The notes below the pieces were generated by a model. That model saw only the letters and a program-made list of their open reading frames with translations, had not been told where the DNA came from and searched no databases. From positions 688,535 through 752,534 of the forward strand of contig PLJL01000001.1 in NCBI GenBank assembly GCA_003140215.1: a stretch of DNA of 64,000 bases. Reading direction: 5' to 3'. The position numbers and the translations under genes were made by a program. Positions within the stretch are counted from its first letter, which is position 1; every line of letters starts with the position of its first letter. The DNA is from Vulcanimicrobiota bacterium (lineage in GTDB: Bacteria; Vulcanimicrobiota; Vulcanimicrobiia; Vulcanimicrobiales; Vulcanimicrobiaceae). Below, in pieces: positions 1 to 64,000 of this stretch.

Positions 1-773
1 ACCACGGTCTCACGCGACCCGTCGAGCTCGAAGCCGAGGCGACGTCGCGCGCGATCCGGCTCGCCGAGGTCGCCGGCGCGCCACTGTACGTCGTCCACGT
101 CTCGAGCGCGATGGCGGCCGACGCGATCAGCGACGGCCGCAAGCGCGGGTTGCACATCTACGGCGAGACCTGCCCGCAGTATCTCGTCTGTGACGCGACC
201 GACTACGATCGGCCGGACTTCGCCGGCGCAAACTACGTGATGTCGCCGCCGCTGCGTGAGAAGTGGAACCAGGCGGTGCTGCTCAAGAAGCTCAAGAACG
301 GCGAGCTGCACGCCTTCGGCTCCGACCACTGCTCGTTCAACAACTGCGGTCAGAAGGAGCTGGGGAAGGACGACTTCTCGAAGATCCCCAACGGCGCGCC
401 GACGATCGAGGACCGCGTCGCGATCCTGTTCGAGCACGGTGTGGTCAAGGGTGTGATCGGTCTGAACCAATTCGTCGCGCTCGCCTCGACGAACCCGGCG
501 AAGCTGTTCGGCCTGTTCCCGCGCAAGGGCACGATCGCGGTGGGCAGCGACGCCGACATCGTGGTGTGGGATCCCGCCGTCGAGCGCACGATCTCGGCGC
601 AGACGCACCACATGAAGGCCGACAACAACATCTTCGAGGGGATGTCGGTGCACGGTCGCCCGCGCTACGTCTTCTCGCGCGGCCGCAAGGTTGCCGACGA
701 CGGCGCCTTCGTCGGCTCGCCCGGCGCCGGCATCCACCAGAAGTCGGCGCCATTCCGCCCCGTTCAATTGTAG
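1..773 (+). CDS. hydA: Dihydropyrimidinase, C-terminal part (5' end outside window)
   Basis: The frame is open from base 3, so about 256 C-terminal residues are present. Dihydropyrimidinase (cyclic amidohydrolase, cytosolic) hydrolyses 5,6-dihydrouracil or dihydrothymine to N-carbamoyl-beta-amino acids. Family segments seen in order: LYVVHVSS, GETCPQYL, FGSDHCSFN with the metal-ligand Asp, IPNGAPTIEDRV, and the C-terminal GSDADIVVWDP strand typical of amidohydrolases. Sixteen bases downstream lies a beta-ureidopropionase, the next enzyme of reductive pyrimidine catabolism, and then an NCS1 transporter. This favours a dihydropyrimidinase over a hydantoinase, though sequence alone does not separate the two. 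Confidence 0.93.
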   Translation, partial: HGLTRPVELEAEATSRAIRLAEVAGAPLYVVHVSSAMAADAISDGRKRGLHIYGETCPQYLVCDATDYDRPDFAGANYVMSPPLREKWNQAVLLKKLKNGELHAFGSDHCSFNNCGQKELGKDDFSKIPNGAPTIEDRVAILFEHGVVKGVIGLNQFVALASTNPAKLFGLFPRKGTIAVGSDADIVVWDPAVERTISAQTHHMKADNNIFEGMSVHGRPRYVFSRGRKVADDGAFVGSPGAGIHQKSAPFRPVQL

Positions 774-789
774 GTCAGGAGTTGACACG

Positions 790-1680
790 ATGAGCGATGC
801 CGACATCATCAGGATCGGCTTGGTCCAGGCGCACCACGACACCGACGGCCCCGAGCCCGTCGAGGTGCACAAGCGCGAGGCGATCAAGAAGCACGAGCGC
901 ATGATCCGCGAGGCGGCGCAGCGCGGCGCGCAGATCGTGTGCCTGCAGGAGCTCTTCTACGGGCCGTACTTCTGCACCGAACAGGACCCGAAGTGGTACG
1001 AGGCGACCGAACCGGTCCCCGACGGCCCGACGACGCGCCTGATGCAAGACTTGGCGCGCGAGTTGGGGATCGCGCTCGTCGTTCCGCTCTACGAGCGCAC
1101 CTTCAGCGGCGTGTACTACAACACCGCAGTCATCATCGACGCCGACGGCGCCGTGCTGGGGATCTACCGCAAGCACCATCTTCCGCAGGTCGCGGCGGGC
1201 CCGCCGGGATGCGGCTTCTGGGAGAAGTACTACTTCAAACCCGGCAACGCCGGATACCCGACCTTTCAGACGAAGTTCGCGCGCATCGGCGCGTACATCT
1301 GTTACGACCGCCATTTCCCCGAAGGCGCGCGGCTGCTCGGCCTGGCGGGCGCGGAGATCGTCTTCAACCCGTCGGCGACCGTCGCGGGCCTGTCGGAATA
1401 TCTCTGGAAGCTCGAACAGCCGGCGCATGCCGTCGCCAACGGATACTACGTCGGCGCCATCAACCGCGTGGGCTTCGAAACGCCCTGGAACATGGGCGAA
1501 TTCTACGGGCAATCGTACCTCGTCGATCCGCGCGGGCAGTTCGTGGCCATGGGTTCGCGTGACAAGGACGAGGTCGTGATCGGCGACATGGACCGCCGCG
1601 TGATCGAAGAGGTCCGCAACACCTGGCAGTTCTACCGCGACCGCCGCCCCGAGACGTACGGCGCGATGGTCGAAGTCTAG
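790..1680 (+). CDS. Beta-ureidopropionase / N-carbamoyl amidase (nitrilase family)
   Basis: A 296-residue carbon-nitrogen hydrolase. The nitrilase catalytic triad is visible: Glu54 (CLQELFYGP), Lys128 (YRKHHLP) and Cys171 (YICYDRHFPE). The reaction expected from context is hydrolysis of N-carbamoyl-beta-alanine to beta-alanine, CO2 and ammonia. The ATG at 790 is chosen because AGGAG lies at 777-781, and because upstream in-frame residues overlap hydA and look unrelated. It follows hydA by 16 bases and precedes an NCS1 permease by 13, so the three are probably one operon. An N-carbamoylputrescine amidase is the main alternative, but the hydA neighbour argues for pyrimidine breakdown. Confidence 0.9.
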   Translation: MSDADIIRIGLVQAHHDTDGPEPVEVHKREAIKKHERMIREAAQRGAQIVCLQELFYGPYFCTEQDPKWYEATEPVPDGPTTRLMQDLARELGIALVVPLYERTFSGVYYNTAVIIDADGAVLGIYRKHHLPQVAAGPPGCGFWEKYYFKPGNAGYPTFQTKFARIGAYICYDRHFPEGARLLGLAGAEIVFNPSATVAGLSEYLWKLEQPAHAVANGYYVGAINRVGFETPWNMGEFYGQSYLVDPRGQFVAMGSRDKDEVVIGDMDRRVIEEVRNTWQFYRDRRPETYGAMVEV

Positions 1681-1693
1681 GCCGCACCAACCC

Positions 1694-3190
1694 ATGAAAA
1701 CGCAGGTCGAGCGCGAGGGTATCGTCACCCTCACCGACGACGCCGCGGCCGTCGCGGCGCGCAATGCCGACTTCTGGAACGACGACCTGCGGCCGTGCAC
1801 CACGGCCGAGCACGACTGGCGCGCCTCGCGGTTTGCGAGCTTGTGGATCGGGATGTGCCTGTGCATCCCGACCTGGTCGCTCGCCGGCGGCATGATCGAT
1901 GCGGGGATGAGCTGGTGGGAAGCCGTGCTGACGCTGCTCAGCGGAAGCCTCGTCGTGCTGATCCCGATCCTGTTGGTCGCGCACGCCGGAACGCGTTACG
2001 GCATCCCCTATCCGGTCTTCGCCCGGCTGTGGTTCGGGACGCGCGGCGCGCATCTGCCGGCCCTGGCGCGCGCCGTCATCGGCGCCGGCTGGTTCGGGAT
2101 CAACGCCTGGTTCGGCGGGCTCGCGCTCGACGCGATCGCCGGGCGCATCGCGCCGGCGTGGAGCTCTTTCGGTGGACACATCGCGGTCGCGTTCGCCGCG
2201 TTTTGGCTGCTCAACGTCGCCATCGCGATGCGCGGCCCGCAAGCGATCGGGCGGCTCGCCGCGTTCGCCGCGCCGACGCTGGGCATCGCCGCGCTGGCGC
2301 TCTTCGCTTGGGGGCTGAGCGCGGCGGGAGGCGTCGGTCCGATGCTCGCGGCCCCGCCCAAGCTCCAGGGCGTCGCGTTCTGGATCGCGTTCTTCCCCTT
2401 GATGATCGGGGTGGTTGCGTTTTGGGCGACGCTGGCTCTGAACATCCCCGACTTCTCGCGCTACGCCGTCTCGCAGCGCGCCCAGCTGCGCGGCCAACTC
2501 GTGATGCCCATCGTCATGGCGCTGTTCGGGTTCGTCGCCATCGCGGTGACGTCGGCAACCGTGGTGGTGTTCGGCAAGGCGCTGTGGAACCCGGTGGAGC
2601 TGCTGGTGCGGTTCCCCACCGTCGTGGTGCTGATCGGCGGCGTACTGGTGATCCTGTCGTCGATCACGATCAACGTCGGCGCCAACGTCATGGCGCCGGC
2701 CCGCGCGTTCGAGAACCTCTGGCCTAACAAGGTCACCTTCGCGACCGGGGCGATCGTGACCGGCGTGCTCGCGTTGGCGATGCAGCCCTGGTTCGTCCTG
2801 GAACGCTACGGCAACTACGTCTTCCTGTGGCTCGGCACGTACGGCACATTGCTGGGCCCGTTCGACGGCATCGCGATCGCCGACTACTGGCTGGTGCGTA
2901 AGCTGCGCTTGGACCTCGTGGGCCTGTACTCACCCGGCGCGCGCTACGACTATGCGCGCGGCTGGAACGTGCGCGCGATCGTAGCCCTGGTCGTCGGCTG
3001 GCTCCCGCCGCTGGTCGGGTTGTGGTATGCGCCGCTGCACTTCTTGTGGTCCGGCGGCTGGCTCTTCAGCATCGTCGTCGCAGGATTCGCCTACGCTTGG
3101 TTCATGCGCGCCGACAAGTCGCGCATCAGCGCCGACGAATATGCGGCGATCACCGAAGTCGACGATCTCGCGCTATCTGCCCCCACCTGA
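1694..3190 (+). CDS. NCS1-family nucleobase/allantoin-type permease
   Basis: A 498-residue inner-membrane symporter of the nucleobase:cation symporter-1 family. The N-terminal NADFWNDDLRP (residues 24-34) precedes TM1, followed by the family's WSLAGGMIDAGMSWWEA stretch and about twelve hydrophobic segments. Its place directly behind dihydropyrimidinase and beta-ureidopropionase suggests uptake of uracil, thymine, dihydropyrimidines or hydantoins; the substrate cannot be read from sequence. No strong Shine-Dalgarno precedes the ATG, consistent with coupling to the upstream gene. Its TGA directly abuts the stop of the convergent MmcQ/YjbR gene, with no base between them. Confidence 0.9.
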   Translation: MKTQVEREGIVTLTDDAAAVAARNADFWNDDLRPCTTAEHDWRASRFASLWIGMCLCIPTWSLAGGMIDAGMSWWEAVLTLLSGSLVVLIPILLVAHAGTRYGIPYPVFARLWFGTRGAHLPALARAVIGAGWFGINAWFGGLALDAIAGRIAPAWSSFGGHIAVAFAAFWLLNVAIAMRGPQAIGRLAAFAAPTLGIAALALFAWGLSAAGGVGPMLAAPPKLQGVAFWIAFFPLMIGVVAFWATLALNIPDFSRYAVSQRAQLRGQLVMPIVMALFGFVAIAVTSATVVVFGKALWNPVELLVRFPTVVVLIGGVLVILSSITINVGANVMAPARAFENLWPNKVTFATGAIVTGVLALAMQPWFVLERYGNYVFLWLGTYGTLLGPFDGIAIADYWLVRKLRLDLVGLYSPGARYDYARGWNVRAIVALVVGWLPPLVGLWYAPLHFLWSGGWLFSIVVAGFAYAWFMRADKSRISADEYAAITEVDDLALSAPT

Positions 3191-3541
3191 TCAGGAACGC
3201 GTCTCCGGAACGTTGTCGAGCTGCGCGGCGAGCCGCCGCGGTGCCCGCAGGTGCCAGGCCTCGGTGAGCAGCTCGCGCAGCTCGTCGGCGCCGACGTGGG
3301 CGAGCCGCACGAGCACCCAGGGATAGTTTTCGTAGTGCGGCGTGGTGAAGAACTTCTGGGGCTCGGCGAGCATGAGCGCCTCGCGTTCGGGGCCGACCCG
3401 TAATACCAGCGTCTCGCCGTCCTCGCGCAGCCGCGCGATCAGCCGGCCGCGCACCTTGAGCGCGGGCGTACCGTACGACGTGCTCTCCTCGATCTCGGGC
3501 AGTGCCGCCGCCAGCCCGAGAATCTCGCTCCAGGTCAACAC
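3191..3541 (-). CDS. MmcQ/YjbR family protein
   Basis: A 116-residue small cytosolic protein. The pattern LPEIEESTSYGTPALKV, then RLREDGETLVLRVGP, then KFFTTPHYENYPWVLVRL, is that of the MmcQ/YjbR (DUF419) fold, proposed to bind DNA although its role is unsettled. It begins with GTG. It is the last of a collinear reverse-strand series (acyl-CoA synthetase, RDD, Uma2, aminotransferase) and starts 24 bases after the aminotransferase stop. A 13-mer just upstream of its start (3550-3562) recurs in the repeat array at 27671-27683. Confidence 0.8.
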   Translation of the reverse strand: MLTWSEILGLAAALPEIEESTSYGTPALKVRGRLIARLREDGETLVLRVGPEREALMLAEPQKFFTTPHYENYPWVLVRLAHVGADELRELLTEAWHLRAPRRLAAQLDNVPETRS

Positions 3542-3565
3542 GGCAAGGCCGCTTACGGTTCGGGC

Positions 3566-4921
3566 CTAGCCGCGCGCGGCGGCGTGCGCCTCGGACAGGT
3601 CTCCGACGGCGCCGTCGATCGTTGCGACGACCTCGTCGATCTGGTCGTCGGTGATGATGAGCGGCGGCGCTATGTGCATCACGTTGTAGCGCCCGAAGCC
3701 GTAGGCGCCGCGCTTCTTCAAGCCCGCGAACAACGACGGCATCGGTCCCATCGACGTCCCTTGCCACGGCACGAGCGGCGCCCGCGTCTTGCGGTCGCTC
3801 ACGAACTCCAGCGCGAAGAACGCGCCGGCGCCGCGCACCTCGCCGACGATCTCGTGCGCATCACGGACGCGTTCGAGCCCGGCCCGCAGCCGACTCTCGA
3901 TCGCCTTGGCGCGGGCGAACAGGTCGCCGTCGCGGTAGGCTTGCAGCGTTGCGACGCCGGTGGCCATCGCGAGCGGATGTCCCGAGTACGTGTGCCCCGC
4001 CGGCAACGGTTTGTCGTCGAAGCCGCGCGCGTAGCGTTCGCGGATCAACACGCCGCCCAGCGGAACGTATCCCGACGTGACGCCCTTGGCGATGGTCATC
4101 AGGTCCGGCACGACACCGAAGCGTTCGCCGCCGAAGGCCGCGCCGACGCGGCCGAATCCGGTCATCACCTCGTCGAAGACGAGCAGGATCCCGTGCGCGT
4201 CGCACAGCGCGCGCAACCCGGCCAGATAGCCCGGCGGGAAGACGATCACGCCGTTGGAACCGATGACGGGCTCGATCAGAATCGCCGCGACCGCATTGGG
4301 GTTCTCGGCCGCGATGGTTTCGGCGACGTGCTGCAGAGCGCGCCGCGTCTCCTCGGCCGGATCGTCGGTGAAGAACGGGCTGCGGTACGGAAACGGCGTC
4401 CAGAAGTGCACCACGCCCGGCATCACGTTCGTGGGCTCGTTGTACCAGCGGCGGTTCTCGCCGGTCAGCGTCGCCGAGCCGGCCCCCGACCCGTGGAACG
4501 AGCGGTACGCCGCGAGCACTTTGGCCCGGCCGGTGACGGCGCGCGCGAACTTGATCGCGTCCTCGTTCGCCGCCGCGCCGGAGGTCGTGAAAAACGCCCG
4601 CCCGCCCTCGGCGCCCCACGGCGCGAGACCGACGAGCGCCTCGGCCAGCTCGGCGCGCGTGTCGTTGAACCAGTTGGGAGGGCTGAAGCACAGGCGGTCG
4701 ACCTGGGCGTGCATCGCGGCGCGGACGCCGGGATGGCCGTGTCCCAAGTTCACCGCGATCAGCCCGGAGGTGAGGTCGGCGTAGCGCTGCCCGTCGTCGT
4801 CGTAGAGGTAGATGCCCTCGCCGCGCACGATCATCGGCGGCTGCAGGTTCCCCTGGGCCAGCCACGGGGTGAGCACGTAGCGCGCGTGCTTGGTCTTGAG
4901 CGCTTCGCCGGCGACGATCAT
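3566..4921 (-). CDS. Class III aminotransferase (omega-amino acid:pyruvate type)
   Basis: A 451-residue PLP-dependent fold-type I transaminase. The cofactor region is intact: FTTSGAAANEDAIKFAR (about 111-127), FDEVMTGFGR with Asp250, and the Schiff-base Lys279 in TIAKGVTSGY. Length matches the family. Class III enzymes of this type act on beta-alanine, omega-amino acids or 4-aminobutyrate. Because it faces a pyrimidine-catabolic operon whose end product is beta-alanine, a beta-alanine:pyruvate aminotransferase role is plausible but inferred. It starts 48 bases downstream of the Uma2 gene. Confidence 0.9.
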   Translation of the reverse strand: MIVAGEALKTKHARYVLTPWLAQGNLQPPMIVRGEGIYLYDDDGQRYADLTSGLIAVNLGHGHPGVRAAMHAQVDRLCFSPPNWFNDTRAELAEALVGLAPWGAEGGRAFFTTSGAAANEDAIKFARAVTGRAKVLAAYRSFHGSGAGSATLTGENRRWYNEPTNVMPGVVHFWTPFPYRSPFFTDDPAEETRRALQHVAETIAAENPNAVAAILIEPVIGSNGVIVFPPGYLAGLRALCDAHGILLVFDEVMTGFGRVGAAFGGERFGVVPDLMTIAKGVTSGYVPLGGVLIRERYARGFDDKPLPAGHTYSGHPLAMATGVATLQAYRDGDLFARAKAIESRLRAGLERVRDAHEIVGEVRGAGAFFALEFVSDRKTRAPLVPWQGTSMGPMPSLFAGLKKRGAYGFGRYNVMHIAPPLIITDDQIDEVVATIDGAVGDLSEAHAAARG

Positions 4922-4969
4922 GAGCGGCCTCCTGCAGGCGCCGTACGCCGCGGGCGGCCGATGCCCCCG

Positions 4970-5521
4970 CTAGCGCCGGCGCTCGAGCACCGCGAACAGC
5001 TCGTACAGCGGGAGCGCAAACTCCGGCAGCGCCGCGTGCGCGAGCACGTCGTCATCGCGCAGGGTGCGCGTGCCGTCCGCGTCGTGCAGCTGCACCGTGC
5101 GCTGCGGCGGATCGACCACGACCACCAACGCCGAGCCGCCGGCGAGATAGACGCCGATCTTGTGATCGAGGTGACGCCGGCGCCAGCCGGGCGAGAGAAT
5201 CTCGACCGCGACGTCGGGTGCGAACGGCGGCAGCTCGAGGTCGAGCCCTTCGAGCGCGTCGAGGCGCGCATGCGAGACGAACGCGATGTCGGGAACCAGT
5301 GGCCGCCGGACCTCGCCCGGCGGCGCGATGCGAAAGCGCCACTCCGGACCAACTTCACCACGGCCCTTGGCCCAATGCGATAGCGCATTGCAAATCATCG
5401 CTTGCAACAACGCATGGGTCCGAAACGGGCTCACCTTGCGCACCGCGCGACCGAGAATCCATTCGGTCTCAGGCTTGGTGATCGGCAGAACGATTTCGTG
5501 CAGCGACATCGGCTCACGCAT
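4970..5521 (-). CDS. Uma2-family (DUF820) endonuclease-like protein
   Basis: A 183-residue protein with the Uma2 pattern: RPLVPDIAFVS, then PDVAVEILSPG, then HLDHKIGVYLAGGSALVVVVDP. This carries the acidic and Lys residues of the PD-(D/E)XK nuclease-like core. The family is very abundant in cyanobacteria and some other phyla, and its function is largely unknown. The ATG at 5521 is preferred because it gives the normal family length and begins 45 bases after the RDD stop; upstream in-frame residues overlap the RDD gene and have no family resemblance. Confidence 0.82.
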   Translation of the reverse strand: MREPMSLHEIVLPITKPETEWILGRAVRKVSPFRTHALLQAMICNALSHWAKGRGEVGPEWRFRIAPPGEVRRPLVPDIAFVSHARLDALEGLDLELPPFAPDVAVEILSPGWRRRHLDHKIGVYLAGGSALVVVVDPPQRTVQLHDADGTRTLRDDDVLAHAALPEFALPLYELFAVLERRR

Positions 5522-5565
5522 TGCTATCACGCCGCCGGGCGCGAACGCAATACCCAAGCGGTCTG

Positions 5566-6390
5566 CTAGTGCGGGAGGCCGAACAACGTCTGAATCAGCA
5601 GCCAGAGTTTGACGAAAAGATTCGGGACGAACACGATGAGCGCGACGAGCGAGGCCATGGTTCGCTCGACCCCGCCGATCAAGAACGGCAGCCCGCACAG
5701 GAGGATGATGAGGATCCATCCGACCAGCGGCGCGAACGCGCGCAGCGGACTCCGCGCCACCAGCGTCCCGCTCGCCAAGTCACCGAGCCGGCGGTGGCCG
5801 GGAAGCAGTGCTAACACAGCGCCGATGACGAGCAGGTCGATCGGCCGCAGGAGGTTGCGCACGAACGCACGCCCCAGGCCGACGAAGCGCGCGCCGGGCG
5901 CGTAGACTTGCAGTCCGAACGCCAGCTTCCAAATCGTGGTACCGAGCAGCGCTTCGGCGAGCCACACGTAGACCAGCGCGATGACGACCCCCAGCCCGAG
6001 CGTCGCGTCCAAGCCGGACTCGCTCGTCGTCGGCAAGCCGTTGAGCGGGTTGATCGCGATGAGCGAGTATGCCAGAGCGCTGACCACCAGCGCGACCATG
6101 ACGACATCCAGCACGAACGCGAAGAAGCGCGCGACCATGTACCCGAACGGATTGCCGAACTCGTAGCGCGGCCGGTCGGGTGCGGCCGACGGCCGGGGCG
6201 GCGGCAGGACGGTACCGCCAACCGGCGCCGCTACCGGCACTGCGGTCGGAGGGTGTACCGGGACCGGGGCGGGCGCAGCCGGCGGAGGCTCGAGCGTGCC
6301 GTGCTCCACCGGGGTTGGCGGCGGCTCGACGCGCTGCATCGCGACGGTGGGTTCGAGGCCGTCTTCGGGCGGCGGCGGCGGCGGCTGCAT
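5566..6390 (-). CDS. RDD-domain membrane protein with proline-rich N-terminus
   Basis: A 274-residue protein. Residues 1 to about 75 are Pro/Ala-rich and low-complexity, probably cytoplasmic. The RDD domain follows, recognised by RFFAFVLDVVMVALV (the R..D pair in TM1), RNLLRPIDLLV and HRRLGDLASGTLVARS. Two further C-terminal hydrophobic segments flank a short loop. RDD proteins are small polytopic membrane proteins, some implicated in Na+/H+ exchange; no function is assigned here. It begins 46 bases after the acyl-CoA synthetase stop, on the same strand. Confidence 0.85.
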   Translation of the reverse strand: MQPPPPPPEDGLEPTVAMQRVEPPPTPVEHGTLEPPPAAPAPVPVHPPTAVPVAAPVGGTVLPPPRPSAAPDRPRYEFGNPFGYMVARFFAFVLDVVMVALVVSALAYSLIAINPLNGLPTTSESGLDATLGLGVVIALVYVWLAEALLGTTIWKLAFGLQVYAPGARFVGLGRAFVRNLLRPIDLLVIGAVLALLPGHRRLGDLASGTLVARSPLRAFAPLVGWILIILLCGLPFLIGGVERTMASLVALIVFVPNLFVKLWLLIQTLFGLPH

Positions 6391-6436
6391 ATCCCGGACA
6401 GTACCCGACCGGCCCGCCGCACGCCTTGCTAACGGC

Positions 6437-8047
6437 TTACACGAAGCCGCTGGCCGCGGTCGCGCCTTTCTTGCGCAGCTCGGCTTGGCGCAGCTCGACG
6501 CGGCGAATCTTCCCCGAGCGCGTCTTGGGCAGCTCCGCCAGAAACTCGATCGCGCGCGGGTACTTGTACGGCGCGGTGACGCGCTTGCAGTGCTCCTGCA
6601 ACTCGCGTGCCAGCGCGTCGCTGGGCTCGTAGCCCGGCCGCAGCACGACGAACGCTTTGACGATGTTGCCGCGATCGGCGTCCGGCGAGCCGACCACCGC
6701 CGACTCCATGACGGCGGGATGCCCGAGCAGCGCGCTCTCGACCTCGAACGGGCCGATGCGATACGCGCCTGAGGAGATGACGTCGTCGGCACGCCCGACG
6801 AACCAGAAGTACCCGTCGTCGTCCACCTGCGCGCGGTCGCCGGTGATATACCACTCGCCGCGGCGCGAGCTGCGCGTCTCCTCGTCGTTGCCGTAGTAGC
6901 CGCGGAACAGCGAGGGCGGGTCGCCGCGCAGCGCGATGTCACCGATCTCGCCGGGCTCGCACACGCGACCCTGCTCGTCGACGACGGCGACGTCGTGTCC
7001 GGGCGTCGGCTTGCCCATCGAGCCGGGCCGCACGTCGGTACCGGGACGGTTGGCGACGAGCAGCGTGTTCTCGGTCTGACCGTAGCCGTCGAGGATGGTC
7101 AAACCGAACGCGGCCTTCCAGAGCTCGATCACCTCGGGGTTGAGCGGTTCGCCGGCGCTCACGCAGTGGCGCAGATGCGGCAGCTTCCAGCGTCCGCCCA
7201 AATCCGGCAACTTCGCCAACAGACGGTACTCGGTCGGCGCCTGACACAGCACCGTCACGCCGAGGTCGCGAATCATGTCCATGCGCTCTTCGGGGACGAA
7301 CGCGCCCTCGTGCAACACGATCGGTGCGCCGCACGACCACGGCCCCAGCAACACGTTCCACAGCGACTTGGCCCAGCCGGTGCCGGCGGTGCACCACACG
7401 AGATCGCGCGGCTTGACGTCGAACCAGATCGCGGCTTGCACCCGCTTGCCGTACGTGAAGGCGACGGAATGCACGACGCCTTTCGGGTCCTTGGTCGTAC
7501 CGCTGGTGTAGACGACATACGCCATGTCGGCGGCTTGCGTCGGCTCACCGTCCCAGGGCTGCGCGCGTTCGAGCAGCGGATCGGTGCTCGTCCAACCGGG
7601 ACGCTCGGCGCCGACGAGCAGATAGGTGCGCACGGTCGTCGCGTCTGCGCGCATCGCCTCGAACTCGGCGGCGTTGCCGGCGTACGCCACCACCGCGACG
7701 GCGCCGCTGTGGTTGGCGCGGTAGAGCAGATCCTTCGCGCGCAGCTGCTCGGCGCTGGGCACCGCGACGGCTCCGATGCGCAGCATCGCCGTCATGCAGA
7801 ACAGCCAGTCGGGGATCTTGGGCAGCACGACGACGACGCGGTCGCCTTTGCCGACGCCGGCATCGCGGAGAACGGCCGCCCAGCGCTTGGACGCCTCGGC
7901 GATCTGCGCGAAGCGGTACTCGTGGCGCTTCCCCGCCGCATCGACGAACAGCAACCCCAGGCGATCCTCGGCTGCCAAGCGGTCGACGACGTCGCGTGCG
8001 AAGTTGAAGCCGGGCGGAACGTCCCAGGTGAACGAAGCGTCGGTCAT
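6437..8047 (-). CDS. AMP-forming acyl-CoA synthetase (benzoate/medium-chain CoA ligase-like)
   Basis: A 536-residue ANL-superfamily enzyme that activates a carboxylate through an acyl-adenylate to a CoA thioester. The P-loop-like AMP motif YTSGTTKDPKG, the YGQTE motif, the hinge region YITGDRAQVDDDGYFWFVGRADDVI, and the C-terminal catalytic Lys in PKTRSGKIRR are all present. The overall pattern (PGFNFARDVVDR start, HCVSAGEPLNPEV) resembles medium-chain or aryl acyl-CoA synthetases such as benzoate-CoA ligase. The ATG at 8047 opens the conserved N-terminal domain; more upstream in-frame starts add unrelated sequence. The substrate is unknown. Confidence 0.9.
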   Translation of the reverse strand: MTDASFTWDVPPGFNFARDVVDRLAAEDRLGLLFVDAAGKRHEYRFAQIAEASKRWAAVLRDAGVGKGDRVVVVLPKIPDWLFCMTAMLRIGAVAVPSAEQLRAKDLLYRANHSGAVAVVAYAGNAAEFEAMRADATTVRTYLLVGAERPGWTSTDPLLERAQPWDGEPTQAADMAYVVYTSGTTKDPKGVVHSVAFTYGKRVQAAIWFDVKPRDLVWCTAGTGWAKSLWNVLLGPWSCGAPIVLHEGAFVPEERMDMIRDLGVTVLCQAPTEYRLLAKLPDLGGRWKLPHLRHCVSAGEPLNPEVIELWKAAFGLTILDGYGQTENTLLVANRPGTDVRPGSMGKPTPGHDVAVVDEQGRVCEPGEIGDIALRGDPPSLFRGYYGNDEETRSSRRGEWYITGDRAQVDDDGYFWFVGRADDVISSGAYRIGPFEVESALLGHPAVMESAVVGSPDADRGNIVKAFVVLRPGYEPSDALARELQEHCKRVTAPYKYPRAIEFLAELPKTRSGKIRRVELRQAELRKKGATAASGFV

Positions 8048-8086
8048 GCCCGAGGATTCGCAGGACCCACCGGCGCACCCGCTCTC

Positions 8087-8323
8087 ATGGCCCGCTTCGA
8101 TCCCGCCCGCATCCTCCGCGCTTCGCATATCCGCTACGGCAAGATCCGCATCAGCGGCGTCCCGGCGATTCTGCTCGGCGTTTCGGCGATCGTCGCGGTG
8201 GCCGGGACGACGCGCGCGCTGCGCGCCGCCGCCCCGTCGCTGGCCGACGTCTTCCGCGAGGCGACCAAGCTGGTCGACGCGGTCCGCACCGATCGCGGCG
8301 ACCAGCACCGGCTCAACGCCTGA
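8087..8323 (+). CDS. Small hypothetical membrane protein
   Basis: A 78-residue frame filling the gap between the divergent acyl-CoA synthetase and the TonB receptor's 3' end. It has a basic N-terminus (ARFDPARILRASHIRYGK), one hydrophobic segment (about residues 24-42, GVPAILLGVSAIVAV), then a charged tail. No Shine-Dalgarno is obvious and no family is recognised. It fits a single-pass membrane protein, but in such GC-rich DNA a spurious frame remains possible. Confidence 0.4.
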   Translation: MARFDPARILRASHIRYGKIRISGVPAILLGVSAIVAVAGTTRALRAAAPSLADVFREATKLVDAVRTDRGDQHRLNA

Positions 8324-8332
8324 GCCGCAGCC

Positions 8333-10612
8333 TCACCAGGGCGCGGTCAGCCGCAACACGATCCGCCGCGGCGCATTCCATTGCGTCGTGTTGAACCCGT
8401 TGTTGATCTTGATCAGATAGCGGTTGTCGAACAGGTTCTCGAGCGAGAGCGCGTAGCCCAGCCCGTGCGAGGCCCGATCGGCGGCACGCCCCAGCGACGC
8501 GTCGACGACCCAGTGTGCGGGCAGCCGTCCTTGACCGTTCTCGAACTGCGCCGGGAAGCCCGTGCCGTACTCCGCCTGCAGCGTCGCGAAGGTGCGCAGA
8601 TCTCCGCCGAAATGGCGCGTGTAGAACGCGTTGCCGGTCCAGCGGGCGTCGTGATCCTCGGGCTGCAACGTGATGTCGCTCGCGGCGTTGGGCGCGAACA
8701 GGAACGTACTGCCCGAGACACCGCCCGCTTCGGCACGCTGGAACGTCAACGAGAGCCCGGCGTCGGCGCGCGCCGACGTGCCGTCCAGGCGCAACTCGAT
8801 CCCGCGATCGCGGCCGACCGCGTTGTTGAAGACCGCGAAGAGCGGCGTGTTGGCGAGTTGCGTCGTGTCGAGCACGTTGACCGCGGTGCGATCGAACGCG
8901 TTGAGGTAGCCGCGGAGCCCGGGTTTGAACGTGTGCGCGAGCCCAACCTCGACGTAGGTGTCGCGCTCGGGCTTGAGGTCGTACACCGGCGCGGCCGTCG
9001 ACGAGGTCTGCGTGACGACCGCGTCACGGCGCACGTCCTCGAGCCCCGGCGCCGAGTAGAGCCGGCCGTAGTACGCGTGCAGCACCGTCCCGCGCGCGAC
9101 CTCGTCGTTGATCTCGATCCGCGGGCTGAGCTGCGAGCCGCCGACGTACCCCGTGCTGTGGTCGTAGCGCAATCCGGCATTGATCGCGAGCCGCGGCGTC
9201 GCGCTCCACTTGTCCTCGAGGTAGAGGCCGGTCTGCGCCCCGCGCTGCGCGGTCGAGTCGGTGAAATCGGGCGAGCCGGTGATGCGGATCAGCGAGTCCG
9301 AGCGAAAGTTCTCGACTTGCAGATCGAGCCCGGCTTTGAGCGCGTGCCGGCCGCCGGCGTGAAACACCGACGCGCGCAGGCCGGCATACGTCGCCGCGCG
9401 GTCTTCGCGTACGCCGTTCTGCGGCGTAGCCGAACCGTCGGGGTTGACGACGTTGGCCAGCACGTCGTTGGCCAGATCTCCCGCATACACGACGCGGTTC
9501 GAGCGCACCCATGGCACGACGCGCACGTAGCCGTTGCCGTCCTTCGAGGTGTGCGTGTACGAAAGGCTGGCGAAGCGGTCGTACTCGCGCTGCACGTCGT
9601 CGGTCGCGGAGACCGCAACGAACGGCGACTGCGGCGAGAACGTCGTATTGATCGGGATCTGGAACGACGCGTACCCGCTGGAGAAGTCGGCGGCGAGCAA
9701 GTCGCGCTCGCCCAGCGGCAGCGCGATGCGCAGGAACCCGTCGGCGTTCGACGATGCGTCGTGCTGCGCGTCCTTCGAGGGCGCATCGAGCCCGCGGCCG
9801 GTGCGCGCCGTGTTGAGGGCGAGCGAGAACTGCGCCCGCCCCGCGTTGAAGTGCTCGACCAGCCGCGCGTCCGACGAACCGAGCTCGCCGGCGCCGAGCG
9901 TCAGCGCGCCGGCACCCGAGCCGCCCTGCTCGGTTCCGCCGCTGATGACGTTGACGACCGCGCCCTGGCGCGAGCCGCCGAACTCGGCCGGAAATGCGCC
10001 GGTGAATATTTCGACCGCCTGCGCGTTGCGCGGGTCGATCAGTTGCGCGAAGTTCGAGCTGGTCGATTGGGGGAGCGGCGCGCCGTCGAGCTCGTAGCTC
10101 AGGCCGTGGAACCCGTGCGCGACCGGCTCGTCGTACGAGAAGCGCACGACGCCGGGGACCTGCTCGACGATCGCGTCGAGGCGGTCGTTGCGCGGCAGCG
10201 CGGCCAATCGGCGAGCACCGTAGGCGTTTTCGGAGACCGGCGTTCCGCGCACACCCGTTGCGGTGCCGGCGGTGCGGCCGATCACCTTCGTCGGGGTTAG
10301 CGTGACGTCGACGATCGCGTCGGTCGCGACATCGATGCTCGCCAGCGCGACGCCGTCGGCCGTTGTCGCCTGCAGCGTGTAGTGGCCGAACGGGACCCGG
10401 GCGAAGACGAAGCGCCCGTCGGCGCCGCTGGTTGCGGTCAAGGCGGTTCGGTCGCCGGTCAGCGTGACGACGACGCCGCCGAGGGGACGATGGTCGGCCC
10501 GGGCGAGCGTCCCGCGGACGACGCCGACGACGTCGGCGCGCGCCGGGGCCGCCGAAACGACGGCGACGGATACGCAAGCGAGCGCGGCAACGGCCGCGCG
10601 TAGGGGATGCAT
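8333..10612 (-). CDS. TonB-dependent receptor with carboxypeptidase-regulatory-like domain (receptor 1)
   Basis: A 759-residue outer-membrane receptor with a cleavable signal peptide (about residues 1-26, ending APARA). A carboxypeptidase-regulatory-like beta-sandwich follows (VVGVVRGTLARADHRPLGGVVVTL to about residue 110). The plug domain comes next (LDAIVEQVPGVVRF, SYELDGAPLPQS, VEIFTGAFPAEFGGSRQGAVVNVISGG), then a 22-strand-type barrel ending in an aromatic residue. It imports a ligand with energy from TonB-ExbBD, which are not in this window. It lies 35 bases downstream of a gene for a His-rich membrane protein, suggesting a metal or metal-chelate substrate. The ATG at 10612 is set by the signal peptide. 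Confidence 0.9.
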   Translation of the reverse strand: MHPLRAAVAALACVSVAVVSAAPARADVVGVVRGTLARADHRPLGGVVVTLTGDRTALTATSGADGRFVFARVPFGHYTLQATTADGVALASIDVATDAIVDVTLTPTKVIGRTAGTATGVRGTPVSENAYGARRLAALPRNDRLDAIVEQVPGVVRFSYDEPVAHGFHGLSYELDGAPLPQSTSSNFAQLIDPRNAQAVEIFTGAFPAEFGGSRQGAVVNVISGGTEQGGSGAGALTLGAGELGSSDARLVEHFNAGRAQFSLALNTARTGRGLDAPSKDAQHDASSNADGFLRIALPLGERDLLAADFSSGYASFQIPINTTFSPQSPFVAVSATDDVQREYDRFASLSYTHTSKDGNGYVRVVPWVRSNRVVYAGDLANDVLANVVNPDGSATPQNGVREDRAATYAGLRASVFHAGGRHALKAGLDLQVENFRSDSLIRITGSPDFTDSTAQRGAQTGLYLEDKWSATPRLAINAGLRYDHSTGYVGGSQLSPRIEINDEVARGTVLHAYYGRLYSAPGLEDVRRDAVVTQTSSTAAPVYDLKPERDTYVEVGLAHTFKPGLRGYLNAFDRTAVNVLDTTQLANTPLFAVFNNAVGRDRGIELRLDGTSARADAGLSLTFQRAEAGGVSGSTFLFAPNAASDITLQPEDHDARWTGNAFYTRHFGGDLRTFATLQAEYGTGFPAQFENGQGRLPAHWVVDASLGRAADRASHGLGYALSLENLFDNRYLIKINNGFNTTQWNAPRRIVLRLTAPW

Positions 10613-10647
10613 GAAACAGCTCCGGTGGATTCGAGGGCGCTTGGGGG

Positions 10648-11316
10648 CTAGCGCACGACCGGAGGGGCCCGTGAGGGGCGGCGGCGCGCGAGCCGGGCGC
10701 CGGCCGGTACCAGGAGCGGATCGGCAGCAGCGGCCCAGACCGCGCCGCCGCCGGGCGCCAAGAGGCGCAGGACAGCCGCCAGGACGATCACGAGCCGCTC
10801 GGCGAGGGCAAGCACCGCGCGGGCTGCCCCGGCGAGCGCCAACGCGGTCAGGAGGGCGCCGGCGACGAGGGCGGCCAGCGCGGCCAGCGCCGGAACGCCG
10901 GTGAGCCCGCCGTCGAGCGCGAGGATCGCGGCCAGCGGGGCGGCACCGGCCAGCCCGACGGCCGCGGCGAGCGGCGCGACACGCTGGGCCGCGACCAGCC
11001 GCGCGATCGCCGTCAGCAGCGCCGGATTGCGCGAGCGGACCCGCACCAGCCCGAGCACGGAAAGCAGGCAAAGGCCGGCCGCAAGCCCGGCTGCGTAGAC
11101 GAGGATCGGGCACAGCCCTTCCGCGTCGTCGGGATCGGGCGTGGGCAGCGCCAGGCCGGAGATTCCGCCGGCGAGCGCCGCGTGGGCGTGGCCCAGGACG
11201 TGGTGGTGGCAGACGTGCGCTCCGGCCGCCGCGAGCACGGCGACGCCCAGCGCGGCCGTTCCGGCGACCGCGGCCAGCAGCCCGAGCCCGAGGGACCGCG
11301 TCCCTTTCGTCTGCAT
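10648..11316 (-). CDS. Polytopic membrane protein with N-terminal Cys/His cluster
   Basis: A 222-residue protein starting with a basic N-terminus and a hydrophobic segment. Next comes a Cys/His-rich stretch, HVCHHHVLGHAHAALAGG (about residues 34-51), followed by roughly four Ala/Leu/Val-rich hydrophobic segments and an Arg/Pro-rich tail. The clustered His and Cys residues could bind a transition metal on the periplasmic side. It lies 35 bases upstream of TonB receptor 1 on the same strand, so the two are probably co-transcribed. No named family is recognised; the metal role is an inference from residue content and context. Confidence 0.7.
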   Translation of the reverse strand: MQTKGTRSLGLGLLAAVAGTAALGVAVLAAAGAHVCHHHVLGHAHAALAGGISGLALPTPDPDDAEGLCPILVYAAGLAAGLCLLSVLGLVRVRSRNPALLTAIARLVAAQRVAPLAAAVGLAGAAPLAAILALDGGLTGVPALAALAALVAGALLTALALAGAARAVLALAERLVIVLAAVLRLLAPGGGAVWAAAADPLLVPAGARLARRRPSRAPPVVR

Positions 11317-11402
11317 CGTCTACGTACGTTCATCGGGTCCCGTTTGGATCATCTCCAGGGAGGGCGGGTCCCGGCCGGCCGCGGGTCGTAGACGGGGCGC
11401 TC

Positions 11403-11645
11403 GTGATCGATGAAGCGATAGCCGGGCTGCTGCGCCAGACGATGCCCGATGCGGTGGTGCAGGTTCGCGACATGACCGGCACCATGGACCATCTCGAGGT
11501 GTTCGTACGTTCGCGAGCGTTCGCGGGCGTCTCGCTGCTCGACCGGCACCGCATGGTCGAGAAAGCCCTGGCCCCCGCTCGCGCCGACGGACGCATCCAT
11601 GCGCTCCAGATCCACACCGCTATCCCCGAGGACACCGATGGCTGA
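11403..11645 (+). CDS. BolA-family protein
   Basis: An 80-residue protein starting at GTG. The core VQVRDMTGTMDHLEVFVRSRAFAGVSLLDRHRMVEKAL followed by IHALQIHTA is the BolA fold, with the class-specific loop and the conserved C-terminal His. BolA proteins form [2Fe-2S]-bridged heterodimers with monothiol glutaredoxins, and the next gene encodes one. The eight-base overlap with it implies co-translation. The likely role is iron-sulfur trafficking or iron sensing rather than morphology control. Confidence 0.88.
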   Translation: MIDEAIAGLLRQTMPDAVVQVRDMTGTMDHLEVFVRSRAFAGVSLLDRHRMVEKALAPARADGRIHALQIHTAIPEDTDG

Positions 11646-11988
11646 CCTGCAAGACGAGATCAAGCGCGAGATCGACACCAACACGATACTCGTCTATGGC
11701 AAAGGGACAAAGGACGCGCCGCGCTGCGGCTTCACGCTGGAGACGATCCAGTTCTTCAACGCGTTCGGGTACCCGTTCGAAGTCGTCGACGTGCTCGAGA
11801 ACATGCCCAAGCGTGAAGCGCTGGCACAACTCACCGATTGGCCGACGCTGCCCAAGGTGTTCATCAAAGGCCAGTTCTACGGCGACACCGACGTGCTCGC
11901 GCCGATGGCGCGCAGCGGCGAGTTGAGCCGAGTGCTCGAGACCGCGTTCGCCGGGACCAACGTCGAGCCCACGATCCGCCTGAGCTGA
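11638..11988 (+). CDS. grxD: Monothiol glutaredoxin (Grx4/GrxD type)
   Basis: A 116-residue cytosolic monothiol glutaredoxin. The active site is Cys30 in the context KGTKDAPRCGFT; CGFS is usual, so the last residue is a conservative Ser-to-Thr change. Further family features are WPTLPKVFIKGQFYGDTDV (the cis-Pro and glutathione-binding region) and the upstream Lys22. These proteins carry a glutathione-ligated [2Fe-2S] cluster shared with BolA partners. The start ATG at 11638 overlaps the end of the BolA gene by eight bases. Confidence 0.92.
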   Translation: MADLQDEIKREIDTNTILVYGKGTKDAPRCGFTLETIQFFNAFGYPFEVVDVLENMPKREALAQLTDWPTLPKVFIKGQFYGDTDVLAPMARSGELSRVLETAFAGTNVEPTIRLS

Positions 11989-12085
11989 CGCAGCCCCGCG
12001 GCGGGCCCGCCGCCCCTAGCAGGAATGTCCTGGTCGTGGGCGCCTTCACGTCAGCTGGGAAATCCGGCCCAGACTTGACGTTTAA

Positions 12086-12113
12086 TTGAGATTTAAGACC
12101 AGGAGGCTAGGCT
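12086..12113 (+). promoter_or_regulatory. Possible promoter of TonB receptor 2
   Basis: TTGAGA (12086-12091) and TAGGCT (12108-12113) are separated by 16 bases, in an AT-richer patch of the 174-base gap upstream of the receptor. TTGACG at 12075-12080 is an alternative -35. The match is partial and this remains a weak prediction. Confidence 0.25.
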
Positions 12114-12114
12114 T

Positions 12115-12139
12115 GCTACGGCCCAAATACGGCCGTAGC
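12115..12139 (+). promoter_or_regulatory. Perfect 9-bp inverted repeat in the leader of TonB receptor 2
   Basis: GCTACGGCC (12115-12123) and GGCCGTAGC (12131-12139) pair perfectly around the 7-base loop CAAATAC. The repeat sits 24 bases upstream of the GTG start and just after the possible -10. It could be a dimeric-repressor operator or an mRNA hairpin near the ribosome-binding site (AAAGGA at about 12150). There is no T-tract, so it is not a terminator. Confidence 0.6.
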
Positions 12140-12162
12140 CCACACCCTCGAAAGGACCCACC

Positions 12163-15100
12163 GTGCGCACTCTCCTTCGTGCAAGCGCGGCCTTCGCTTT
12201 TGCGTACCTATCGTTCGTCGGACCCGCAAGCGCGGCGACGGAGCCGGTTGTCGCACAAGCCTCGGCTACTCAAGGCACGCTGAACGGCCGCGTCACCGAT
12301 CCTCGCGGGAATCCCGTCGCCGGCGCAGCCGTGTCGGTCACCGGACCCGGTCCTACGTCCAGCGGGACGACGGACAACGACGGACGCTTCACGTTCAATC
12401 TCCCGCCGGGTCTCTACACCGTCACGGTCAACCGCGGCGGTTTCGAGACGGCCCAGAACGACATCTCGATCGTCGCCGGCACGCGCATCGCGTTGGCCGT
12501 CCCGCTGCAAGAGACAAATCTCTCGAACTTACGCGTCATCGGGCGCGTCAGCACGAACTCGCAGCGCGCGCAGCTCAACGTGTCGGAGTCGTCGGTCTCG
12601 ACGCTTCCGCCGCTCGAGATCGCGCTACGGCAGAACAATACCCTTACCGATACCGTCGCGACGCTGCCGGGTGTGGTTGTGCAGCGCACGTTCTCCGCGA
12701 CGCCGAACACGAACTTCGTCGTGCGCGGCGCGGGTCCCCAAACCCGCGTCACCATCGACGGCCACCCGGTGAGCTCCGGGATCTTCGGCCAGTGGAACAC
12801 CAATTACGCCAGCGCGGGGATCTTCAACGACGTCGAGGTCGTCAAGGGTACCGGCCTCAACGGTGCGATCGCCGGTGAGTCCGCGGTCGGCACCGTGAAC
12901 TTGCGCACGCGGGACTTCACGACCAAGAACTCCTACGGGCTGCAGCTCGGCGGCGACAGCTATACCGGCGGCATCTACAACGCGTTCGCCGACGTGAACT
13001 TCTTGAAGGGCAAGGCGAGCCTCATCGTCGCCAAGTCGTTCATCGGGTTCAACGGACCGTGGAACCTGGCGTTCAACAACCGATCCGGCGCCAACAACCT
13101 GTCGGCGCAGCCAGTCGCGCTCAACCAGCCGCAGAGCTTCATCGGGCTGGATCAGTGGCAGGGAGACTTCTCCAACCGCTACGGCCTCCAAGCGGAGCTC
13201 GCCAAGCTGCGTTACCGGTTCAGCGAGACCACCTCGGTCACGCTGGAATACCTGGGCATGCAAGGCCAGTATCAGCCGCAAGGCGGAGCCTACGGCACGT
13301 TCCAGGGCAACATGACGATGCAGGCATGCCAAACCGGCGCCGCCTTCCAGCCCACGCTCGCGACCTGCACCTCGCAGTCCACGTTCACGGCGCCGTACAC
13401 GTTCAACCAAATCGGCAACACCGTGCCCGCGTACCAGTGGTTTCCGAACTCGTTCATCCAGAACAACGAACCGCAGTTCGCGGCCGAGTTCCGGACGGCG
13501 ATCAAGAACGACACGATCTTGTTCCGGCCGTACACGCACCTCATCAATCGCTACATTAGCGGCGTTCGCGAGAACAATTACCCTGGAAACGGCGGCGGCT
13601 GGTTTGCCGTCACCAACGTGGCAAACTGCCAGGTGAAGTTCCTCCCGGTCGGGACCTTGGGCGGACCGGCGACAGGCGCGGCCGGCCCGTGCTTCCCGTC
13701 GACGACGGGGCCCGCCGGGGCTTCGTACATCGGCGCCGACCCGACCGGTCACCAGTTCCTGACCACCCCCAACGCTCCGGTCTGCAGCGCGGCCCCGCCG
13801 TTCACGTGCTTCACCACGACGACCGGGATCCAGAACGACGGGACGTTCGGCTACGGGACGCCGTTCAGCCAGCCTGAGGTCGATCGGCTCAACGGTTATA
13901 CGCTGAGCTTGATTCATCCCGCGGGCAACAACATCTTCAACTTCAGCGTCGACTATCGCAAGGATTTCGCGCAGTCGCAAAGCAGCGACCAGAGCCAAGC
14001 TGCGGCCGGCTGCCAGTTCGTGATCGGATCCGTTTCCGGCGCGAGCGTGTTGCAGACCGCGGGCCCAAACAAGGGCCAACCGTTTCCAGGGCAGCAGGCC
14101 TGTTCGACAACAACGTTCACCGGGCCATTCACGCGGTATAACATTTTGCCGCGCTCGGCGATCGGCACGCCGCCGACCGTCTCGCAATACACCGACTTCG
14201 CACTCACCGGAACGTTCCATCTCAGTGACAAGCTGACCCTAGCGGTCGGAAACTACCTCGAACTCTACAAGCTCAACGCGCAGATCGAAGACCCGAACGT
14301 CTTGGCGGCATTCTTGGCCATGGGCAATACAAATGCGGCGCCGGTCGCACTGGTCCAGCGGAATCAAAGCTACACGCACTACGATCCACACCTCGGCCTC
14401 GAATATCGCGTCAACCGCGACCTGAGCCTGCGGGCTAACGCGGGGTCGTCGATCACCCAGCCATGGCCGGGTATCGTCTCCGGGTTCGGCTCGATCACCC
14501 TGCCCAACGCGGCGAACGGCGGCAACTACACCAACACCATCCCGAACTTCGCTCTGACACCCGAGACGACGGTCTCCTACGACCTCGGGTTCGATCAGCG
14601 GCTGCACGACACGGGCATTCTGTCGTTCGATCTCTACGACATCACCATCCACGACGTGTTCATCAGCAACCAAACGAACCTCGGGGTGATCCCGAACACC
14701 TGCGGGCTGGGCAATACGGGGCCATTCCCCAATTCGCTGTGCTTGCAGTCGAACAACATCAACGGCCCGATCCAGCGAACCTACGGAGCGGAGCTCGCGG
14801 TCACGAAAAATCCGATCAATGGCTGGGGCTACTACTTCTCCGCGACCCTGGCACGGACGTACCTGGATCAGCTTCCTCTGAGCATCTACACTGCCAACAC
14901 CAGTGCCGGGAACGGCAACTTCAACGTCAACGGTGCTCAGATCTTCGGCAACCCGTTCTTCAAGTCGTATGCCCAGTTGCTGTACGCGGACCCGCGCGGG
15001 ACCGTGTTCGAGCTGGGAGCCGACTTCGAGGGTCCCGACAACTCGACGTTCGGCCCGCCGTTCGTCCTGTGGGATGCGGCTGCACGCATCCCGGTCGCGA

Positions 15101-15309
15101 AGCACCTCAACCTGCAGATCTCGGCCCAGAACCTCTTCAACCTCAACACCGGCACGGCGCTCGGGCGCAGCCTGCAAAATCAGGGCAACATCGAGCCCAC
15201 GCTGTACCTGCCGGCCGGGACCACAACGCTCTTGCCCAGCGGCGGTACCACGAACATCAACGCGCTGCCCCCGCGCACCATCCGCATGTCGCTCAACTTC
15301 GCGATGTAG
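12163..15309 (+). CDS. Large TonB-dependent receptor with carboxypeptidase-regulatory-like domain (receptor 2)
   Basis: A 1048-residue outer-membrane receptor starting at GTG. A signal peptide runs to about residue 25 (FVGPASA). A carboxypeptidase-regulatory-like domain follows (QGTLNGRVTDPRGNPVAGAAV to about residue 115). The plug domain includes TLPGVVVQRTFSA, NFVVRGAGPQTRVTIDG and VEVVKGTGLNGAIAGESAVGTVNLRT, and the barrel is long. The extracellular loops are rich in Asn, Gly, Thr and Ser, with several Cys (for example around residues 387 and 399) that could form loop disulfides. It is transcribed alone between a regulated-looking leader and a strong terminator. The substrate is unknown; no SusD partner is present. 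Confidence 0.9.
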   Translation: MRTLLRASAAFAFAYLSFVGPASAATEPVVAQASATQGTLNGRVTDPRGNPVAGAAVSVTGPGPTSSGTTDNDGRFTFNLPPGLYTVTVNRGGFETAQNDISIVAGTRIALAVPLQETNLSNLRVIGRVSTNSQRAQLNVSESSVSTLPPLEIALRQNNTLTDTVATLPGVVVQRTFSATPNTNFVVRGAGPQTRVTIDGHPVSSGIFGQWNTNYASAGIFNDVEVVKGTGLNGAIAGESAVGTVNLRTRDFTTKNSYGLQLGGDSYTGGIYNAFADVNFLKGKASLIVAKSFIGFNGPWNLAFNNRSGANNLSAQPVALNQPQSFIGLDQWQGDFSNRYGLQAELAKLRYRFSETTSVTLEYLGMQGQYQPQGGAYGTFQGNMTMQACQTGAAFQPTLATCTSQSTFTAPYTFNQIGNTVPAYQWFPNSFIQNNEPQFAAEFRTAIKNDTILFRPYTHLINRYISGVRENNYPGNGGGWFAVTNVANCQVKFLPVGTLGGPATGAAGPCFPSTTGPAGASYIGADPTGHQFLTTPNAPVCSAAPPFTCFTTTTGIQNDGTFGYGTPFSQPEVDRLNGYTLSLIHPAGNNIFNFSVDYRKDFAQSQSSDQSQAAAGCQFVIGSVSGASVLQTAGPNKGQPFPGQQACSTTTFTGPFTRYNILPRSAIGTPPTVSQYTDFALTGTFHLSDKLTLAVGNYLELYKLNAQIEDPNVLAAFLAMGNTNAAPVALVQRNQSYTHYDPHLGLEYRVNRDLSLRANAGSSITQPWPGIVSGFGSITLPNAANGGNYTNTIPNFALTPETTVSYDLGFDQRLHDTGILSFDLYDITIHDVFISNQTNLGVIPNTCGLGNTGPFPNSLCLQSNNINGPIQRTYGAELAVTKNPINGWGYYFSATLARTYLDQLPLSIYTANTSAGNGNFNVNGAQIFGNPFFKSYAQLLYADPRGTVFELGADFEGPDNSTFGPPFVLWDAAARIPVAKHLNLQISAQNLFNLNTGTALGRSLQNQGNIEPTLYLPAGTTTLLPSGGTTNINALPPRTIRMSLNFAM

Positions 15310-15332
15310 TCGCGACCGCAGCGAACCTGCAC

Positions 15333-15371
15333 GAAGAGGCCCGTCGCGTTCGCGCGGCGGGCTTCTTCTTT
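15333..15371 (+). terminator. Rho-independent terminator after TonB receptor 2
   Basis: A 16-bp stem (15333-15348 with 15353-15368), containing two G-U wobbles, closes on a TTCG tetraloop. The T-rich run TTCTTCTTT overlaps the end of the stem. It begins 24 bases after the receptor stop and isolates it from the EVE-domain gene. Confidence 0.85.
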
Positions 15372-15391
15372 GCGGCGCCGAAGCGAGCGGC

Positions 15392-15856
15392 GTGCCGCGA
15401 CACTGGCTCTTCAAGACCGAGCCCGAGAGCTTTTCGATCGACGATTTGGAGCGCGTCGGCCGCGAAGAGTGGTCGGGCGTGCGCAGCTTCCAGGCGCGCA
15501 ACCTGATGCGCGAGATGCAACTCGGCGATCTCGGCTTCTTCTACCATTCGAGCACCCAGCCGCCCGGGATCGTCGGCGTCTGCGAGGTCCTCGGCGCGGC
15601 GCACCCCGACTCGACGCAGTTCGCGAAGCGCAGCGAGTACTACGACCGAACCTCGAAGCGCGACGCGCCCAAGTGGTGGTGTGTCGACGTCGGGTTCGTG
15701 CGCCGGCTGCCGCGGATGGTGGCGCTCGCCGAGCTGCGCGCGATCCCGGCGCTGGCGTTCATGCCGCTGCTGCGGCGCGGCCAGCGGCTCTCGGTGCAAC
15801 CGGTCTCACCCCAAGAGTGGGACCTGATCCTCGCGCTCGTCGGTCAAACGGTTTGA
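15392..15856 (+). CDS. EVE-domain protein (thymocyte nuclear protein 1 family)
   Basis: A 154-residue protein covering a complete EVE domain: HWLFKTEPESFSIDDL at the start, WSGVRSFQARNLMREMQLGDLGFFYHSS in the core, then PGIVGVCEVLGAAHPDSTQF and the WWCVDVGFVRRL strand. EVE domains share the PUA-like fold and bind modified bases in DNA or RNA. The GTG at 15392 is chosen because it places HWLFKTEP at the N-terminus as in the family. The last 13 bases overlap the convergent ppk1 gene. Confidence 0.9.
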   Translation: MPRHWLFKTEPESFSIDDLERVGREEWSGVRSFQARNLMREMQLGDLGFFYHSSTQPPGIVGVCEVLGAAHPDSTQFAKRSEYYDRTSKRDAPKWWCVDVGFVRRLPRMVALAELRAIPALAFMPLLRRGQRLSVQPVSPQEWDLILALVGQTV

Positions 15857-17958
15857 TAGCGTTGCAAGAGGATCTGCTGCGCGTCGACGCGCTCCTCGCC
15901 CGGTAGGATGCGGCGGCGCTCGTAGCCGCCGTCCGAGCGCAGGACGCGCGCTTTGACGTTGTCGGCCAAGAGCACGTCGAGGATCTCGGTGCGGATGAAC
16001 TCGCCCAGCACCGGATCGAGCACCGGCACGACGCTCTCGACGCGGCGGTCGAGGTTGCGGCCCATCCAGTCGGCGCTGCCGACGAAGACTTCGTAGTCGC
16101 CGCCGTTGGTGAAGACGAACATGCGCGAGTGCTCCAAGAAGCGCCCCACGATGCTGCGCACGCGAATCGTCTCGCTCACCCCCAGCACGCCCGGCCGAAT
16201 CACGCACATCCCGCGCACGATGAGTTCGATCGGCACACCGGCGCGCGAGGCGCGGTAGAGGCGCTGCACGATCCCGGCGTCGCTGATCGCGTTGAGCTTG
16301 GCGACGATCCCGCTGGGCCGGCCGGCCTCGGCGTGTGCGGTCTCGCGGTCGATCAGCTCCTCGAAACCGCTGCGCAGGCTGGTCGGCGCGACCATGAGCT
16401 GCTCGTAGCTGTCGGCCTTCGAGAACCCGGTCAGCGCGTTGAAGAGCTGCGTCGCGTCGGCGCCCAGATCGGCGCGGCACGTGAACAAGCTCAGATCGGT
16501 ATACGTGCGGGCGGTCTTGTCGTTGTAGTTCCCGGTTCCGAAGTGCATGTAGCGCCGGATGCCGTCGGGCTCGTTGCGCACGACCAGCGTCACCTTGGCA
16601 TGCGTCTTGAGGTTGGCCAAACCGTAGACGACGTGCACGCCGGCGCGCTCGAGCATCCGCGCCCAGTGGATGTTGTTCTCTTCGTCGAAGCGCGCCTTGA
16701 GCTCGATGAGCGCGGCGACCTGGGTCCCGTTCTCGGCGGCGTCGACGAGCGCGCCGACGACCGGCGAGTTTCCCGACGTGCGGTACAGGGTCTGCTTGAT
16801 CGCCAGCACGTTGGGGTCGTTCGCGGCCTGTTGCACGAACTGCACGACGGGGTCGAACGACTCGTAGGGGTGGTGCAACAGGACGTCGCCTTCGCGGATG
16901 AGCGCGAACAGGTCGGTCTGCCCGATGAGCCGTTTGGGGATCGCGGGCGTGAACGGCGGGTCGTGGAGATCCGGCTCGTCGAGGTTCACCAGCGTCCACA
17001 GGTCGGCGGTCCCCATCATCCCGTCGACCTCGTAGCAATCGCCGCGGTCGAGTTCGAGCGCTTCGAGCACCATGTCGCGTAGGCCGTCGGGCATTCCGGG
17101 CTCGACTTCGAGCCGCACCGGCTCGCCGAAACGGCGCTTGCGCAGCTCGGACTCGATGGCGCGCAGCAGATCGTCGGCTTCGTCTTCCTGAAGGTCCAAG
17201 TCGGCGTCGCGGGTGACGCGGAACAGGTACGATGCCGTCACGCGCAGCCCGGGGAAAAGCGCCTCCATGTTGTGGGCGATGATGTCTTCGAGCATCACGA
17301 ACCAGCGCTGACCGCGCGGCGCCGACTCGACGGGGACGAAGCGCGGCAGCGAGCCGGGCACCTTCACCCGGGCGACGTAGGTGATCGGACCGTCAGGCGT
17401 GGTCTCCTCGAGCTCGACCGCCAGCGAGATCGAGAGGTTGGAGATGTACGGGAAGGGGTGCCCCTTGTCGATCGCCAGCGGGGTCAGCACCGGAAACACG
17501 CGCTCCTCGAAGTAGCGGCGCATCGTGCGCGCCGTGTTCGTGTCGAGCTGGTCGTAGGCCAGGACGCGAATCCCGTGCCGCTCCATCGCGGGGAAGAGCT
17601 GGTTCTCGAGGCAGTTTGTCATGCGCGCGACGGAGCGTCGCAGGTGGTGGCTCACCAGATCGAGCTGCTCTTCGGGCGTGTGGCCGTCGTCGGAGCGTTT
17701 GTGGACCTCGGCGGCGAGCTGCTGCATCAAGCCGGCGATGCGGATCATGAAGAACTCGTCGAGGTTGGTACCGTAGATCGCGATGAATTTGACCCGCTCG
17801 AGCAGCGGGTTCCGCTCGTCGAGGGCCTCCTCCAGGACGCGGTCGTTGAACTCCAGCCACGAGGTTTCGCGATTGATGTAGAGTGAGGGATCGTCGAGCG
17901 CGATCGGGGCGATGGCGGGTGGGCGGAGCTCTGCGCCAACCTGCGAACCGGTGAGCAT
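15844..17958 (-). CDS. ppk1: Polyphosphate kinase 1
   Basis: A 704-residue enzyme that reversibly polymerises the gamma-phosphate of ATP into polyphosphate. The N-domain (YINRETSWLEFNDRVLEEA), the head domain and both PLD-like catalytic domains are present. The phospho-acceptor His is His453 in NLKTHAKVTLVVR, followed by YMHFGTGNYND. The ATG at 17958 is chosen for the AAGGG Shine-Dalgarno immediately upstream on the reverse strand; ATG codons at 17979 and 18015 are possible but lack one or overlap the divergent gene. Only 21 bases separate it from the start of the divergent osmoprotectant-type transporter. Confidence 0.95.
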   Translation of the reverse strand: MLTGSQVGAELRPPAIAPIALDDPSLYINRETSWLEFNDRVLEEALDERNPLLERVKFIAIYGTNLDEFFMIRIAGLMQQLAAEVHKRSDDGHTPEEQLDLVSHHLRRSVARMTNCLENQLFPAMERHGIRVLAYDQLDTNTARTMRRYFEERVFPVLTPLAIDKGHPFPYISNLSISLAVELEETTPDGPITYVARVKVPGSLPRFVPVESAPRGQRWFVMLEDIIAHNMEALFPGLRVTASYLFRVTRDADLDLQEDEADDLLRAIESELRKRRFGEPVRLEVEPGMPDGLRDMVLEALELDRGDCYEVDGMMGTADLWTLVNLDEPDLHDPPFTPAIPKRLIGQTDLFALIREGDVLLHHPYESFDPVVQFVQQAANDPNVLAIKQTLYRTSGNSPVVGALVDAAENGTQVAALIELKARFDEENNIHWARMLERAGVHVVYGLANLKTHAKVTLVVRNEPDGIRRYMHFGTGNYNDKTARTYTDLSLFTCRADLGADATQLFNALTGFSKADSYEQLMVAPTSLRSGFEELIDRETAHAEAGRPSGIVAKLNAISDAGIVQRLYRASRAGVPIELIVRGMCVIRPGVLGVSETIRVRSIVGRFLEHSRMFVFTNGGDYEVFVGSADWMGRNLDRRVESVVPVLDPVLGEFIRTEILDVLLADNVKARVLRSDGGYERRRILPGEERVDAQQILLQRYQTV

Positions 17959-17979
17959 GGTCCCTTCTAGGTTCGGCAT

Positions 17980-18573
17980 TTGAGCGCCGACTTCATCGCC
18001 CACGTCGGCGCGCACGTCGCGCTGGCCGGGTCTGCGCTCATCGTCGCGCTGGCGATCGGGATCCCGCTGGCCGGCGTGGCGGCCGATCGCGCCCTCGCCC
18101 GCGGCGTCCTGCTGGCCCTCGCGGGCGGGTTTCGCGTGGTCCCATCGCTCGCCGTCCTCACGCTTGCCCTGCCGCTGCTGGGGTTGGGTTTTCGCCCCGC
18201 GCTGCTCGCCCTGGTCGTCCTCGCGCTGCCGCCGATCCTGGTCAACACCGACGTCGGTTTGCGCGCGGTTCCGCGCGCCACGCTCGAAGCCGCGCGCGGC
18301 ACCGGGATGACCGAACGCCAGATCGGAGCGCGCGTGCGCTGGCCGCTCGCGCTGCCGGTGGTCGCCGTCGGCGTTCGGACCGCGACGGTCGAGGTCATCG
18401 CCTCGGCGACGCTGGCCGCGTTCATCGGCGGCGGCGGCCTAGGCGACTACATCGTCGGCGGCTTGCAAACGTCGAATCTCCCCGAGCTCATCCTGGGCGC
18501 CGTCTCGGTCGCCGTACTCGCCCTGGTCGCCGACGCAGCGCTAGGCTACGCGCAAAAGCGTCTCGCGGTCTGA
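17980..18573 (+). CDS. ABC transporter permease (glycine betaine/choline type), first subunit
   Basis: A 197-residue inner-membrane permease with about five hydrophobic segments. The EAA loop (TLEAARGTGMTERQIGARVRWPLALPV) contacts the ATPase. The pattern matches OpuB/OpuC/YehW-type permeases of the osmoprotectant uptake family. The start is TTG at 17980, as no closer ATG or GTG gives the family N-terminus (DFIAHVGAHVALAGSALIVAL). The binding-protein gene follows after ten bases. Confidence 0.87.
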   Translation: MSADFIAHVGAHVALAGSALIVALAIGIPLAGVAADRALARGVLLALAGGFRVVPSLAVLTLALPLLGLGFRPALLALVVLALPPILVNTDVGLRAVPRATLEAARGTGMTERQIGARVRWPLALPVVAVGVRTATVEVIASATLAAFIGGGGLGDYIVGGLQTSNLPELILGAVSVAVLALVADAALGYAQKRLAV

Positions 18574-18583
18574 ACTGAGATCT

Positions 18584-19474
18584 ATGCAACAGACACTTTC
18601 GCGCGCTCGCGCGCTCACGCTGCTCGCCGCCGCGCCGCTCGCCGTCTCGTGCGGCGGCGGCGACGCCGTCAAGATCGGCTCGAAGAACTTCACCGAAGAG
18701 CTGATCCTGGGCGAGCTGTACGCGCAGAGCCTCGAGCAAGCCGGCCTGCACGTCGAGCGCAAGCTCAACCTCGGCACGACCGACATCGCCATGGCCGCGC
18801 TCAAGCGCGGCGAGATCGACCTCTACCCGGAGTACACCGGGACCGCGCTGCTCAACGTGTTGAAGCTGCCGCTCATCACCGATCCGCGGCGCTCGTACGA
18901 CACGGTGAAAGCCGCCTACGCGAAGCAGTTCGATCTGGTCTGGCTCGATCCGGCACCGATGAACGACACGCAGGCGCTCGCGACGACCCGGAAGGTGGCG
19001 GGAAATTACGCGCTCGGCCGGCTCAGCGATCTCGCGGCCAAGGCCGGTGAGCTGCGACTGGGCTGCGGTCCGGAGTTTCTGACCCGCGCCGACGGTCTGC
19101 CGGGGCTGCAGAAGCGCTACGGCGGGTTTCACTTCAAGCAGACGCAGCGCGTCGACAACGGCCTCAAGTATCAGGCGCTCGAGCGCGGCGACGTCGACGT
19201 CGTGATCGCGTTTTCGACCGAGGGGCAGCTCAAGGCCGATAGCTTGGTCGTGCTCGAGGACGACAAGCACGTCTTCCCGGTGTACAACGTCGCCCCGGTC
19301 GTGCGCAAGGCCGTGCTCGCCGCGCGGGGCGGGATCGAGAAGCCGCTCAACAAGCTCGCCCCGCTGCTCACCAACGACGTGATGCAGAACCTCAACCTGC
19401 AGGTCGACGGGCCGCAAAAGCGCGAGCCGGCCGACGTGGCGCGTGACTTCCTCAAGCAGAACGGTCTCGCCTAA
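18584..19474 (+). CDS. Osmoprotectant-type ABC transporter substrate-binding protein
   Basis: A 296-residue OpuAC/OpuBC-like periplasmic binding protein. The mature N-terminus VKIGSKNFTEELILGELYAQ and the LYPEYTGTALLNVL segment are signature stretches of the family. The leader ends LAVSCGGG with Cys23, a weak lipobox that may anchor it as a lipoprotein. The family binds glycine betaine, choline or related quaternary amines; the specific ligand is not deducible. The 3' end overlaps the ATPase gene by 32 bases, implying coupling. Confidence 0.9.
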   Translation: MQQTLSRARALTLLAAAPLAVSCGGGDAVKIGSKNFTEELILGELYAQSLEQAGLHVERKLNLGTTDIAMAALKRGEIDLYPEYTGTALLNVLKLPLITDPRRSYDTVKAAYAKQFDLVWLDPAPMNDTQALATTRKVAGNYALGRLSDLAAKAGELRLGCGPEFLTRADGLPGLQKRYGGFHFKQTQRVDNGLKYQALERGDVDVVIAFSTEGQLKADSLVVLEDDKHVFPVYNVAPVVRKAVLAARGGIEKPLNKLAPLLTNDVMQNLNLQVDGPQKREPADVARDFLKQNGLA

Positions 19475-20255
19475 CGGCGGCGCGCGCGTCGAGCTGCGCG
19501 CGCTCGGCGTCCGCTACCCCAACGCCGCTGCGGCGGCGGTCCACGACGTCGACCTCACGATCGAGGCGGGCGAGTTCGCCGTGCTGCTGGGGCCCTCGGG
19601 TTGCGGTAAGAGCACGCTGCTGCGCACGCTCAACCGGCTCGTCGAGCCGACGTCGGGGACGGTCCTCATCGACGGCGGCGACGTGCGTGAGCGTGACGCG
19701 ACCGAGCTGCGGCGCGGGATCGGGTACGTGATCCAGGCCGTCGGCCTGTTCCCGCACTACACCGTGGCCGAGAACGTTTCGATCGTCCCGCAGTTGCTGG
19801 GCTGGGATCGAGCGCGCATCGACCGGCGCGTCGACGAGCTGCTCGCGTTGATCCGCCTCGATCCGGCCGAGTACCGCGATCGCAAGCCGCGCCAGCTGTC
19901 GGGCGGTGAGGCGCAGCGCGTCGGCGTCGCGCGCGCGCTCGCGGCCGAGCCACGCGTGCTGCTCATGGACGAACCCTTCGCCGCGGTCGACGCGATCGTG
20001 CGGGCCTCGCTGCAGGACGAGATCGCTCGGGTACACCGCGAGTTGAAGACGACGGTCGTGTTCGTCACCCACGACGTCGACGAGGCGCTGCGCCTCGCCG
20101 ATCGCGTCGTGGTGATGAACGCCGGTCACGTCGTGCAGACCGGCCCGCCCGGCGAGATCCTCGAACGCCCCGCCGACGATTTCGTGCGCCACCTCGTCGG
20201 CGTCGACGCGGAGACGCGCCGTTTGGCGACCGAACGCCCGCTCATCGAACGATGA
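19443..20255 (+). CDS. Osmoprotectant-type ABC transporter ATP-binding protein
   Basis: A 270-residue cytosolic ATPase starting at GTG inside the preceding gene. Walker A is GPSGCGKST (about 50-58), the signature is LSGGEAQR, Walker B is RVLLMDEPFAAVDA, and the H-loop is VFVTHDVDEAL. A downstream ATG would remove the first beta strand, so the overlapping start is kept. The C-terminus is short and lacks CBS domains, unlike OpuCA. The last 14 bases overlap the convergent HAD gene. Confidence 0.92.
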   Translation: MTSSSRTVSPNGGARVELRALGVRYPNAAAAAVHDVDLTIEAGEFAVLLGPSGCGKSTLLRTLNRLVEPTSGTVLIDGGDVRERDATELRRGIGYVIQAVGLFPHYTVAENVSIVPQLLGWDRARIDRRVDELLALIRLDPAEYRDRKPRQLSGGEAQRVGVARALAAEPRVLLMDEPFAAVDAIVRASLQDEIARVHRELKTTVVFVTHDVDEALRLADRVVVMNAGHVVQTGPPGEILERPADDFVRHLVGVDAETRRLATERPLIER

Positions 20256-20871
20256 GCGGCGCGACCTCGTGCGGGGCTGCGAAGACGTGATCGGCAGCGG
20301 CGAGTTCGGCGGCGGAGCCGTAGCCCCAGGCCGCGCCCCAGGCGACGACCGCATTGTCGCGCGCGGCGGTGATATCGAGCGCGCGGTCGCCGATGTGCGC
20401 GACCGCGCAACCCGGCGCGATCCCTTCTGCGGCGAGGGCGTGAGCGAGCAGCTCGCCTTTGTCGATGCGCGTGCCGTCGAGCTCGCTGCCGTAGACGCGC
20501 TCGAAGGCACCCGCCAGCCCGAGCCGCCGCACGATCGGCAGCGCGTAGACGCGCGGCTTCGAGGTGCACACGAACAGGCGCGCGGCGCGCCCCGCGATCG
20601 CCAGCATCTCGACGACGCCCGGATAGACGACGTTCTCGAACATGCCGGCGGCGCCGTAGCGCAAGCGAAAGCGCCGCACGATCTCATCGGCGACAGCTTC
20701 GTCGAAGCGCGCTCGCATCGCGAGCTGCAGCGGCGGCCCGATCAGCGTGCGCATCTCCGTTGCGTCGGGCGCCGGCAAGCCCAGGCCGTCGTACGCGAAG
20801 GTGAGCGAGCGTGCGACGCCTTCGTAGGGGTCGGTCAGCGTCCCGTCGAGATCGAAGAACACCGCCTCCAT
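20242..20871 (-). CDS. HAD-family phosphatase (phosphoglycolate phosphatase-like)
   Basis: A 209-residue haloacid dehalogenase-superfamily hydrolase. Motif I is FFDLDGTLTD with Asp7 and Asp9; motif II lies in LFVCTSKPR; the motif III/IV region GCAVAHIGDRALDITAARDN carries the terminal acidic residues. Its cap domain resembles Gph/PgmB-like enzymes. The ATG at 20871 places motif I at the N-terminus; a GTG six codons upstream is possible. It lies antisense between the ATPase and second permease of the ABC importer, overlapping the first by 14 bases. Confidence 0.88.
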   Translation of the reverse strand: MEAVFFDLDGTLTDPYEGVARSLTFAYDGLGLPAPDATEMRTLIGPPLQLAMRARFDEAVADEIVRRFRLRYGAAGMFENVVYPGVVEMLAIAGRAARLFVCTSKPRVYALPIVRRLGLAGAFERVYGSELDGTRIDKGELLAHALAAEGIAPGCAVAHIGDRALDITAARDNAVVAWGAAWGYGSAAELAAADHVFAAPHEVAPLIVR

Positions 20872-20894
20872 TGCGCCCGAGGATACCACAACCG

Positions 20895-21506
20895 GTGACC
20901 TACGTCGCCGCGCACCTCGATCGCATCGGCGCGCTGCTCGGCGAGCACGTCGTGCTCGTCGTGTCGTCCCTGGTCGTGGCGCTGCTCATCGCGCTGCCGC
21001 TGGGGATCGTCGCGGCGCGCAATGCGCGCGCCGGCGGGGCGATCCTGGCCGTCACCGGAGCGATCTACACCATCCCCAGCCTCGCGCTGCTGGCGCTGCT
21101 CGTCGCCGCACTCGGGCTGGGTCGCATCACGGCCATTGTGGCGCTGGTCGCGTACGCGCAGATGATCCTGATCCGCGGGATCGTGGCGGGCTTGCGCGGC
21201 GTCGACCCCGCGCTCGTCGACGCCGCGCGCGGGCTCGGGCTCACCGCGCGCCAGACCTTGCTGCGCGTCGAGTTCCCCGCCGCGCTGCCGGTCGTCCTCG
21301 GCGGCGTGCGCGTTGCCACGGTCTCGCTCGTCGCGCTGGCGACGGTCGCGGCGTGGATCAACGCCGGCGGCCTGGGCGTGCTGCTCTTCGAAGGGATCGG
21401 CACCAACAACCCGCAGAAGATCGTCGCCGGCGCGCTGGCCGCCGCGGCGCTGGCGATCGCCGCGGACTTGGCGCTACGCGCCGCGGAACGCGCGGTGCGC
21501 ACCTGA
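20895..21506 (+). CDS. ABC transporter permease (glycine betaine/choline type), second subunit
   Basis: A 203-residue permease paralogous to the one at 17980. It has several hydrophobic segments and the EAA-like loop PALVDAARGLGLTARQTLLRVEFPAALPVVLGG. Start GTG at 20895 has GAGG at 20879-20882. It probably pairs with the first permease to form the heterodimeric channel of the importer, although the antisense HAD gene separates it from the rest of the operon. Its TGA overlaps the probable CTG start of the next gene. Confidence 0.87.
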   Translation: MTYVAAHLDRIGALLGEHVVLVVSSLVVALLIALPLGIVAARNARAGGAILAVTGAIYTIPSLALLALLVAALGLGRITAIVALVAYAQMILIRGIVAGLRGVDPALVDAARGLGLTARQTLLRVEFPAALPVVLGGVRVATVSLVALATVAAWINAGGLGVLLFEGIGTNNPQKIVAGALAAAALAIAADLALRAAERAVRT

Positions 21507-21931
21507 AGCCGCTTTTCGGCTACGGCACGTTCCGCAAAGCCGCTTGGCGCGAAGCGATTCTCGGCGCGGCTTATCCGGCCCATCCCGCGACGTTGCGCGG
21601 GTATCGCCGCATCGCGTGCGCGTCCGGATACCTTTCCCTGCGCGAGACGGTCATCGACGTCGGGCTGATCGAAGGCGTGCTGGTGGAGCTCGACGAGTTG
21701 GGGTGGCAGATCGCCGACCAGTGGGAAGAGGTCCCGAAGTACTACCGCACCGACGTGCGCGTGAACTCGATGACTGGTCCGGTCGAAGCAGTGGCCTACC
21801 TCTGCACCGACGATCGCAACGCGACCCCGGTCGACGACGACTGCTTCGCGCTCATCACCGACGCCGACGTGGAAGCGGCGATCGGCGTGTTCGGCCCGAT
21901 GATGCGCGCACTCCGCCGGCGCGCGGGCTGA
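21503..21931 (+). CDS. Gamma-glutamylcyclotransferase-like (GGCT/AIG2) protein
   Basis: About 142 residues. The N-terminal LFGYGTFRKAAW matches the YGTLR signature of the GGCT fold, and the stretch DQWEEVPKYYRTDVRV supplies the conserved acidic residue and Tyr-Arg pair. The domain must begin at PLFGYG, and no ATG, GTG or TTG occurs close upstream in frame; CTG at 21503, overlapping the preceding stop (CTGA), is the best start. An ATG at 21353 would add 50 unlike residues inside the permease gene. The family cleaves gamma-glutamyl-amine or related bonds; the exact substrate is unknown. Confidence 0.75.
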   Translation: MKPLFGYGTFRKAAWREAILGAAYPAHPATLRGYRRIACASGYLSLRETVIDVGLIEGVLVELDELGWQIADQWEEVPKYYRTDVRVNSMTGPVEAVAYLCTDDRNATPVDDDCFALITDADVEAAIGVFGPMMRALRRRAG

Positions 21932-21935
21932 CCCG

Positions 21936-22940
21936 TCAGACGACGAGCAACAAGCTCAGCGCGTAGCGGCCCGCGGTGTCGGTGTACGTCTTCTTCTCCG
22001 CGAACCCGCAATCCGCGGCCAGCGCGACGATCTCCTCGCGGGTGAACTTGTACGACGACTCGGTGTGGATCGTGTCGCCTGGGGCGAAGTCGACCGTCAG
22101 ATCCGAGGCCGGGACGTGCGCGCGCTGTTCCCGCTCGCTGACCAGGAACGACTGCACCGCGCCGCGCTCCTCGTTCCAGCGAGCGCGGAACCGGAATGCC
22201 CCGAGATCGAAGTCGGCGCCCAGCTCGCGATTCATCCGCGCCAGCAAGTTCTTATTGAAGGCTGCGGTGACGCCGGTGGGGTCGTCGTACGCCAGCTCGA
22301 GGATCGACGGATCCTTCTTGAGGTCGTAGCCCACCAGCAGCCCGTCGCCGGGATGGCGTGCGGCGGCGAGTAGCCGCAACAGCTCGCGTGCTTCGTCGGG
22401 TTCGAAGTTGCCGATATTCGAGCCCAGGAACAGCGCCAGGACGCGAGCGTGGGTCACCAGCCGCTTCTCGCGCAGCAGCGGAAAGTAGTCGCTGGCGTAC
22501 GCGATGATGCGTAGCGCTTCGTACGATGCGGCCAGGGCGTGCGACGACTCGGTCACCGCGTCGGCGGAGATGTCGACGGGATGGTAGGTCAGCGCCGGTT
22601 GGCGCTCCAGGATGGCGTCGATGAGCAGCCGCGTCTTGACCGCGCTGCCGCTGCCCAGCTCGACGAGATCCAGCGGTCCCGGCAACGCGCCGGCGATTTC
22701 GCGCCCGTAGGTCGCGAGCAGGTCGCGTTCGACGCGCGTCAGGTAGTATTCGGGAAGCCGCGTGATCGCCTCGAACAGCGCCGACCCGAGGTCGTCGTAA
22801 AAGTACTTCGGCGACAGGCTCATCGGGCGCGTGCCCAGTCCGCTGCGCACGTCTTCGGCGAACGTGGCCACGCGCACGGGGTGCGGATCCCGGTAAAGCG
22901 CAAACCGGTCGGAAAACCCCGGCGGCTTCGTCGAAGTCAT
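21936..22940 (-). CDS. egtD: L-histidine N-alpha-methyltransferase
   Basis: A 334-residue SAM-dependent enzyme that trimethylates histidine to hercynine, the first step of ergothioneine synthesis. EgtD-family segments are SPKYFYDDLGS (43-53), PEYYLTR (63-69), the SAM-binding ELGSGSAVKTR (from 94), LALFLGSNIGNFEPDEA and the C-terminal HTESSYKFTREEI. Length matches characterised EgtD proteins. No egtB or egtE lies in the window, so the remaining steps must be encoded elsewhere or the product used differently. Confidence 0.93.
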   Translation of the reverse strand: MTSTKPPGFSDRFALYRDPHPVRVATFAEDVRSGLGTRPMSLSPKYFYDDLGSALFEAITRLPEYYLTRVERDLLATYGREIAGALPGPLDLVELGSGSAVKTRLLIDAILERQPALTYHPVDISADAVTESSHALAASYEALRIIAYASDYFPLLREKRLVTHARVLALFLGSNIGNFEPDEARELLRLLAAARHPGDGLLVGYDLKKDPSILELAYDDPTGVTAAFNKNLLARMNRELGADFDLGAFRFRARWNEERGAVQSFLVSEREQRAHVPASDLTVDFAPGDTIHTESSYKFTREEIVALAADCGFAEKKTYTDTAGRYALSLLLVV

Positions 22941-23076
22941 CGTGCGACGCCTAACCCCGGCTCGGCAGCACGGTTTGCACCGCGGCGCGGCCGAGTAGGC
23001 GCTCGATCGCTACGGGCTCCGCGGCCCGCGCCGGACCGGGAAGGACGCCCGCGGCGGCGCGCGGGAGCATGCGCCC

Positions 23077-23754
23077 ATGATCGAAGAGCACGCTACGATC
23101 GACGCGCCCAAGGGTCCGATGCAGGCGTACGTCGCCCGCCTCGACGAGAAGCCGCGTCCGGCCGTGATCGTGCTCGAAGGCGTCTTCGGTTTCGACGAAG
23201 AGATCAAGCGCATCACCGAACAGGTCGGATCGGCGGGCTACGTCGGGATCGCGATCGACTACCTGCGCGGCGGCCAGGCAGCCGCGGTGTTCAACACCAA
23301 GGACGTCGGCGCGGACGTCGCGGCGACGCGCGACTGGCTCAACCACCAAGCCTACGTGCAGCACGGGAAAATTGCCGCGTGGGGTTTTGGTTTCGGCGGC
23401 ACCGCGGCGTTCTTGGCCTCGACGTTGCCGGGCCTCTCCGGCGCCATCGCCTTCTACGGGCAGAGCATCGCGCGTCCGGTCCCCGGTACCGACGGTAAGC
23501 CCGCCCTCGACGAGATCGACGAGGTGCGGATGCCCTTGCTGCTCGTTTTCGGCGGCCACGACGAGCAGATCGGTCCCACCGAGATCGCCACGATTCGCGA
23601 CCGGCTCGCGGCCAAGCACGTCCCGTTCGAGATCGAAATCTACGACGAAGTCGGCCACTCGTTCTTTCGCGAGGATCTCGGCACGATCGCCACCCGGCAG
23701 ATCGCCGACGCCTGGGGCCGCGTGCAAGCCTTCCTGCGGCGTTCGTTCGCCTAG
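23077..23754 (+). CDS. Dienelactone hydrolase-family protein lacking the nucleophile Cys
   Basis: A 225-residue alpha/beta hydrolase with the DLH pattern: VIVLEGVFGFDEEIKRI (Glu34), GYVGIAIDYLRGG, and then a nucleophile elbow reading WGFGFGG. In this family that elbow is normally G-F-C-x-G-G, so Cys is replaced by Gly105. The Asp (Asp162 in FGGHDEQIG) and His (His194 in VGHSFF) of the triad are retained. The protein may be catalytically altered or binding-only. The ATG start has no close competing codon. It is convergent with the lytic transglycosylase gene. Confidence 0.85.
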   Translation: MIEEHATIDAPKGPMQAYVARLDEKPRPAVIVLEGVFGFDEEIKRITEQVGSAGYVGIAIDYLRGGQAAAVFNTKDVGADVAATRDWLNHQAYVQHGKIAAWGFGFGGTAAFLASTLPGLSGAIAFYGQSIARPVPGTDGKPALDEIDEVRMPLLLVFGGHDEQIGPTEIATIRDRLAAKHVPFEIEIYDEVGHSFFREDLGTIATRQIADAWGRVQAFLRRSFA

Positions 23755-23765
23755 GGCGCGGGTCC

Positions 23766-24422
23766 CTAGCGACCGACCATGCGCGACCAGCGGTCGCGCA
23801 CGTCGATGATGTAGTCGCGCGTTTCGCGATAGGGCGGAACGCCGTGGTATGCCGCCACCGCAGCCGGTCCGGCGTTGTACGCGGCGAGCGCCGACGCGTA
23901 CGGATCGGCGCTGTTGCGATAGTCGTACAAGTACGCGGAGAGCACGCGCGCGGATCCGTCGATGGCGGAGCGCGGATCCCACGGATCGACGCCGTACTCC
24001 GCCGCGGTCGGCACGGTGAACTGCGCGATGCCGACCGCGCCCGCGACCGACATCGCCGCCGGATCGAAGGCCGATTCTTGCAGCAGCGTCGCCGCGAGAA
24101 ACTGCGGCGCCAACTTGCGTTCGCGCGCCGCGGCGAAAACGTCGGCGCCGAGCAGCAGCGCGTCGACGGCATCGATGCGCGGATTGGTCCGCATCACCTC
24201 GCGTGCAACCTTGACCCGCAGCGGCGAACGCCGGCTTGCATCCATGCACAGCCGCAGGCCTCGAATGAGGTCGACCTGCGGGGGTATATGCCATGACAAT
24301 GCGGCGTCCCGCAGCCCGTCGATCCGGGGCCCCGAGGCCGAGAATGTCAGAGCCGCCGCCACGAATACGGTCGCGAGAGGGTTTCCAGGAGTCGGGACCA
24401 ATCCGCCGTTAGCCCTCTTCAC
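23766..24422 (-). CDS. Lytic transglycosylase (SLT domain)
   Basis: A 218-residue envelope protein with an N-terminal hydrophobic segment (about residues 14-30) serving as signal or anchor. The SLT domain carries the catalytic Glu116 in LLQESAFDP, then VAGAVGIAQFTVPTAAEYG and SALAAYNAGPAAVAAY. It cleaves peptidoglycan glycan strands to 1,6-anhydromuropeptides. The GTG start at 24422 is the first that includes the hydrophobic leader. It is divergent from the hydroxylase-like gene, only 14 bases away. Confidence 0.9.
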   Translation of the reverse strand: MKRANGGLVPTPGNPLATVFVAAALTFSASGPRIDGLRDAALSWHIPPQVDLIRGLRLCMDASRRSPLRVKVAREVMRTNPRIDAVDALLLGADVFAAARERKLAPQFLAATLLQESAFDPAAMSVAGAVGIAQFTVPTAAEYGVDPWDPRSAIDGSARVLSAYLYDYRNSADPYASALAAYNAGPAAVAAYHGVPPYRETRDYIIDVRDRWSRMVGR

Positions 24423-24436
24423 TCACAAGGATCAGC

Positions 24437-25018
24437 GTGAACACGATCTCGTTGGGCTCGCCGGTGTCGTCTGCGATAGCAGCGATGCTCATCGTCCTGC
24501 TCGTCGGAGATTTCGCCTCGACTTTCCTTTATCACGTGCCGCAGCACGTGTGGGGCAAGCTGCACCTGCGGACCCACCACGATCGTCGCCGGTCGTTCTG
24601 GGACCATGCGGTGCTGTCACGCGATCCCGCGGTCCTGCTCGACGGGCTACTCGGTGCGCTCCCCTACCTGGCGCTGGCGCTCCTGTGCTCTGCCGTCTCC
24701 GTCTACGGCGCGGTCGCCGGCCTGGTCCTGGGTCAGGTTCACGTCTGGTGGCGCCACACGACCGACCTGGGCTGGCGCACCCCGGAGTGGGCGCAGCGCC
24801 TCGCCCGAGCCCTCCAGATCGTGCTCCCCGAGGACCACGACGGTCACCACCGGAACCCTGAGGTCGAGTTCGGCGATATTTTCCGCTTCTACGATGCCCC
24901 GGCGCGCGCGATGATCGCAACGCTGCGGGTGTGGACGCCGAAGGCCAAGCGGCGCAGCGCCGCCGTCCGCCGGGCGGCCGCGATGAAGCGCCGCACGGTG
25001 GTCAAGCAGCCAAGCTGA
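24437..25018 (+). CDS. Fatty acid hydroxylase / sterol desaturase-like di-iron membrane protein
   Basis: A 193-residue membrane protein. Its histidines follow the di-iron integral-membrane hydroxylase pattern: His33-x3-His37, His43-x3-His47-His48, His102 and His107, and the C-terminal His134-x2-His137-His138. Hydrophobic segments lie at about 10-32 and 72-100. Such enzymes hydroxylate or desaturate acyl chains or isoprenoids using O2. AAGGA precedes the GTG start. The glycolipid glycosyltransferase begins six bases after its stop, suggesting joint action on a membrane lipid. Substrate unknown. Confidence 0.75.
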   Translation: MNTISLGSPVSSAIAAMLIVLLVGDFASTFLYHVPQHVWGKLHLRTHHDRRRSFWDHAVLSRDPAVLLDGLLGALPYLALALLCSAVSVYGAVAGLVLGQVHVWWRHTTDLGWRTPEWAQRLARALQIVLPEDHDGHHRNPEVEFGDIFRFYDAPARAMIATLRVWTPKAKRRSAAVRRAAAMKRRTVVKQPS

Positions 25019-25024
25019 GGTGGG

Positions 25025-26188
25025 ATGACCAAACGCGTCCTCTTTCTGATCTCCGACACGGGCGGCGGACACCGCGCCGGGGCGCAAGCCGTCGGCGCCG
25101 CCCTCGACGAGATCGACGGAGCGACGCGTTTCGAGTGGCGCATCGACGATATCGCCACCCACTGCACCTTTCCGCTCTCCAAGCTCGGGCCGGCGTATAG
25201 CGCGGCCCTTCGCTATGCTCCGCCGATCTACGGCGCGCTCTACCACGCCACCAACGGCCGGCGCCGCTACAAGACGATCGTGCGGTTCTGCGAGCCGCTC
25301 TACCGGGAGCGGCTGCGCGAGGTCTTCTCGCAATATCAGCCCGACGTGATCGTCTCGGTGCACCCGCTGCTCAACCATGCAGCCCTGCGAGCCCGGGCCG
25401 ACGCCGGGATGCAACAGGTCCCGATCGTCACCGTCATCACCGACCTGGGGCGCGTGCACGAAGGCTGGCTGCTCCCCGAAGCCGATCTGACGGTGGTTCC
25501 GGCCCGCGAGGTCTATCAGCGCGCGATCGAGCGCGGCGTCCCGCCCGAGCGGCTGCGGCTGTTGGGCCATCCGATCCACCCGCGCTTCGAGGACGTCTCG
25601 GGCTCCAAGGCCGAGATCCGCAAGAGCCTGGGGCTGCCGGTCGACGGTACGATCGCCCTGCTCATGGCGGGCGGCGAAGGCGGCGGCAAGCTCCTTCCGA
25701 CCACCCTGGGTCTGGCCAAGGCCGGGCTCGACTTCCACCTCGTCGTAGTGACGGGCCGCAACGCCGCGCTCAAGCAAAAGCTCGAGGAGCTGGCACCGTC
25801 GCTGGCCACGCCGATGACGGTGCTGGGCTTCCGCCACGACGTTCCCGAGCTGATGCGGGCCGCCGACCTGCTGGTCACCAAGGCCGGCCCCGGAACGATC
25901 GCCGAGGCGTCGGTCGCCGAGGTCCCGGTCGTGGTGTACGACTACGTCCCGGGCCAGGAGCGCGGCAACCTGGACTACGTTCGAACCAACGGGATCGGCG
26001 TGGTCGCCTTGAGCACGGCCGAGGTGGTTTCGTCGGTCGCGCGGATCGTGCACAACCAGGAGCGCTTGGCCAAGATGCGGTCCCAGCAGATCGCGATCGC
26101 GCCGCGCGGCAGCTCGCGCCGCATCGCCGAGCTCATCGCGCAGATCTCGGTCAGCGGCCGCCGACCGACCATCCCCGCCGCCGGTTAA
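25025..26188 (+). CDS. MGDG synthase-like glycosyltransferase (GT28)
   Basis: A 387-residue GT-B fold enzyme. The N-terminal ISDTGGGHRAGAQAVG is the signature of monogalactosyl/monoglucosyl-diacylglycerol synthases, and the C-terminal TKAGPGTIAEASVAEVPVVVYDYVPGQE binds the nucleotide sugar. It probably transfers a hexose from a UDP-sugar to diacylglycerol or a related lipid at the inner membrane. The gene is sandwiched tightly between a di-iron hydroxylase-like protein and an M20 amidohydrolase (three bases), forming one transcription unit. Confidence 0.88.
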   Translation: MTKRVLFLISDTGGGHRAGAQAVGAALDEIDGATRFEWRIDDIATHCTFPLSKLGPAYSAALRYAPPIYGALYHATNGRRRYKTIVRFCEPLYRERLREVFSQYQPDVIVSVHPLLNHAALRARADAGMQQVPIVTVITDLGRVHEGWLLPEADLTVVPAREVYQRAIERGVPPERLRLLGHPIHPRFEDVSGSKAEIRKSLGLPVDGTIALLMAGGEGGGKLLPTTLGLAKAGLDFHLVVVTGRNAALKQKLEELAPSLATPMTVLGFRHDVPELMRAADLLVTKAGPGTIAEASVAEVPVVVYDYVPGQERGNLDYVRTNGIGVVALSTAEVVSSVARIVHNQERLAKMRSQQIAIAPRGSSRRIAELIAQISVSGRRPTIPAAG

Positions 26189-26191
26189 ACC

Positions 26192-27379
26192 GTGGCCCCG
26201 CCGACCCTGGCGATCGACGTCCCGGCGGAGGTCGCGGCCGAGGTCGTTGCGACCCGGCGCGATCTGCACGAGCACCCCGAGCTGGGCTTCGAGGAGCACC
26301 GCACCGCCGCACTGGTCGCGGACCGCCTGCGTGAGCTGGGTTTCGAGGTCCACACCGGGATCGGCCAAACCGGGGTGGTCGGCGTCCTGCGCGGTGCGCG
26401 CTCAGGCAAGACGATCATGCTGCGCGCCGACATGGACGCACTGCCTATCGACGAGGAGAACCTCGTCCCGTACCGCTCGCGCACGGCGGAACATATGCAC
26501 GCCTGCGGCCACGACGGCCACGTCGCGATGCTGCTCGGCGCCGCGCGGATCGTCATGTCGCGCCGCGACGACGTCGCGGGGACGGTGTGTTTTCTGTTTC
26601 AGCCGGCGGAAGAAGGCAAGGGCGGCGCGCGGGCGATGGTCGAGGACGGCGTGCTCGAGCGTTTCGGGATCGAGCGCGCCTACGGATTGCATTTGGCGTC
26701 CGTGCATCCGGTCGGGCAGATCGGCTTTCACGAAGGCGCATTTTACGCGTCGAGCGACTCGATCGAGATCACCGTCGAAGGCAAGGGCGGTCACGGCGCG
26801 TCGCCTCACTTGTCGATCGATCCAATCTACGTCGCCTCACAGTTCGTCGTCGCGCTGCAACAGATCGTCTCGCGCAACGTCGATCCCATCGAGCCCGCGG
26901 TCGTAACGATCGGTTCGTTTCACGGCGGCACGACGCACAACGTGATTCCCAGCCGTGTGCGCCTGCTCGGCACCGTGCGCGCGTTCGACGCCGGCGTGCG
27001 CGCGAAGATGGCCGAACGCATCGAGCGCGTGCTGCGCGGCATCTGCGAAAGCTCCGGCGCGACCTACACGTTCGAATACCTGTGGCGTTATCCGGTCACG
27101 ACCAACGACGTCGAGCAAACGCGCTACGTGAAGGCGCTCGCCGGGCGCGTCGTGAGCCTCGGCCGTGTGGCCGACGTGCCCAAGCTCATGGGTGCGGAGG
27201 ACTTCTCGTTCTTTGCCGAGCGCGTGCCGGCGTGCTTCTTCACGATCGGCAGCAACGGCGGGCCGGACAGCGCCTGGCCGCACCACCACGCCCGCTTCGA
27301 TATCGACGAGGCGGCGCTGCAAACCGGCGTGCGCATGATGATCGCGCTCGCGCTCGACGCGCCGCTGCACGCTCCCTAA
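26192..27379 (+). CDS. M20D amidohydrolase (IAA-amino acid hydrolase / N-acyl-amino acid deacylase type)
   Basis: A 395-residue zinc- or manganese-dependent amidohydrolase starting at GTG. Family motifs: RRDLHEHPELGFEEHRTA (22-39), the metal-binding MHACGHDGH (102-110, with Cys105 and His107), FQPAEEGKGGARAMVEDG, and LMGAEDFSFFAERVPACFF near the end. M20D members remove N-acyl groups from amino acids. Placement three bases after a glycolipid glycosyltransferase suggests a lipid- or acyl-linked substrate, which is speculative. Confidence 0.9.
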   Translation: MAPPTLAIDVPAEVAAEVVATRRDLHEHPELGFEEHRTAALVADRLRELGFEVHTGIGQTGVVGVLRGARSGKTIMLRADMDALPIDEENLVPYRSRTAEHMHACGHDGHVAMLLGAARIVMSRRDDVAGTVCFLFQPAEEGKGGARAMVEDGVLERFGIERAYGLHLASVHPVGQIGFHEGAFYASSDSIEITVEGKGGHGASPHLSIDPIYVASQFVVALQQIVSRNVDPIEPAVVTIGSFHGGTTHNVIPSRVRLLGTVRAFDAGVRAKMAERIERVLRGICESSGATYTFEYLWRYPVTTNDVEQTRYVKALAGRVVSLGRVADVPKLMGAEDFSFFAERVPACFFTIGSNGGPDSAWPHHHARFDIDEAALQTGVRMMIALALDAPLHAP

Positions 27380-27413
27380 GCGGCGTGCACGCCGGCGTTC
27401 GCCCGATCGGGCG

Positions 27414-27638
27414 TCAGTTGAACGACGGGGCGCGCCGGCGTTCGGCCAGCTCGGCGGGCGGGCGCGGATAGCACCGGCCCATAATCTCGCGTAGCGTCGT
27501 TCGGCAGCCGCAGGTGCGCGAGGGCGCACTGCGTCCGAGCATCAGGGCCCGGCATCCGTCGAGAAAGTGCAGCGAGGCGCGATGGCCGCAATCCTCGCAG
27601 ATAGGCGGCAGCAGGGCCGCTACGTTGGGCTCGCTCAC
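27414..27638 (-). CDS. Small Cys-rich (zinc ribbon-like) protein
   Basis: A 74-residue protein starting at GTG. Cysteines at 14, 17, 29, 43, 45 and 56, arranged as CEDC, a single Cys, CGC and a final Cys, could bind one or two zinc ions. No family is recognised. The only -10-like hexamer (CATACT, 27651-27646 on this strand) is seven bases from the start codon, so the mRNA may be leaderless. Three 11-base-spaced repeats lie just upstream. It converges on the M20D gene. Confidence 0.6.
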   Translation of the reverse strand: MSEPNVAALLPPICEDCGHRASLHFLDGCRALMLGRSAPSRTCGCRTTLREIMGRCYPRPPAELAERRRAPSFN

Positions 27639-27671
27639 AGCTCGGAGTATGGCGGCCGGGACTTTCGGGGC

Positions 27672-27701
27672 GCTTACGGTTCGCTTACGGCGGGCTTACG
27701 G
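27672..27701 (-). promoter_or_regulatory. Three direct repeats with 11-bp period (response-regulator-like box)
   Basis: GCTTACGG occurs at 27672, 27683 and 27694, exactly one helical turn apart. Read as 7-bp CTTACGG units with 4-bp spacers, this has the geometry of Pho boxes and other OmpR/PhoB-family operators. It lies 34-63 bases upstream of the small zinc-ribbon gene, 20 bases from its CATACT -10-like hexamer, and overlaps the remnant SDR gene's 3' end. Binding by a regulator is inferred from geometry only. Confidence 0.5.
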
Positions 27702-27886
27702 CGCCGGGGGTCCGGCGCGCGGGGCTTGCAGCTTTGCGACCATGCGCGGGGCTAGGCGCCGCGGCAGCAGCCGCGTCAGCCACGGCAGCGCCTTGTTCGC
27801 CAGCCCCGGAATGGCCAGGACACGCGCGCCAGCTCCAGCCCGATCCCGCCGGAGGCGCCGGTGACCAGCGCCGTACCACGGGCCAC
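27696..27886 (-). pseudogene. Short-chain dehydrogenase/reductase remnant with large internal deletion
   Basis: From a GTG at 27886 (AAGG upstream, six bases after the ROK gene stop) the frame reads ARGTALVTGASGGIGLELAR, the SDR cofactor-binding N-terminus with TGxxxGIG. It then shifts. In the neighbouring frame the DNA continues directly as LAIPGLANKALPWLTRLLPR and on to a TAA at 27696, which resembles the extreme C-terminus of SDR enzymes. About 200 central residues, including the YxxxK active site, are missing, and the junction is frameshifted. The product cannot be functional. It was probably the last gene of the ROK operon. Confidence 0.75.
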
Positions 27887-27891
27887 GCGCC

Positions 27892-28905
27892 TTACGCCAC
27901 GATCTGACCGGCCGCGGCCGGCGTTGCGCGCGCGATCAAGCCGCCGCGCATCGCTGCGGTCGCCGCGCCGACCGCGCCCGCATCATTGCCCAGCGTCGCG
28001 CGCACGATCCGCGTCGTGCCGCGCGGCACCATCGTGGTGCGCGCTTCCACCAGCGGCTTGACGTGTTCGAGCATGAAATCTCCGGCGCTCGAAACGCCGC
28101 CGCCCAGCGCGATGACCTCGGGATTGACGAACGCGATCACGTTGGAGAGGCCCAGCGCCAAGTCTTCACAGTACGCGCTCCAAGCGGCAACGGCATGCGC
28201 GTCGCCGCGTTGCGCCGCCTTGCGGATTCGCTTCGACCCCAGCCGGTCGCGCCAGGGCCGCGGATCGTCGTCCTTGGGCGGGTCCAGCAGCGCGCTGCGC
28301 GGGAACGACGGCGCGAGACGAAACGCGTGCCGAATCAGCCCCGTCCCGGAAGCCTGCGCTTCGAAGCAGCCGACTTTCCCGCAGGCGCAGATGAAACCGG
28401 TGTCGGGACGGATGGTATGGTGACCGATCTCTCCGGCGCCCATCTGGTGGCCCAGCGAAAGCGCCCCCTGTGCGACGATGCCGCCCCCGATCCCCGTCCC
28501 GAGGGTCAACAGGACGAAGTCCTGCGTTCCCTGGCCGACGCCGTGCGCGTACTCGCCCAGCGTCGCGCAACGCGCATCGTTGGCGACGAAGACGGGGTAC
28601 TTCGGAAACGCATCGCGCACGCGCTGACCGAGCGGCACGTTCTCCCAACCGAAGTTGGGCGAGTAGCGGATCGTGCCGCTCGACGGGTCGATGTTGCCCG
28701 GCGAACCGATGCCGATGCCGGCGACGTCGTGCTTGGTCGCCGCGATCGCGCTGCGGACGACGTCGGCGAGCGCCGCGATCACCGCGGCAGGATCGTGGTC
28801 CTCGATCTCGTGCTCGAACCGGGCGTGGATGAGTCCGGCCTCGTCGACCGCGGCCGCCATCACGTGCGAGCCGCCCAGATCGACGCCGATCGCCGCGCGC
28901 GCCAT
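27892..28905 (-). CDS. ROK-family sugar kinase (glucokinase-like)
   Basis: A 337-residue cytosolic kinase. The phosphate-binding AIGVDLGGSHVMAAAVD (from residue 5), NDARCATLGEY, and the second phosphate loop LLTLGTGIGGGIV are present. The ROK zinc site is GEIGHHTIRPDTGFICACGKVGCFEAQASG, with the His and three Cys. A glucokinase role is most likely, but N-acylhexosamine kinases share these features. Its ATG overlaps the stop of the upstream exported-protein gene by one base (TGATG), and the SDR remnant follows. Confidence 0.9.
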   Translation of the reverse strand: MARAAIGVDLGGSHVMAAAVDEAGLIHARFEHEIEDHDPAAVIAALADVVRSAIAATKHDVAGIGIGSPGNIDPSSGTIRYSPNFGWENVPLGQRVRDAFPKYPVFVANDARCATLGEYAHGVGQGTQDFVLLTLGTGIGGGIVAQGALSLGHQMGAGEIGHHTIRPDTGFICACGKVGCFEAQASGTGLIRHAFRLAPSFPRSALLDPPKDDDPRPWRDRLGSKRIRKAAQRGDAHAVAAWSAYCEDLALGLSNVIAFVNPEVIALGGGVSSAGDFMLEHVKPLVEARTTMVPRGTTRIVRATLGNDAGAVGAATAAMRGGLIARATPAAAGQIVA

Positions 28906-29531
28906 CAGTGCGGCGCCGCCGTCGCAGCCGGCGCCGGAGTCGGCGGAGCGACGCCCGCCGGGGCCTCGATCGTGTTGGCCGGATCGTTCCAGCGGTCGTA
29001 GGTGACGCGCAACGGCGCCGACACGCCGAGCACCACGATCGTGCAAGCGCGCGGGCGATAGGTCGCCTTGTCGTAGGTGCACTCCATCGAGCCGTTGAGC
29101 TGCGTGTTTCCCTGCGCTTGCGAGCTGAACGCGCCCCAGGTGGTGTCGGACTCCGTGCGGTCGGGCAGCGGCCGCAGGGGCGTATCGGCGGCACCCATAT
29201 ACAACCGGTTCTTGCGCGTGCGTTTGACCGGCGGGATCGCGTAGGACTGCCAAACACCGTCGGCTCCGCGGTAGTACATGCTCGTTCCGACGACCACCGA
29301 CTCCGACGCGACGCCGCCCAGCGTGGAGAGGATCCGGACCCGGTCTTGACCGACCGCAAGGATGTCCAGGCTCACGCCGGGGCCCAGGACGGCGATCCGG
29401 TAGGAGGCGGCGCCGGTTATCGCGCCGTCGACCTTGGCGGAAAGCGTCGCGGCGTCGTCGGCCGCCGCCGGTGAGCGCGAGCCCGCGACGAGAACGATGG
29501 CGAGCGCGCCGACCGACCAGATCCTGTGCAT
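28905..29531 (-). CDS. Exported hypothetical protein
   Basis: A 208-residue protein. A signal peptide (about 1-24, HRIWSVGALAIVLVAGSRSPAAA) precedes a domain rich in beta-type residues (SLDILAVGQDRVRILSTLGG, VVVGTSMYYRGADGVWQSY) and a Pro/Ala-rich tail. It is probably periplasmic and perhaps LolA-like in overall design, but no family is assigned. The ATG at 29531 is chosen because it opens the signal peptide. It overlaps the ROK kinase start by one base. Confidence 0.75.
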   Translation of the reverse strand: MHRIWSVGALAIVLVAGSRSPAAADDAATLSAKVDGAITGAASYRIAVLGPGVSLDILAVGQDRVRILSTLGGVASESVVVGTSMYYRGADGVWQSYAIPPVKRTRKNRLYMGAADTPLRPLPDRTESDTTWGAFSSQAQGNTQLNGSMECTYDKATYRPRACTIVVLGVSAPLRVTYDRWNDPANTIEAPAGVAPPTPAPAATAAPH

Positions 29532-29658
29532 GCCGTTCGATTCCCGGCCCACCGCATCCGATCCGCCGTCCGCCCGGCACGGCGTCCTCGGGGTTCGCCG
29601 GGAGAGCGGGGCGAGCGAGCCGCCGGGTTCGTGCGGCGTCGACCCCGAACCATGCCGC

Positions 29659-30384
29659 ATGCAAGAGACGATCGATCTCATCGGACACCGCGAGCTTCGC
29701 AACCTTCAGCGCTACACGCGAGAGACCGGTCAGCCGACAAAGCTGAGCGACCTCGATCTCGAGCCGATGACCAGCTTCCAGTCAATTGAGATCGACGAAG
29801 AGCACGTCACGATCCACTACAACAAGACGACGAAGCGCCGCTACAACGCCAACGAAGTCACCCACAAAGAGTGGGTGTACAAATACAACGACGACCCCGA
29901 GTACGTCGAGGCGCTGCGCCGCGTGATCGAGCTGTCGCGCAAGCATCTCTACGATCTTCCCGAGAACCTGGCGTGCCCGCCGGGCTGCGCCGAGTGCTGC
30001 AGCGGCTACGAGCCGTTCGTCAGCCGCGTCGACGTGCAGCGCATCGCCGACCACCTCAAGATGTCCTACGACGACGTGATGAACGAATACGTCGTCAAGC
30101 GCGATTCGGCCGACGGCTTCAGCGTCGGCTGGCTGCGCAAGGTCGACGCGAAGGGCGCATCCAGCGAGGACACCACGGACAAATGCGTGTTCCTGATGGG
30201 ATCGCGCTCGGGTCGCTACTATTGCGGGATCTACCAGGCGCGCCCGGCCGACTGCGGCGCGTTCACCCCGATCGGCTGCGAGGACGTGGACACGGCGCTT
30301 CCGCGCCGCGGCGAGTACAAGCCCGGACGACCGTTCGAGCCCAACCGCAAGCGCGCTGCGCGCAACGGACGCATGTCGAAGTGA
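29659..30384 (+). CDS. YkgJ-family cysteine cluster protein
   Basis: A 241-residue protein with the zinc/iron-chelating YkgJ domain. The first Cys set is CPPGCAECC (Cys106, 110, 113, 114). The second comprises the Cys residues in DKCVFLMG, YYCGIYQARPADCGAF and IGCED. The 100-residue N-terminal part is charged and unassigned. YkgJ proteins have been linked to metal binding, but their reaction is unknown. The stop TGA overlaps the GTG start of the next gene (GTGA), so the two are translationally coupled. Confidence 0.85.
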   Translation: MQETIDLIGHRELRNLQRYTRETGQPTKLSDLDLEPMTSFQSIEIDEEHVTIHYNKTTKRRYNANEVTHKEWVYKYNDDPEYVEALRRVIELSRKHLYDLPENLACPPGCAECCSGYEPFVSRVDVQRIADHLKMSYDDVMNEYVVKRDSADGFSVGWLRKVDAKGASSEDTTDKCVFLMGSRSGRYYCGIYQARPADCGAFTPIGCEDVDTALPRRGEYKPGRPFEPNRKRAARNGRMSK

Positions 30385-31976
30385 CCGACCGCGCGCCGTA
30401 TGACGCTATCGTCATCGGCGGCGGTCACAACGGTCTGGTCACGGCGTGCTACCTGGCGCGCGCGAAGTGGAAGGTGCTCGTCGTGGAGCGCCGCTACATC
30501 GTCGGCGGGGCGTGCGTTACCGAAGAGAACATCTTCCCGGGATACAAAGTCTCGACCGCGGCCTACGTCAACAGTCTGTTCCGACCCGAGATCATTCGCG
30601 ACTTGCACCTGCGCGACTACGGCTTCCAGCTGCTCGAGCGCAACCCGTCGTCGTTCTCTCCCTTCGCCGGCGGCCGCTACCTCATGCTCGGCGCGGACCC
30701 GGCGTTCAACGAACGCGAGATCGCCAAGTTCAGCCCGGCCGACGCTCAGAGTTACCCGAGGTATCTGGCGATGCTCGAGCGCGTCGCCGCGGTGATCGAG
30801 CCGACCCTGACCCAAACCCCGCCCAATCCGGTGCGCCCGGGGATCGGCGACCTGCTGGCGCTGGGGCGGCTCGGCCTGGGCGCGAAGCGGCTCGACGGAG
30901 CGCTGGGCGAGGCGGTCGAGATCCTGACCGGCGCAGCGCGGCCGATCCTCGATCGCTGGTTCGAATCCGAAGAGCTCAAGGCAACGCTGGCGACCGACGC
31001 GATCATCGGCGCGTTCGCCGCACCGTCGATGCCCGGCACGGCGTACGTCCTGTTCCACCACGTCATGGGCGAGACCAACGGCGCGCGCGGCGTCTGGAGC
31101 TACGTCAAGGGCGGGATGGGCGGGCTCACCCAAGCGCTGGCGCGCGCCGCGACCGAGCTCGGTGTCGAGATCCGCACCGAAGCCGAGGTGACGCGCATCC
31201 TGGTCGAAAACGGGGCCGCCACCGGCGTGGTCTTGGCCAACGGTGACGAGCTGCGCGCGCAGCACGTCGCCAGCGGCGTCGACTGCCGGTTGACGTTCGA
31301 GACCTTCCTCGAGCCGCATCAGCTGCCCGCGGAGTTTCTCGCCGAGATCAGGCGTATCGACTACAGCAGCGCCTCGGTGAAGATCAACGTCGCACTCTCC
31401 GCGCTTCCGAACTTCAGCGCGTGTCCGGGGAGCGAGGCCGGACCGCAGCACCGCGGAACGATCCATCTCTGCCCGGATCAAGATTACATCGAGCGCAGCT
31501 ACGACGAAGCGAAATACGGTGTCCCGTCGTCGCGCCCGGTCGTCGAGTGTACGATCCCGTCAGCGGTCGACCCGACCGTCGCGCCCGCGGGGCTCCACCT
31601 CATGTCGATGTTCTGTCAGTATGCGCCGTATCGGCTGCGCGACGGGCACTGGGACGACGCCGCACGGAACGCCTTCGCCGACAGCTGCTTCGACGTGGTG
31701 GAAGAGTACGCACCGGGCTTCAATGCCACGGTGCTCAATCGCCAGGTGCTCAGCCCGGTCGACATCGAGGCGACTTTCGGGCTCACCGGCGGCAACATTT
31801 TTCAGGGGTCGATGAGTCTGAACAAGTTGTTCATGTTTCGTCCCGTGCCGGGCTACGCTAACTACCGCACGCCGATCAAGCGGCTCTTCCTGTGCGGATC
31901 GGCGGCGCACCCCGGCGGCGGCGTGATGGGCGCATCGGGCTGGAACGCCGCCCGCGAAATGCTCAAAAGCCGCTGA
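30381..31976 (+). CDS. Phytoene dehydrogenase-like FAD-dependent oxidoreductase
   Basis: A 531-residue flavoprotein of the amine-oxidase/phytoene-desaturase superfamily. The FAD-binding VIGGGHNGLVTACYLARAK (from 11) and VVERRYIVGGACVTEE sit at the N-terminus, and LFLCGSAAHPGGGVMGASG closes the FAD site at the C-terminus. The overall pattern is that of the PYROXD2-like/CrtI-related branch, which is not necessarily carotenogenic; no crtB or other carotenoid gene is nearby. GTG start, overlapping the YkgJ gene by four bases. A Cys-cluster protein may serve as partner or maturation factor, which is conjecture. Confidence 0.88.
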   Translation: MTDRAPYDAIVIGGGHNGLVTACYLARAKWKVLVVERRYIVGGACVTEENIFPGYKVSTAAYVNSLFRPEIIRDLHLRDYGFQLLERNPSSFSPFAGGRYLMLGADPAFNEREIAKFSPADAQSYPRYLAMLERVAAVIEPTLTQTPPNPVRPGIGDLLALGRLGLGAKRLDGALGEAVEILTGAARPILDRWFESEELKATLATDAIIGAFAAPSMPGTAYVLFHHVMGETNGARGVWSYVKGGMGGLTQALARAATELGVEIRTEAEVTRILVENGAATGVVLANGDELRAQHVASGVDCRLTFETFLEPHQLPAEFLAEIRRIDYSSASVKINVALSALPNFSACPGSEAGPQHRGTIHLCPDQDYIERSYDEAKYGVPSSRPVVECTIPSAVDPTVAPAGLHLMSMFCQYAPYRLRDGHWDDAARNAFADSCFDVVEEYAPGFNATVLNRQVLSPVDIEATFGLTGGNIFQGSMSLNKLFMFRPVPGYANYRTPIKRLFLCGSAAHPGGGVMGASGWNAAREMLKSR

Positions 31977-32074
31977 CGCCGCACGCCTGCGTTCGCCGAA
32001 ACGGCGCGAGAGAGGCGGCGGTCGCGGCGAAGCGGAAGGCGGTTTCCTCGACCACTTTTCGGAGGCATCATTCG

Positions 32075-32560
32075 ATGAAATTCCACCTTTCCACGGCCGC
32101 CCTCGGCGCGGCGCTCGTGTTCGCCGCGACCGTACCGGTCGGCGCGCAAGGCACCGGCGGTTCGCCCGGCCACATGAGCAAAAAGCCCGCCATGATGATG
32201 GCCGGGCCGCATCAGGTCACGGTCGCGCTCAAAGCCCTCAACGGCTCGGGCGAGTCCGGCAAGGCCGTTCTCAAGGACACGGCGGGCGGTCTGTCGGTGA
32301 TGCTCACGCTGACCGGCGGCCCCGCCGGCGTAGCCCAGCCCGCGCACATCCACAAAGGCACCTGCGCGAAGCTCGACCCCAAGCCCGAGTACCCATTGAC
32401 CAGCGTGGTCGGCGGCGTGTCGAAGACCACCGTCCCCGGCGTGACGATCGCGACGCTGCTGGCCAGCCCCAACGCGATCAACGTCCACAAGTCTGCCAAG
32501 GCGATCCCGACCTACGTGTCATGCGGCGACATCGCTGCAATGAAGCACGGGTCGATGTAA
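32075..32560 (+). CDS. Exported CHRD/SOD-like protein, copy 1
   Basis: A 161-residue protein with a signal peptide (to about residue 24, VPVGAQG) and a single beta-rich domain. Hallmarks are VALKALNGSGESGKAVLKD, QPAHIHKGTCAKLDPKPEYPL, INVHKSAK and TYVSCGDI. The HIHxGTC and NVHKS histidines and the two Cys resemble Cu/Zn-SOD or CHRD-type folds, but a full SOD metal site is not evident. GGAGG precedes the ATG. A strong terminator and a diverged tandem copy follow. Confidence 0.78.
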   Translation: MKFHLSTAALGAALVFAATVPVGAQGTGGSPGHMSKKPAMMMAGPHQVTVALKALNGSGESGKAVLKDTAGGLSVMLTLTGGPAGVAQPAHIHKGTCAKLDPKPEYPLTSVVGGVSKTTVPGVTIATLLASPNAINVHKSAKAIPTYVSCGDIAAMKHGSM

Positions 32561-32581
32561 CGGTTTCTTGACCCATCCTGC

Positions 32582-32614
32582 GAGGGGGCCGTCGTTGCGG
32601 TCCCCTCTTTTTTT
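32582..32614 (+). terminator. Rho-independent terminator between the tandem exported paralogs
   Basis: GAGGGGGCCG (32582-32591) pairs with CGGTCCCCTC (32598-32607), with one G-U wobble, around a 6-base loop. Seven T residues follow (32608-32614). It ends transcription of the first copy 22 bases after its stop, so the second copy likely has its own promoter or depends on read-through. Confidence 0.92.
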
Positions 32615-32676
32615 CGCAGGCTGAGGACAGCGTGCCGCGAAGGGATGCCAACTCGCTTCTAGTGGGAGGTTTTCGC

Positions 32677-33099
32677 TTGCTGAAGTCCGTTCTGTTCGCC
32701 GCCGCCGGTGCGGCGCTCGTCATCGGGGTAACCGCCCAGGCCCCCACACCGGTACGCAAGATGCCGAGTCAGCTTCGCTTGGCCGCGCAAAACAATTCAG
32801 CCGAGCAGGGTACTGCCACGCTGTATGACGGCGTCAACGGACTCATCGTGAAGCTGCGCCTCGCGGGCGGTGCCGAAGGGGTCGACCAGCCGGCGCACAT
32901 TCACAAGGGGACGTGCGACAAGCTCGATCCGAAGCCGACGTACGGGCTCAAGAGCGTGCACGACGGACAATCGGAGACGACCGTCTCGGGGATCACGCTA
33001 GCGATGCTGCAGAAGTCGCCGTACGCGATCAACGTCCACAAGTCGGCCAAGGAGGCTGCGATCTATGTCTCCTGCGGGAACATCACCGCGCCCAAGTAG
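32677..33099 (+). CDS. Exported CHRD/SOD-like protein, copy 2
   Basis: A 140-residue paralog of the preceding gene with a signal peptide (LKSVLFAAAGAALVIGVTAQA). The same landmarks appear: QPAHIHKGTCDKLDPKPTY, INVHKSAKE and YVSCGNI. The start is taken as TTG at 32677 because GGGAGG lies at 32663-32668, eight bases away, and it opens directly onto the signal peptide; a GTG at 32632 would add 15 residues. The 3' end overlaps the peroxidase-like gene by 35 bases. Function is unknown. Confidence 0.78.
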   Translation: MLKSVLFAAAGAALVIGVTAQAPTPVRKMPSQLRLAAQNNSAEQGTATLYDGVNGLIVKLRLAGGAEGVDQPAHIHKGTCDKLDPKPTYGLKSVHDGQSETTVSGITLAMLQKSPYAINVHKSAKEAAIYVSCGNITAPK

Positions 33100-33709
33100 C
33101 CACCCGCCGTTCAACGAGGGTGCCGCGCACAACGCGGCGCCCTCGCGTTTCGGGGCGCCGTCGCTCGACGAGATGCCCGACGACATCCGCGCGGTCGTCG
33201 AGGACTCGCGCGCGAAGCTCGGCTTCGTCCCCAACGTCTTTCTGGCGTATGCAAAACGCCCCGAGCACTTCCGCGCCTTCATGCACTATCACGATCTGCT
33301 CATGAAGGGACCCAGCGGGCTCTCGCGCGCCGAACGCGAGGCGATCGTCGTCGCGGTATCGGCCGAGAACGAGTGCCTGTATTGCGTGACCGCACACGGT
33401 GCGGCGCTCCGGATCCTCGGCAAAGACCCGCTCGTCGCCGACCAGATCGCGACGAACTGGCGCACCGCGGATCTGACGCCGCGCTTGCGTGAGATCCTGA
33501 CCTTCGCATCGCGCGTGAACGAACCGGGATTCGTCGCGAGCGACAAAGAGCTCGCCGAGCTCAAGGCGGTCGGCCTGAGCGACGACGACGCTTGGGACAT
33601 CGCATCGATTGCCGGCTTCTTCGGCTTCTCCAACCGCATGGCGGGGTTGATGGACATGCGCCCTAACCCGCAATTCTACGCGATGGGACGGCCGGGGACC
33701 GCACGGTGA
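33065..33709 (+). CDS. Peroxidase-related (AhpD/carboxymuconolactone decarboxylase-like) protein
   Basis: A 214-residue protein of the uncharacterised peroxidase-related branch of the AhpD fold. The redox centre is Cys104-x2-Cys107 with His111 in ENECLYCVTAHGAAL. Other family stretches are LGFVPNVFLAYAKRPEHFRAFMHYHD and GFFGFSNRMAGLMDMRPN. Reduction of peroxides or alkylhydroperoxides is expected but not proven. The domain starts near RFGAPSLDEMPDD, and the only in-frame start upstream is ATG 33065, which overlaps the previous gene by 35 bases. Confidence 0.87.
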   Translation: MSPAGTSPRPSSHPPFNEGAAHNAAPSRFGAPSLDEMPDDIRAVVEDSRAKLGFVPNVFLAYAKRPEHFRAFMHYHDLLMKGPSGLSRAEREAIVVAVSAENECLYCVTAHGAALRILGKDPLVADQIATNWRTADLTPRLREILTFASRVNEPGFVASDKELAELKAVGLSDDDAWDIASIAGFFGFSNRMAGLMDMRPNPQFYAMGRPGTAR

Positions 33710-33786
33710 AGCGGCTGCGCGCGGCGCGCCGGTAGCCGCGTCTCCCCTAGTCGGGCTACATCCGAGATCGAGTTGCGTGAAAGCGG

Positions 33787-34839
33787 GTGGCTGACATTCA
33801 AGAACGCTTCAGACGTCTCCGAATAAGGACCAGTCACACGCGCCAGAGACTTCTCTGGCACACCCGGAAGTTCGTTGAACCGGAATCCCTCGGCCGATTC
33901 TATCCGGCGCTCATCGTGTTGCTGACTATTGCCGGCGCGGTCTTGTTCTTCGTTCCGGGATCATTGGCGCTAACGTTTTTCTGGCTTTCGGCTGCAATGA
34001 GCCTGGCGGTCGCATTTGTGATGGCGCGCGAGCACCGAAACCAGGGAAGCTCGCTGAACCCGAAGCTTCACTATAGAATTCGCGCCGGCGAGCCCGATGA
34101 TGCCGAGCGACTGTATGAAACGCTGTGCGACTCATTTCATTCCGATAGCGGCGATCGGGAGGGTCTTACTCCAACCGCAGTCTTCGCGACGTGGCTCGCC
34201 AACGCGAAGGTCCAGTATCGGCTCATTGAAACCGTCGATCGCAGGGACCGCGTCCACATGCTAAAGGGCTTCTACTCCATACATCCACTGACCGAAGGAG
34301 CGTACGAAGCACTCAAGCACACGCGGCTTCACCACGACAGCATCTCGGACGAGCACTTGGTAGCCATGAACGTCAATGGCTCCCGGACCGACTCGCGCGA
34401 AGGCATCGTTCTTTTCATACTCGATCTTGAAACCACTCGACAAGGCATGGACCGAAAGGCTGCCGCGTACCTGTTGGTGGATTTGCTCGAGCAGATTCGA
34501 CGCGCAATCTCGTGCAACACGGTGCTTACCATTGCCGCTTTGGGAGCTTCGAAAGAAGGCAAGGACTGGTGCGAAAAGCTGGGGCTAAAACTCGCCAGCA
34601 GATACTTCGTCAGCGACTACGGAGATTGGGGGATCTACGCTACGCCTCGCATGTCGATCGCGCGATACATCGAGATGTTGTTGGGTAACGGCTGGCCGCA
34701 GGGCATTCGAGAAGCGAGCTACCCCTACGAGGTCGATGCGCGAATCGAGCAGGCCGTTTGCATTCTCAACGAATCGCTTTCCGAGCTTCATGCAAAGCGA
34801 CCTCGAAAAGCGCCGGTTCGGGGGCGACGATCGTCGTGA
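33787..34839 (+). CDS. Orphan membrane protein with GNAT-like cytoplasmic domain
   Basis: A 350-residue protein starting at GTG. A basic N-terminus is followed by two hydrophobic segments (about 38-56 and 59-80), then a soluble domain starting LHYRIRAGEPDDAERLYETL. That start, together with KGFYSIHPLT, IVLFILDLETT and KEGKDWCEKLGLKL, resembles an N-acetyltransferase (GNAT) fold, but no clear acetyl-CoA loop is seen. Codon usage is much less GC-biased at third positions than in every neighbour (many AAT, ATT, AGA, TCT codons), which suggests recent acquisition. Function unknown. Confidence 0.75.
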   Translation: MADIQERFRRLRIRTSHTRQRLLWHTRKFVEPESLGRFYPALIVLLTIAGAVLFFVPGSLALTFFWLSAAMSLAVAFVMAREHRNQGSSLNPKLHYRIRAGEPDDAERLYETLCDSFHSDSGDREGLTPTAVFATWLANAKVQYRLIETVDRRDRVHMLKGFYSIHPLTEGAYEALKHTRLHHDSISDEHLVAMNVNGSRTDSREGIVLFILDLETTRQGMDRKAAAYLLVDLLEQIRRAISCNTVLTIAALGASKEGKDWCEKLGLKLASRYFVSDYGDWGIYATPRMSIARYIEMLLGNGWPQGIREASYPYEVDARIEQAVCILNESLSELHAKRPRKAPVRGRRSS

Positions 34840-34844
34840 GCGTT

Positions 34845-35816
34845 TTAGCCGGCGATGCAGGCGGCGAAGGTGGCGGGGTCGACGTTGCCGCCGCTGATGA
34901 CGACGCCGACGCGCGCGCTGCGGACGTCGATCTTTTCGAACAAGAGCGCCGCCAGCGCTGAGGCGCCGCTCGGTTCGACGACGAGCTTGAGGCGTTCGAA
35001 CGCGAAGCGCATCGCGGCGCGGATCTCGTCGTCGGTTACGGTCACCACTCCCGCGGCGAGCCGGCGCACGATCGGCCAGGTCAGCTCGCCGGGGGCTTGC
35101 GTCTGCTGGCCGTCGGCAATCGTTTTCGGTACCGGGATCGCGACGATGCGGTCCTCGCGCCACGAGCGCACCCAGTCGTCGCCGGCTTCCGGCTCGACGC
35201 CGTAGATCCGCACGCCCGGCGAGAGCGCGCTCGCCGCGAGCGAGCAGCCCGAAAGCAGTCCGCCGCCCCCGAGCGGCACCATCAGCACGTCGAGCGCGCC
35301 GGCGTCTTCGAGCAGCTCCAACGCGACGGTGCCCTGGCCCGCGATGATCGCCGGATCGTCGTAGGGAGGGACGAGCGTTGCACCGCGCTCGGCGGCGATC
35401 GACGCCGCCAACTCCGAGCGATTCATCCGCTCGCGGTCGTAGGTCACGATCTCGGCGCCGTAGCCGCGCGTCGCGGCGAGCTTAGCCGCGGGGGCGTCGG
35501 ACGGCATGACGATCGTCGCGGCAACCTCCAGCAGCTTCGCCGCCAGCGCGACGCCCTGCGCGTGGTTGCCGCTCGAGAACGCCACCACACCGCCGCGCCG
35601 CTGCTCGAGGGTCAGTTGCGCGATCTTGTTGTAGGCGCCGCGGAACTTGAACGCACCGATCCGCTGCAGGTTCTCGGCTTTGAGGAAAACGTGCGCGCCG
35701 GTCTGCCCGTCGAGCGTCGCTGAGGTGACCACCGGCGTGCGGTGGGCGACGCCGCGCAGCCGCTCCGCCGCCTCCCGAACGTCGGCGAACGATGCGGCGA
35801 GGCCGGTTTCGATCAC
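34845..35816 (-). CDS. Threonine/serine ammonia-lyase (catabolic-type threonine dehydratase)
   Basis: A 323-residue PLP fold-type II enzyme converting threonine to 2-oxobutyrate and ammonia, and possibly serine to pyruvate. PLP Lys57 lies in IGAFKFRGAYNKI; SSGNHAQGVALAAKLL and the phosphate-binding PLGGGGLLSG follow. The regulatory ACT domain of biosynthetic IlvA is absent, so it is a short catabolic or serine-racemase-like form. GTG start overlaps the preceding stop by four bases (GTGA), making it the third gene of the prfC operon. Confidence 0.9.
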   Translation of the reverse strand: MIETGLAASFADVREAAERLRGVAHRTPVVTSATLDGQTGAHVFLKAENLQRIGAFKFRGAYNKIAQLTLEQRRGGVVAFSSGNHAQGVALAAKLLEVAATIVMPSDAPAAKLAATRGYGAEIVTYDRERMNRSELAASIAAERGATLVPPYDDPAIIAGQGTVALELLEDAGALDVLMVPLGGGGLLSGCSLAASALSPGVRIYGVEPEAGDDWVRSWREDRIVAIPVPKTIADGQQTQAPGELTWPIVRRLAAGVVTVTDDEIRAAMRFAFERLKLVVEPSGASALAALLFEKIDVRSARVGVVISGGNVDPATFAACIAG

Positions 35817-36259
35817 TTCGGGATCTTGTGGTAGTCGAATCGGAAGATCTTGTCCTGGGGATCGAACTTGATCTTCTCGTGGACCGTGCCGTTCTGGAAC
35901 GCCACGTCGAACTCGTGAACGCGCTCGCCGTCGTTCGGCGGCGTGTTTTCCTTGATGTGCACGATCTTGCCGAGCGGGGCGAGGACGTCGGCGGCGTGGC
36001 CCAACCGTCCATGGCCCATCTCCGCGGCGCTCTCGGAGTTCTGTAGCTTCACAGCCGCGGCGTAGTCGTTGCTCTGGATCGCTTGCGTGAAGTCGTGCGC
36101 GATCTGCTCGTATTTGTTCTCATGTCCCGAGCAGGCCCGGACGAGCAACACCAAGACGACGACGAACACCGCCAGGATGATGAGCTGGTTCTGGCGCGAG
36201 CGCGGGTTAGGCGTCGTAACCGCACGCGGCTGCGGCGGACCGGGGGTGACGTTCGTCAC
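35813..36259 (-). CDS. Membrane-anchored hypothetical protein
   Basis: A 148-residue protein starting at GTG. A Pro/Arg-rich N-terminus leads into one hydrophobic segment (about 25-42, LIILAVFVVVLVLLV), then a soluble domain (HDFTQAIQSNDYAAAVKLQN, VHEFDVAFQNGTVHEKIKFD). The fold resembles DUF4878/NTF2-like helix-then-sheet accessory proteins, but the match is loose. It overlaps prfC and the threonine dehydratase gene by four bases on either side. Confidence 0.75.
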   Translation of the reverse strand: MTNVTPGPPQPRAVTTPNPRSRQNQLIILAVFVVVLVLLVRACSGHENKYEQIAHDFTQAIQSNDYAAAVKLQNSESAAEMGHGRLGHAADVLAPLGKIVHIKENTPPNDGERVHEFDVAFQNGTVHEKIKFDPQDKIFRFDYHKIPK

Positions 36260-37884
36260 GCCGGCACACCGCGCGCGAGATCGCGCGCTCCGAAGGGCTC
36301 GAAGGTCAGGCCGGGGTTCCACTGCTGCGCCAGACCGATGCCCCACTCGCTCTCGAAGAGCGCGAGCGCGTCGCCGTCCCAGTCTTCGACCAGGCGGGCG
36401 CTGGAGCCGAGGGTCGCCGCGGCCACGCCGTCGACCGGTCCTGCGCCCGTCGCACGGCTGCGCACCCGGCGCGCGGTCGTATAGGGGAGAGTTTGGAACA
36501 CCGTCTTCACGTTGTACTCCGCCTCCAAGCGATACTTGACGACCTCGAACTGGAGCGCGCCGACCGCCCCGAGGATCGGCTCGATCCGGGTCTGTCCGTA
36601 AGGATAGAAGACCTGGATCGCTCCCTCCTCGCGAAGCTGCGCGATCCCTTTCTGAAACGATTTGTAGGTCGCCGTGTCGGTACTGCGGACCAGCGCGAAA
36701 TGTTCCGGCTCGAAGGCCGGGATCGGCTCGAACCGCACGCCCTCGCCTTCGGCCAGCGTGTCGCCGATGGCGAAGACGCCGGGGTTCGCCAAGCCGACGA
36801 CGTCGCCGGCAAACGCGACGTCGACCGATTCGCGGTCCGCGGCGAAGAGCTTCATGGCGCGCGTAAGGCGCACGTCCTTGCCGGTCCGCACGTTGCGAAC
36901 CGTCATGTCGCGTTCGAACTTGCCGCTGCACACCCGCAAGAACGCGATGCGATCGCGGTGGCGCGGGTCCATGTTGGCCTGAATCTTGAAGACGAAGCCG
37001 CTGAAGCGTGGGTCGGTCGGCTCGACCTGGTGCTGCTCGGCATCGATGCGGGGCGCCGGCGGCGGTCCCATCCGCACGAAGGCGTCGAGGAACAGCTCGA
37101 CGCCGAAGTTCGTGACCGCCGAACCGAAGAACACCGGCGTCACGTCGCCGCGTAACATCGCGGCGTGGTCGAAGTCGGCGCCGGCGCCTTCGAGCAGCTC
37201 GAGCTGATCGAGGAATTCGCGGTACGTCCGTTCGTCGACGAGCGCCGCGATCTTGGGATCGGTCGGCGCCGCCGCGCTGACCGGCGCGCGTTTGGCGCCA
37301 TGATGCGTGCGTTCGAAGGTGTGCACTTCGCGGCTCTTGCGGTCGTAGACGCCGCGGAAGGTTTCGCCGTTACCCAACGGCCAGTTCATCGGGTACGCGC
37401 CGATGCCCAGCACGTTCTCGAGCTCGTCGAGCAGCTCGAGCGGATCGCGCGACGGGCGGTCCATCTTGTTGATGAAGGTGAACAACGGGATGCGCCGCGT
37501 ACGACAGATCGCGAACAGCTTGCGCGTCTGCGGCTCGACGCCTTTGGCGGCGTCGATCAGCATGACCGCCGAGTCGGCGGCGAGCAGCGTGCGATAGGTA
37601 TCCTCACCGAAGTCCTGATGGCCCGGCGTGTCGAGCAGGTTCATGGTGTGGTCGCGATAGGGAAACTGGAGCACCGTCGAGGTGATCGAGATCCCGCGCT
37701 CGCGTTCGAGCTCCATCCAGTCCGAGGTCGCGGCGCGCGCGCGGCGGCGCGCGGCAACCTGGCCGGCGGTGACGATCGCCCCGCCGTACAGGAGCAGCTT
37801 CTCGGTGAGCGTCGTCTTGCCGGCGTCAGGATGCGAGATGATCGCGAACGTGCGGCGCTTGGCGACTTCCTCGCTGATTTCCAT
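36256..37884 (-). CDS. prfC: Peptide chain release factor 3
   Basis: A 542-residue translational GTPase that removes RF1/RF2 from post-termination ribosomes. The G-domain starts RTFAIISHPDAGKTTLTEKL (G1 at 17-25), then TSDWMELERERGISITST (switch I), LLDTPGHQDF (G3) and FINKMDRPSRDP (G4). RF3-specific C-terminal stretches such as VGALQFEVVKYRLEAEYNVKT are present. The ATG at 37884 matches the family start (EISEEVAKRRTFAIISHPD). It heads a three-gene operon with a membrane protein and threonine dehydratase. Confidence 0.95.
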   Translation of the reverse strand: MEISEEVAKRRTFAIISHPDAGKTTLTEKLLLYGGAIVTAGQVAARRRARAATSDWMELERERGISITSTVLQFPYRDHTMNLLDTPGHQDFGEDTYRTLLAADSAVMLIDAAKGVEPQTRKLFAICRTRRIPLFTFINKMDRPSRDPLELLDELENVLGIGAYPMNWPLGNGETFRGVYDRKSREVHTFERTHHGAKRAPVSAAAPTDPKIAALVDERTYREFLDQLELLEGAGADFDHAAMLRGDVTPVFFGSAVTNFGVELFLDAFVRMGPPPAPRIDAEQHQVEPTDPRFSGFVFKIQANMDPRHRDRIAFLRVCSGKFERDMTVRNVRTGKDVRLTRAMKLFAADRESVDVAFAGDVVGLANPGVFAIGDTLAEGEGVRFEPIPAFEPEHFALVRSTDTATYKSFQKGIAQLREEGAIQVFYPYGQTRIEPILGAVGALQFEVVKYRLEAEYNVKTVFQTLPYTTARRVRSRATGAGPVDGVAAATLGSSARLVEDWDGDALALFESEWGIGLAQQWNPGLTFEPFGARDLARGVPA

Positions 37885-38014
37885 GACCCGAGCATCGTTC
37901 GCCGCGCGCCGGGGAGAACCGCCTGGCACGATGGGGGCCGTTCGCCGCGCGGCGTACGTTCGCGACCATGACCGGCGGAAATGCGCACCGCGCGCCGCCG
38001 CACCTAGCAGCGTT

Positions 38015-38332
38015 TCAGCTGCGCTCGCCGCAGGCGTACCAGTCCGAGCGCGCGATCCCGAACTCACACGCGGCATAGGCGAAGGCGTCGGCGAGCGAGT
38101 CGTGCAGGGTATCCGTCTGAACCTCGCCGTGCTCGTCGAGGTAGAACAGGTACACGCCGTCGTCGGCGGTGTACCGGCCCAATGCGAGCTCGTAGGGCGG
38201 CGCCAGCAGCCCGACGTCGCCGTAGTGGCGCACCACCGGCTGGAGCGCCGCCGACGCGCGCACGGCGTCGCTGAGCTGCACCCGGTACAGCGGTTCGGCG
38301 CCGTCGATGCGGCCGTCGGTCGAGATCGCCAT
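38015..38332 (-). CDS. Hypothetical protein
   Basis: A 105-residue soluble-looking protein (RIDGAEPLYRVQLSDAV, GDVGLLAPPYELALGRYTADDGVYLFYLDEHGEVQTDTLHD in two pieces, then FAYAACEFGIARSDWYACG). The ATG at 38332 is chosen because upstream in-frame residues look like a shadow of another gene. The YLFYLDEHGEVQTDT stretch suggests a small beta sheet. No family is recognised. Confidence 0.6.
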   Translation of the reverse strand: MAISTDGRIDGAEPLYRVQLSDAVRASAALQPVVRHYGDVGLLAPPYELALGRYTADDGVYLFYLDEHGEVQTDTLHDSLADAFAYAACEFGIARSDWYACGERS

Positions 38333-38373
38333 CGCGCCTAGCTTTCCCAATTCGGCTCGAACTTCCGCAGGGT

Positions 38374-38835
38374 CTAGTAGACGCGGACCTCGGTGCGCCC
38401 GGCGTGCTCGTAGACCAGCGTGAGGCCCTGCGGCCCGTGGTAGAGCCGCGCCTCGGGTGGGACGCGCAAGCGGTCCGCACCACGGTACACCCAAATGTCG
38501 TGCGGCCGGACCAGCACCGTGCAGCTGCCCCGCCGTAACGTCGTCCCCGGCGCGATGCGCAAGGCGTCTTGCGGCACGTCGGGGGCCAGCAGCGCGGACG
38601 GCCCCTGGGTCGAGGACTGTTGCGTGAAGCACGCCGGCAACGCGCTCAGAACCCAGCCGCCTTGTCCGACGAAATGCGGCTCGGGCGCGGCGACGAACCC
38701 GGCGTTCGCGTTCGTATGCGGCGGCGGCACCCTCGCCGCGTCGCGGTGCTCGACGCGGCTCATCAAGCGGTGTGCCACGACGGCGCTGCCGATCGCGATG
38801 ACGATCACCGTAGCCGCGACGTAGTAGCGGAGCAA
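38374..38835 (-). CDS. Membrane-anchored hypothetical protein
   Basis: About 153 residues. The N-terminus is a signal-anchor (LRYYVAATVIVIAIGSAVVA), followed by a Pro-rich linker and a small domain with two Cys (LPACFTQQ and RRGSCTVLV) that could form a disulfide outside the cytoplasm. The TTG at 38835 is preferred: it lies one base after the GH130 stop and opens the signal-anchor. A GTG at 38892 would add 19 residues and overlap GH130 by 56 bases. No family recognised. Confidence 0.6.
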   Translation of the reverse strand: MLRYYVAATVIVIAIGSAVVAHRLMSRVEHRDAARVPPPHTNANAGFVAAPEPHFVGQGGWVLSALPACFTQQSSTQGPSALLAPDVPQDALRIAPGTTLRRGSCTVLVRPHDIWVYRGADRLRVPPEARLYHGPQGLTLVYEHAGRTEVRVY

Positions 38836-38836
38836 A

Positions 38837-39925
38837 CTAGGCGGCCGACTCTTCCGCGGCGGCGTAGGGTTCGGCGAGGCGCAAGCCGGCACGTCCGATG
38901 CGCGCGTCGGCCATCCCGTAGTAGAACTCGTACGTTCGCTCGCCCAGCTCGCAGATCGCGGTCGGGAAGACCACGTTGTTGACGATGCCGTGCGTCTCGT
39001 CGGGCCCCTCGGGGACCATCACCGGCTCCGGCGACCGGAAGCGCACGATGTGCGGGCGCTCCGCGTCGTGGACGACGAATCCGGCGCTATACTGCATCGC
39101 GTACTTGCCGTCGCCGACCTCGCGCGCGTTGACGCCGTGAAAGATCGAGAACCAGCCTTCGGCGATACGCACCGGCGGCGTCCCGGCGCCGGTCTTGACG
39201 CGGCACCAAGGTGCGTCGGGGATGAGCACGTTTGCACTCTCGCGCACATCGAGCAGCTGCGCGACGTCGCGCAGCACGGGCTCGAGCGGGATGTACGCGA
39301 TGCGCGTGCACTCGCGCTCCTCCGGCGGGAGATCGAGCAGCGTCGGGATCGCGCCGCGGCCGTCCATCGTCGAGAGGCGCAACATCGGCCGATGGTAGAG
39401 CGCGATCGAGCGCACGCCCGTCGGCGAGAGCACCGGCTCGGGGAAGAACACGCCGTCCTTGTCATCACCCTGGTGCAGCCCGGGGGCGAAGCGGACGAGC
39501 CCCAGGCGCTCCCAGCGGTAGCCGTCTTGCGACAGGGCGACGGCGATTCGCGGGCCGTCGGGGCCAAAGGCGGTGTAGGCCATCGCATAGCGGTCCAGCA
39601 CGGGCACAAAGGTGACCCGCGGGTCCTCGCAACCCATCCCGCCCGGTGCGGTGCGAATCTCGTACGGTGCGCTGGGCTCGAGCGCGAAGCCCTCGCGCTC
39701 GAATCGGAGCTCGTCTCCGTCGCGCACCCCGTGACAGATCTCGACGCGCGAGACGTTCCCCTCGGCGACGGCGCGCGGATAGAGCAGCAGCGTACCGTCG
39801 CGCGTGACCGCGCTGGCGGGGTTGAGGACGCCCTCGAGTTCCTGCGGGGAGCCGTTGGGGCTCAGGACGATGCCGCGCCGGGCGATCGTTGCGTCGAAGC
39901 GCGCAAGCGCGTCGAGCGATGTCAT
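38837..39925 (-). CDS. GH130-family glycoside phosphorylase/hydrolase
   Basis: A 362-residue five-bladed beta-propeller enzyme. GH130 landmarks are NPASAVTRDGTLLLYPRA, the catalytic-Asp motif GGMGCEDPRVTF, then TAFGPDGPRIAVALSQDG, HQGDDKDGVFFPEP, EGWFSIFHGVNA and NNVVFPTAICE. The family includes beta-mannoside phosphorylases and beta-1,2-mannosidases; specificity is not readable here. Its ATG overlaps the TGA of a 42-residue frame upstream (ATGA), and a membrane-anchored protein gene follows. Confidence 0.87.
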   Translation of the reverse strand: MTSLDALARFDATIARRGIVLSPNGSPQELEGVLNPASAVTRDGTLLLYPRAVAEGNVSRVEICHGVRDGDELRFEREGFALEPSAPYEIRTAPGGMGCEDPRVTFVPVLDRYAMAYTAFGPDGPRIAVALSQDGYRWERLGLVRFAPGLHQGDDKDGVFFPEPVLSPTGVRSIALYHRPMLRLSTMDGRGAIPTLLDLPPEERECTRIAYIPLEPVLRDVAQLLDVRESANVLIPDAPWCRVKTGAGTPPVRIAEGWFSIFHGVNAREVGDGKYAMQYSAGFVVHDAERPHIVRFRSPEPVMVPEGPDETHGIVNNVVFPTAICELGERTYEFYYGMADARIGRAGLRLAEPYAAAEESAA

Positions 39926-40050
39926 GTGAGCACCCGCGGGTCGACCCCGCCGTGCAAAACGCGCGCCGTGAACAGCATTCCTACCGAGAAGATATCGACG
40001 CCGTCCGCGATTTTCTTCGGAAATCCGTCGCCATAACCGGAACGTAACAC
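39922..40050 (-). CDS. Possible small ORF coupled to the GH130 gene
   Basis: A 42-residue frame from GTG at 40050 whose TGA overlaps the GH130 ATG in an ATGA arrangement typical of translational coupling. It includes SGYGDGFPKKIADGVDIFSV. It has no clear Shine-Dalgarno and no recognised family. It could be a small protein, a leader peptide or chance. Confidence 0.35.
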   Translation of the reverse strand: MLRSGYGDGFPKKIADGVDIFSVGMLFTARVLHGGVDPRVLT

Positions 40051-40073
40051 GACGGCCGGGCGGCTCCGCGCCA

Positions 40074-40511
40074 CTATCGCAGGGTTGTCGAGGCGATCGA
40101 CTCGCCGGACGGAGCAACCACGTCGACGTGCGACCCCTGGCGGTACACCGCGTTCGGCACGACCCAGATCGTGAAGGTCCGGTACTCCCTGGGAGCCGGA
40201 TCGCCGCCGTCGAGCGGGGCACGTTCGAAGGCGACGATGCGCACTCGGTCGGTGTTGGCGCGGATCGATTCCACGATCTGGGTCCAGCCGGTCTCCTTGT
40301 GCGGTCCCATCAGCAAGACAACCGCGAACTCATGCCGGAAGTCGATCGGCACCGCGACGCCGAGCGAATCGAGCGTCCGCCGGTCCCGAATGACGACGAC
40401 CTCTCGAGGGCCGACCACGGGGGTCGTGCCGGTCCGCCGCTGGTTGACCCGCACCTCGCGGCAGCCGGCCAGGACGACGGCGAGCGCGAGGGCGGCGAAG
40501 AGACGCCGCAT
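40074..40511 (-). CDS. Putative lipoprotein
   Basis: A 145-residue protein with a textbook lipoprotein signal: RRLFAALALAVVLAGC, with LAGC placing the lipidated Cys at residue 17. The mature part starts with a basic linker and includes VVVIRDRRTLDSLGV, FRHEFAVVLLMGPHKETGW and RVRIVAFERA, an alternating beta pattern resembling protease-complex-type domains (PrcB-like). That assignment is tentative. The ATG at 40511 is set by the signal; an in-frame start at 40538 would extend it by nine residues. Confidence 0.75.
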   Translation of the reverse strand: MRRLFAALALAVVLAGCREVRVNQRRTGTTPVVGPREVVVIRDRRTLDSLGVAVPIDFRHEFAVVLLMGPHKETGWTQIVESIRANTDRVRIVAFERAPLDGGDPAPREYRTFTIWVVPNAVYRQGSHVDVVAPSGESIASTTLR

Positions 40512-40605
40512 CGGCGTCGGTCGTTCGACAGTTCGCACCGAGGATACCCCGCCGCCGCGGCTGAAGTCGGAGTACCCTCATCTGGATTCGCTCCGGAGTC
40601 CGCCC

Positions 40606-41307
40606 ATGCTGATGCTTTTGCCGTTGGTCGTAGCGCTGGCCGCTGCGGAGCCCGCTCCCGCGCCGAGCAGCTCGGCGCGGCCGACGCCGTTGACGGAGAT
40701 CGGCCGCGTTCGCGCGTTGCCGGCCTGCGTCCCGATCGTCGCGCACGCGAACGGTGCGATCACGCAGGCGCTCGACAACGATCGCTCGCTGGCGATCATC
40801 ACGACCAACCTGCGCAACACCGACTTCGACAAGCTCAATTTCATGCAGCGCCGCAACGCGATCGAGGCGATCATGAAACAGGCCGAGGCGATGCGCGTCG
40901 CGTCGTCCGCCGGCGACGTCGAGGTGAAGAAGCTGCGCGAATACGCGGTGAACTCGCCCGACCCCGAGCGCAAGGCGGAGCTCAAGACCTTCGCCGACGC
41001 GCTCGGCGGCGCGCTCTACCGGCAAAAGAAAGCCGCGGTCGAGCTCATGCGGGACGTGACGATCCTGCGCGGGCGCGAGGAGACTCAGGAAGCCCGGGAC
41101 ACGATGGCCCAGAACAACCAAATCCCGCCCAACGTCGCGCGCCTGACCGGAGTGCCGATCACGGCGGCTCCCACGCCGACACCGGCGCCGGCCTACAATC
41201 GCCAGATGCAGTACATGAGCGACACGCTCGACGGCATGTCCAAGGGCATCCTGACCGACGAAGGGGTCGCGGCCGACCACAGCATCGCAGCGACGTCGGG
41301 CTGCTGA
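40606..41307 (+). CDS. Exported hypothetical protein
   Basis: A 233-residue protein with a short signal peptide (about 1-17, LMLLPLVVALAAAEP) and a Pro/Ser linker. Residues about 40-165 are mainly helical (DFDKLNFMQRRNAIEAIMKQAEAM, with KKLREYAVNSPDPERKAELK), and a Pro/Thr-rich stretch precedes the C-terminus. GGAG lies 10-12 bases before the ATG. Cys near residue 43 and at the C-terminus are notable. No family is recognised. Confidence 0.7.
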   Translation: MLMLLPLVVALAAAEPAPAPSSSARPTPLTEIGRVRALPACVPIVAHANGAITQALDNDRSLAIITTNLRNTDFDKLNFMQRRNAIEAIMKQAEAMRVASSAGDVEVKKLREYAVNSPDPERKAELKTFADALGGALYRQKKAAVELMRDVTILRGREETQEARDTMAQNNQIPPNVARLTGVPITAAPTPTPAPAYNRQMQYMSDTLDGMSKGILTDEGVAADHSIAATSGC

Positions 41308-41355
41308 CGACCTGAGTCGTTTCACGGGGCCGCCTTGGGCGGTACGCTTGCGGTG

Positions 41356-42294
41356 ATGTTCCGCGCGTTCACGCTGGCGGCCGCGGTCGCGGCTTTTCTG
41401 GTGGCGGTCCTGGGGAGCTGGGTCCGCATCAACGGCGCGGGGATGGCGTGCCCGGACTGGCCGCTATGCCGCCACGCGCTCGTCCCGCTGCTCGACGGGG
41501 CCGTCGTGCTGGAGTGGTCGCACCGCCTGCTGGCGGTCATCGCCGCCGTGCTCGTCGTAGGCGCGCTCTGGACGGGCTGGCGCGCTCGCGAGCGCGTCGC
41601 CGGGGCCGCTCCCATCTTGGCGTTCGTCACGGTGGTCTTCGCGCTCCAAGTCGGGCTGGGCGGTCTCACGGTCGCGCTTGCGAACAGCCCGTGGTCCGTC
41701 GTGGTGCACTGGGGCACCGCGATGCTCTTGCTGGGCGGGCTCACCGCCCTCGCGTTCCTGGCGTTCGTGCAGCCGCGGGAGCTGCGCCGGCGGCCCTCGT
41801 CGTTGGACGCACTGCTGGGCGCCTGCGCCGGGCTCGCGTTCGTGACCATGCTGGCCGGATCGTACGTGAGCTCGAGCGGAGCCGGCCTCGCCTGCACGAC
41901 GCTCCCCGCCTGTGACGGCGGTTCGTGGACCGGGACCCTGCCCGGACAGCTCGCGCAGATGGCGCATCGTTTCATCGCGGGCGCGTTCTTCGTCGTCGCG
42001 ACGCTGGCCGCGTACGGGGCCCGGCGCGCCACACCGCGCGTGCGCGCGGCGGCGCTCGCCGGCTACGCGCTCGTCATCGTACAGGTCGTGCTGGGCCTTG
42101 GAGCGGTCGCGTGGTCGCTGCCCGTCGGGCTGCGCGAGGCGCACGCGGCGAATGCCTGCGCAACCTTCCTCGCCTTCGTCGCCGCGCTCACGTTTGCCGC
42201 GATCGACGGGACGGTTCCGCTGGCACAAGCGCGATTTGATCGCGTCCGCATCCCGGCCGAAGCACGCATCCCGGTCGAAGGGTCGGCCGGATGA
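41356..42294 (+). CDS. ctaA: Heme A synthase
   Basis: A 312-residue CtaA/COX15 inner-membrane protein that oxidises heme O to heme A. It has eight hydrophobic segments, with the heme-ligand His residues in LEWSHRLLAV, VVVHWGTAML, QMAHRFIAGA and LREAHAANA. The paired Cys loops MACPDWPLC and ACTTLPAC correspond to the extracytoplasmic loops of Bacillus-type CtaA. The ATG at 41356 opens TM1; a TTG seven codons upstream is possible. The last four bases overlap ctaB. Confidence 0.92.
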   Translation: MFRAFTLAAAVAAFLVAVLGSWVRINGAGMACPDWPLCRHALVPLLDGAVVLEWSHRLLAVIAAVLVVGALWTGWRARERVAGAAPILAFVTVVFALQVGLGGLTVALANSPWSVVVHWGTAMLLLGGLTALAFLAFVQPRELRRRPSSLDALLGACAGLAFVTMLAGSYVSSSGAGLACTTLPACDGGSWTGTLPGQLAQMAHRFIAGAFFVVATLAAYGARRATPRVRAAALAGYALVIVQVVLGLGAVAWSLPVGLREAHAANACATFLAFVAALTFAAIDGTVPLAQARFDRVRIPAEARIPVEGSAG

Positions 42295-43208
42295 GCTCGA
42301 CGCTCGCGCGCGTCGACGGCGCGACGCCGGCGGCTCGGAGCGGTCTGGGCGGCACGCTGCTGGACTACTACGAGCTGACCAAGCCCCGCATCATCTACCT
42401 GCTCCTCATCACGACGCTCGCGGCGATGGTGATGGCCGCGCGCGGCGTACCGCCGCTGCTGCTGACGCTGTGGACCCTGGCCGGCGGGGCGCTCTCGGCG
42501 GCCTCGGCCGGCGCGATAAATTGCGTGTGGGACCGCGACATCGATCGCTTGATGACGCGCACGAAGTTCCGGCCCGTCGCGCGCGGCTCGATCTCGGCGC
42601 GCGATGCCCTCATCTTCGCCGCGCTCGCCCAGGCGATCGGGTACGCGCTGCTCTTCGGGTTGGTGAATCCGCTTGCCGCGTGGCTCTCGTTGGCCGGCAA
42701 CGTGTACTACGTCGTGATCTACACGATGTGGCTCAAGCGCATCACGCCGCTCAACATCGTCATCGGCGGCGCGGCCGGCGCGGTCCCGCCGCTCGTCGGC
42801 TGGGCGGCGGTAACCGGGCACCTCGGTTCCCCCGCCTTCGCGCTGTTCGCGGTCATCTTCTTGTGGACGCCGCCGCACTTCTGGGCGCTCTCGCTGATGA
42901 CCAACGTCGACTACGACAAGGCCGGGATCCCGATGCTCCCCAACGTCCGGGGCATCGCGCACACCAAGCGCGAGATCATGATCTATTCGCTGGTACTCGT
43001 CGGCGTCTCGCTGGCGTTCTTCCCGCTGCACGTGCTGGGCCCGTGTTACGGCGGCTGCGCGCTGATCCTGGGCGCCGTGTTCCTGTGGGACGCTTGGAAG
43101 ATCGGCGGCGACCCGACCAAACGCTACGCGCGCATCCTGTTCAAGTACTCGCTCTTGTACTTGGCGCTGATGTGCGCCGCTATGGTGGCCGATCGCGTCA
43201 TCGTCTAA
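42291..43208 (+). CDS. ctaB: Protoheme IX farnesyltransferase (heme O synthase)
   Basis: A 305-residue UbiA-superfamily prenyltransferase converting heme B to heme O. The first Asp-rich motif is NCVWDRDIDRLMTRTKFRP, the second region is YDKAGIPMLPNVRG, and about nine hydrophobic segments surround them. ELTKPRIIYLLLITTLAAM at the N-terminus is typical of CyoE/CtaB. The start ATG overlaps the ctaA stop (ATGA). Together with ctaA it supplies heme A to the oxidase encoded 4-7 kb downstream. Confidence 0.94.
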   Translation: MSSTLARVDGATPAARSGLGGTLLDYYELTKPRIIYLLLITTLAAMVMAARGVPPLLLTLWTLAGGALSAASAGAINCVWDRDIDRLMTRTKFRPVARGSISARDALIFAALAQAIGYALLFGLVNPLAAWLSLAGNVYYVVIYTMWLKRITPLNIVIGGAAGAVPPLVGWAAVTGHLGSPAFALFAVIFLWTPPHFWALSLMTNVDYDKAGIPMLPNVRGIAHTKREIMIYSLVLVGVSLAFFPLHVLGPCYGGCALILGAVFLWDAWKIGGDPTKRYARILFKYSLLYLALMCAAMVADRVIV

Positions 43209-43260
43209 GGTCGTAGCGGGGCATTCCGTCGACCGCAGTACCGTTCCGCTGCTGGTTACG

Positions 43261-44592
43261 TTGGGGCTCGGGGTGTTCGCGGGCGCGCTCGACCTGGGTG
43301 TCCTTTCACCGGCGCTGCCCGCGCTGGGCGCGGCGTTCGGGGTCGGACCGCGCGACCTCGCCTGGGTATTCACGCTGTACCTGCTGTCCAACGTCGTCTC
43401 GATCCCGATCGCGACGAAACTCGCCGACCGCTACGGGCGCCGTCCGGTCTACATCGCGTGCGTCACGGTATTTGCGCTCGGCAGCGTTCTCGCGATCACC
43501 GCGCCCAGCTTCGCGGTCTTCCTCGTCGCGCGCGCGATCCAAGCCGCCGGTGCGGGCGGGATCTTCCCCGTCGCGACCGCGGCGATCGGCGACCGGGTCG
43601 CGCCCGAACGCCGTGGGAGCGCGCTGGGACTCGTCGCCGCGACGTGGGGTCTGGCTGCGATCGTCGGCCCGGCCTTCGGTGGTTTGGTCACGCACTTCAT
43701 CTCCTGGCATTGGGTGTTCGCGCTCAACGTGCCGCTGGCGTCTGCGGTGATCGTCATGGCGCGCACGACCGTCCCGGCGACGGCAACGAACGCGCGCGGA
43801 CCGCTCGACGTCGGCGGCATCGCGACGCTCGCGGTCGGTTTGCTCGCGACGATGGGGCTGCTCACACGGCTCTATGCGTACTCCGGCGCGGTCAACGCGC
43901 CGCTGGCGTGGGCGATGGTCGCCGTCGGTGCGGTCGCCTTCGCGCTGTTCGCGCTGGTCGAGCGGCGTGCGGCACAGCCGGTGATTCCACCGGCATTTTT
44001 CCGCGACCGCCAGCTCGTCGTGACCTACGCGCTCGAGATCGTGATCGGCGCGCTCGAAGGCGCCCTGTTCTTCATCCCCGCCGCGCTCGTCGCCGCGCAG
44101 CACCTCTCGTACGCCGCCGCCGGCGCGGTGGCGGCGCTGGGCGCGACCTGCTTCGTGGCGGTGATCCCGCTCTCGGGGCGCGCGCTCGACCGGGTCGGCA
44201 GCCGCGTCGTGCTGACCGCCGGAACGCTCCTGACCGCCGCGGGGTTGCTCGTCTTCGCCCTGGGCTTCGGTACCTTGGCGTTCACGCTCCTCGCCATGAT
44301 CGTCGCCGGCGCGGGGTTCGGGGCGCTGCTGGGCGCGCCGACGCGCTACATCGTCACCAACCACGTCGGCCCCGAGCAGCGCGCCGGCGCGGTTGGGCTA
44401 CTCTCGGTGTTCTTGATCGTGGGCCAGATCATCGGCGGCTCGCTCGGCGGCGGCGTCGCCGGCTCGCACGGCAGCCTGATCGAGGGGTATCGAATCGCGT
44501 ACTTCGTGTTTGCCGGCATCGCGCTCGCCGCGACATTGCTCACCGCCGCGCTCGCGCCGCGGCACGTCGAACGCGCGTCCGCCGTGCGCTGA
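43261..44592 (+). CDS. MFS transporter (EmrB/QacA-like drug-efflux type)
   Basis: A 443-residue polytopic protein with 12-14 hydrophobic segments. The MFS loop motif appears as TKLADRYGRRPVYI between TM2 and TM3, and the motif C-like GLAAIVGPAFGGLV in TM5 marks antiporters. TM1 seems to begin slightly upstream (TVPLLVTLGLG), but only TTG at 43261 or CTG codons at 43249/43252 are available, so the start is uncertain. It follows ctaB by 52 bases but has no evident role in oxidase assembly. Confidence 0.85.
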   Translation: MGLGVFAGALDLGVLSPALPALGAAFGVGPRDLAWVFTLYLLSNVVSIPIATKLADRYGRRPVYIACVTVFALGSVLAITAPSFAVFLVARAIQAAGAGGIFPVATAAIGDRVAPERRGSALGLVAATWGLAAIVGPAFGGLVTHFISWHWVFALNVPLASAVIVMARTTVPATATNARGPLDVGGIATLAVGLLATMGLLTRLYAYSGAVNAPLAWAMVAVGAVAFALFALVERRAAQPVIPPAFFRDRQLVVTYALEIVIGALEGALFFIPAALVAAQHLSYAAAGAVAALGATCFVAVIPLSGRALDRVGSRVVLTAGTLLTAAGLLVFALGFGTLAFTLLAMIVAGAGFGALLGAPTRYIVTNHVGPEQRAGAVGLLSVFLIVGQIIGGSLGGGVAGSHGSLIEGYRIAYFVFAGIALAATLLTAALAPRHVERASAVR

Positions 44593-44607
44593 TCGCGAAA
44601 CCTCGCG

Positions 44608-45597
44608 CTACGCGCTCTCGATGAAGATTTTGCGCGCCAGCCGGTAAACCAGGTACGCCAGCGCGCCGAAGATCACGAGCACCACCGCGAGGTCCTGCAG
44701 ACCGCTGAAGCCGGCGACGCTGTTACCGCACAGCGCGACGAATCCCGAGGACAGCCAGAGATCCAGGCGCGCAAGCGGGTTGCTCGCGGCTCCGTTCTGG
44801 GAGTCGACCTGGGCCAGCAGCTCGTCGGGGAGCCAGTCCGCTTCGCTGCGCATCATGCGGATGCGCCCGTCACGGTCCACGATGACGGTGTTCTCGGCGT
44901 GGATGATCCCGATGGCCGGATCGGGGAACGCCGTGACGCCGAACTGCGCCGCGAAGTCGAGCGTCGGCTCGGCGTCGCCGACGACGATGCTCCAGCGCTT
45001 GGGATCGGCGCCGAACGTCGTGGCGTAGCGCGCCAGCACGGGCGGCCGGTCGTAGGCGGGATCGAGCGTGACCTCGACGAGGTGCAGCCGGCGGCCGGCG
45101 GCCTTCTGTTGCAGCTGGCGGAACTTCGCGCTGATGAGCGGGCACATGCGCGCGTCCTGGCAGCGCGTGTAAATGAACGACAACACCACGTCGTCGCCGC
45201 GCAGCTGCGAGAACCGAAACGCCTTGCCGGTTTGGTCGACGAAGGGAGTATCGGGGACCACGTCACCGAGCCGTAGCCGGGTCACCTGACGCAGCGGACT
45301 CAGGCTGCTCGTCAGCGGCTGGGCGCTCGAGCTGGTGACGTTGGAGAGCGTCCAAGGCTCGGTCGTGCGGCTCACGTCGGCGTCGATCGTGGCCCCGGGT
45401 TGCAGTTGGGCGGCCCGCGCGCGGGGAACGATGGCGAACACCATCGTCATCGCCGGCATCGAACCGTAAGGGTCGTGGCGCACGATGACCTGCCCGGTCT
45501 TCGGCGTCACGGCGAGGACCACGCCGTGCAACCGTAGCGCGGCGTCCGCGTATCCGGGAAACAGCAGCATGATCGACGACACGGCGACGAAGATCAT
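44608..45597 (-). CDS. Copper-handling fusion: CusF-like domain plus SCO1/SenC domain
   Basis: A 329-residue envelope protein. A signal segment (1-19) is followed by a CusF-like copper-binding domain (about 22-90; HGVVLAVTPKTGQVIVRHDP and MPAMTM give His41, Met47, Met50, Met52). An SCO1/SenC thioredoxin-like domain follows (about 105-275) with Cys146-x5-Cys152 (YTRCQDARMCPL) and His233, the copper ligands. A C-terminal transmembrane segment (about 303-322) ends the protein. Sco proteins deliver copper to the CuA site of cox subunit II, encoded nearby. The ATG at 45597 is set by the signal. Confidence 0.87.
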   Translation of the reverse strand: MIFVAVSSIMLLFPGYADAALRLHGVVLAVTPKTGQVIVRHDPYGSMPAMTMVFAIVPRARAAQLQPGATIDADVSRTTEPWTLSNVTSSSAQPLTSSLSPLRQVTRLRLGDVVPDTPFVDQTGKAFRFSQLRGDDVVLSFIYTRCQDARMCPLISAKFRQLQQKAAGRRLHLVEVTLDPAYDRPPVLARYATTFGADPKRWSIVVGDAEPTLDFAAQFGVTAFPDPAIGIIHAENTVIVDRDGRIRMMRSEADWLPDELLAQVDSQNGAASNPLARLDLWLSSGFVALCGNSVAGFSGLQDLAVVLVIFGALAYLVYRLARKIFIESA

Positions 45598-45691
45598 CCA
45601 CGGCGTCCGGCCCAGCCGGGTGCCCGCGCACGAGCGCGCGGCGACGCTGATTCGCCGCCCCTGGACGCGCGCGGAGCGCGGGGTCGTGCTG

Positions 45692-46204
45692 ATGGGGTTC
45701 TTCGGCCGCCTAAGCATCGGGATCGAGCCGCTGCTCTGCGGTCTGGTGTTCGCGGCCATCACGTTCGGCATCTTCGCGGCTCCGCGGCTCTCTCCGCGCT
45801 GGGTCCATCCCGACATCGTCATCATCGCCCCGGTCTTCGGGTTGGGCGTTCTCATCTGCGCCGTGTGGGCCTTGGGGCTCATGCTGGCACCGGCCCGCGC
45901 GCTCGCGCACACGCTGCGACCGATCTACGTGGTCGACGGTTACATTCGCTACCGGCGGCGCGACGCTACCTCGGGCGAGGAAACGAACGGTTACGTCGCG
46001 GTGCTCACCGAGGACCGCAGCGTGGCGTGCGAGTGGCCGACCATCGGCGAGATCGAGCTGTCCGACCTGACGCGCCCGGCGCTGTGCGAGTTCAGCGAGT
46101 ACGGCGGCGTCCACAGCATCGACGGCCGGCCCACGGGCGTGCTGCCGGCGCGCATCCCGCTGCTCGGTGTCGGGATCCGCGGCCGCAGGGAAGAGATCGT
46201 CTAG
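45692..46204 (+). CDS. Hypothetical membrane protein
   Basis: A 170-residue protein with two hydrophobic segments (about 8-30 and 40-66), then a soluble beta-rich domain (PIYVVDGYIRYRRRD, NGYVAVLTEDRSVACEWPTIG). A GTG two codons upstream is an equally possible start. It is divergent from the CusF-SCO1 gene and convergent with the cox cluster, whose stop is one base away, so a link to oxidase biogenesis is possible but unproven. No family recognised. Confidence 0.7.
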   Translation: MGFFGRLSIGIEPLLCGLVFAAITFGIFAAPRLSPRWVHPDIVIIAPVFGLGVLICAVWALGLMLAPARALAHTLRPIYVVDGYIRYRRRDATSGEETNGYVAVLTEDRSVACEWPTIGEIELSDLTRPALCEFSEYGGVHSIDGRPTGVLPARIPLLGVGIRGRREEIV

Positions 46205-46205
46205 G

Positions 46206-46382
46206 TCAGAGCTTGAGGTTGAGGGAGTTCTCCGCGGGCCACACGTGACCGAATCCGGCCTGCGACAGCACCAGCGCCGCGATGACGAAGATCAGGATCA
46301 CGCCCGCGACGCCGGACCACTTCACGATCGAAGGAATCCCCGAACTGATCGGCACGCCACGATCATCGAGTGGGTCGTACAC
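46206..46382 (-). CDS. Tiny single-pass membrane protein of the cox cluster
   Basis: A 58-residue protein starting at GTG, which overlaps the TAG of the upstream small gene by one base. One hydrophobic segment (about 22-41, WSGVAGVILIFVIAALVLSQ) is preceded by an acidic N-terminus (YDPLDDRGVPISSG). It is the last gene of the cytochrome oxidase operon. By position it may be an accessory or fourth subunit, but no sequence family is recognised. Confidence 0.7.
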   Translation of the reverse strand: MYDPLDDRGVPISSGIPSIVKWSGVAGVILIFVIAALVLSQAGFGHVWPAENSLNLKL

Positions 46383-46591
46383 TATGCTCCTCCTCCGCGG
46401 GGTAGGATGCCGAATGCCGCCAGCAGGACGAGGATGCAGCCGAATGCCATCAGGCCGAGCAGCAGCTTGGTGACGTGATCGTCGAGGCCGGTCTTGTTCC
46501 ACTCGCCCTTGAGCGAGATGACGGCGAACACGCCGACGACCACCGCCCCGACCAGCGCTACTATCTTCTCGATCCCAGCTAATGATTCCAT
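46382..46591 (-). CDS. Small two-TM membrane protein of the cox cluster
   Basis: A 69-residue protein with two hydrophobic segments (about 8-27 and 42-62) joined by a charged loop (KGEWNKTGLDDHVTK). It starts nine bases after the coxC stop and runs into the 58-residue gene. Small subunit IV-like proteins occur in bacterial heme-copper oxidases, but this one has no clear match to CtaF/COX4. Confidence 0.72.
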   Translation of the reverse strand: MESLAGIEKIVALVGAVVVGVFAVISLKGEWNKTGLDDHVTKLLLGLMAFGCILVLLAAFGILPRGGGA

Positions 46592-46600
46592 GTTAACGGC

Positions 46601-47245
46601 TCACCATAAGTAGAACAGGAAGAAGAGTACGACCCAGATGACGTCGACGAAGTGCCAGTACAGCGTGCCGGCGGTGAGGCCGAAGAAGCGATGATCGTCG
46701 TACACGCCGCGGCTCGTCTGGATCCATAGCGCGATCAGGAACCACACCCCGATGAAGACGTGCAGCCCGTGCATCCCGGTCAGGGTGAAGAACGACGCGC
46801 CGAACGTGTTGCCGCTCCAGCCGCCGATCCGCGCGTGCGCGTACTCGTACGCCTGGCCGCCGAGGAAGCCCGCGCCCAACAGGATCGTGAGCGCCATGAA
46901 GAGGTTGAACCGGCGCTTGAGCGCGTGCTTCCACGCTTCCAGCGCGTAGTGCATCGTCACGCCGGAGCCGAACAGCACGACCGAGTTGACCGCCGCGAAC
47001 GCGGTGTCGAGCCGCGGGAGCTGGTGGCCGTCGACCATCGGCGGCCAGACCGGAGCGATGCTGGTGCGCAGATAGACGTACGCGAAGATGAACGCCGAGA
47101 ACAGGACGACGTCGGTACCCAGGAACAGCACGAACCCGGTGAGACGCATGTCGCGCGTCTCCCGGTAGATCACCTCGTCGTGGTTCGCATCGTGCTCGTC
47201 GTGATGCCCGAGGTGGTAGCCTTGTTTGGCGACTGAGACCGCCAT
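46601..47245 (-). CDS. coxC: Cytochrome c oxidase subunit III
   Basis: A 214-residue polytopic subunit of the heme-copper oxidase. About five hydrophobic segments are present with subunit III landmarks: GFVLFLGTDVVLFSAFIFAYVYLRT, GMHGLHVFIGVWFLIALWIQT and the C-terminal YWHFVDVIWVVLFFLFYLW (conserved HFVD). The N-terminus is His-rich and charged (GYHLGHHDEHDANHDE). It lies 16 bases downstream of coxA. Confidence 0.94.
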   Translation of the reverse strand: MAVSVAKQGYHLGHHDEHDANHDEVIYRETRDMRLTGFVLFLGTDVVLFSAFIFAYVYLRTSIAPVWPPMVDGHQLPRLDTAFAAVNSVVLFGSGVTMHYALEAWKHALKRRFNLFMALTILLGAGFLGGQAYEYAHARIGGWSGNTFGASFFTLTGMHGLHVFIGVWFLIALWIQTSRGVYDDHRFFGLTAGTLYWHFVDVIWVVLFFLFYLW

Positions 47246-47261
47246 GGTGGTGTCGTCGCTC

Positions 47262-48968
47262 CTAATGTGTCGGCACGGGGTGCGAGCTGTGCGTCGGCGT
47301 GGCTTCCACGGCTCCGTCGGCTGCGTCGAGCCCGATGTACGGCAGCGGGTTGCCGAAATCGTACGGTGCCGCCAGCACGGCCGGGATCTTCTTGAAGTTG
47401 TAGTACGGCGGCGGCGAAGCGATCATCCACTCCAGCGTGCGCGCGCCCCAGGGGTTGGGTCCCGCCTTCTTCCCGTTGCGGAAGCTGTCGACCAGGATGT
47501 AGAAGAACAGCAGCGTCCCGAGCGCCATCACGTAGGAGCTGACCGACGCAAAGACGTTCCAGAACTGGTAGGACGGATCGTAGTTCGGAACGCGCCGCGG
47601 CATCCCCAGCAGCCCCAGCCAGTGCAACGGCGTGAACGTGCAGTTGAAGCCGATGAAGACCATCCAGAACTGGATGCGTCCCAGCGTCTCGTTGTACATC
47701 CTCCCGCTCATCTTCGGCCACCAGTAGTACGCGCCGGCGAACAACGACATGATCGAGCCGCCGTAGAGCACGTAGTGGAGGTGCGCCACCACGAAGTAGG
47801 TCCCGTGCTCGTGGTAGTCGAGCGGGACCGCGGCAAGGAAGAAGCCGGTCAGGCCGCCGTAAGTGAACGTGATGATGAAGCCGGCGGCGTAGAGCGCCGG
47901 GGTCTTCCAGCGGATCGCCCCTCCCCACAGCGTCGCCATCCACGAGAATATCTTCACCCCGGTCGGAATCGCGATCAGCATCGTGATGATCATGAACGGC
48001 AGTTGCAGCCACGGTACCATCCCCGAGGTGAACATGTGGTGCGCCCAGACCGAGAAGCTCAGCAGCGCGATCGCGACCGAGCTGAAGGCGATCATCTTGT
48101 AGCCGAAGATCGGCTTGCGGGCGAAGGTCGGCAGCACTTCGGAGATGATCCCGAACCCGGGGATGATCATGATGTAGACGGCGGGGTGCGAGTAGAACCA
48201 GAACATGTGCTGCCACAGCAGCGGCGAGCCGCCGCGTTTGGGGTCGTAGAACGGGACGCCGAACACGCGCTCGATGAACAGTGCGGCCAGCGCGCCGCCC
48301 AGTGCCGTGGTTGCGATGAACGACAGCGGCGTGGTCGCGAATTGCGCCCACACAAAGAGCGGCATGCGGGTCAAGGTCATCCCCGGCGCGCGCATCTTGA
48401 GGATCGTGACGAGGAAGTTGATCCCCGTCATCGTCGAGCTGATCCCGATCATGAAGACCGCGATGCACCACAGGTTCGTCCCGGGCGGGCCCATGAGCGA
48501 GATCGGCGGGTACTCGGTCCAACCGGCGTCCGGGGCTCCGACGAGGAACGAGCTGAAGAGGATCACCCCGGCGACGGGAAAGATCCAGAACGCGACGAGG
48601 TTGAGCCAGGGAAACGCGACGTCGCGCGCCCCGATCTGCAACGGCATGACGAAGTTTCCGAACGCCCCGGTCAGCAGCGGGATGACGACGAACCAGACCA
48701 TCGACGAGCCGTGCATCGAGTAGATCGAGTTGTACGTATCGGGGCGGACGAGCAGGCCGTTCGGCGTGAGCAGCTGCGTGCGGATGATCTCCGCCAGCAG
48801 CCCCGAGATGATGAAGAACACCGCACCCGTGATCATGTACTGGATCCCGATGATCTTGTGATCGATCGAGAAGATGTACTTGCGGATGAAGCTCGTCGGC
48901 TCGGGATGGATGTGATCGAGAACCGCATGGTACGGTCCGGTCTGCACACCTGGGGCGAGCGTTGCCAT
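47262..48968 (-). CDS. coxA: Cytochrome c oxidase subunit I (A2-type)
   Basis: A 568-residue catalytic subunit with 12 or more transmembrane segments. Ligands: His86 (MHGSSMVW) for low-spin heme, His261 and cross-linked Tyr265 in YSHPAVYIMIIPG, His310-His311 (AHHMFTSGM) for CuB, and the AHLHYVLYGG His pair for the hemes. The Glu of A1-type oxidases (HPEVY) is Ala here, and Tyr259-Ser260 precede His261. This YSHPxVY pattern marks the A2 subfamily found in caa3 oxidases. It reduces O2 and pumps protons. Confidence 0.96.
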   Translation of the reverse strand: MATLAPGVQTGPYHAVLDHIHPEPTSFIRKYIFSIDHKIIGIQYMITGAVFFIISGLLAEIIRTQLLTPNGLLVRPDTYNSIYSMHGSSMVWFVVIPLLTGAFGNFVMPLQIGARDVAFPWLNLVAFWIFPVAGVILFSSFLVGAPDAGWTEYPPISLMGPPGTNLWCIAVFMIGISSTMTGINFLVTILKMRAPGMTLTRMPLFVWAQFATTPLSFIATTALGGALAALFIERVFGVPFYDPKRGGSPLLWQHMFWFYSHPAVYIMIIPGFGIISEVLPTFARKPIFGYKMIAFSSVAIALLSFSVWAHHMFTSGMVPWLQLPFMIITMLIAIPTGVKIFSWMATLWGGAIRWKTPALYAAGFIITFTYGGLTGFFLAAVPLDYHEHGTYFVVAHLHYVLYGGSIMSLFAGAYYWWPKMSGRMYNETLGRIQFWMVFIGFNCTFTPLHWLGLLGMPRRVPNYDPSYQFWNVFASVSSYVMALGTLLFFYILVDSFRNGKKAGPNPWGARTLEWMIASPPPYYNFKKIPAVLAAPYDFGNPLPYIGLDAADGAVEATPTHSSHPVPTH

Positions 48969-48985
48969 AGGTCCGATCGTCTCCG

Positions 48986-50062
48986 TTATTTCTTCGAAAG
49001 GCCGGCGAGGTAAGCGACGAGGTTCGCGATGTCGGCGTTGGACAGCGCATTGACCTGAGCGCTGGGCATGACCCCCATGTCACCCTGGAAGCCGTCGTGG
49101 ATGAGCCTTGCGACGTCTTGCGGCGTCACGTCCGTTCCGTTGACCAACTTGGGATGCGCGGGATCGTTGAAGAGCTTGCCCAGCCCCGGACCGACTTGCT
49201 TCTGCTCGAAGGCGCCGACGGAATGGCAGGCTGAACACTTCTCGCCGAACAGCTTCTGCCCGGCGTCGGCTTTGCCCGCCGAGATCGCGATCCCGCCGCC
49301 GGTACGGCCCTGCGTGCCGCCCTGTTTGGAAAACCACCGGGCGAAGTCTTGCTGGTTCTGCACGACGACTTTGCCGATCATCCGCCCGTGCGCGGCGCCG
49401 CAGAACTCGCTGCAGATGATCCGGAACTCGCCGACCGCGTTGGGCGTGATGCGGATCGTGTTCACCAGGCCGGGCACCATGTCGGCCTTCTGCCGAAACT
49501 CCGGCAGCCAGAAGCCGTGCAGCACGTCGCGCGAGGTGATGTGGATCGTCGTGGGCTCGTTGAGCTGCAAGTGCAACTCGTTCACGACCGGCTCTTTGAG
49601 CTTCGGATAGCGGAACGCAAAACCGAATTGGTAGCCGATCGCCTCGACGGTGAGCACGTCGCCCTGGGTGTTCTGCAAGTCGACCCAGATCTTGGTGGAA
49701 TAGATGGCCAGGATGACCACCAGGATGGTGGGGATCGCCGTCCACCAGAACTCGAGCACCGGCGCGTCGTGGATCTGGACCCCGATCGTGTTGGGCGGCG
49801 CGTTCTTCGGCATGCGGAACACGATGCCGAAGTAGACCGTGTAGATCACCACCGCATTGAAGATGGCGGCGGCGACCACGCCCAGGAACCGGAACAGCGC
49901 ATCGATCGATCCCGCCGGGTCGCCGGCGGCCTTGAGACCGATCGGCTCCGCGCTGGTCTCGATGAAGTAGGCCATGACGAGCGAGAGGACCACGATGAAC
50001 GCGGTGACCGGCCAGAATCCTGGACCGAGGTTCGTCTTGGGCTTGACGAGGCGCTGTGCCAA
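48986..50062 (-). CDS. coxB: Cytochrome c oxidase subunit II with fused cytochrome c (caa3 type)
   Basis: A 358-residue membrane-anchored subunit with two N-terminal transmembrane segments (about 18-35 and 58-82; a third hydrophobic stretch lies at about 106-124). The cupredoxin CuA domain carries His182, Cys217, Glu219, Cys221, His225 and Met228 (ICSEFCGAAHGRM). A C-terminal cytochrome c domain binds heme through Cys276-x2-Cys279-His280 (CSACH). The aromatic patch reads GYQFGFAFRYP, so the Trp usual in QWYW is Phe. TTG start with AGAGGA four bases upstream. Confidence 0.95.
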   Translation of the reverse strand: MAQRLVKPKTNLGPGFWPVTAFIVVLSLVMAYFIETSAEPIGLKAAGDPAGSIDALFRFLGVVAAAIFNAVVIYTVYFGIVFRMPKNAPPNTIGVQIHDAPVLEFWWTAIPTILVVILAIYSTKIWVDLQNTQGDVLTVEAIGYQFGFAFRYPKLKEPVVNELHLQLNEPTTIHITSRDVLHGFWLPEFRQKADMVPGLVNTIRITPNAVGEFRIICSEFCGAAHGRMIGKVVVQNQQDFARWFSKQGGTQGRTGGGIAISAGKADAGQKLFGEKCSACHSVGAFEQKQVGPGLGKLFNDPAHPKLVNGTDVTPQDVARLIHDGFQGDMGVMPSAQVNALSNADIANLVAYLAGLSKK

Positions 50063-50205
50063 CTGATCCTCTCTACCCGGAGCGGGTGCGGCTATCGAAG
50101 CGCCGCCTTCTCCTGGAAGGGTCGCGACAACTTCCTAGTATCGCGATCACGTCGGCCTCCGCCCAAGACTTCTCTCGGAACGCGCGCTCGGTCGCTTGAC
50201 CCCGG

Positions 50206-52602
50206 TCACTTGAGCCGGCCCGACCGCACGCTGTAGAGCAGCGTGTACGTGCGCGGCGGGAGCAGACTCGGTACCGGGACGTACGTCCCGCCGCCCCGCA
50301 GCGCGAGCGGCTGCGCGAACTCCCGTGTCGCGAACAGCCCGGTGTCGGCGTTGAACAGGTTGTTGGCGAACAGCGAGAGCCTGCCGCGCGGCGCGGTCCA
50401 GGTCACCCCTGCCGCGACCGCGACGTACGAGCTCAGCGCGTTTTGGTTGTTGGCCGAGGTCCAGGTGCCGTTGACGACCCACTCCAGCGCGGCTTTGGGC
50501 TGCTGTGCGTCCAGCAGCAGGGCGGCCTTGTGCAGCGGCCGGTACGGCAGCTGCGCGCCGAGCCCGAAGATGCTCCCGGGGAAGAGCAGCCGCGGGTCGC
50601 TCGAGGCCAGGGTCGCACCGCTGATCGAGTAGCTCGGCAAAGCGATCACGGATCGGCCGAGCACGATCTGACCCGAGGCGTCGACGCCGCGGTAGCGGAC
50701 CGTGACGCCGGAGATTTGCTCGGTGACGTACACCCGGCCCGGGTCGAAGGCTTGCGCGCCGCAGATCGCCGGCTGCTGCCAGAAGGTCGCGATTTGGGCC
50801 AGGTATCCGGGCGGCAGGGCACCCGGCGCCAGCGCCGACAACGGGAACTGCGCCCCGATCGACCCGCCCCGGTCAGTGTAGTCGTAGGCCCGTATGCGCA
50901 CCGTACCGCGCCGGCCGCGGCGGCTGTAGCTGATCGCCGCCGAGCTCTGCGACCCGGTGGCCGGCGGATCGGCCGGACCGTCGACGCGCACTTCCTGCGC
51001 CGAACAGTCGTACGTCCCGCGCGCCGGGTCGCCGAAGAGGCCGAAGAAGACGTTGTTCGAGCCGTTGCCGTAGTTGCCGATGTCGAACGACAGCGTCTCT
51101 TGACGCGACGGGGTGAGCGTGACGTTGAGGTCGGCGGCGCTGCGGTTCTGCGACAAGCTGACGTTGCTGCCGTAGCCGACGGTCGCGCTCCAGCGGTCGG
51201 AAAACTTCAGCGTGTCGGCGATGACCGTGTAGCCGTAGCGGCTGGTGCTGGGCGAGACGCCGCCGAACCGCCCCGTCACGATCGAGTGCCCGTGCCCGTT
51301 GAACGTCCCGACGTTGGCGATGAGCGTGTGCCGGTGCAATCCCAGCGTCGCATACGTGAAGATCCCCGCGCCGCCGCCCGAGGAGTCGGCGCGGTACGGC
51401 GACGGAATCCCCGCCACCACCCGGGCCAGCTCGTTGTCGACGCTGTTGAACGTGTTCGCGAAGCCGTTCGCCGACACGATGACGTTGCCGATCTGGCCTT
51501 GCATCCCGAAGGTTCCCTGATGCGACGCGACGCGAATCGACGCATCGGGGCCGTAGCCGCAGGGCAGCGCCGTGGTGAACTGATCGCACAACGGTGAGGA
51601 CCGGCTCGTCCCCGCGAGATACCCAGCGTTGAGGGTGATGCGCCCGAGGTTGTAGCGCAATTTCATGAAGTCGCCGGTGCGGTCGTAGGCGCCGTCGTGG
51701 ACGTACGTTTGACCGCTCGTGTCCTCGAAGCGCAGCCCGGTCAGGATGCTGTCGCCGCCGCGCACCGCATGCTGCAGCGCGATGCCGAGCTTGTGGTAGC
51801 CGCCGCTCAGCGAGACCTGCGCGCTGCTGCGCTCGTATCCGCCGTAGGAGGCCGAGAGCTGCGACTGCCAGGTCTTGGTCGGCTCGAGCGTGCGGAAGTT
51901 CACCGCCCCGCCCACGCCGCCGAATCCGAAGCCGCTGTCGGTGCTGACGCCGGTGGACAGATCGGCGGCGACGGACTGCAGGGCGCCGGCCGCGCCGCCC
52001 AAGAGCGGCACGCCGCCCGCGCTGGCGATCGTGTTCGAAGCGTTGCGCAACGAGATCGACAGCGTCCCCATCTGCTGATCTTGGCTGACCGAGATGCCGG
52101 CGATCTTGTCGAGCGCATCGGCGAGGTTTTCGGAGATGCGGCGGATCGGGTTGCCTTCGTCGACGTCGACGCTGCTCACCGAGACCGGCGGCCGCGCCTG
52201 CACGCGCCCGATCTCGACGAGCGTACTCGGAGCCGCGCTGGGGCCCGGCGCGGCCGGCGTCTTGGCCCCGGCCCGCTGCAAGACGATGCCGACGATCTTG
52301 CGCCGCCCGGCGAGCGCCTCCACCTCGTCGACATCGACGCCGAGGTAGCCGTTGAGCGCGAGTCGCAGCCGGTAGAGTCCCGGCTCGACGTCGGTGAACC
52401 GCAGTTTACCGTCGCTGGGGGTCAGCGCCGTCGCGTTGAGCGGGCCGCTGATGTAGACGCGCACGTTGGACAGCGCCTTGCCGGCGGCGTCGACGACGCG
52501 CACTTCGATCTCGGCGGGCGCGGTCTGCGCGCGCGCGATCGAGGGCACGGCGAAGGAGAGGAGCGCGGCGACGAGCGCCGCCGCAAACGACCGTGCACCC
52601 AT
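50206..52602 (-). CDS. TonB-dependent receptor with carboxypeptidase-regulatory-like domain (receptor 3)
   Basis: A 798-residue outer-membrane receptor. The signal peptide ends SIARAQ (about residue 26). A carboxypeptidase-regulatory-like domain follows (IEVRVVDAAGKALSNVRVYI to about 105), then the plug (LADALDKIAGISVSQD, MGTLSISLRNASN, FGFGGVGGAVNFRTLEPT) and a barrel. Several Cys occur in predicted loops (LCDQFTTALPCGYG). The gene begins 48 bases downstream of nanE on the same strand, so it is probably the last gene of the preceding catabolic operon and may import its substrate. The cox operon starts 143 bases further on. Confidence 0.9.
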   Translation of the reverse strand: MGARSFAAALVAALLSFAVPSIARAQTAPAEIEVRVVDAAGKALSNVRVYISGPLNATALTPSDGKLRFTDVEPGLYRLRLALNGYLGVDVDEVEALAGRRKIVGIVLQRAGAKTPAAPGPSAAPSTLVEIGRVQARPPVSVSSVDVDEGNPIRRISENLADALDKIAGISVSQDQQMGTLSISLRNASNTIASAGGVPLLGGAAGALQSVAADLSTGVSTDSGFGFGGVGGAVNFRTLEPTKTWQSQLSASYGGYERSSAQVSLSGGYHKLGIALQHAVRGGDSILTGLRFEDTSGQTYVHDGAYDRTGDFMKLRYNLGRITLNAGYLAGTSRSSPLCDQFTTALPCGYGPDASIRVASHQGTFGMQGQIGNVIVSANGFANTFNSVDNELARVVAGIPSPYRADSSGGGAGIFTYATLGLHRHTLIANVGTFNGHGHSIVTGRFGGVSPSTSRYGYTVIADTLKFSDRWSATVGYGSNVSLSQNRSAADLNVTLTPSRQETLSFDIGNYGNGSNNVFFGLFGDPARGTYDCSAQEVRVDGPADPPATGSQSSAAISYSRRGRRGTVRIRAYDYTDRGGSIGAQFPLSALAPGALPPGYLAQIATFWQQPAICGAQAFDPGRVYVTEQISGVTVRYRGVDASGQIVLGRSVIALPSYSISGATLASSDPRLLFPGSIFGLGAQLPYRPLHKAALLLDAQQPKAALEWVVNGTWTSANNQNALSSYVAVAAGVTWTAPRGRLSLFANNLFNADTGLFATREFAQPLALRGGGTYVPVPSLLPPRTYTLLYSVRSGRLK

Positions 52603-52650
52603 CCCGCCAGGGTTCGTGCCGCCGGGCGGCGGGCCTGTGCGCTTCGCGCC

Positions 52651-53331
52651 CTACCGTACCTTCGGCGTCGCGGCGACGAAGCGGCGCACGAGCGCGTCGA
52701 CGTTGGTGATCGCGGTGCCGACGACCACGGCGTCGGCGCCGGCGGCGAAGGCGGCACGCACGTCGTCGGGCGAGCTGACGCCGCCTTCGCACACGGCGAA
52801 GGTACCGCTCGCGGCGCACGCTCGCACGAGCTCCAGCGCCGGCAACGACTCGTCGCGCGTGGCCGCGGTGTACCCGCACAACGTCGTCGCCACGATGTCG
52901 GCGCCGGCGGCCACTGCACGGCGCACGTCCTCGGCGGTCGAGCAGTCGGCCATCGCCAGGCGCCGGTGCGCGTGAATCGCCGCCACGACGGCCCCGACAT
53001 CGCGGCCGTCGGGGCGCGCGCGACCGGTCGCATCGAAGGCGACGATCTCGGCTTGGGCGGCGACGACCTCGGCGATCTCGCGCTCGGTCGGCGTGATGTA
53101 CGGCTCGAAGCCCGCGTAGGCGCGCTTGACGATCCCGACGATCGGCGTTGCGACGGCGCGGCGCGCCGCACCCAGGCGGGCCGAGCCTTCCACCCGCACG
53201 CCGGCGGCGCCGTTGGCGACCGCCGCCCGGCACAGCAGCGCGATCGCTTCAGGCGCCTCGAGCACCGACCCGGCGTCGGCTTGCACCGACACGATCAAGC
53301 CGCCACGCAGCGCTTCGAGCACGGGCGTCAT
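52651..53331 (-). CDS. nanE: N-acetylmannosamine-6-phosphate 2-epimerase
   Basis: A 226-residue TIM-barrel enzyme converting ManNAc-6-P to GlcNAc-6-P. NanE-family segments are GGLIVSVQADAGS, the catalytic-Lys stretch TPIVGIVKRAYAGFEPYITPT (Lys69; in family members KRDYPGSEVFITPT), IVAFDATGRARPDGRD, and the phosphate-binding EGGVSSPDDVRAAFAAGADAVVVG. The ATG overlaps the stop of the kinase gene (ATGA), tying it to amino-sugar phosphate metabolism. Confidence 0.88.
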   Translation of the reverse strand: MTPVLEALRGGLIVSVQADAGSVLEAPEAIALLCRAAVANGAAGVRVEGSARLGAARRAVATPIVGIVKRAYAGFEPYITPTEREIAEVVAAQAEIVAFDATGRARPDGRDVGAVVAAIHAHRRLAMADCSTAEDVRRAVAAGADIVATTLCGYTAATRDESLPALELVRACAASGTFAVCEGGVSSPDDVRAAFAAGADAVVVGTAITNVDALVRRFVAATPKVR

Positions 53332-54263
53332 GCTTCGACGACGCGGTCCGGTACGGGGAGATCGGCGTCGGCGAAGGCCAGGAGCGCCGCGCCGACCGCG
53401 GCGTCGTAGCGCGGGCGCACCGCCGGCGCCTGGGGCGCCACGACGCCGAGCTGCTCGCGCGTGCGCGCGAAAAAGGCATCGTTGCGAAACGCGCCGCCGC
53501 ACAGCGCGACGGGGACGGAGCGCCCCGCCAGTTTCAGCCGGGCGATCGCGACGCCGGCCAGCTCGGCGAGCGCGCCCGCGGCCCCGGCGACGATCGCGGA
53601 GGCGTCGGGATCGCCCAACCGGGCCGCGTCGTGAACCACCCGCGCGAACGCTGCCAGCTCGCCGCGCGTGACACGGCCGAGCTGCGCCGCGGTCGCAAGA
53701 TCGCGCAGATCGCGGCGGTCGAAGTACGCCAGGGCGGCGTCGCCGAGCGGGCTGCGCGCCCCGCGATCGTCGGCCGCCATCGCGCGTGCGAGCGCGTCCC
53801 GCGCGACCGCGAACCCGCTCCCCTCGTCGCCGAACAAAAAGCCCCAGCCGCCGACGCGCACCGACGCCCCCGCGCCGTCCTCACCGTACGCAACCGAACC
53901 GGTTCCGGCGATGACCGCGATCGCTGGACGCGCATGCACCGCGCCGGCCAGCGCGATCGGCGCATCATGCGCCAAGCGTACGTGCGCGCTCGCGAAGACC
54001 GGCGGCGCGCCGTCGAAATCGTCGTCGTAGCCCGACAGCCCGACGTGCACCGCCTCGAGCGGCGTATCGCGCACCAAGCCGGCGGCCTCGAGCGCAGCGC
54101 TCAGCGCCGCGGCGCACGCATCGGCGCACTTGCGCGAACCGGGCGGCTCGTCGACGTGATCCGCCGGACCCGCCGTACCGCGCCCGAGCACGACGCCGTC
54201 CGCATCGACCACCACCGCGGTCGTCGACGATTGCCCCGCATCGATCCCCGCCACGTAGCGCAT
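53328..54263 (-). CDS. BadF/BadG-family ATPase, N-acetylglucosamine/muramic acid kinase-like
   Basis: A 311-residue ASKHA-fold kinase. The N-terminal phosphate loop is YVAGIDAGQSSTTAVVVD, and the second is VIAGTGSVAYG followed by GGWGFLFGDEGSGFAVARDAL, the hallmark of the GlcNAc kinase/BadF family. Being overlapped with nanE supports phosphorylation of an N-acetylhexosamine, giving GlcNAc-6-P or ManNAc-6-P. The ATG at 54263 is preferred; a TTG two codons upstream overlaps the previous stop. Confidence 0.88.
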   Translation of the reverse strand: MRYVAGIDAGQSSTTAVVVDADGVVLGRGTAGPADHVDEPPGSRKCADACAAALSAALEAAGLVRDTPLEAVHVGLSGYDDDFDGAPPVFASAHVRLAHDAPIALAGAVHARPAIAVIAGTGSVAYGEDGAGASVRVGGWGFLFGDEGSGFAVARDALARAMAADDRGARSPLGDAALAYFDRRDLRDLATAAQLGRVTRGELAAFARVVHDAARLGDPDASAIVAGAAGALAELAGVAIARLKLAGRSVPVALCGGAFRNDAFFARTREQLGVVAPQAPAVRPRYDAAVGAALLAFADADLPVPDRVVEA

Positions 54264-54265
54264 TT

Positions 54266-54541
54266 TCAAGGCGCACTCAGGAGCATGTCGGCATACGCGT
54301 CGGCGGCGCGCTCGCGCGCGGCGTGATTCGCGATCCGCGGCACCTCGCCGATCGCTTCGCGGTGATGGTAGAGCTCATGCGCGATCGCCCGCTCGACGTC
54401 GCCCGCGACGCGCTCGTCAACGCGAATCGTCGGTCCGGCCGGATCGTACTCGGCGACGAGCCGCGCCGTACCCCAGTCGCCGAGATCGGCGCGTTCGATG
54501 CGCAGCCCGTACGCGGCGGCGAGTGCGCGGACGTCAGGCAT
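54266..54541 (-). CDS. ImmA/IrrE-like small HExxH metallopeptidase
   Basis: A 91-residue protein with a zinc-protease motif His55-Glu56-x2-His59 (AIAHELYHH) and a downstream acidic helix (ERAADAYADMLL) that can supply the third ligand. This matches the core of ImmA/IrrE-type (COG2856) metallopeptidases without extra domains. The ATG at 54541 has GAAGGG seven bases upstream, provided by a dispersed repeat. Its neighbours are an FAD oxidoreductase and a GlcNAc-kinase-like gene; no phage repressor target is nearby. Confidence 0.75.
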   Translation of the reverse strand: MPDVRALAAAYGLRIERADLGDWGTARLVAEYDPAGPTIRVDERVAGDVERAIAHELYHHREAIGEVPRIANHAARERAADAYADMLLSAP

Positions 54542-54580
54542 CCTTCGACCCTTCGACAAGCTCAGGGCTCAGGACAGGCT
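54542..54580. repeat. Dispersed REP-like element (CTTCGACAAGCTCAGG type)
   Basis: The segment contains CCCTTCGACAAGCTCAGG followed by GCTCAGGACAGG. From general knowledge, this resembles a short element that recurs, often as inverted copies, in many GC-rich bacterial genomes. Only this copy was noticed in the window. It supplies the TGA stop of the FAD oxidoreductase (54569-54571) and the GAAGGG ribosome-binding site of the HExxH gene. Confidence 0.55.
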
Positions 54581-55930
54581 GGCTGCGGCGCGGCGCAGGT
54601 CGACGCCGTCGCGCAGTAACCGTTCGCGCAGCAGCCACGTGTCGAGACGCCGCGGCGAGACGCCGGCCTGGACCGAGAGCGCCGCGGCGGTGCCGGCGGC
54701 CTGGCCCAACGTCATGACCGTCGGCGTCAGACGCGTCGAGGCGAGCGCCTCGTGCGTGGTCGAGATGCAACGCCCGGCGACGAGCAGATCGTCGACGCCG
54801 AGCGGGACGAGGCAGCGATACGGGATCTCGTACGATGTTCCGGGCGCCAGGCGCTGGGTCGCCGTGCCGCTCCCGGCCGGGTTGTGGATGTCGATCGGAT
54901 AGGCGCTGCGCGCGACGGCATCCTCGAAGCTGCGCGCCTGCAACACGTCTTGCGCGGTCAGCGTGTACTCGCCGACGATGCGGCGCGATTCGCGCACGCC
55001 GATCTGCGTCGCGGTGGCGGCGATGCGGGCGTTCGCGAAACCGGGCACGTCGCGGCGAAAGAACTCGAGCAGTTGCATCACCTGCGCGCGCGCTTCGACC
55101 TCGGCCCGGGTCAGGTCGTCGGGATCGAGCGGATCGATGCCGACCACGCGGGTCATGTTCACGGTGACTTCGTCGGCGTACGGCGTGGCGAAGAACGACA
55201 CCAGCTCGCGCGGCACGGTCACGGAGCCGCGTTCGCGCGCCGCGTTCCAGAGTTCGTAGAGTCCGGCCACCGCCGTCAGTGCCTCGGGCGTGCGCTCGTG
55301 CGTCTTGAGCGCGCTGCGCATCTGCTCGGGCCGTTGGCGCACGTAGGCCGACAGCGCGGCAAGGTCGACGTGCGAGAGCCGGAACATCAGCGACGCGGGC
55401 TGCACGCGGCCGCGGGCGTCGCCCTGCTGCGTCGGTACGCCGGCGCTCGCAGCGACGTAGGCGTCGGCGGTGGCATCGATCGTGCGCCGCGCGCGCACCT
55501 CGCGCGTCCCGGCGACGGTCGCGAAGCGCGCTCCGGCGACGCGTCCGTCCTCCACGATCGCGTCGAGAAACCAGGCGTGGAGCAAGAGGGCGACGCCGCT
55601 TTCGCCCATCATCTCGAACAACAGCGCCTTGTGGATCTCGGGATCGAACGGCGTGATCGTCGGCACGTAGTCCGACGCGTCGTGCAGGTGGCCCGGCGAG
55701 CCGCCGCGAGCGACGAGCCGCTCGACCATCTCTTGCGCGATCCCGCCCACGATGCGGTCGTCGCCGGAATGGAACGTCATCCATGGCCCGACCATCGACG
55801 CGGTCGCCGTTCCGCCCAGAAATCCGTAGCGCTCGACCAAGAGCACCCGCGTGCCGCAGCGCGCAGCCGCGAGCGCGGCGGCGCAGCCCGCGTTCCCTCC
55901 ACCGACGACGAGGACGTCGTAGTCGCGCAT
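54569..55930 (-). CDS. FAD-dependent oxidoreductase (FAD_oxidored family)
   Basis: A 453-residue flavoprotein. The N-terminus DYDVLVVGGGNAGCAAALAAAR is a Rossmann FAD site, followed by VLLVERYGFLGGTATASMVGPW, typical of the PF12831-type oxidoreductases, and RRTIDATADAYVAASAGVP. A C-terminal VAGRCISTTHEALASTR then MTLGQAAGTAAALSVQ closes the FAD site. Substrate unknown. It lies 43 bases downstream of the HyuA gene in the eight-gene run. Its last bases fall within the dispersed repeat at 54542-54580. Confidence 0.87.
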   Translation of the reverse strand: MRDYDVLVVGGGNAGCAAALAAARCGTRVLLVERYGFLGGTATASMVGPWMTFHSGDDRIVGGIAQEMVERLVARGGSPGHLHDASDYVPTITPFDPEIHKALLFEMMGESGVALLLHAWFLDAIVEDGRVAGARFATVAGTREVRARRTIDATADAYVAASAGVPTQQGDARGRVQPASLMFRLSHVDLAALSAYVRQRPEQMRSALKTHERTPEALTAVAGLYELWNAARERGSVTVPRELVSFFATPYADEVTVNMTRVVGIDPLDPDDLTRAEVEARAQVMQLLEFFRRDVPGFANARIAATATQIGVRESRRIVGEYTLTAQDVLQARSFEDAVARSAYPIDIHNPAGSGTATQRLAPGTSYEIPYRCLVPLGVDDLLVAGRCISTTHEALASTRLTPTVMTLGQAAGTAAALSVQAGVSPRRLDTWLLRERLLRDGVDLRRAAASLS

Positions 55931-55973
55931 CACGGTTGCCTTCGCGCACCCGGCGGGCCGCTCCCCGCCGCGG

Positions 55974-58022
55974 CTAGGCGCGCTTCGGCACCACGACCAG
56001 GACGATCGCCTCGGCGGCGTCGACACCGGCCAGCTCGTCGCGCACGAGCCCCGTGATCTGCGCGCTCTCGGCCATGCCGGCAAACTCGCCGATGCGCCCG
56101 GCACGCAACACGAACACGTCGGGCAGCGCGCGGCCGACGTCACCGAACGTCGTCTGCTCGTCGATCGCGCGCGCCAGCACGCGCTCGACGTCGGCCGCGC
56201 ACGTCGCGTACGTCACGGCGCCGGCGAGCAGCAACCGCACGACGCCGCGCTCGTCCACCACCGCCGTGTCGGTCGCCGAGGCGATCGCCGCCAGCCCGCT
56301 GGTACGCGCGATCACGCGCAGCGCCGCAGCGCCGCTGCGCAGATGGATCGCCGCGGCCGCGAGCTGCGCCGATTCGTCGGCAGTCCCGCGGGACTGCGCG
56401 CCCTCGACCAGCGCCGTCGCGCCCGAGGCGGTCGCACGGACGCGGTTGCGCGCCGTGTCGACTTCGACCACGACCTCGATGCGGTCCGGTGCCGCGCCCG
56501 AAGCGACGGCGGCGTCGATGGCCTCGCGGCGGATGCGCGCCAGATCCCGCGGCGCGGGATCGACGATCGTGCGTTCGACGACGTCGCGCACGAGCGCCAA
56601 GGCGACGCCGAGCGGCGAGATGACCTGCGCATCTCGCGCGATGCGGTAGGTGAAGCCCAGTTTGCCGGCGGCGTACGGGATCAGTGCCGCGGCACCGCCA
56701 CCGCCGCCGACCAGCACGACGTTGGTGCGCTCGAGCGCGTAGTCCGCGATCAGCTCGTCGAGCGTGGCGCGCAGACGGTCCGTCGCGCGGTCCAGGATCG
56801 CCCGGGCCAGCTCGTCGGCGGAGATCCCCAACGCCGTCCCGACAACGCCGCACGCCAACCGTGCGGCGTGTGCGTCCCCCTGCGCGAACGCACCGGCCGG
56901 AACGACGCCCAGCACGTTGGCGGCACAGGTCGGCGTGATCGCAATGCGGGTCCCGTCGGCCGCGACGACTGCCGCGTAGCCGCTCGCCAGATCGGCGCGC
57001 GCGTCCGCCAGCAGCGCCGCGTCGCTGAACGCCGCGTACCGGTAGCCCGCGATGTGCGCGGAACGCGGCCCGACGTCGGTCACCCGGCCACCGCTGATGC
57101 GCGCCAGCGAGCCACCGGCGACGGCGATGGTGCGGACGTCGAGCGTGCGCAACAGCGTGCGGTGCCCGCCGATGCGCGCCGGCCGCATCTGCGGCTGGCC
57201 GCGCCGGATCACCGAGCAGTCCGCACTGGTCCCGCCGACCTCGACGAAGATCCCGTCGGTGACGTTCTCGTGGAACAGCGCGCCGGCGATGCCTGCCGCC
57301 GGCCCCGACAGCATGGTGAGGATCGGACGCCGCTCGACCTCGGCCACGTCCATCACGCCGCCGTCGCTGCGCATGATCATGAGCGGTGCCGGGATGCGCG
57401 CCGCCGTGACGGCCTGGGCGGTGACGCGCGCCGTGCGCAGCATGCGCGGCAAGATCGCGGCGTTGAGCGCGGCGGTGCGCGTGCGCGCGCGCAGCCCGTA
57501 CTGCGACGACACCTCGGCGCCGCTGGTCGCCGCGAAGCCGCCGCCGCGAGCCGCAGCGACGAGCGCGCCCTCGCGCACGGGCGCGTCGACGCCGAACGGT
57601 GCGCTCACGGCGACCGCCTCGACGCCCGCCGCGCGCAACGCGTCGAGTACGTCCGGGTCGCGGCCGTCGAACCAGTCCGGCGCGAAGCGAATCCCTTCGG
57701 CGAGCGGGAAGGGCGCGAACCGCGCGAAGAGCCGCGCCACCGGTCCGCCCAGCGTGACCACGCCGACCTTGGCGACGTCGCCTTCGAGCAGCGCGTTGGT
57801 CGCCTGGGTGGTCGAGTGCGCGATGAACGCGATCGCCGCCGGGTCGATGCCGGGCTCACCCAGGATGCGTTCGAGCCCGGTCACGATCCCCGCAGCGACG
57901 CCGTCGGCATGCGCGTGCGTCGTCGGCACCTTGACCGACGCCACGAGCTCGCGCGTCGCCGCATCCACCGCGACGACGTCGGTGAACGTTCCGCCGACGT
58001 CGATCCCGATGCGAAGTTTCAA
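55974..58022 (-). CDS. HyuA-type hydantoinase/oxoprolinase subunit A
   Basis: A 682-residue ASKHA-fold protein of the N-methylhydantoinase A/acetone carboxylase beta family. It starts KLRIGIDVGGTFTDVVAVD, then HSTTQATNALLEGDVAKVGVVT, GPAAGIAGALFHEN and VEVGGTSADCSVI, all family markers. Such subunits use ATP to open cyclic amides (hydantoins, 5-oxoproline), normally with a HyuB partner, which is absent here. The TTG start overlaps the preceding TGA (TTGA). Standing alone, its exact reaction is uncertain. Confidence 0.9.
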   Translation of the reverse strand: MKLRIGIDVGGTFTDVVAVDAATRELVASVKVPTTHAHADGVAAGIVTGLERILGEPGIDPAAIAFIAHSTTQATNALLEGDVAKVGVVTLGGPVARLFARFAPFPLAEGIRFAPDWFDGRDPDVLDALRAAGVEAVAVSAPFGVDAPVREGALVAAARGGGFAATSGAEVSSQYGLRARTRTAALNAAILPRMLRTARVTAQAVTAARIPAPLMIMRSDGGVMDVAEVERRPILTMLSGPAAGIAGALFHENVTDGIFVEVGGTSADCSVIRRGQPQMRPARIGGHRTLLRTLDVRTIAVAGGSLARISGGRVTDVGPRSAHIAGYRYAAFSDAALLADARADLASGYAAVVAADGTRIAITPTCAANVLGVVPAGAFAQGDAHAARLACGVVGTALGISADELARAILDRATDRLRATLDELIADYALERTNVVLVGGGGGAAALIPYAAGKLGFTYRIARDAQVISPLGVALALVRDVVERTIVDPAPRDLARIRREAIDAAVASGAAPDRIEVVVEVDTARNRVRATASGATALVEGAQSRGTADESAQLAAAAIHLRSGAAALRVIARTSGLAAIASATDTAVVDERGVVRLLLAGAVTYATCAADVERVLARAIDEQTTFGDVGRALPDVFVLRAGRIGEFAGMAESAQITGLVRDELAGVDAAEAIVLVVVPKRA

Positions 58023-58768
58023 GCGCCGTCGGCGCCGGCGTCGCCCGCCACGACGATCGTGCGCATGATCATCGCGATGCGGCCGTCTCGCGCGTGTTGC
58101 GCGACCAGCGCCCGGATCTCGTCGTGGAGCGCCGCGGCCGGCGCCCCGGCTTTGGGGAGATACGACGTGCTCTGCGCGCGCGCCAGCACGCCCTCGAGGT
58201 CGAGCACGTGCTCGTTGCGCACCTCGACGCGGCGCCGTGCATGCCACCCTTCGAAGGCGGCGAACGCCGCGAGCCCGTCGGCACGACGGCGCTCGGTCTC
58301 GTCGGTCCGATAGCGCCGCACGATGCCGCCGTATGCGGCGGTGAACGGGTCGCGCTCGTCGCGCTCGTTGTACACCACCGCAGCGCGCCCGCCCGGCCGC
58401 AGGATGCGAACCATCTCGCGCAACGCCGCGGCGTGGTCGAACCAGTGGAACGCCTGAAAGGCGGTGACCAGATCGATCGACGCCTCCTCGAGCCCGGTGG
58501 CCTCGGCGGTGCCGGCGAGCCAGCTGACGCGCGGGTGCGGTTCCGCGGCGTCGCGCATCGCTTGGTTCGGCTCGAGCGCCAAGACGGTCGCGCCCCGGTC
58601 GGCCAGCAACCGCGATGAGATCCCCGTCCCGGCGCCCAGGTCGGCGGCGACGACGTCGTGCGCGTCGCCTAGCCCCTCGAAGAGCACGTCGATCGCCGCG
58701 GCCGGATATCCGGGCCGGCCTGCGACGTACGCGTCGGCACACCCGGTGAAGCGTTCGGTGAAGCTCAC
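58019..58768 (-). CDS. Class I SAM-dependent methyltransferase
   Basis: A 249-residue methyltransferase. Motif I is VVAADLGAGTGISSRLLAD, followed by TVLALEPNQAM, VSWLAGTAEATGLEEASIDLVTAFQAFHWF and the post-motif RILRPGGRAAVVYNERD. This is the Methyltransf_11 pattern, common to many small-molecule methylases, so the substrate is open. GTG start; four-base overlaps with both neighbours make it an integral part of the operon. Confidence 0.88.
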   Translation of the reverse strand: MSFTERFTGCADAYVAGRPGYPAAAIDVLFEGLGDAHDVVAADLGAGTGISSRLLADRGATVLALEPNQAMRDAAEPHPRVSWLAGTAEATGLEEASIDLVTAFQAFHWFDHAAALREMVRILRPGGRAAVVYNERDERDPFTAAYGGIVRRYRTDETERRRADGLAAFAAFEGWHARRRVEVRNEHVLDLEGVLARAQSTSYLPKAGAPAAALHDEIRALVAQHARDGRIAMIMRTIVVAGDAGADGA

Positions 58769-60153
58769 CGCAGCGCGTTCGCCAGCTCGTCGTAGAGATA
58801 CGTCATCGTTTCGATCCCGCCGAAGAACTGGCTCAGGTCAAACTTCTCGTTGGGTGCGTGAATCGCGTCGTCGGGGAGACCGACGCCGATGAGCACTTGC
58901 GGCAGGTGCAGGATGCGGTCAAACGACGAGACGGGGCCGATCGTACCGCCGGTTCCGATGAATACCGGCGGCTTGCCGAAGCCGAGCTCCATCGCGCGCG
59001 CGGCCGCGGCGACCGCGGGATGATCGCGCGACGTCTCTACCGCGCGCGTGTCGCCATGCGCTTCGACTTCCAGGCGCACGCCTCTGGGCGCGACGCGCTG
59101 CACGAAGGTCGTCACCGCGTGCTTCACGTGGTGCGGGTCCTGATGCGGGACCAGCCGCGCCGAGATCTTCGCCCGGGCGAACGACGGGATGATGGTCTTC
59201 TGCCCCGCCCCTTGATAACCGCCGTACATCCCGTTGACCTCGAGCGTCGGGCGGAACCACGCCCGTTCCAGCGGCATGCGGGAGGGTTCACCGCCCAACT
59301 CCGTGACGCCGAGCTCGTGCGCGATCTTGGCCGGGTCGAACGGCAGCGCGGCGATGTCGGCGCGCTCCTGCGGCGACAGCTCGCGCACGCCCTCGTAGAA
59401 ACCCGGAACGACGACGCGGCCGTGCGCGTCCTTGAGCGCGGCGAGGATCTGCGCCAACGCCTCCAGCGGGTTCTTGACGATGCCGCCGTAGTAGCCCGAG
59501 TGCAGGTCGGCCGCCGGTCCGTGCACGGTGATCTCCCAGTGCACCAGGCCGCGCAGCGAGGTCGTGAGCGACGGCACGTCTTCGGCGAATACGGCGGTGT
59601 CGGAGACCACGACCACGTCGCAGGCGAGCTTCTCCTTCTCGCGCGCCAAGAAGGCCTCGAAGCTGGGCGATCCGATCTCTTCTTCGCCTTCGAAAACGAC
59701 CTTGACGTTGAGCGGGAGCTTGCCGTTCACGCGCAGGTGCGCTTCGAGCGCGGCGATGTGCATCAAACACTGGCCCTTGTCGTCGACCGCGCCGCGTCCG
59801 TAGAGCTTACCGTTGCGGACGGTGCCTTCGAACGGCGGCGAGGTCCACAGCTCCAGCGGGTCGGCCGGCTGCACGTCGTGGTGGCCGTAGATCAGGATCG
59901 TCGGCGCGCCCGGCGCGCCCAGCCAGGCGGCGTAGGCGACGGGGTTTCCGTCGGTTTCGAGCACCTCCGCCTGGGTGAACCCCGCGGCGCGCAGCCGCGC
60001 CACGGCATGTTCGGCCGAACGCCGCACGTCGGCGGCGTGATCGGGCTGCGCCGAGATCGACGGCACGGCCATCCAGGCCTTGAGCTCCTCGACGTAGCGC
60101 TCGCGATTGGCGCGAACGTGACCGATGAGAGCGTCGGCGTGGGGAGCGATCAT
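58765..60153 (-). CDS. M20-family dipeptidase (CNDP/ArgE-DapE superfamily)
   Basis: A 462-residue zinc dipeptidase. The metal site residues lie in TILIYGHHDVQPADPLELW, GRGAVDDKGQCLMHIAALEA, VVFEGEEEIGSPSFEAF and VVVSDTAVF; a final His is in IGTGGTIGPVSSFDRILHLP / GLPDDAIHAPNEKF. Its pattern is that of cytosolic nonspecific dipeptidases. GGGAG lies just before the ATG. It heads the eight-gene reverse-strand run that ends in TonB receptor 3. Confidence 0.9.
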   Translation of the reverse strand: MIAPHADALIGHVRANRERYVEELKAWMAVPSISAQPDHAADVRRSAEHAVARLRAAGFTQAEVLETDGNPVAYAAWLGAPGAPTILIYGHHDVQPADPLELWTSPPFEGTVRNGKLYGRGAVDDKGQCLMHIAALEAHLRVNGKLPLNVKVVFEGEEEIGSPSFEAFLAREKEKLACDVVVVSDTAVFAEDVPSLTTSLRGLVHWEITVHGPAADLHSGYYGGIVKNPLEALAQILAALKDAHGRVVVPGFYEGVRELSPQERADIAALPFDPAKIAHELGVTELGGEPSRMPLERAWFRPTLEVNGMYGGYQGAGQKTIIPSFARAKISARLVPHQDPHHVKHAVTTFVQRVAPRGVRLEVEAHGDTRAVETSRDHPAVAAAARAMELGFGKPPVFIGTGGTIGPVSSFDRILHLPQVLIGVGLPDDAIHAPNEKFDLSQFFGGIETMTYLYDELANALR

Positions 60154-60193
60154 GCCGCTCCCTTCGCCGACACCTCGCCGGTTTGCTCCGTTT

Positions 60194-60221
60194 ACTCCGG
60201 ACGCGCCGGCGGAGTCACTCC
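60194..60221. promoter_or_regulatory. Interleaved inverted repeats upstream of the M20 dipeptidase operon
   Basis: ACTCCG (60194-60199) and CGGAGT (60210-60215) form an inverted repeat, and GGAGTCACTCC (60211-60221) is a perfect 5+1+5 palindrome sharing one arm. They sit 41-68 bases upstream of the dipeptidase ATG in the only gap (102 bases) of the reverse-strand block. Could be an operator or a weak hairpin; no T-tract follows. Confidence 0.35.
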
Positions 60222-60255
60222 CGGACCCGGATCGCAGTCGGCGTCGATCGACGTT

Positions 60256-60408
60256 TCAGAAGCCCCCGGCCCTGGTGCGGCGGCGAACATAGCGATGGAT
60301 CCGTGCGGGCGGGGCGACGCTGACGTCGCGCGGCTCGTCGATGTCGATGCGGATGCGCAGGCGCCAGGCGCCGAGCACGAGCGCGAACTGGGTCGCGATG
60401 ATCGTCAT
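60256..60408 (-). CDS. Small hypothetical protein downstream of the ABC exporter
   Basis: A 50-residue ORF with a strong Shine-Dalgarno (GGAGG, seven bases before the ATG), starting two bases after the permease stop. The sequence has a short hydrophobic start (TIIATQFALVLGAW) and a basic tail (RIHRYVRRRTRAGG). The strong signal and spacing argue that it is translated. It could be an amphipathic membrane-associated peptide working with the transporter. Confidence 0.65.
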   Translation of the reverse strand: MTIIATQFALVLGAWRLRIRIDIDEPRDVSVAPPARIHRYVRRRTRAGGF

Positions 60409-60410
60409 CG

Positions 60411-61178
60411 TCAGGCCTCCCGCGTCGACCACAGTTTGGTGCTGGCCACGATCGCGACCAGCGCGATCGCCCACGCGCCGAGCGCGCGGGCCCAGGGGTC
60501 CAAATGAAGCACGGAATGGATTCCGCCGCCGGCATGGACGCCCGATGACGAAAGATCACCGAGCCAGGCCAGCGGGTTGAGGTAGTTCAACGCCACGATG
60601 ACGTAGTGCAGCAAATCGGGGACCGGCGCCGCGATCACACCGCCGCCGATCAAGAACACGGCCCAGCTCAGCGCGGCGACGCGTGCGCCGTGCCCCTCGA
60701 GTCGGGCGGCGGCCACCGAGACGAGCCCGTACCACATCGCGGCTCCGCCCATCCCAAGCGCGAAGAGGGTCAGCGATCGAGCGGCATCGACGTGGAAGTG
60801 CGGCATCAAGCCCGAGGCGATCACGCCCACCACGATCGCTGCCAGCACGATCGCGTAGCCGGCGAGGATCGCCGCAAGATCGACCGCGACGTACCGCCAG
60901 GCGATTGCCTCGCGGCTGCGCGGCCGCGTCCAGATGATCGCCGTGGTGGTGTGCTCGGCATTCAGGTTCCCGGCCAGGGCCGTGGCGACGATGATCCCGC
61001 CGAACACCGCTATTCCGACCAGCGAGCTGAGGTTCTCGGATCCGAATGACGAGCCGCCGGCGTTGACATGCGCATGACTCCAATAAATCCCCATCAGCGT
61101 AAACGCCAAGCATCCTAGGCTGGACAGACCGAACCAAAACAGGACGCGCCGGGCACGCAAGATTTCGACGTATTCCAT
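60411..61178 (-). CDS. ABC-2 type transporter permease
   Basis: A 255-residue inner-membrane protein with six hydrophobic segments, including LFWFGLSSLGCLAFTLMGIYW near the N-terminus. The mid-domain AEHTTTAIIWTRPRSREAIAW is typical of ABC-2 permeases. Its ATG overlaps the ATPase stop by one base (TGATG). With that ATPase it forms an exporter under the control of the GntR gene. Substrate unknown. Confidence 0.85.
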   Translation of the reverse strand: MEYVEILRARRVLFWFGLSSLGCLAFTLMGIYWSHAHVNAGGSSFGSENLSSLVGIAVFGGIIVATALAGNLNAEHTTTAIIWTRPRSREAIAWRYVAVDLAAILAGYAIVLAAIVVGVIASGLMPHFHVDAARSLTLFALGMGGAAMWYGLVSVAAARLEGHGARVAALSWAVFLIGGGVIAAPVPDLLHYVIVALNYLNPLAWLGDLSSSGVHAGGGIHSVLHLDPWARALGAWAIALVAIVASTKLWSTREA

Positions 61179-62047
61179 CAGCGGTTCTCCCCGTCGTCGA
61201 CGGCGTCCAAGAAAAGGTCTTCGAGCGAGCGGTCCAGCACGCGCACGCCGGTCGCGCCGAGCGCGCCGAAGCGCGCCGCGACCGCGTCGGCTCGGCCGTT
61301 GGCATGGGCGCGCACGCTGGTGCCGGCACGTTCGACGCGCATCTCGGCCTCCATCGCACCCAAATCGGGGATGATCTTGTCGAACGTCGCCTCGACGACG
61401 CGCGAGGCTTCGCGCAAGTCATCGAGCACGCCCGAGACGACGATCTTGCCGTCGCGCATGATCGCGACGCGGTCGGCGGCGCGATCGATCTGGCTGATCT
61501 GGTGCGAGGAGATCAAAATCGTAGCGCCGCTCGTCGCGGCATCGATGAGGATGTCCAAAACGACACGCTGCATCACCGGGTCGAGTCCGCTGGCGGGCTC
61601 GTCGAGGATCAGGATCGACGGGTGGTGCGTAAGCGCAAGGATCAGCGCGAGCGCCGTTTGCTGGCCCTTGGAGAGCCGGGCCGCCTTCTTGCGGCCGTCG
61701 AGCCGAAAGGTCGCCAGCAGCTCTTTGGCGCGCGCCGCGTCGTGCCCGGGCTGCGAACGGCGCGCGATCTCGAGATGCTGGTCGACCGTCATCCAGCCGT
61801 AAAGGGCGGGCCGCTCCGGCACGTAGCCCAGCGTTGCGAACGTCTGCGGCGTGAGCGGCTCACCGTCGAAACGCACCTCGCCGGAATCAGCGCGCGCGAA
61901 ACCGAGCAAACATTTGAAAGTCGTCGTCTTGCCGGCGCCGTTGCGCCCGAGCAGCCCGCATATCGAGCCGGCCGGGATTTCGAGGCTGACGTCGTCGACC
62001 GCGAGCACGTCGCGGTAGCGCTTGGTCAGACCGCTGATCGCGATCAC
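61178..62047 (-). CDS. ABC exporter ATP-binding protein
   Basis: A 289-residue ATPase starting at GTG. Walker A is GLLGRNGAGKTTTFKC, the Q-loop region YVPERPALYGWMTV, the signature LSKGQQTAL, Walker B ILILDEPASGLDP, and the H-loop ILISSHQISQ. A 70-residue C-terminal extension is also present. The pattern matches the YtrB/CcmA-like exporters that follow YtrA-type GntR regulators. It overlaps the GntR gene by four bases (GTGA). Confidence 0.92.
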   Translation of the reverse strand: MIAISGLTKRYRDVLAVDDVSLEIPAGSICGLLGRNGAGKTTTFKCLLGFARADSGEVRFDGEPLTPQTFATLGYVPERPALYGWMTVDQHLEIARRSQPGHDAARAKELLATFRLDGRKKAARLSKGQQTALALILALTHHPSILILDEPASGLDPVMQRVVLDILIDAATSGATILISSHQISQIDRAADRVAIMRDGKIVVSGVLDDLREASRVVEATFDKIIPDLGAMEAEMRVERAGTSVRAHANGRADAVAARFGALGATGVRVLDRSLEDLFLDAVDDGENR

Positions 62048-62448
62048 TTCTGTTCCTCCGGATACCAGCGGGCGATCGACTCTGCGACGATCGCGCGAAC
62101 TTCGTTCAAGGTGACTCCTAGCGAGCGGGCTTCGCGCACGGCGTCGCCGACCGCGCTCGTTGCGACGTCGGTGGCGGCGCGGCGAGTCTCGCCGACGGCC
62201 CCGTTCTCGCGGACAAACGATCCGCGACCCGGCGCGGTGGCGATGATGCCGTCCCGCTCGAGCTCGCGGTAGACGCGTGCGACCGTGTTGGGGTTGAGCT
62301 TGAGCTCGTGCGCGAGCCCCTTCACCGTCGGGAGCCGCTCGCCGGCGCTGAGCGCGCCGATGGCCACGGCTCGTTTGATCTGTTCGGTCAGCTGCGCGTA
62401 GAGCGGGGCCCCACCGTGGGGGTCGACCGAGAAAAAGGCCGGCGGCAC
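62044..62448 (-). CDS. GntR-family repressor, YtrA-like subfamily
   Basis: A 134-residue regulator: the winged helix PLYAQLTEQIKRAVAIGALS, GERLPTVKGLAHELKLNPNT and VARVYRELERDGIIATAPGRGSFV, plus a short C-terminal dimerisation helix. This short form without a ligand domain is the YtrA subfamily, which commonly autoregulates ABC transporter operons. GTG start with no Shine-Dalgarno of its own but only six bases after the leader ORF stop, so translation is probably coupled. The two operators upstream are its likely binding sites. Confidence 0.92.
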   Translation of the reverse strand: MPPAFFSVDPHGGAPLYAQLTEQIKRAVAIGALSAGERLPTVKGLAHELKLNPNTVARVYRELERDGIIATAPGRGSFVRENGAVGETRRAATDVATSAVGDAVREARSLGVTLNEVRAIVAESIARWYPEEQK

Positions 62449-62454
62449 CAGCGG

Positions 62455-62571
62455 TTAGAGCGTGACGCCCCAGCCACGGAACAGGCGGGAGTCTTGGGCG
62501 ACGCGGACGAGGGTCGGGGCCGGGGTCGGCCGGCTGGGCTGCGGGCGGTAGACGGGGCGGTTCTTGTCCAT
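62455..62571 (-). CDS. 38-residue leader ORF ahead of the GntR gene
   Basis: A 38-residue ORF with GGAGG six bases before its ATG. The sequence is Pro/Arg-rich at first (KNRPVYRPQPSRPTPAP) and ends VAQDSRLFRGWGVTL. Its TAA lies six bases before the GntR GTG, which has no ribosome-binding site. The most likely function is translational coupling; proline runs could also allow regulated stalling. No homologous family is recognised. Confidence 0.65.
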   Translation of the reverse strand: MDKNRPVYRPQPSRPTPAPTLVRVAQDSRLFRGWGVTL

Positions 62572-62601
62572 GCGGGGCCTCCAAGGGCGGCGGTCTCAGT
62601 C

Positions 62602-62641
62602 GTACTAGTTGAACTAATACGTAATGTACTAGTTGAACTAA
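62602..62641. promoter_or_regulatory. Two identical 16-bp operators (GTACTAGTTGAACTAA), 24 bp apart
   Basis: GTACTAGTTGAACTAA occurs at 62602-62617 and again at 62626-62641. Each contains TAGTT-G-AACTA, a perfect palindrome about a central G. One copy sits between the -35 and -10 of the reverse-strand promoter and the other around the expected start of transcription, the classic placement for repression. By position they are binding sites of the adjacent GntR protein. They may also affect the divergent mini-permease gene. Confidence 0.85.
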
Positions 62642-62651
62642 CACATGTCAA
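62623..62651 (-). promoter_or_regulatory. Sigma-70-type promoter of the GntR-ABC operon
   Basis: On the reverse strand TTGACA (62651-62646) is followed after exactly 17 bases by TACATT (62628-62623). The -35 is consensus and the -10 matches at four of six positions. It reads toward the leader ORF (ATG at 62571). This is the strongest promoter-like sequence seen in the window and stands in an AT-rich island. Confidence 0.85.
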
Positions 62652-62681
62652 GGGACCGGGAGAAAGTTTTTCGGACCCACC

Positions 62682-63278
62682 ATGAGACCGGGCGTGGGCC
62701 GCCCGCTTCGTATTCTGGACCGGTACATGCTGCGCGCCGCGGCGCCGGCATTGGCCGCGGCGATGCTCGCGGTGGGGGTGCTGTGGCTGGAAGGGCCGAT
62801 CGCCGCCTCGACCGGCGGCGCTTACGCGCTGGCGGTCGGGCTCGCAGTCGTATTCGGGCGGCTCGTTCGCAGCGGCGAATACGGCGCGCTGCTGCAAGCC
62901 GGCATCTCGCCGCGCCGAATCGTCGCGGCCGTCGTCGCGATAGCGTGTGCGCTCGCCGCCATCGAAGCGGTCGCAGCCTGCGCGTTGCGCCCGCCGGTCG
63001 TGCGCACGCTGTATGCCGGTTACGTGCTGGCGGCGTTGCAGCTCCCGCTGCTGGCTTCGCTGGCGCTGCCGATCTCGGCGCGGTCGCGGCGCGAAGAGCC
63101 GTGGGCCCTCGTGGTGCTGTTGCTCCTGGCATATACCGTCGCAATCATCGCGGCGGCGGTGCTGGGCGCACGAGCGGGTTGGGCTCCGGGCCTGGAGTGG
63201 CTCTTCGTCGACGCCGCGCTCGTTGCTGCGGACATCGCACTCTATCGCGACCTGATCGCGCCGCACCGCACGCCGTAA
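62682..63278 (+). CDS. LptF/LptG-like mini-permease
   Basis: A 198-residue membrane protein. Its N-terminus RILDRYMLRAAAPALAAAML and the stretch YGALLQAGISPRRIVAAVVAIA resemble the start and the coupling-helix region of LptF/LptG lipopolysaccharide-export permeases (LDRYLLRE..., ALRAAGIS.RRI). About six hydrophobic segments follow closely. The periplasmic beta-jellyroll domain of about 150 residues is absent, so it is roughly half the normal length. It starts 31 bases past the GntR operon promoter, divergently. Function unknown. Confidence 0.65.
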   Translation: MRPGVGRPLRILDRYMLRAAAPALAAAMLAVGVLWLEGPIAASTGGAYALAVGLAVVFGRLVRSGEYGALLQAGISPRRIVAAVVAIACALAAIEAVAACALRPPVVRTLYAGYVLAALQLPLLASLALPISARSRREEPWALVVLLLLAYTVAIIAAAVLGARAGWAPGLEWLFVDAALVAADIALYRDLIAPHRTP

Positions 63279-63280
63279 CG

Positions 63281-64000
63281 TCAGCCCGAGAACGGGTCGC
63301 CCAGTTGGACGTGGGCGGGCGGGCCGCCAACCGTGCCGCGCTCGACGTCGAAGTCGTGCGGCTTGCCGTCATAGGCGCGCAACTGCGTCTGGTACGTTCC
63401 GTACTCCCACCAGTAGCGGCCGTCGAGCTTGTCGATCACGTCGCCGGTCCGCAAACCCGCGACGTACGCCGGACCGCCGGGGCGCACGAGCGCGCGCATG
63501 TAGCCGTCGGCCGGCTTGAACAACACGTAGAAGTAGGTCGGGCGCGGCGCGGCCGGGTCGAACGCCAGCCCGCGTTCGAACACGTCGCTCGCCAATGCGG
63601 GGTGCTCGCGTTGCCACACGCGCACACGGAACAGCGCGTCGAGCGCCGCTGCACGGACGGGGCCTTGGGCGTGCCACTGATCGACGCTCCACCCGGCGCA
63701 GTCCACCAGCTCCAGGCCGACGTCGCGCCCGCCGCGGCCCAGCGCCGTGACGGTGAGCTTCAGCGCGGCGGCGTACGGCTTGGCCCGACAGTCCGCGCCG
63801 GCCGGATCACCGTTCGCGGCGACAACGCGATAGCTCGGCCAACCGCGCGCGATCGACGCGCTCACCGCGTGCGCCGCGAGCGCCCCATCGGGCGTGCCGT
63901 CGTCGAAAACGGCCAGCGCACGGGCGGCCGCCGGCGGCGCGTACAAGCCGGTTTCGAGCGTCGCGGCTGCGGCGGCACGCGGCGGGAACGGCGGCGCGCC
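63281..64000 (-). CDS. PDZ-domain-containing protein, 3' part (5' end outside window)
   Basis: The frame is open to the right edge, giving 239 residues here. The C-terminal 70 residues form a PDZ-like domain: MRALVRPGGPAYVAGLRTGD, VIDKLDGRYWWEY and DFDVERGTVGGPP. The preceding part (ALKLTVTALGRGGRDVGLELVDCAGWSVDQW) is not assigned. A TTG at 63946 could be a start, but coding character continues upstream, so truncation by the window edge is preferred. Convergent with the mini-permease, two bases apart. Confidence 0.65.
   Translation of the reverse strand, partial: GAPPFPPRAAAAATLETGLYAPPAAARALAVFDDGTPDGALAAHAVSASIARGWPSYRVVAANGDPAGADCRAKPYAAALKLTVTALGRGGRDVGLELVDCAGWSVDQWHAQGPVRAAALDALFRVRVWQREHPALASDVFERGLAFDPAAPRPTYFYVLFKPADGYMRALVRPGGPAYVAGLRTGDVIDKLDGRYWWEYGTYQTQLRAYDGKPHDFDVERGTVGGPPAHVQLGDPFSG

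What the first reader, a model, noticed from the sequence alone, without database searches (positions are those of the whole stretch)
62455..62651. Autoregulated GntR exporter promoter with twin operators and a proline-rich leader ORF
A TTGACA-N17-TACATT promoter has one copy of GTACTAGTTGAACTAA in its spacer and an identical copy at the likely start site. The first translated frame is a 38-residue Pro/Arg-rich peptide with its own strong ribosome-binding site, ending six bases before a GntR gene without one. Repressor synthesis may thus be tuned both at the operators and through translation of the leader, so that ribosome stalling or slowing, for example by an antibiotic, would alter exporter levels.
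Basis: partly seen in the sequence, partly recalled or inferred. Interest (0 to 1): 0.65.

Follow-up and report, generated by a model that had tools for sequence, protein, structure and literature searches.

The report
Conserved GWG leader peptide before repressor
A tiny protein-coding gene just upstream of a self-regulated transporter repressor is a real, strongly conserved gene ending in the same few amino acids, and the same ending recurs in front of several unrelated regulators throughout one little-studied class of soil bacteria, which suggests an undescribed way of controlling how those regulators are translated.

Summary
On the minus strand of a Ca. Eremiobacterota genome, a TTGACA-N17-TACATT promoter carries two identical 16-mers. 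Their palindromic core occurs nowhere else in the genome. A 38-codon ORF with a strong ribosome-binding site ends 6 nt before an SD-less GntR/YtrA-type repressor gene, followed by an ABC ATPase and a probable ABC-2 permease.

New: the leader is deeply conserved, but not in its Pro/Arg-rich part. Every leader-bearing GntR orthologue examined in two families of the class (83 scored) ends F-x-G-W-G-[PVI]-x-[LFIVA]-stop, with synonymous variation. In the window's family (99 genomes) a pattern for this ending gives 134 hits, against 4 with the stop shifted one base and 12 with the pattern reversed. It gives none in 18 unrelated genomes. The same ending also closes short ORFs before BlaI/BlaR1, PadR, sigma-factor-linked and CGNR-linked operons, and some stand-alone genes. 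No Pfam family describes it.

Best explanation: a recurrent leader-peptide family whose translation delivers ribosomes to the repressor gene. One genus has lost the leader, and there GntR carries its own SD. The invariant residues at the stop suggest nascent-chain control of termination, which is unproven. Stand-alone copies keep a trans-acting small protein open. Antibiotic sensing is untested.

The parts
62647..62652 (-). -35 hexamer TTGACA
   Evidence: read directly; TTGAC present upstream of the leader at 81 of 83 GntR loci
62626..62641 (-). upstream operator copy (palindromic core TAGTTCAACTA), in the spacer and overlapping the first 4 bases of the -10
   Evidence: binding inferred
62624..62629 (-). 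-10 hexamer TACATT, 17 nt from the -35
   Evidence: read directly
62602..62617 (-). downstream operator copy, identical, starting at the expected transcription start
62578..62582 (-). Shine-Dalgarno GGAGG of the leader
   Evidence: duplex energy -9.3 kcal/mol
62455..62571 (-). leader ORF, 38 aa, MDKNRPVYRPQPSRPTPAPTLVRVAQDSRLFRGWGVTL, stop TAA
   Evidence: (profile E 2.2e-11)
62455..62481 (-). conserved 3' end of the leader: F-R-G-W-G-V-T-L-stop
62044..62448 (-). GntR-family (YtrA-type) regulator, 134 aa, GTG start, no SD, 6 nt after the leader stop
   Evidence: PF00392 E 4.8e-13; NCBIfam Rv1152 and PmtR below their cut-offs; SD energy +1.2
61178..62047 (-). ABC transporter ATP-binding protein, overlapping the end of the GntR gene
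   Evidence: PF00005 E 1.8e-27
60411..61178 (-). probable ABC-2 type permease
   Evidence: PF01061 E 2.4e-4, below the gathering score

Best explanation
The leader ORF is a genuine protein-coding first cistron. It belongs to an undescribed family of short ORFs in the class that holds the window's genome, defined by the ending F-x-G-W-G-[PV]-[KRTS]-[LFIV]-stop. In this operon the GntR protein probably represses its own promoter at the two operators (inferred from sequence). After transcription, ribosomes load at the leader's strong SD, terminate at its stop and re-initiate a few bases on at the SD-less GntR start, so that repressor synthesis depends on leader translation (inferred; indirect evolutionary evidence). 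[quoted passage not shown] The most likely role of the motif is therefore to slow or gate termination and so set re-initiation on the repressor gene; a ribosome held at the stop would cover the GntR start, lower repressor synthesis and raise exporter expression (inferred, unproven). Rough weights: conserved coding ORF 0.97; translational coupling 0.75; nascent-chain control at the stop 0.4; antibiotic sensing 0.1.
For: Conservation: a leader with the motif precedes every leader-bearing GntR orthologue examined in two families of the class (83 scored), including all 14 orthologous loci over 50% identical in the second family. Ending specificity in 99 genomes: 134 hits, against 4 with the stop shifted by one base and 12 with the pattern reversed; 0 in 18 unrelated GC-rich genomes. 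Protein-level selection: F, G, W, G invariant in 135 of 135 while all four Gly codons and both Phe codons are used (retrieval required F-x-GWG, but profile and GntR-anchored searches found the same ORFs). Information is concentrated in the last 9 residues. Coupling: stop-to-GntR gap 1-20 nt in 69 of 83 loci; leader SD <=-5 kcal/mol in 94%, GntR SD in 33%; the leaderless genus g12 has GGAAAGGACGCGATG directly before GntR with operators kept, and the leaderless paralogue in the window's genome has CGGAGG. Precedent: arrest peptides whose conserved motif abuts the stop and whose arrest needs the stop codon (PMC10987492); TnaC (PMC8429421).
Against: Stand-alone copies with a hairpin and/or a convergent gene right after the stop (L189, L192 second copy, L193 second copy, L197) leave nothing downstream to control. 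Several BlaI leaders have 2-3 extra residues after the motif, so exact abutment to the stop is not universal. A third of the GntR starts do have some SD, and a few gaps are 30-121 nt. No stalling, translation or binding data exist. Synonymous variation in the last 9 codons is lower than upstream (pS 0.19 against 0.45-0.49 within the genus), so a nucleotide-level role is not excluded. No conserved RNA fold was found.
Confidence: 0.5

Rival explanations
1. The peptide itself is the product: a small trans-acting protein whose C-terminal GWG segment binds a partner (ribosome, membrane protein, protease or chaperone). It is placed first in stress-regulated operons so that it is co-expressed with them; coupling to GntR is only a by-product.
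For: The same ending occurs before unrelated genes: GntR, BlaI/BlaR1, PadR, an S9 peptidase, ECF-sigma-linked DUF4097 operons, CGNR/ABATE-linked glyoxalase genes, a sigma factor. Stand-alone genes are followed by hairpins or convergent genes. Genus g12 lacks it at both loci examined.
Against: It is nearly always the first ORF and mostly within about 20 nt of the next start; the N-terminal part is essentially unconserved; the window's own genus keeps it at GntR but lacks it at the ECF-linked operon, so loss is locus by locus. No partner identified.
Confidence: 0.3
2. Plain bicistronic coupling: the short ORF only delivers ribosomes to the repressor gene and its amino-acid sequence is irrelevant.
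For: Strong leader SD, weak or absent GntR SD, short gaps, natural replacement by an SD in g12. Such 'delivery' ORFs are discussed in the coupling review PMC12548453.
Against: Invariant F-x-GWG in 135 of 135 across two families and several operon types, with synonymous variation, and 134 hits against 4 for a one-base shift of the stop.
Confidence: 0.1
3. A precursor of a modified peptide (RiPP) or another exported peptide, with the ABC transporter as its exporter.
For: Conserved C-terminal segment on a short ORF next to an ABC-2 type transporter; one copy lies upstream of a YcaO gene (L119).
Against: The window's genome has neither PqqD-type (RRE) nor YcaO genes, and neither family follows the presence of the motif across the 18-19 genomes tested. 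Most copies sit beside regulators, not transporters or maturases.
Confidence: 0.06
4. An antibiotic-sensing arrest leader, with drug-stalled ribosomes changing exporter expression.
For: Regulators associated with the motif belong to families often linked to drug or cell-envelope stress (GntR/YtrA, BlaI, PadR); known uORFs sense ribosome-targeting antibiotics (PMC12121999, listed).
Against: No direct evidence; the motif's position at the stop fits termination control as well as drug-dependent stalling.
Confidence: 0.1

Closest known systems
[quoted passage not shown]
   Same: Short upstream ORF; conserved C-terminal residues directly before the stop; arrest reported to need the termination codon
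   Different: Those precede sec/yidC genes and carry N-terminal export or membrane signals; this one precedes transcription regulators and is hydrophilic, Pro/Arg-rich; the motif is different and stalling is not shown
TnaC leader peptide (E. coli tna operon; PMC8429421)
   Same: Short leader, arrest at the stop codon depends on residues in the tunnel, controls a downstream operon
   Different: Different residues; acts through Rho/transcription, with a long spacer; here the next gene begins within a few bases
B. subtilis ytrGABCDEF (PMC12772383)
   Same: A small ORF (ytrG) in an operon with a YtrA-type GntR repressor and an ABC transporter
   Different: YtrG is described as a small transmembrane protein; the leader here has no hydrophobic segment
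RAPP/RAPG arrest peptides (ApdA, ApdP, ApcA; PMC7897499, PMC10951233)
   Same: One C-terminal motif recurring in upstream ORFs
   Different: Their targets are protein-localization genes; motif unrelated
Apidaecin and other proline-rich antimicrobial peptides
   Same: RPVYRPQP near the N-terminus resembles apidaecin (Pfam PF00807, E 0.085, 13.5 bits, below the 23.1-bit cut-off)
   Different: Restricted to a few species of the genus; the conserved part of the family is the other end of the peptide

Membership tests
YtrA-type GntR repressor operon | GntR winged-helix domain in a short (~130 aa) protein | tested here: met
   134 aa, PF00392 E 4.8e-13; best NCBIfam match Rv1152 family, below its cut-off
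YtrA-type GntR repressor operon | co-transcribed ABC transporter | tested here: met
   overlapping ATPase gene (PF00005) and adjacent permease (weak PF01061)
YtrA-type GntR repressor operon | repressor binds inverted-repeat operators in its own promoter | tested here: inconclusive
   palindromic sites conserved in position upstream of orthologues and only at this locus in the genome; binding not measurable here
Translationally coupled gene pair | short gap and weak or no SD at the downstream start | tested here: met
   6 nt, +1.2 kcal/mol; gaps 1-20 nt in 69 of 83
Translationally coupled gene pair | downstream expression depends on upstream translation | not testable with these tools
   needs reporter mutants; indirect support from leader loss with SD at GntR in g12
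Stop-codon arrest (regulatory nascent) peptide | upstream ORF with conserved C-terminal residues next to the stop | tested here: met
   128 of 135 have exactly 3 residues after GWG (the GntR set was retrieved independently of stop position)
Stop-codon arrest (regulatory nascent) peptide | ribosome stalling shown | not testable with these tools
   no data
Sec/YidC monitoring arrest peptide | N-terminal signal or transmembrane segment | tested here: not met
   N-terminal part is hydrophilic, 13% Arg and 13% Pro
RiPP precursor | maturation enzyme encoded nearby or in the genome | tested here: not met
   no PqqD/RRE and no YcaO in the window's genome; presence of neither follows the motif; other maturase types not tested
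Apidaecin-type antimicrobial peptide | match above the Pfam cut-off | tested here: not met
   13.5 bits against 23.1; similarity not conserved in relatives
Any described small-protein family | hit in Pfam, NCBIfam, PHROGs or PDB | tested here: not met
   Pfam and PHROGs scans of 32 members gave only single chance-level hits; the window's own peptide has none in NCBIfam; no PDB match to the profile

The most novel reading that the evidence does not exclude
A lineage-wide regulatory nascent peptide, F-x-G-W-G-P-K-L-stop, used as a common module: it gates termination and re-initiation on unrelated regulators (GntR, BlaI, PadR, sigma-factor-linked and CGNR-linked operons), so that one ribosome-borne signal resets many stress regulons by withholding their regulators.
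Probability: 0.3. Interest if true: 0.85.

Novelty: new variant of a known kind. Interest (0 to 1): 0.62.

Why it matters
Leader peptides are usually tied to one operon. Here one C-terminal motif is shared by first cistrons of several unrelated regulatory operons across a whole bacterial class, and no family in the libraries searched describes it. If it acts as a nascent chain at the stop codon, it would link translation termination to many stress regulators at once and give a new motif for studying ribosome-nascent-chain control. If it acts in trans, it is a new conserved small-protein family. Either way it can be tested directly, because a cultivated member of the same phylum exists (PMC9758169).

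Tried and rejected
(1) Chance ORF or irrelevant leader: rejected by class-wide conservation and the stop-shift control. (2) Pro/Arg-rich segment as the functional part: rejected, it is the variable part. (3) Attenuator or conserved RNA structure: Rfam gives only a sub-threshold CRISPR-repeat match elsewhere in the region; RNAalifold finds no compensatory pair; the window RNA folds no better than shuffles (z -0.86). (4) RiPP: PqqD and YcaO absent from the genome and not co-distributed. (5) Release-factor-specific stop: TGA is rare in GntR leaders (1 of 83, against 18 of 42 for window genes) but occurs in other contexts, so not a rule. (6) Antimicrobial peptide: only a sub-threshold apidaecin match in the window species. 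(7) Spread on plasmids: no match for one representative peptide. (9) The first motif pattern was mis-phased by one base and was kept as a control.

Full report
WHERE IT IS. The window lies in a 3.9-Mb, 7-contig genome; the closest named relatives of its GntR protein are Candidatus Eremiobacterota (WPS-2) MAGs. The operon is on the minus strand: promoter with twin operators, leader ORF, GntR gene, ABC ATPase, probable ABC-2 permease.

OBSERVATION. TTGACA (62652-62647), 17 nt, TACATT (62629-62624). Two identical 16-mers with the palindromic core TAGTTCAACTA lie at 62626-62641 and 62602-62617, 24 bp apart; chance expectation in the window is 0.05. The core occurs only here in the genome, and one-mismatch matches elsewhere are single, so the regulator looks purely local. 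Similar sites (CTAGT/ACTAG) stand upstream of the leader at 77 of 83 orthologous loci, against 18 after shuffling, and a TTGAC element at 81 of 83. Autoregulation is therefore well supported by position, although binding is not shown.

THE LEADER IS CONSERVED, BUT AT ITS END. Upstream regions of GntR orthologues show the ORF in every leader-bearing member examined of the window's family and in all 14 orthologous loci (over 50% identity) of a second family of the class. In the alignment only F-x-G-W-G is invariant. Position by position from the stop, information is high in the last 9 residues and low further in; the Pro/Arg-rich N-terminal part is variable in sequence and length, 34-52 aa overall. 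Among 135 motif ORFs, F, G, W and G are invariant while both Phe codons and all four codons at each Gly are used; retrieval of the 135 required F-x-GWG, but the same ORFs were first seen through the GntR gene or a profile. Hence selection acts on the peptide. A caveat: synonymous differences in the last 9 codons are fewer than in the rest, so some nucleotide-level constraint may be added.

SPECIFICITY. The pattern F-x-GWG-x-x-x-TAR gives 134 hits in 84 of 99 genomes of the family (51 of 55 good-quality ones), with 12 hits for the reversed pattern. A mis-phased version with the stop one base off gave 4. With TRR stops, 13 of 14 genomes of the second family match; the four genomes of another family in the same order have none; other classes of the phylum are at control level. 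Eighteen unrelated genomes, mostly Streptomyces, have none.

OTHER CONTEXTS. Profile and pattern hits led to the same ending in front of: BlaI/MecI plus BlaR1 M56 peptidase genes with their own inverted repeats (L113, L117, L118, L120, L121, L125, L126); PadR genes (L111, L130); an S9 peptidase (L112); a DUF4097/PyrK-PyrD-like operon divergent from an ECF sigma factor (L135-L154); a sigma-factor gene (L188); glyoxalase-like genes with a divergent CGNR/ABATE regulator (L185, L198, L199); a YcaO gene (L119) (Pfam). Some copies are stand-alone, with hairpins or convergent genes directly after the stop (L189, L192, L193, L197). These contexts were sampled, not exhaustively counted. No library recognises the family.

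COUPLING. The stop-to-GntR gap is 1-20 nt in 69 of 83 loci. Leader starts have a strong SD (median -7.3 kcal/mol, 94% at or below -5); GntR starts do not (median -3.6, 33%; +1.2 in the window). Genus g12 has lost the leader: there the operators are kept and GntR has GGAAAGGACGCGATG (8 loci), and the leaderless paralogue in the window's own genome has CGGAGG. This natural replacement is the best available evidence that the leader supplies translation initiation to GntR. The difference in SD energy between leaderless and leader-bearing GntR starts is modest (p 0.026) and the g12 loci are not independent.

MECHANISM. Shown: a conserved coding ORF with an ending fixed relative to the stop. Inferred: autoregulation and coupling. 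Inferred more weakly: the ending acts as a nascent chain on termination and so gates re-initiation. Precedents exist for motif-stop arrest peptides that need the termination codon (PMC10987492) and for TnaC (PMC8429421). With a gap of a few bases, a ribosome held at the stop would cover the GntR start. Against a purely cis role stand the stand-alone copies and the two or three extra residues in several BlaI leaders. Loss is partly locus-specific: the window's genus has the motif at GntR but not at the ECF-linked operon. No conserved RNA structure was found.

ALTERNATIVES. A trans-acting small protein is the main rival (0.3). A RiPP is disfavoured: the window's genome has no PqqD or YcaO, and neither family follows the motif. 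Pure delivery of ribosomes with an irrelevant peptide is contradicted by the conservation. Antibiotic sensing is untested.

VERDICT. The functional part is different from what was proposed, and the finding is broader than one exporter.

Noticed in passing
L061 (G000:C4:1812000-1815500): Leaderless GntR/ABC paralogue operon in the same genome (60% identical GntR), with a related operator (GTACTAGTGTACTAG) and its own SD CGGAGG.
   Followed up: partly
62682-63278 (+): Divergent 198-aa gene weakly matching LptF/LptG (E 3.7e-4, below cut-off) starts only 30 nt from the -35 of the leader promoter; its promoter may overlap the operators.
   Followed up: no
63281-64000 (-): ORF open at the window edge containing a PDZ-like stretch (by eye only).
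   Followed up: no
62571-62510 (-): N-terminal RPVYRPQP of the leader resembles apidaecin (sub-threshold Pfam match); similar RPxYRP or RPYRPEP stretches occur in some other leaders but are not generally conserved.
   Followed up: partly
GntR leaders of the class: Stop codons are 59 TAA, 23 TAG, 1 TGA, while TGA ends 18 of 42 long window ORFs.
   Followed up: partly
L135-L154: A conserved operon divergent from an ECF sigma factor (DUF4097 membrane protein, a second small membrane protein, PyrK/PyrD-like genes) begins with an F-x-GWG ORF in many genomes of the family.
   Followed up: partly
L184, L192, L193, L200 (second family of the class): Acidic stand-alone or hairpin-followed members (R-S-T-L-V-R ... 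F-x-GWG-[PV]-K-[LI]) form a distinct subgroup that may have its own function.
   Followed up: partly
L112: An S9 peptidase gene with BlaI-type inverted repeats in its promoter and an F-x-GWG leader, although no BlaI gene is next to it.
   Followed up: no
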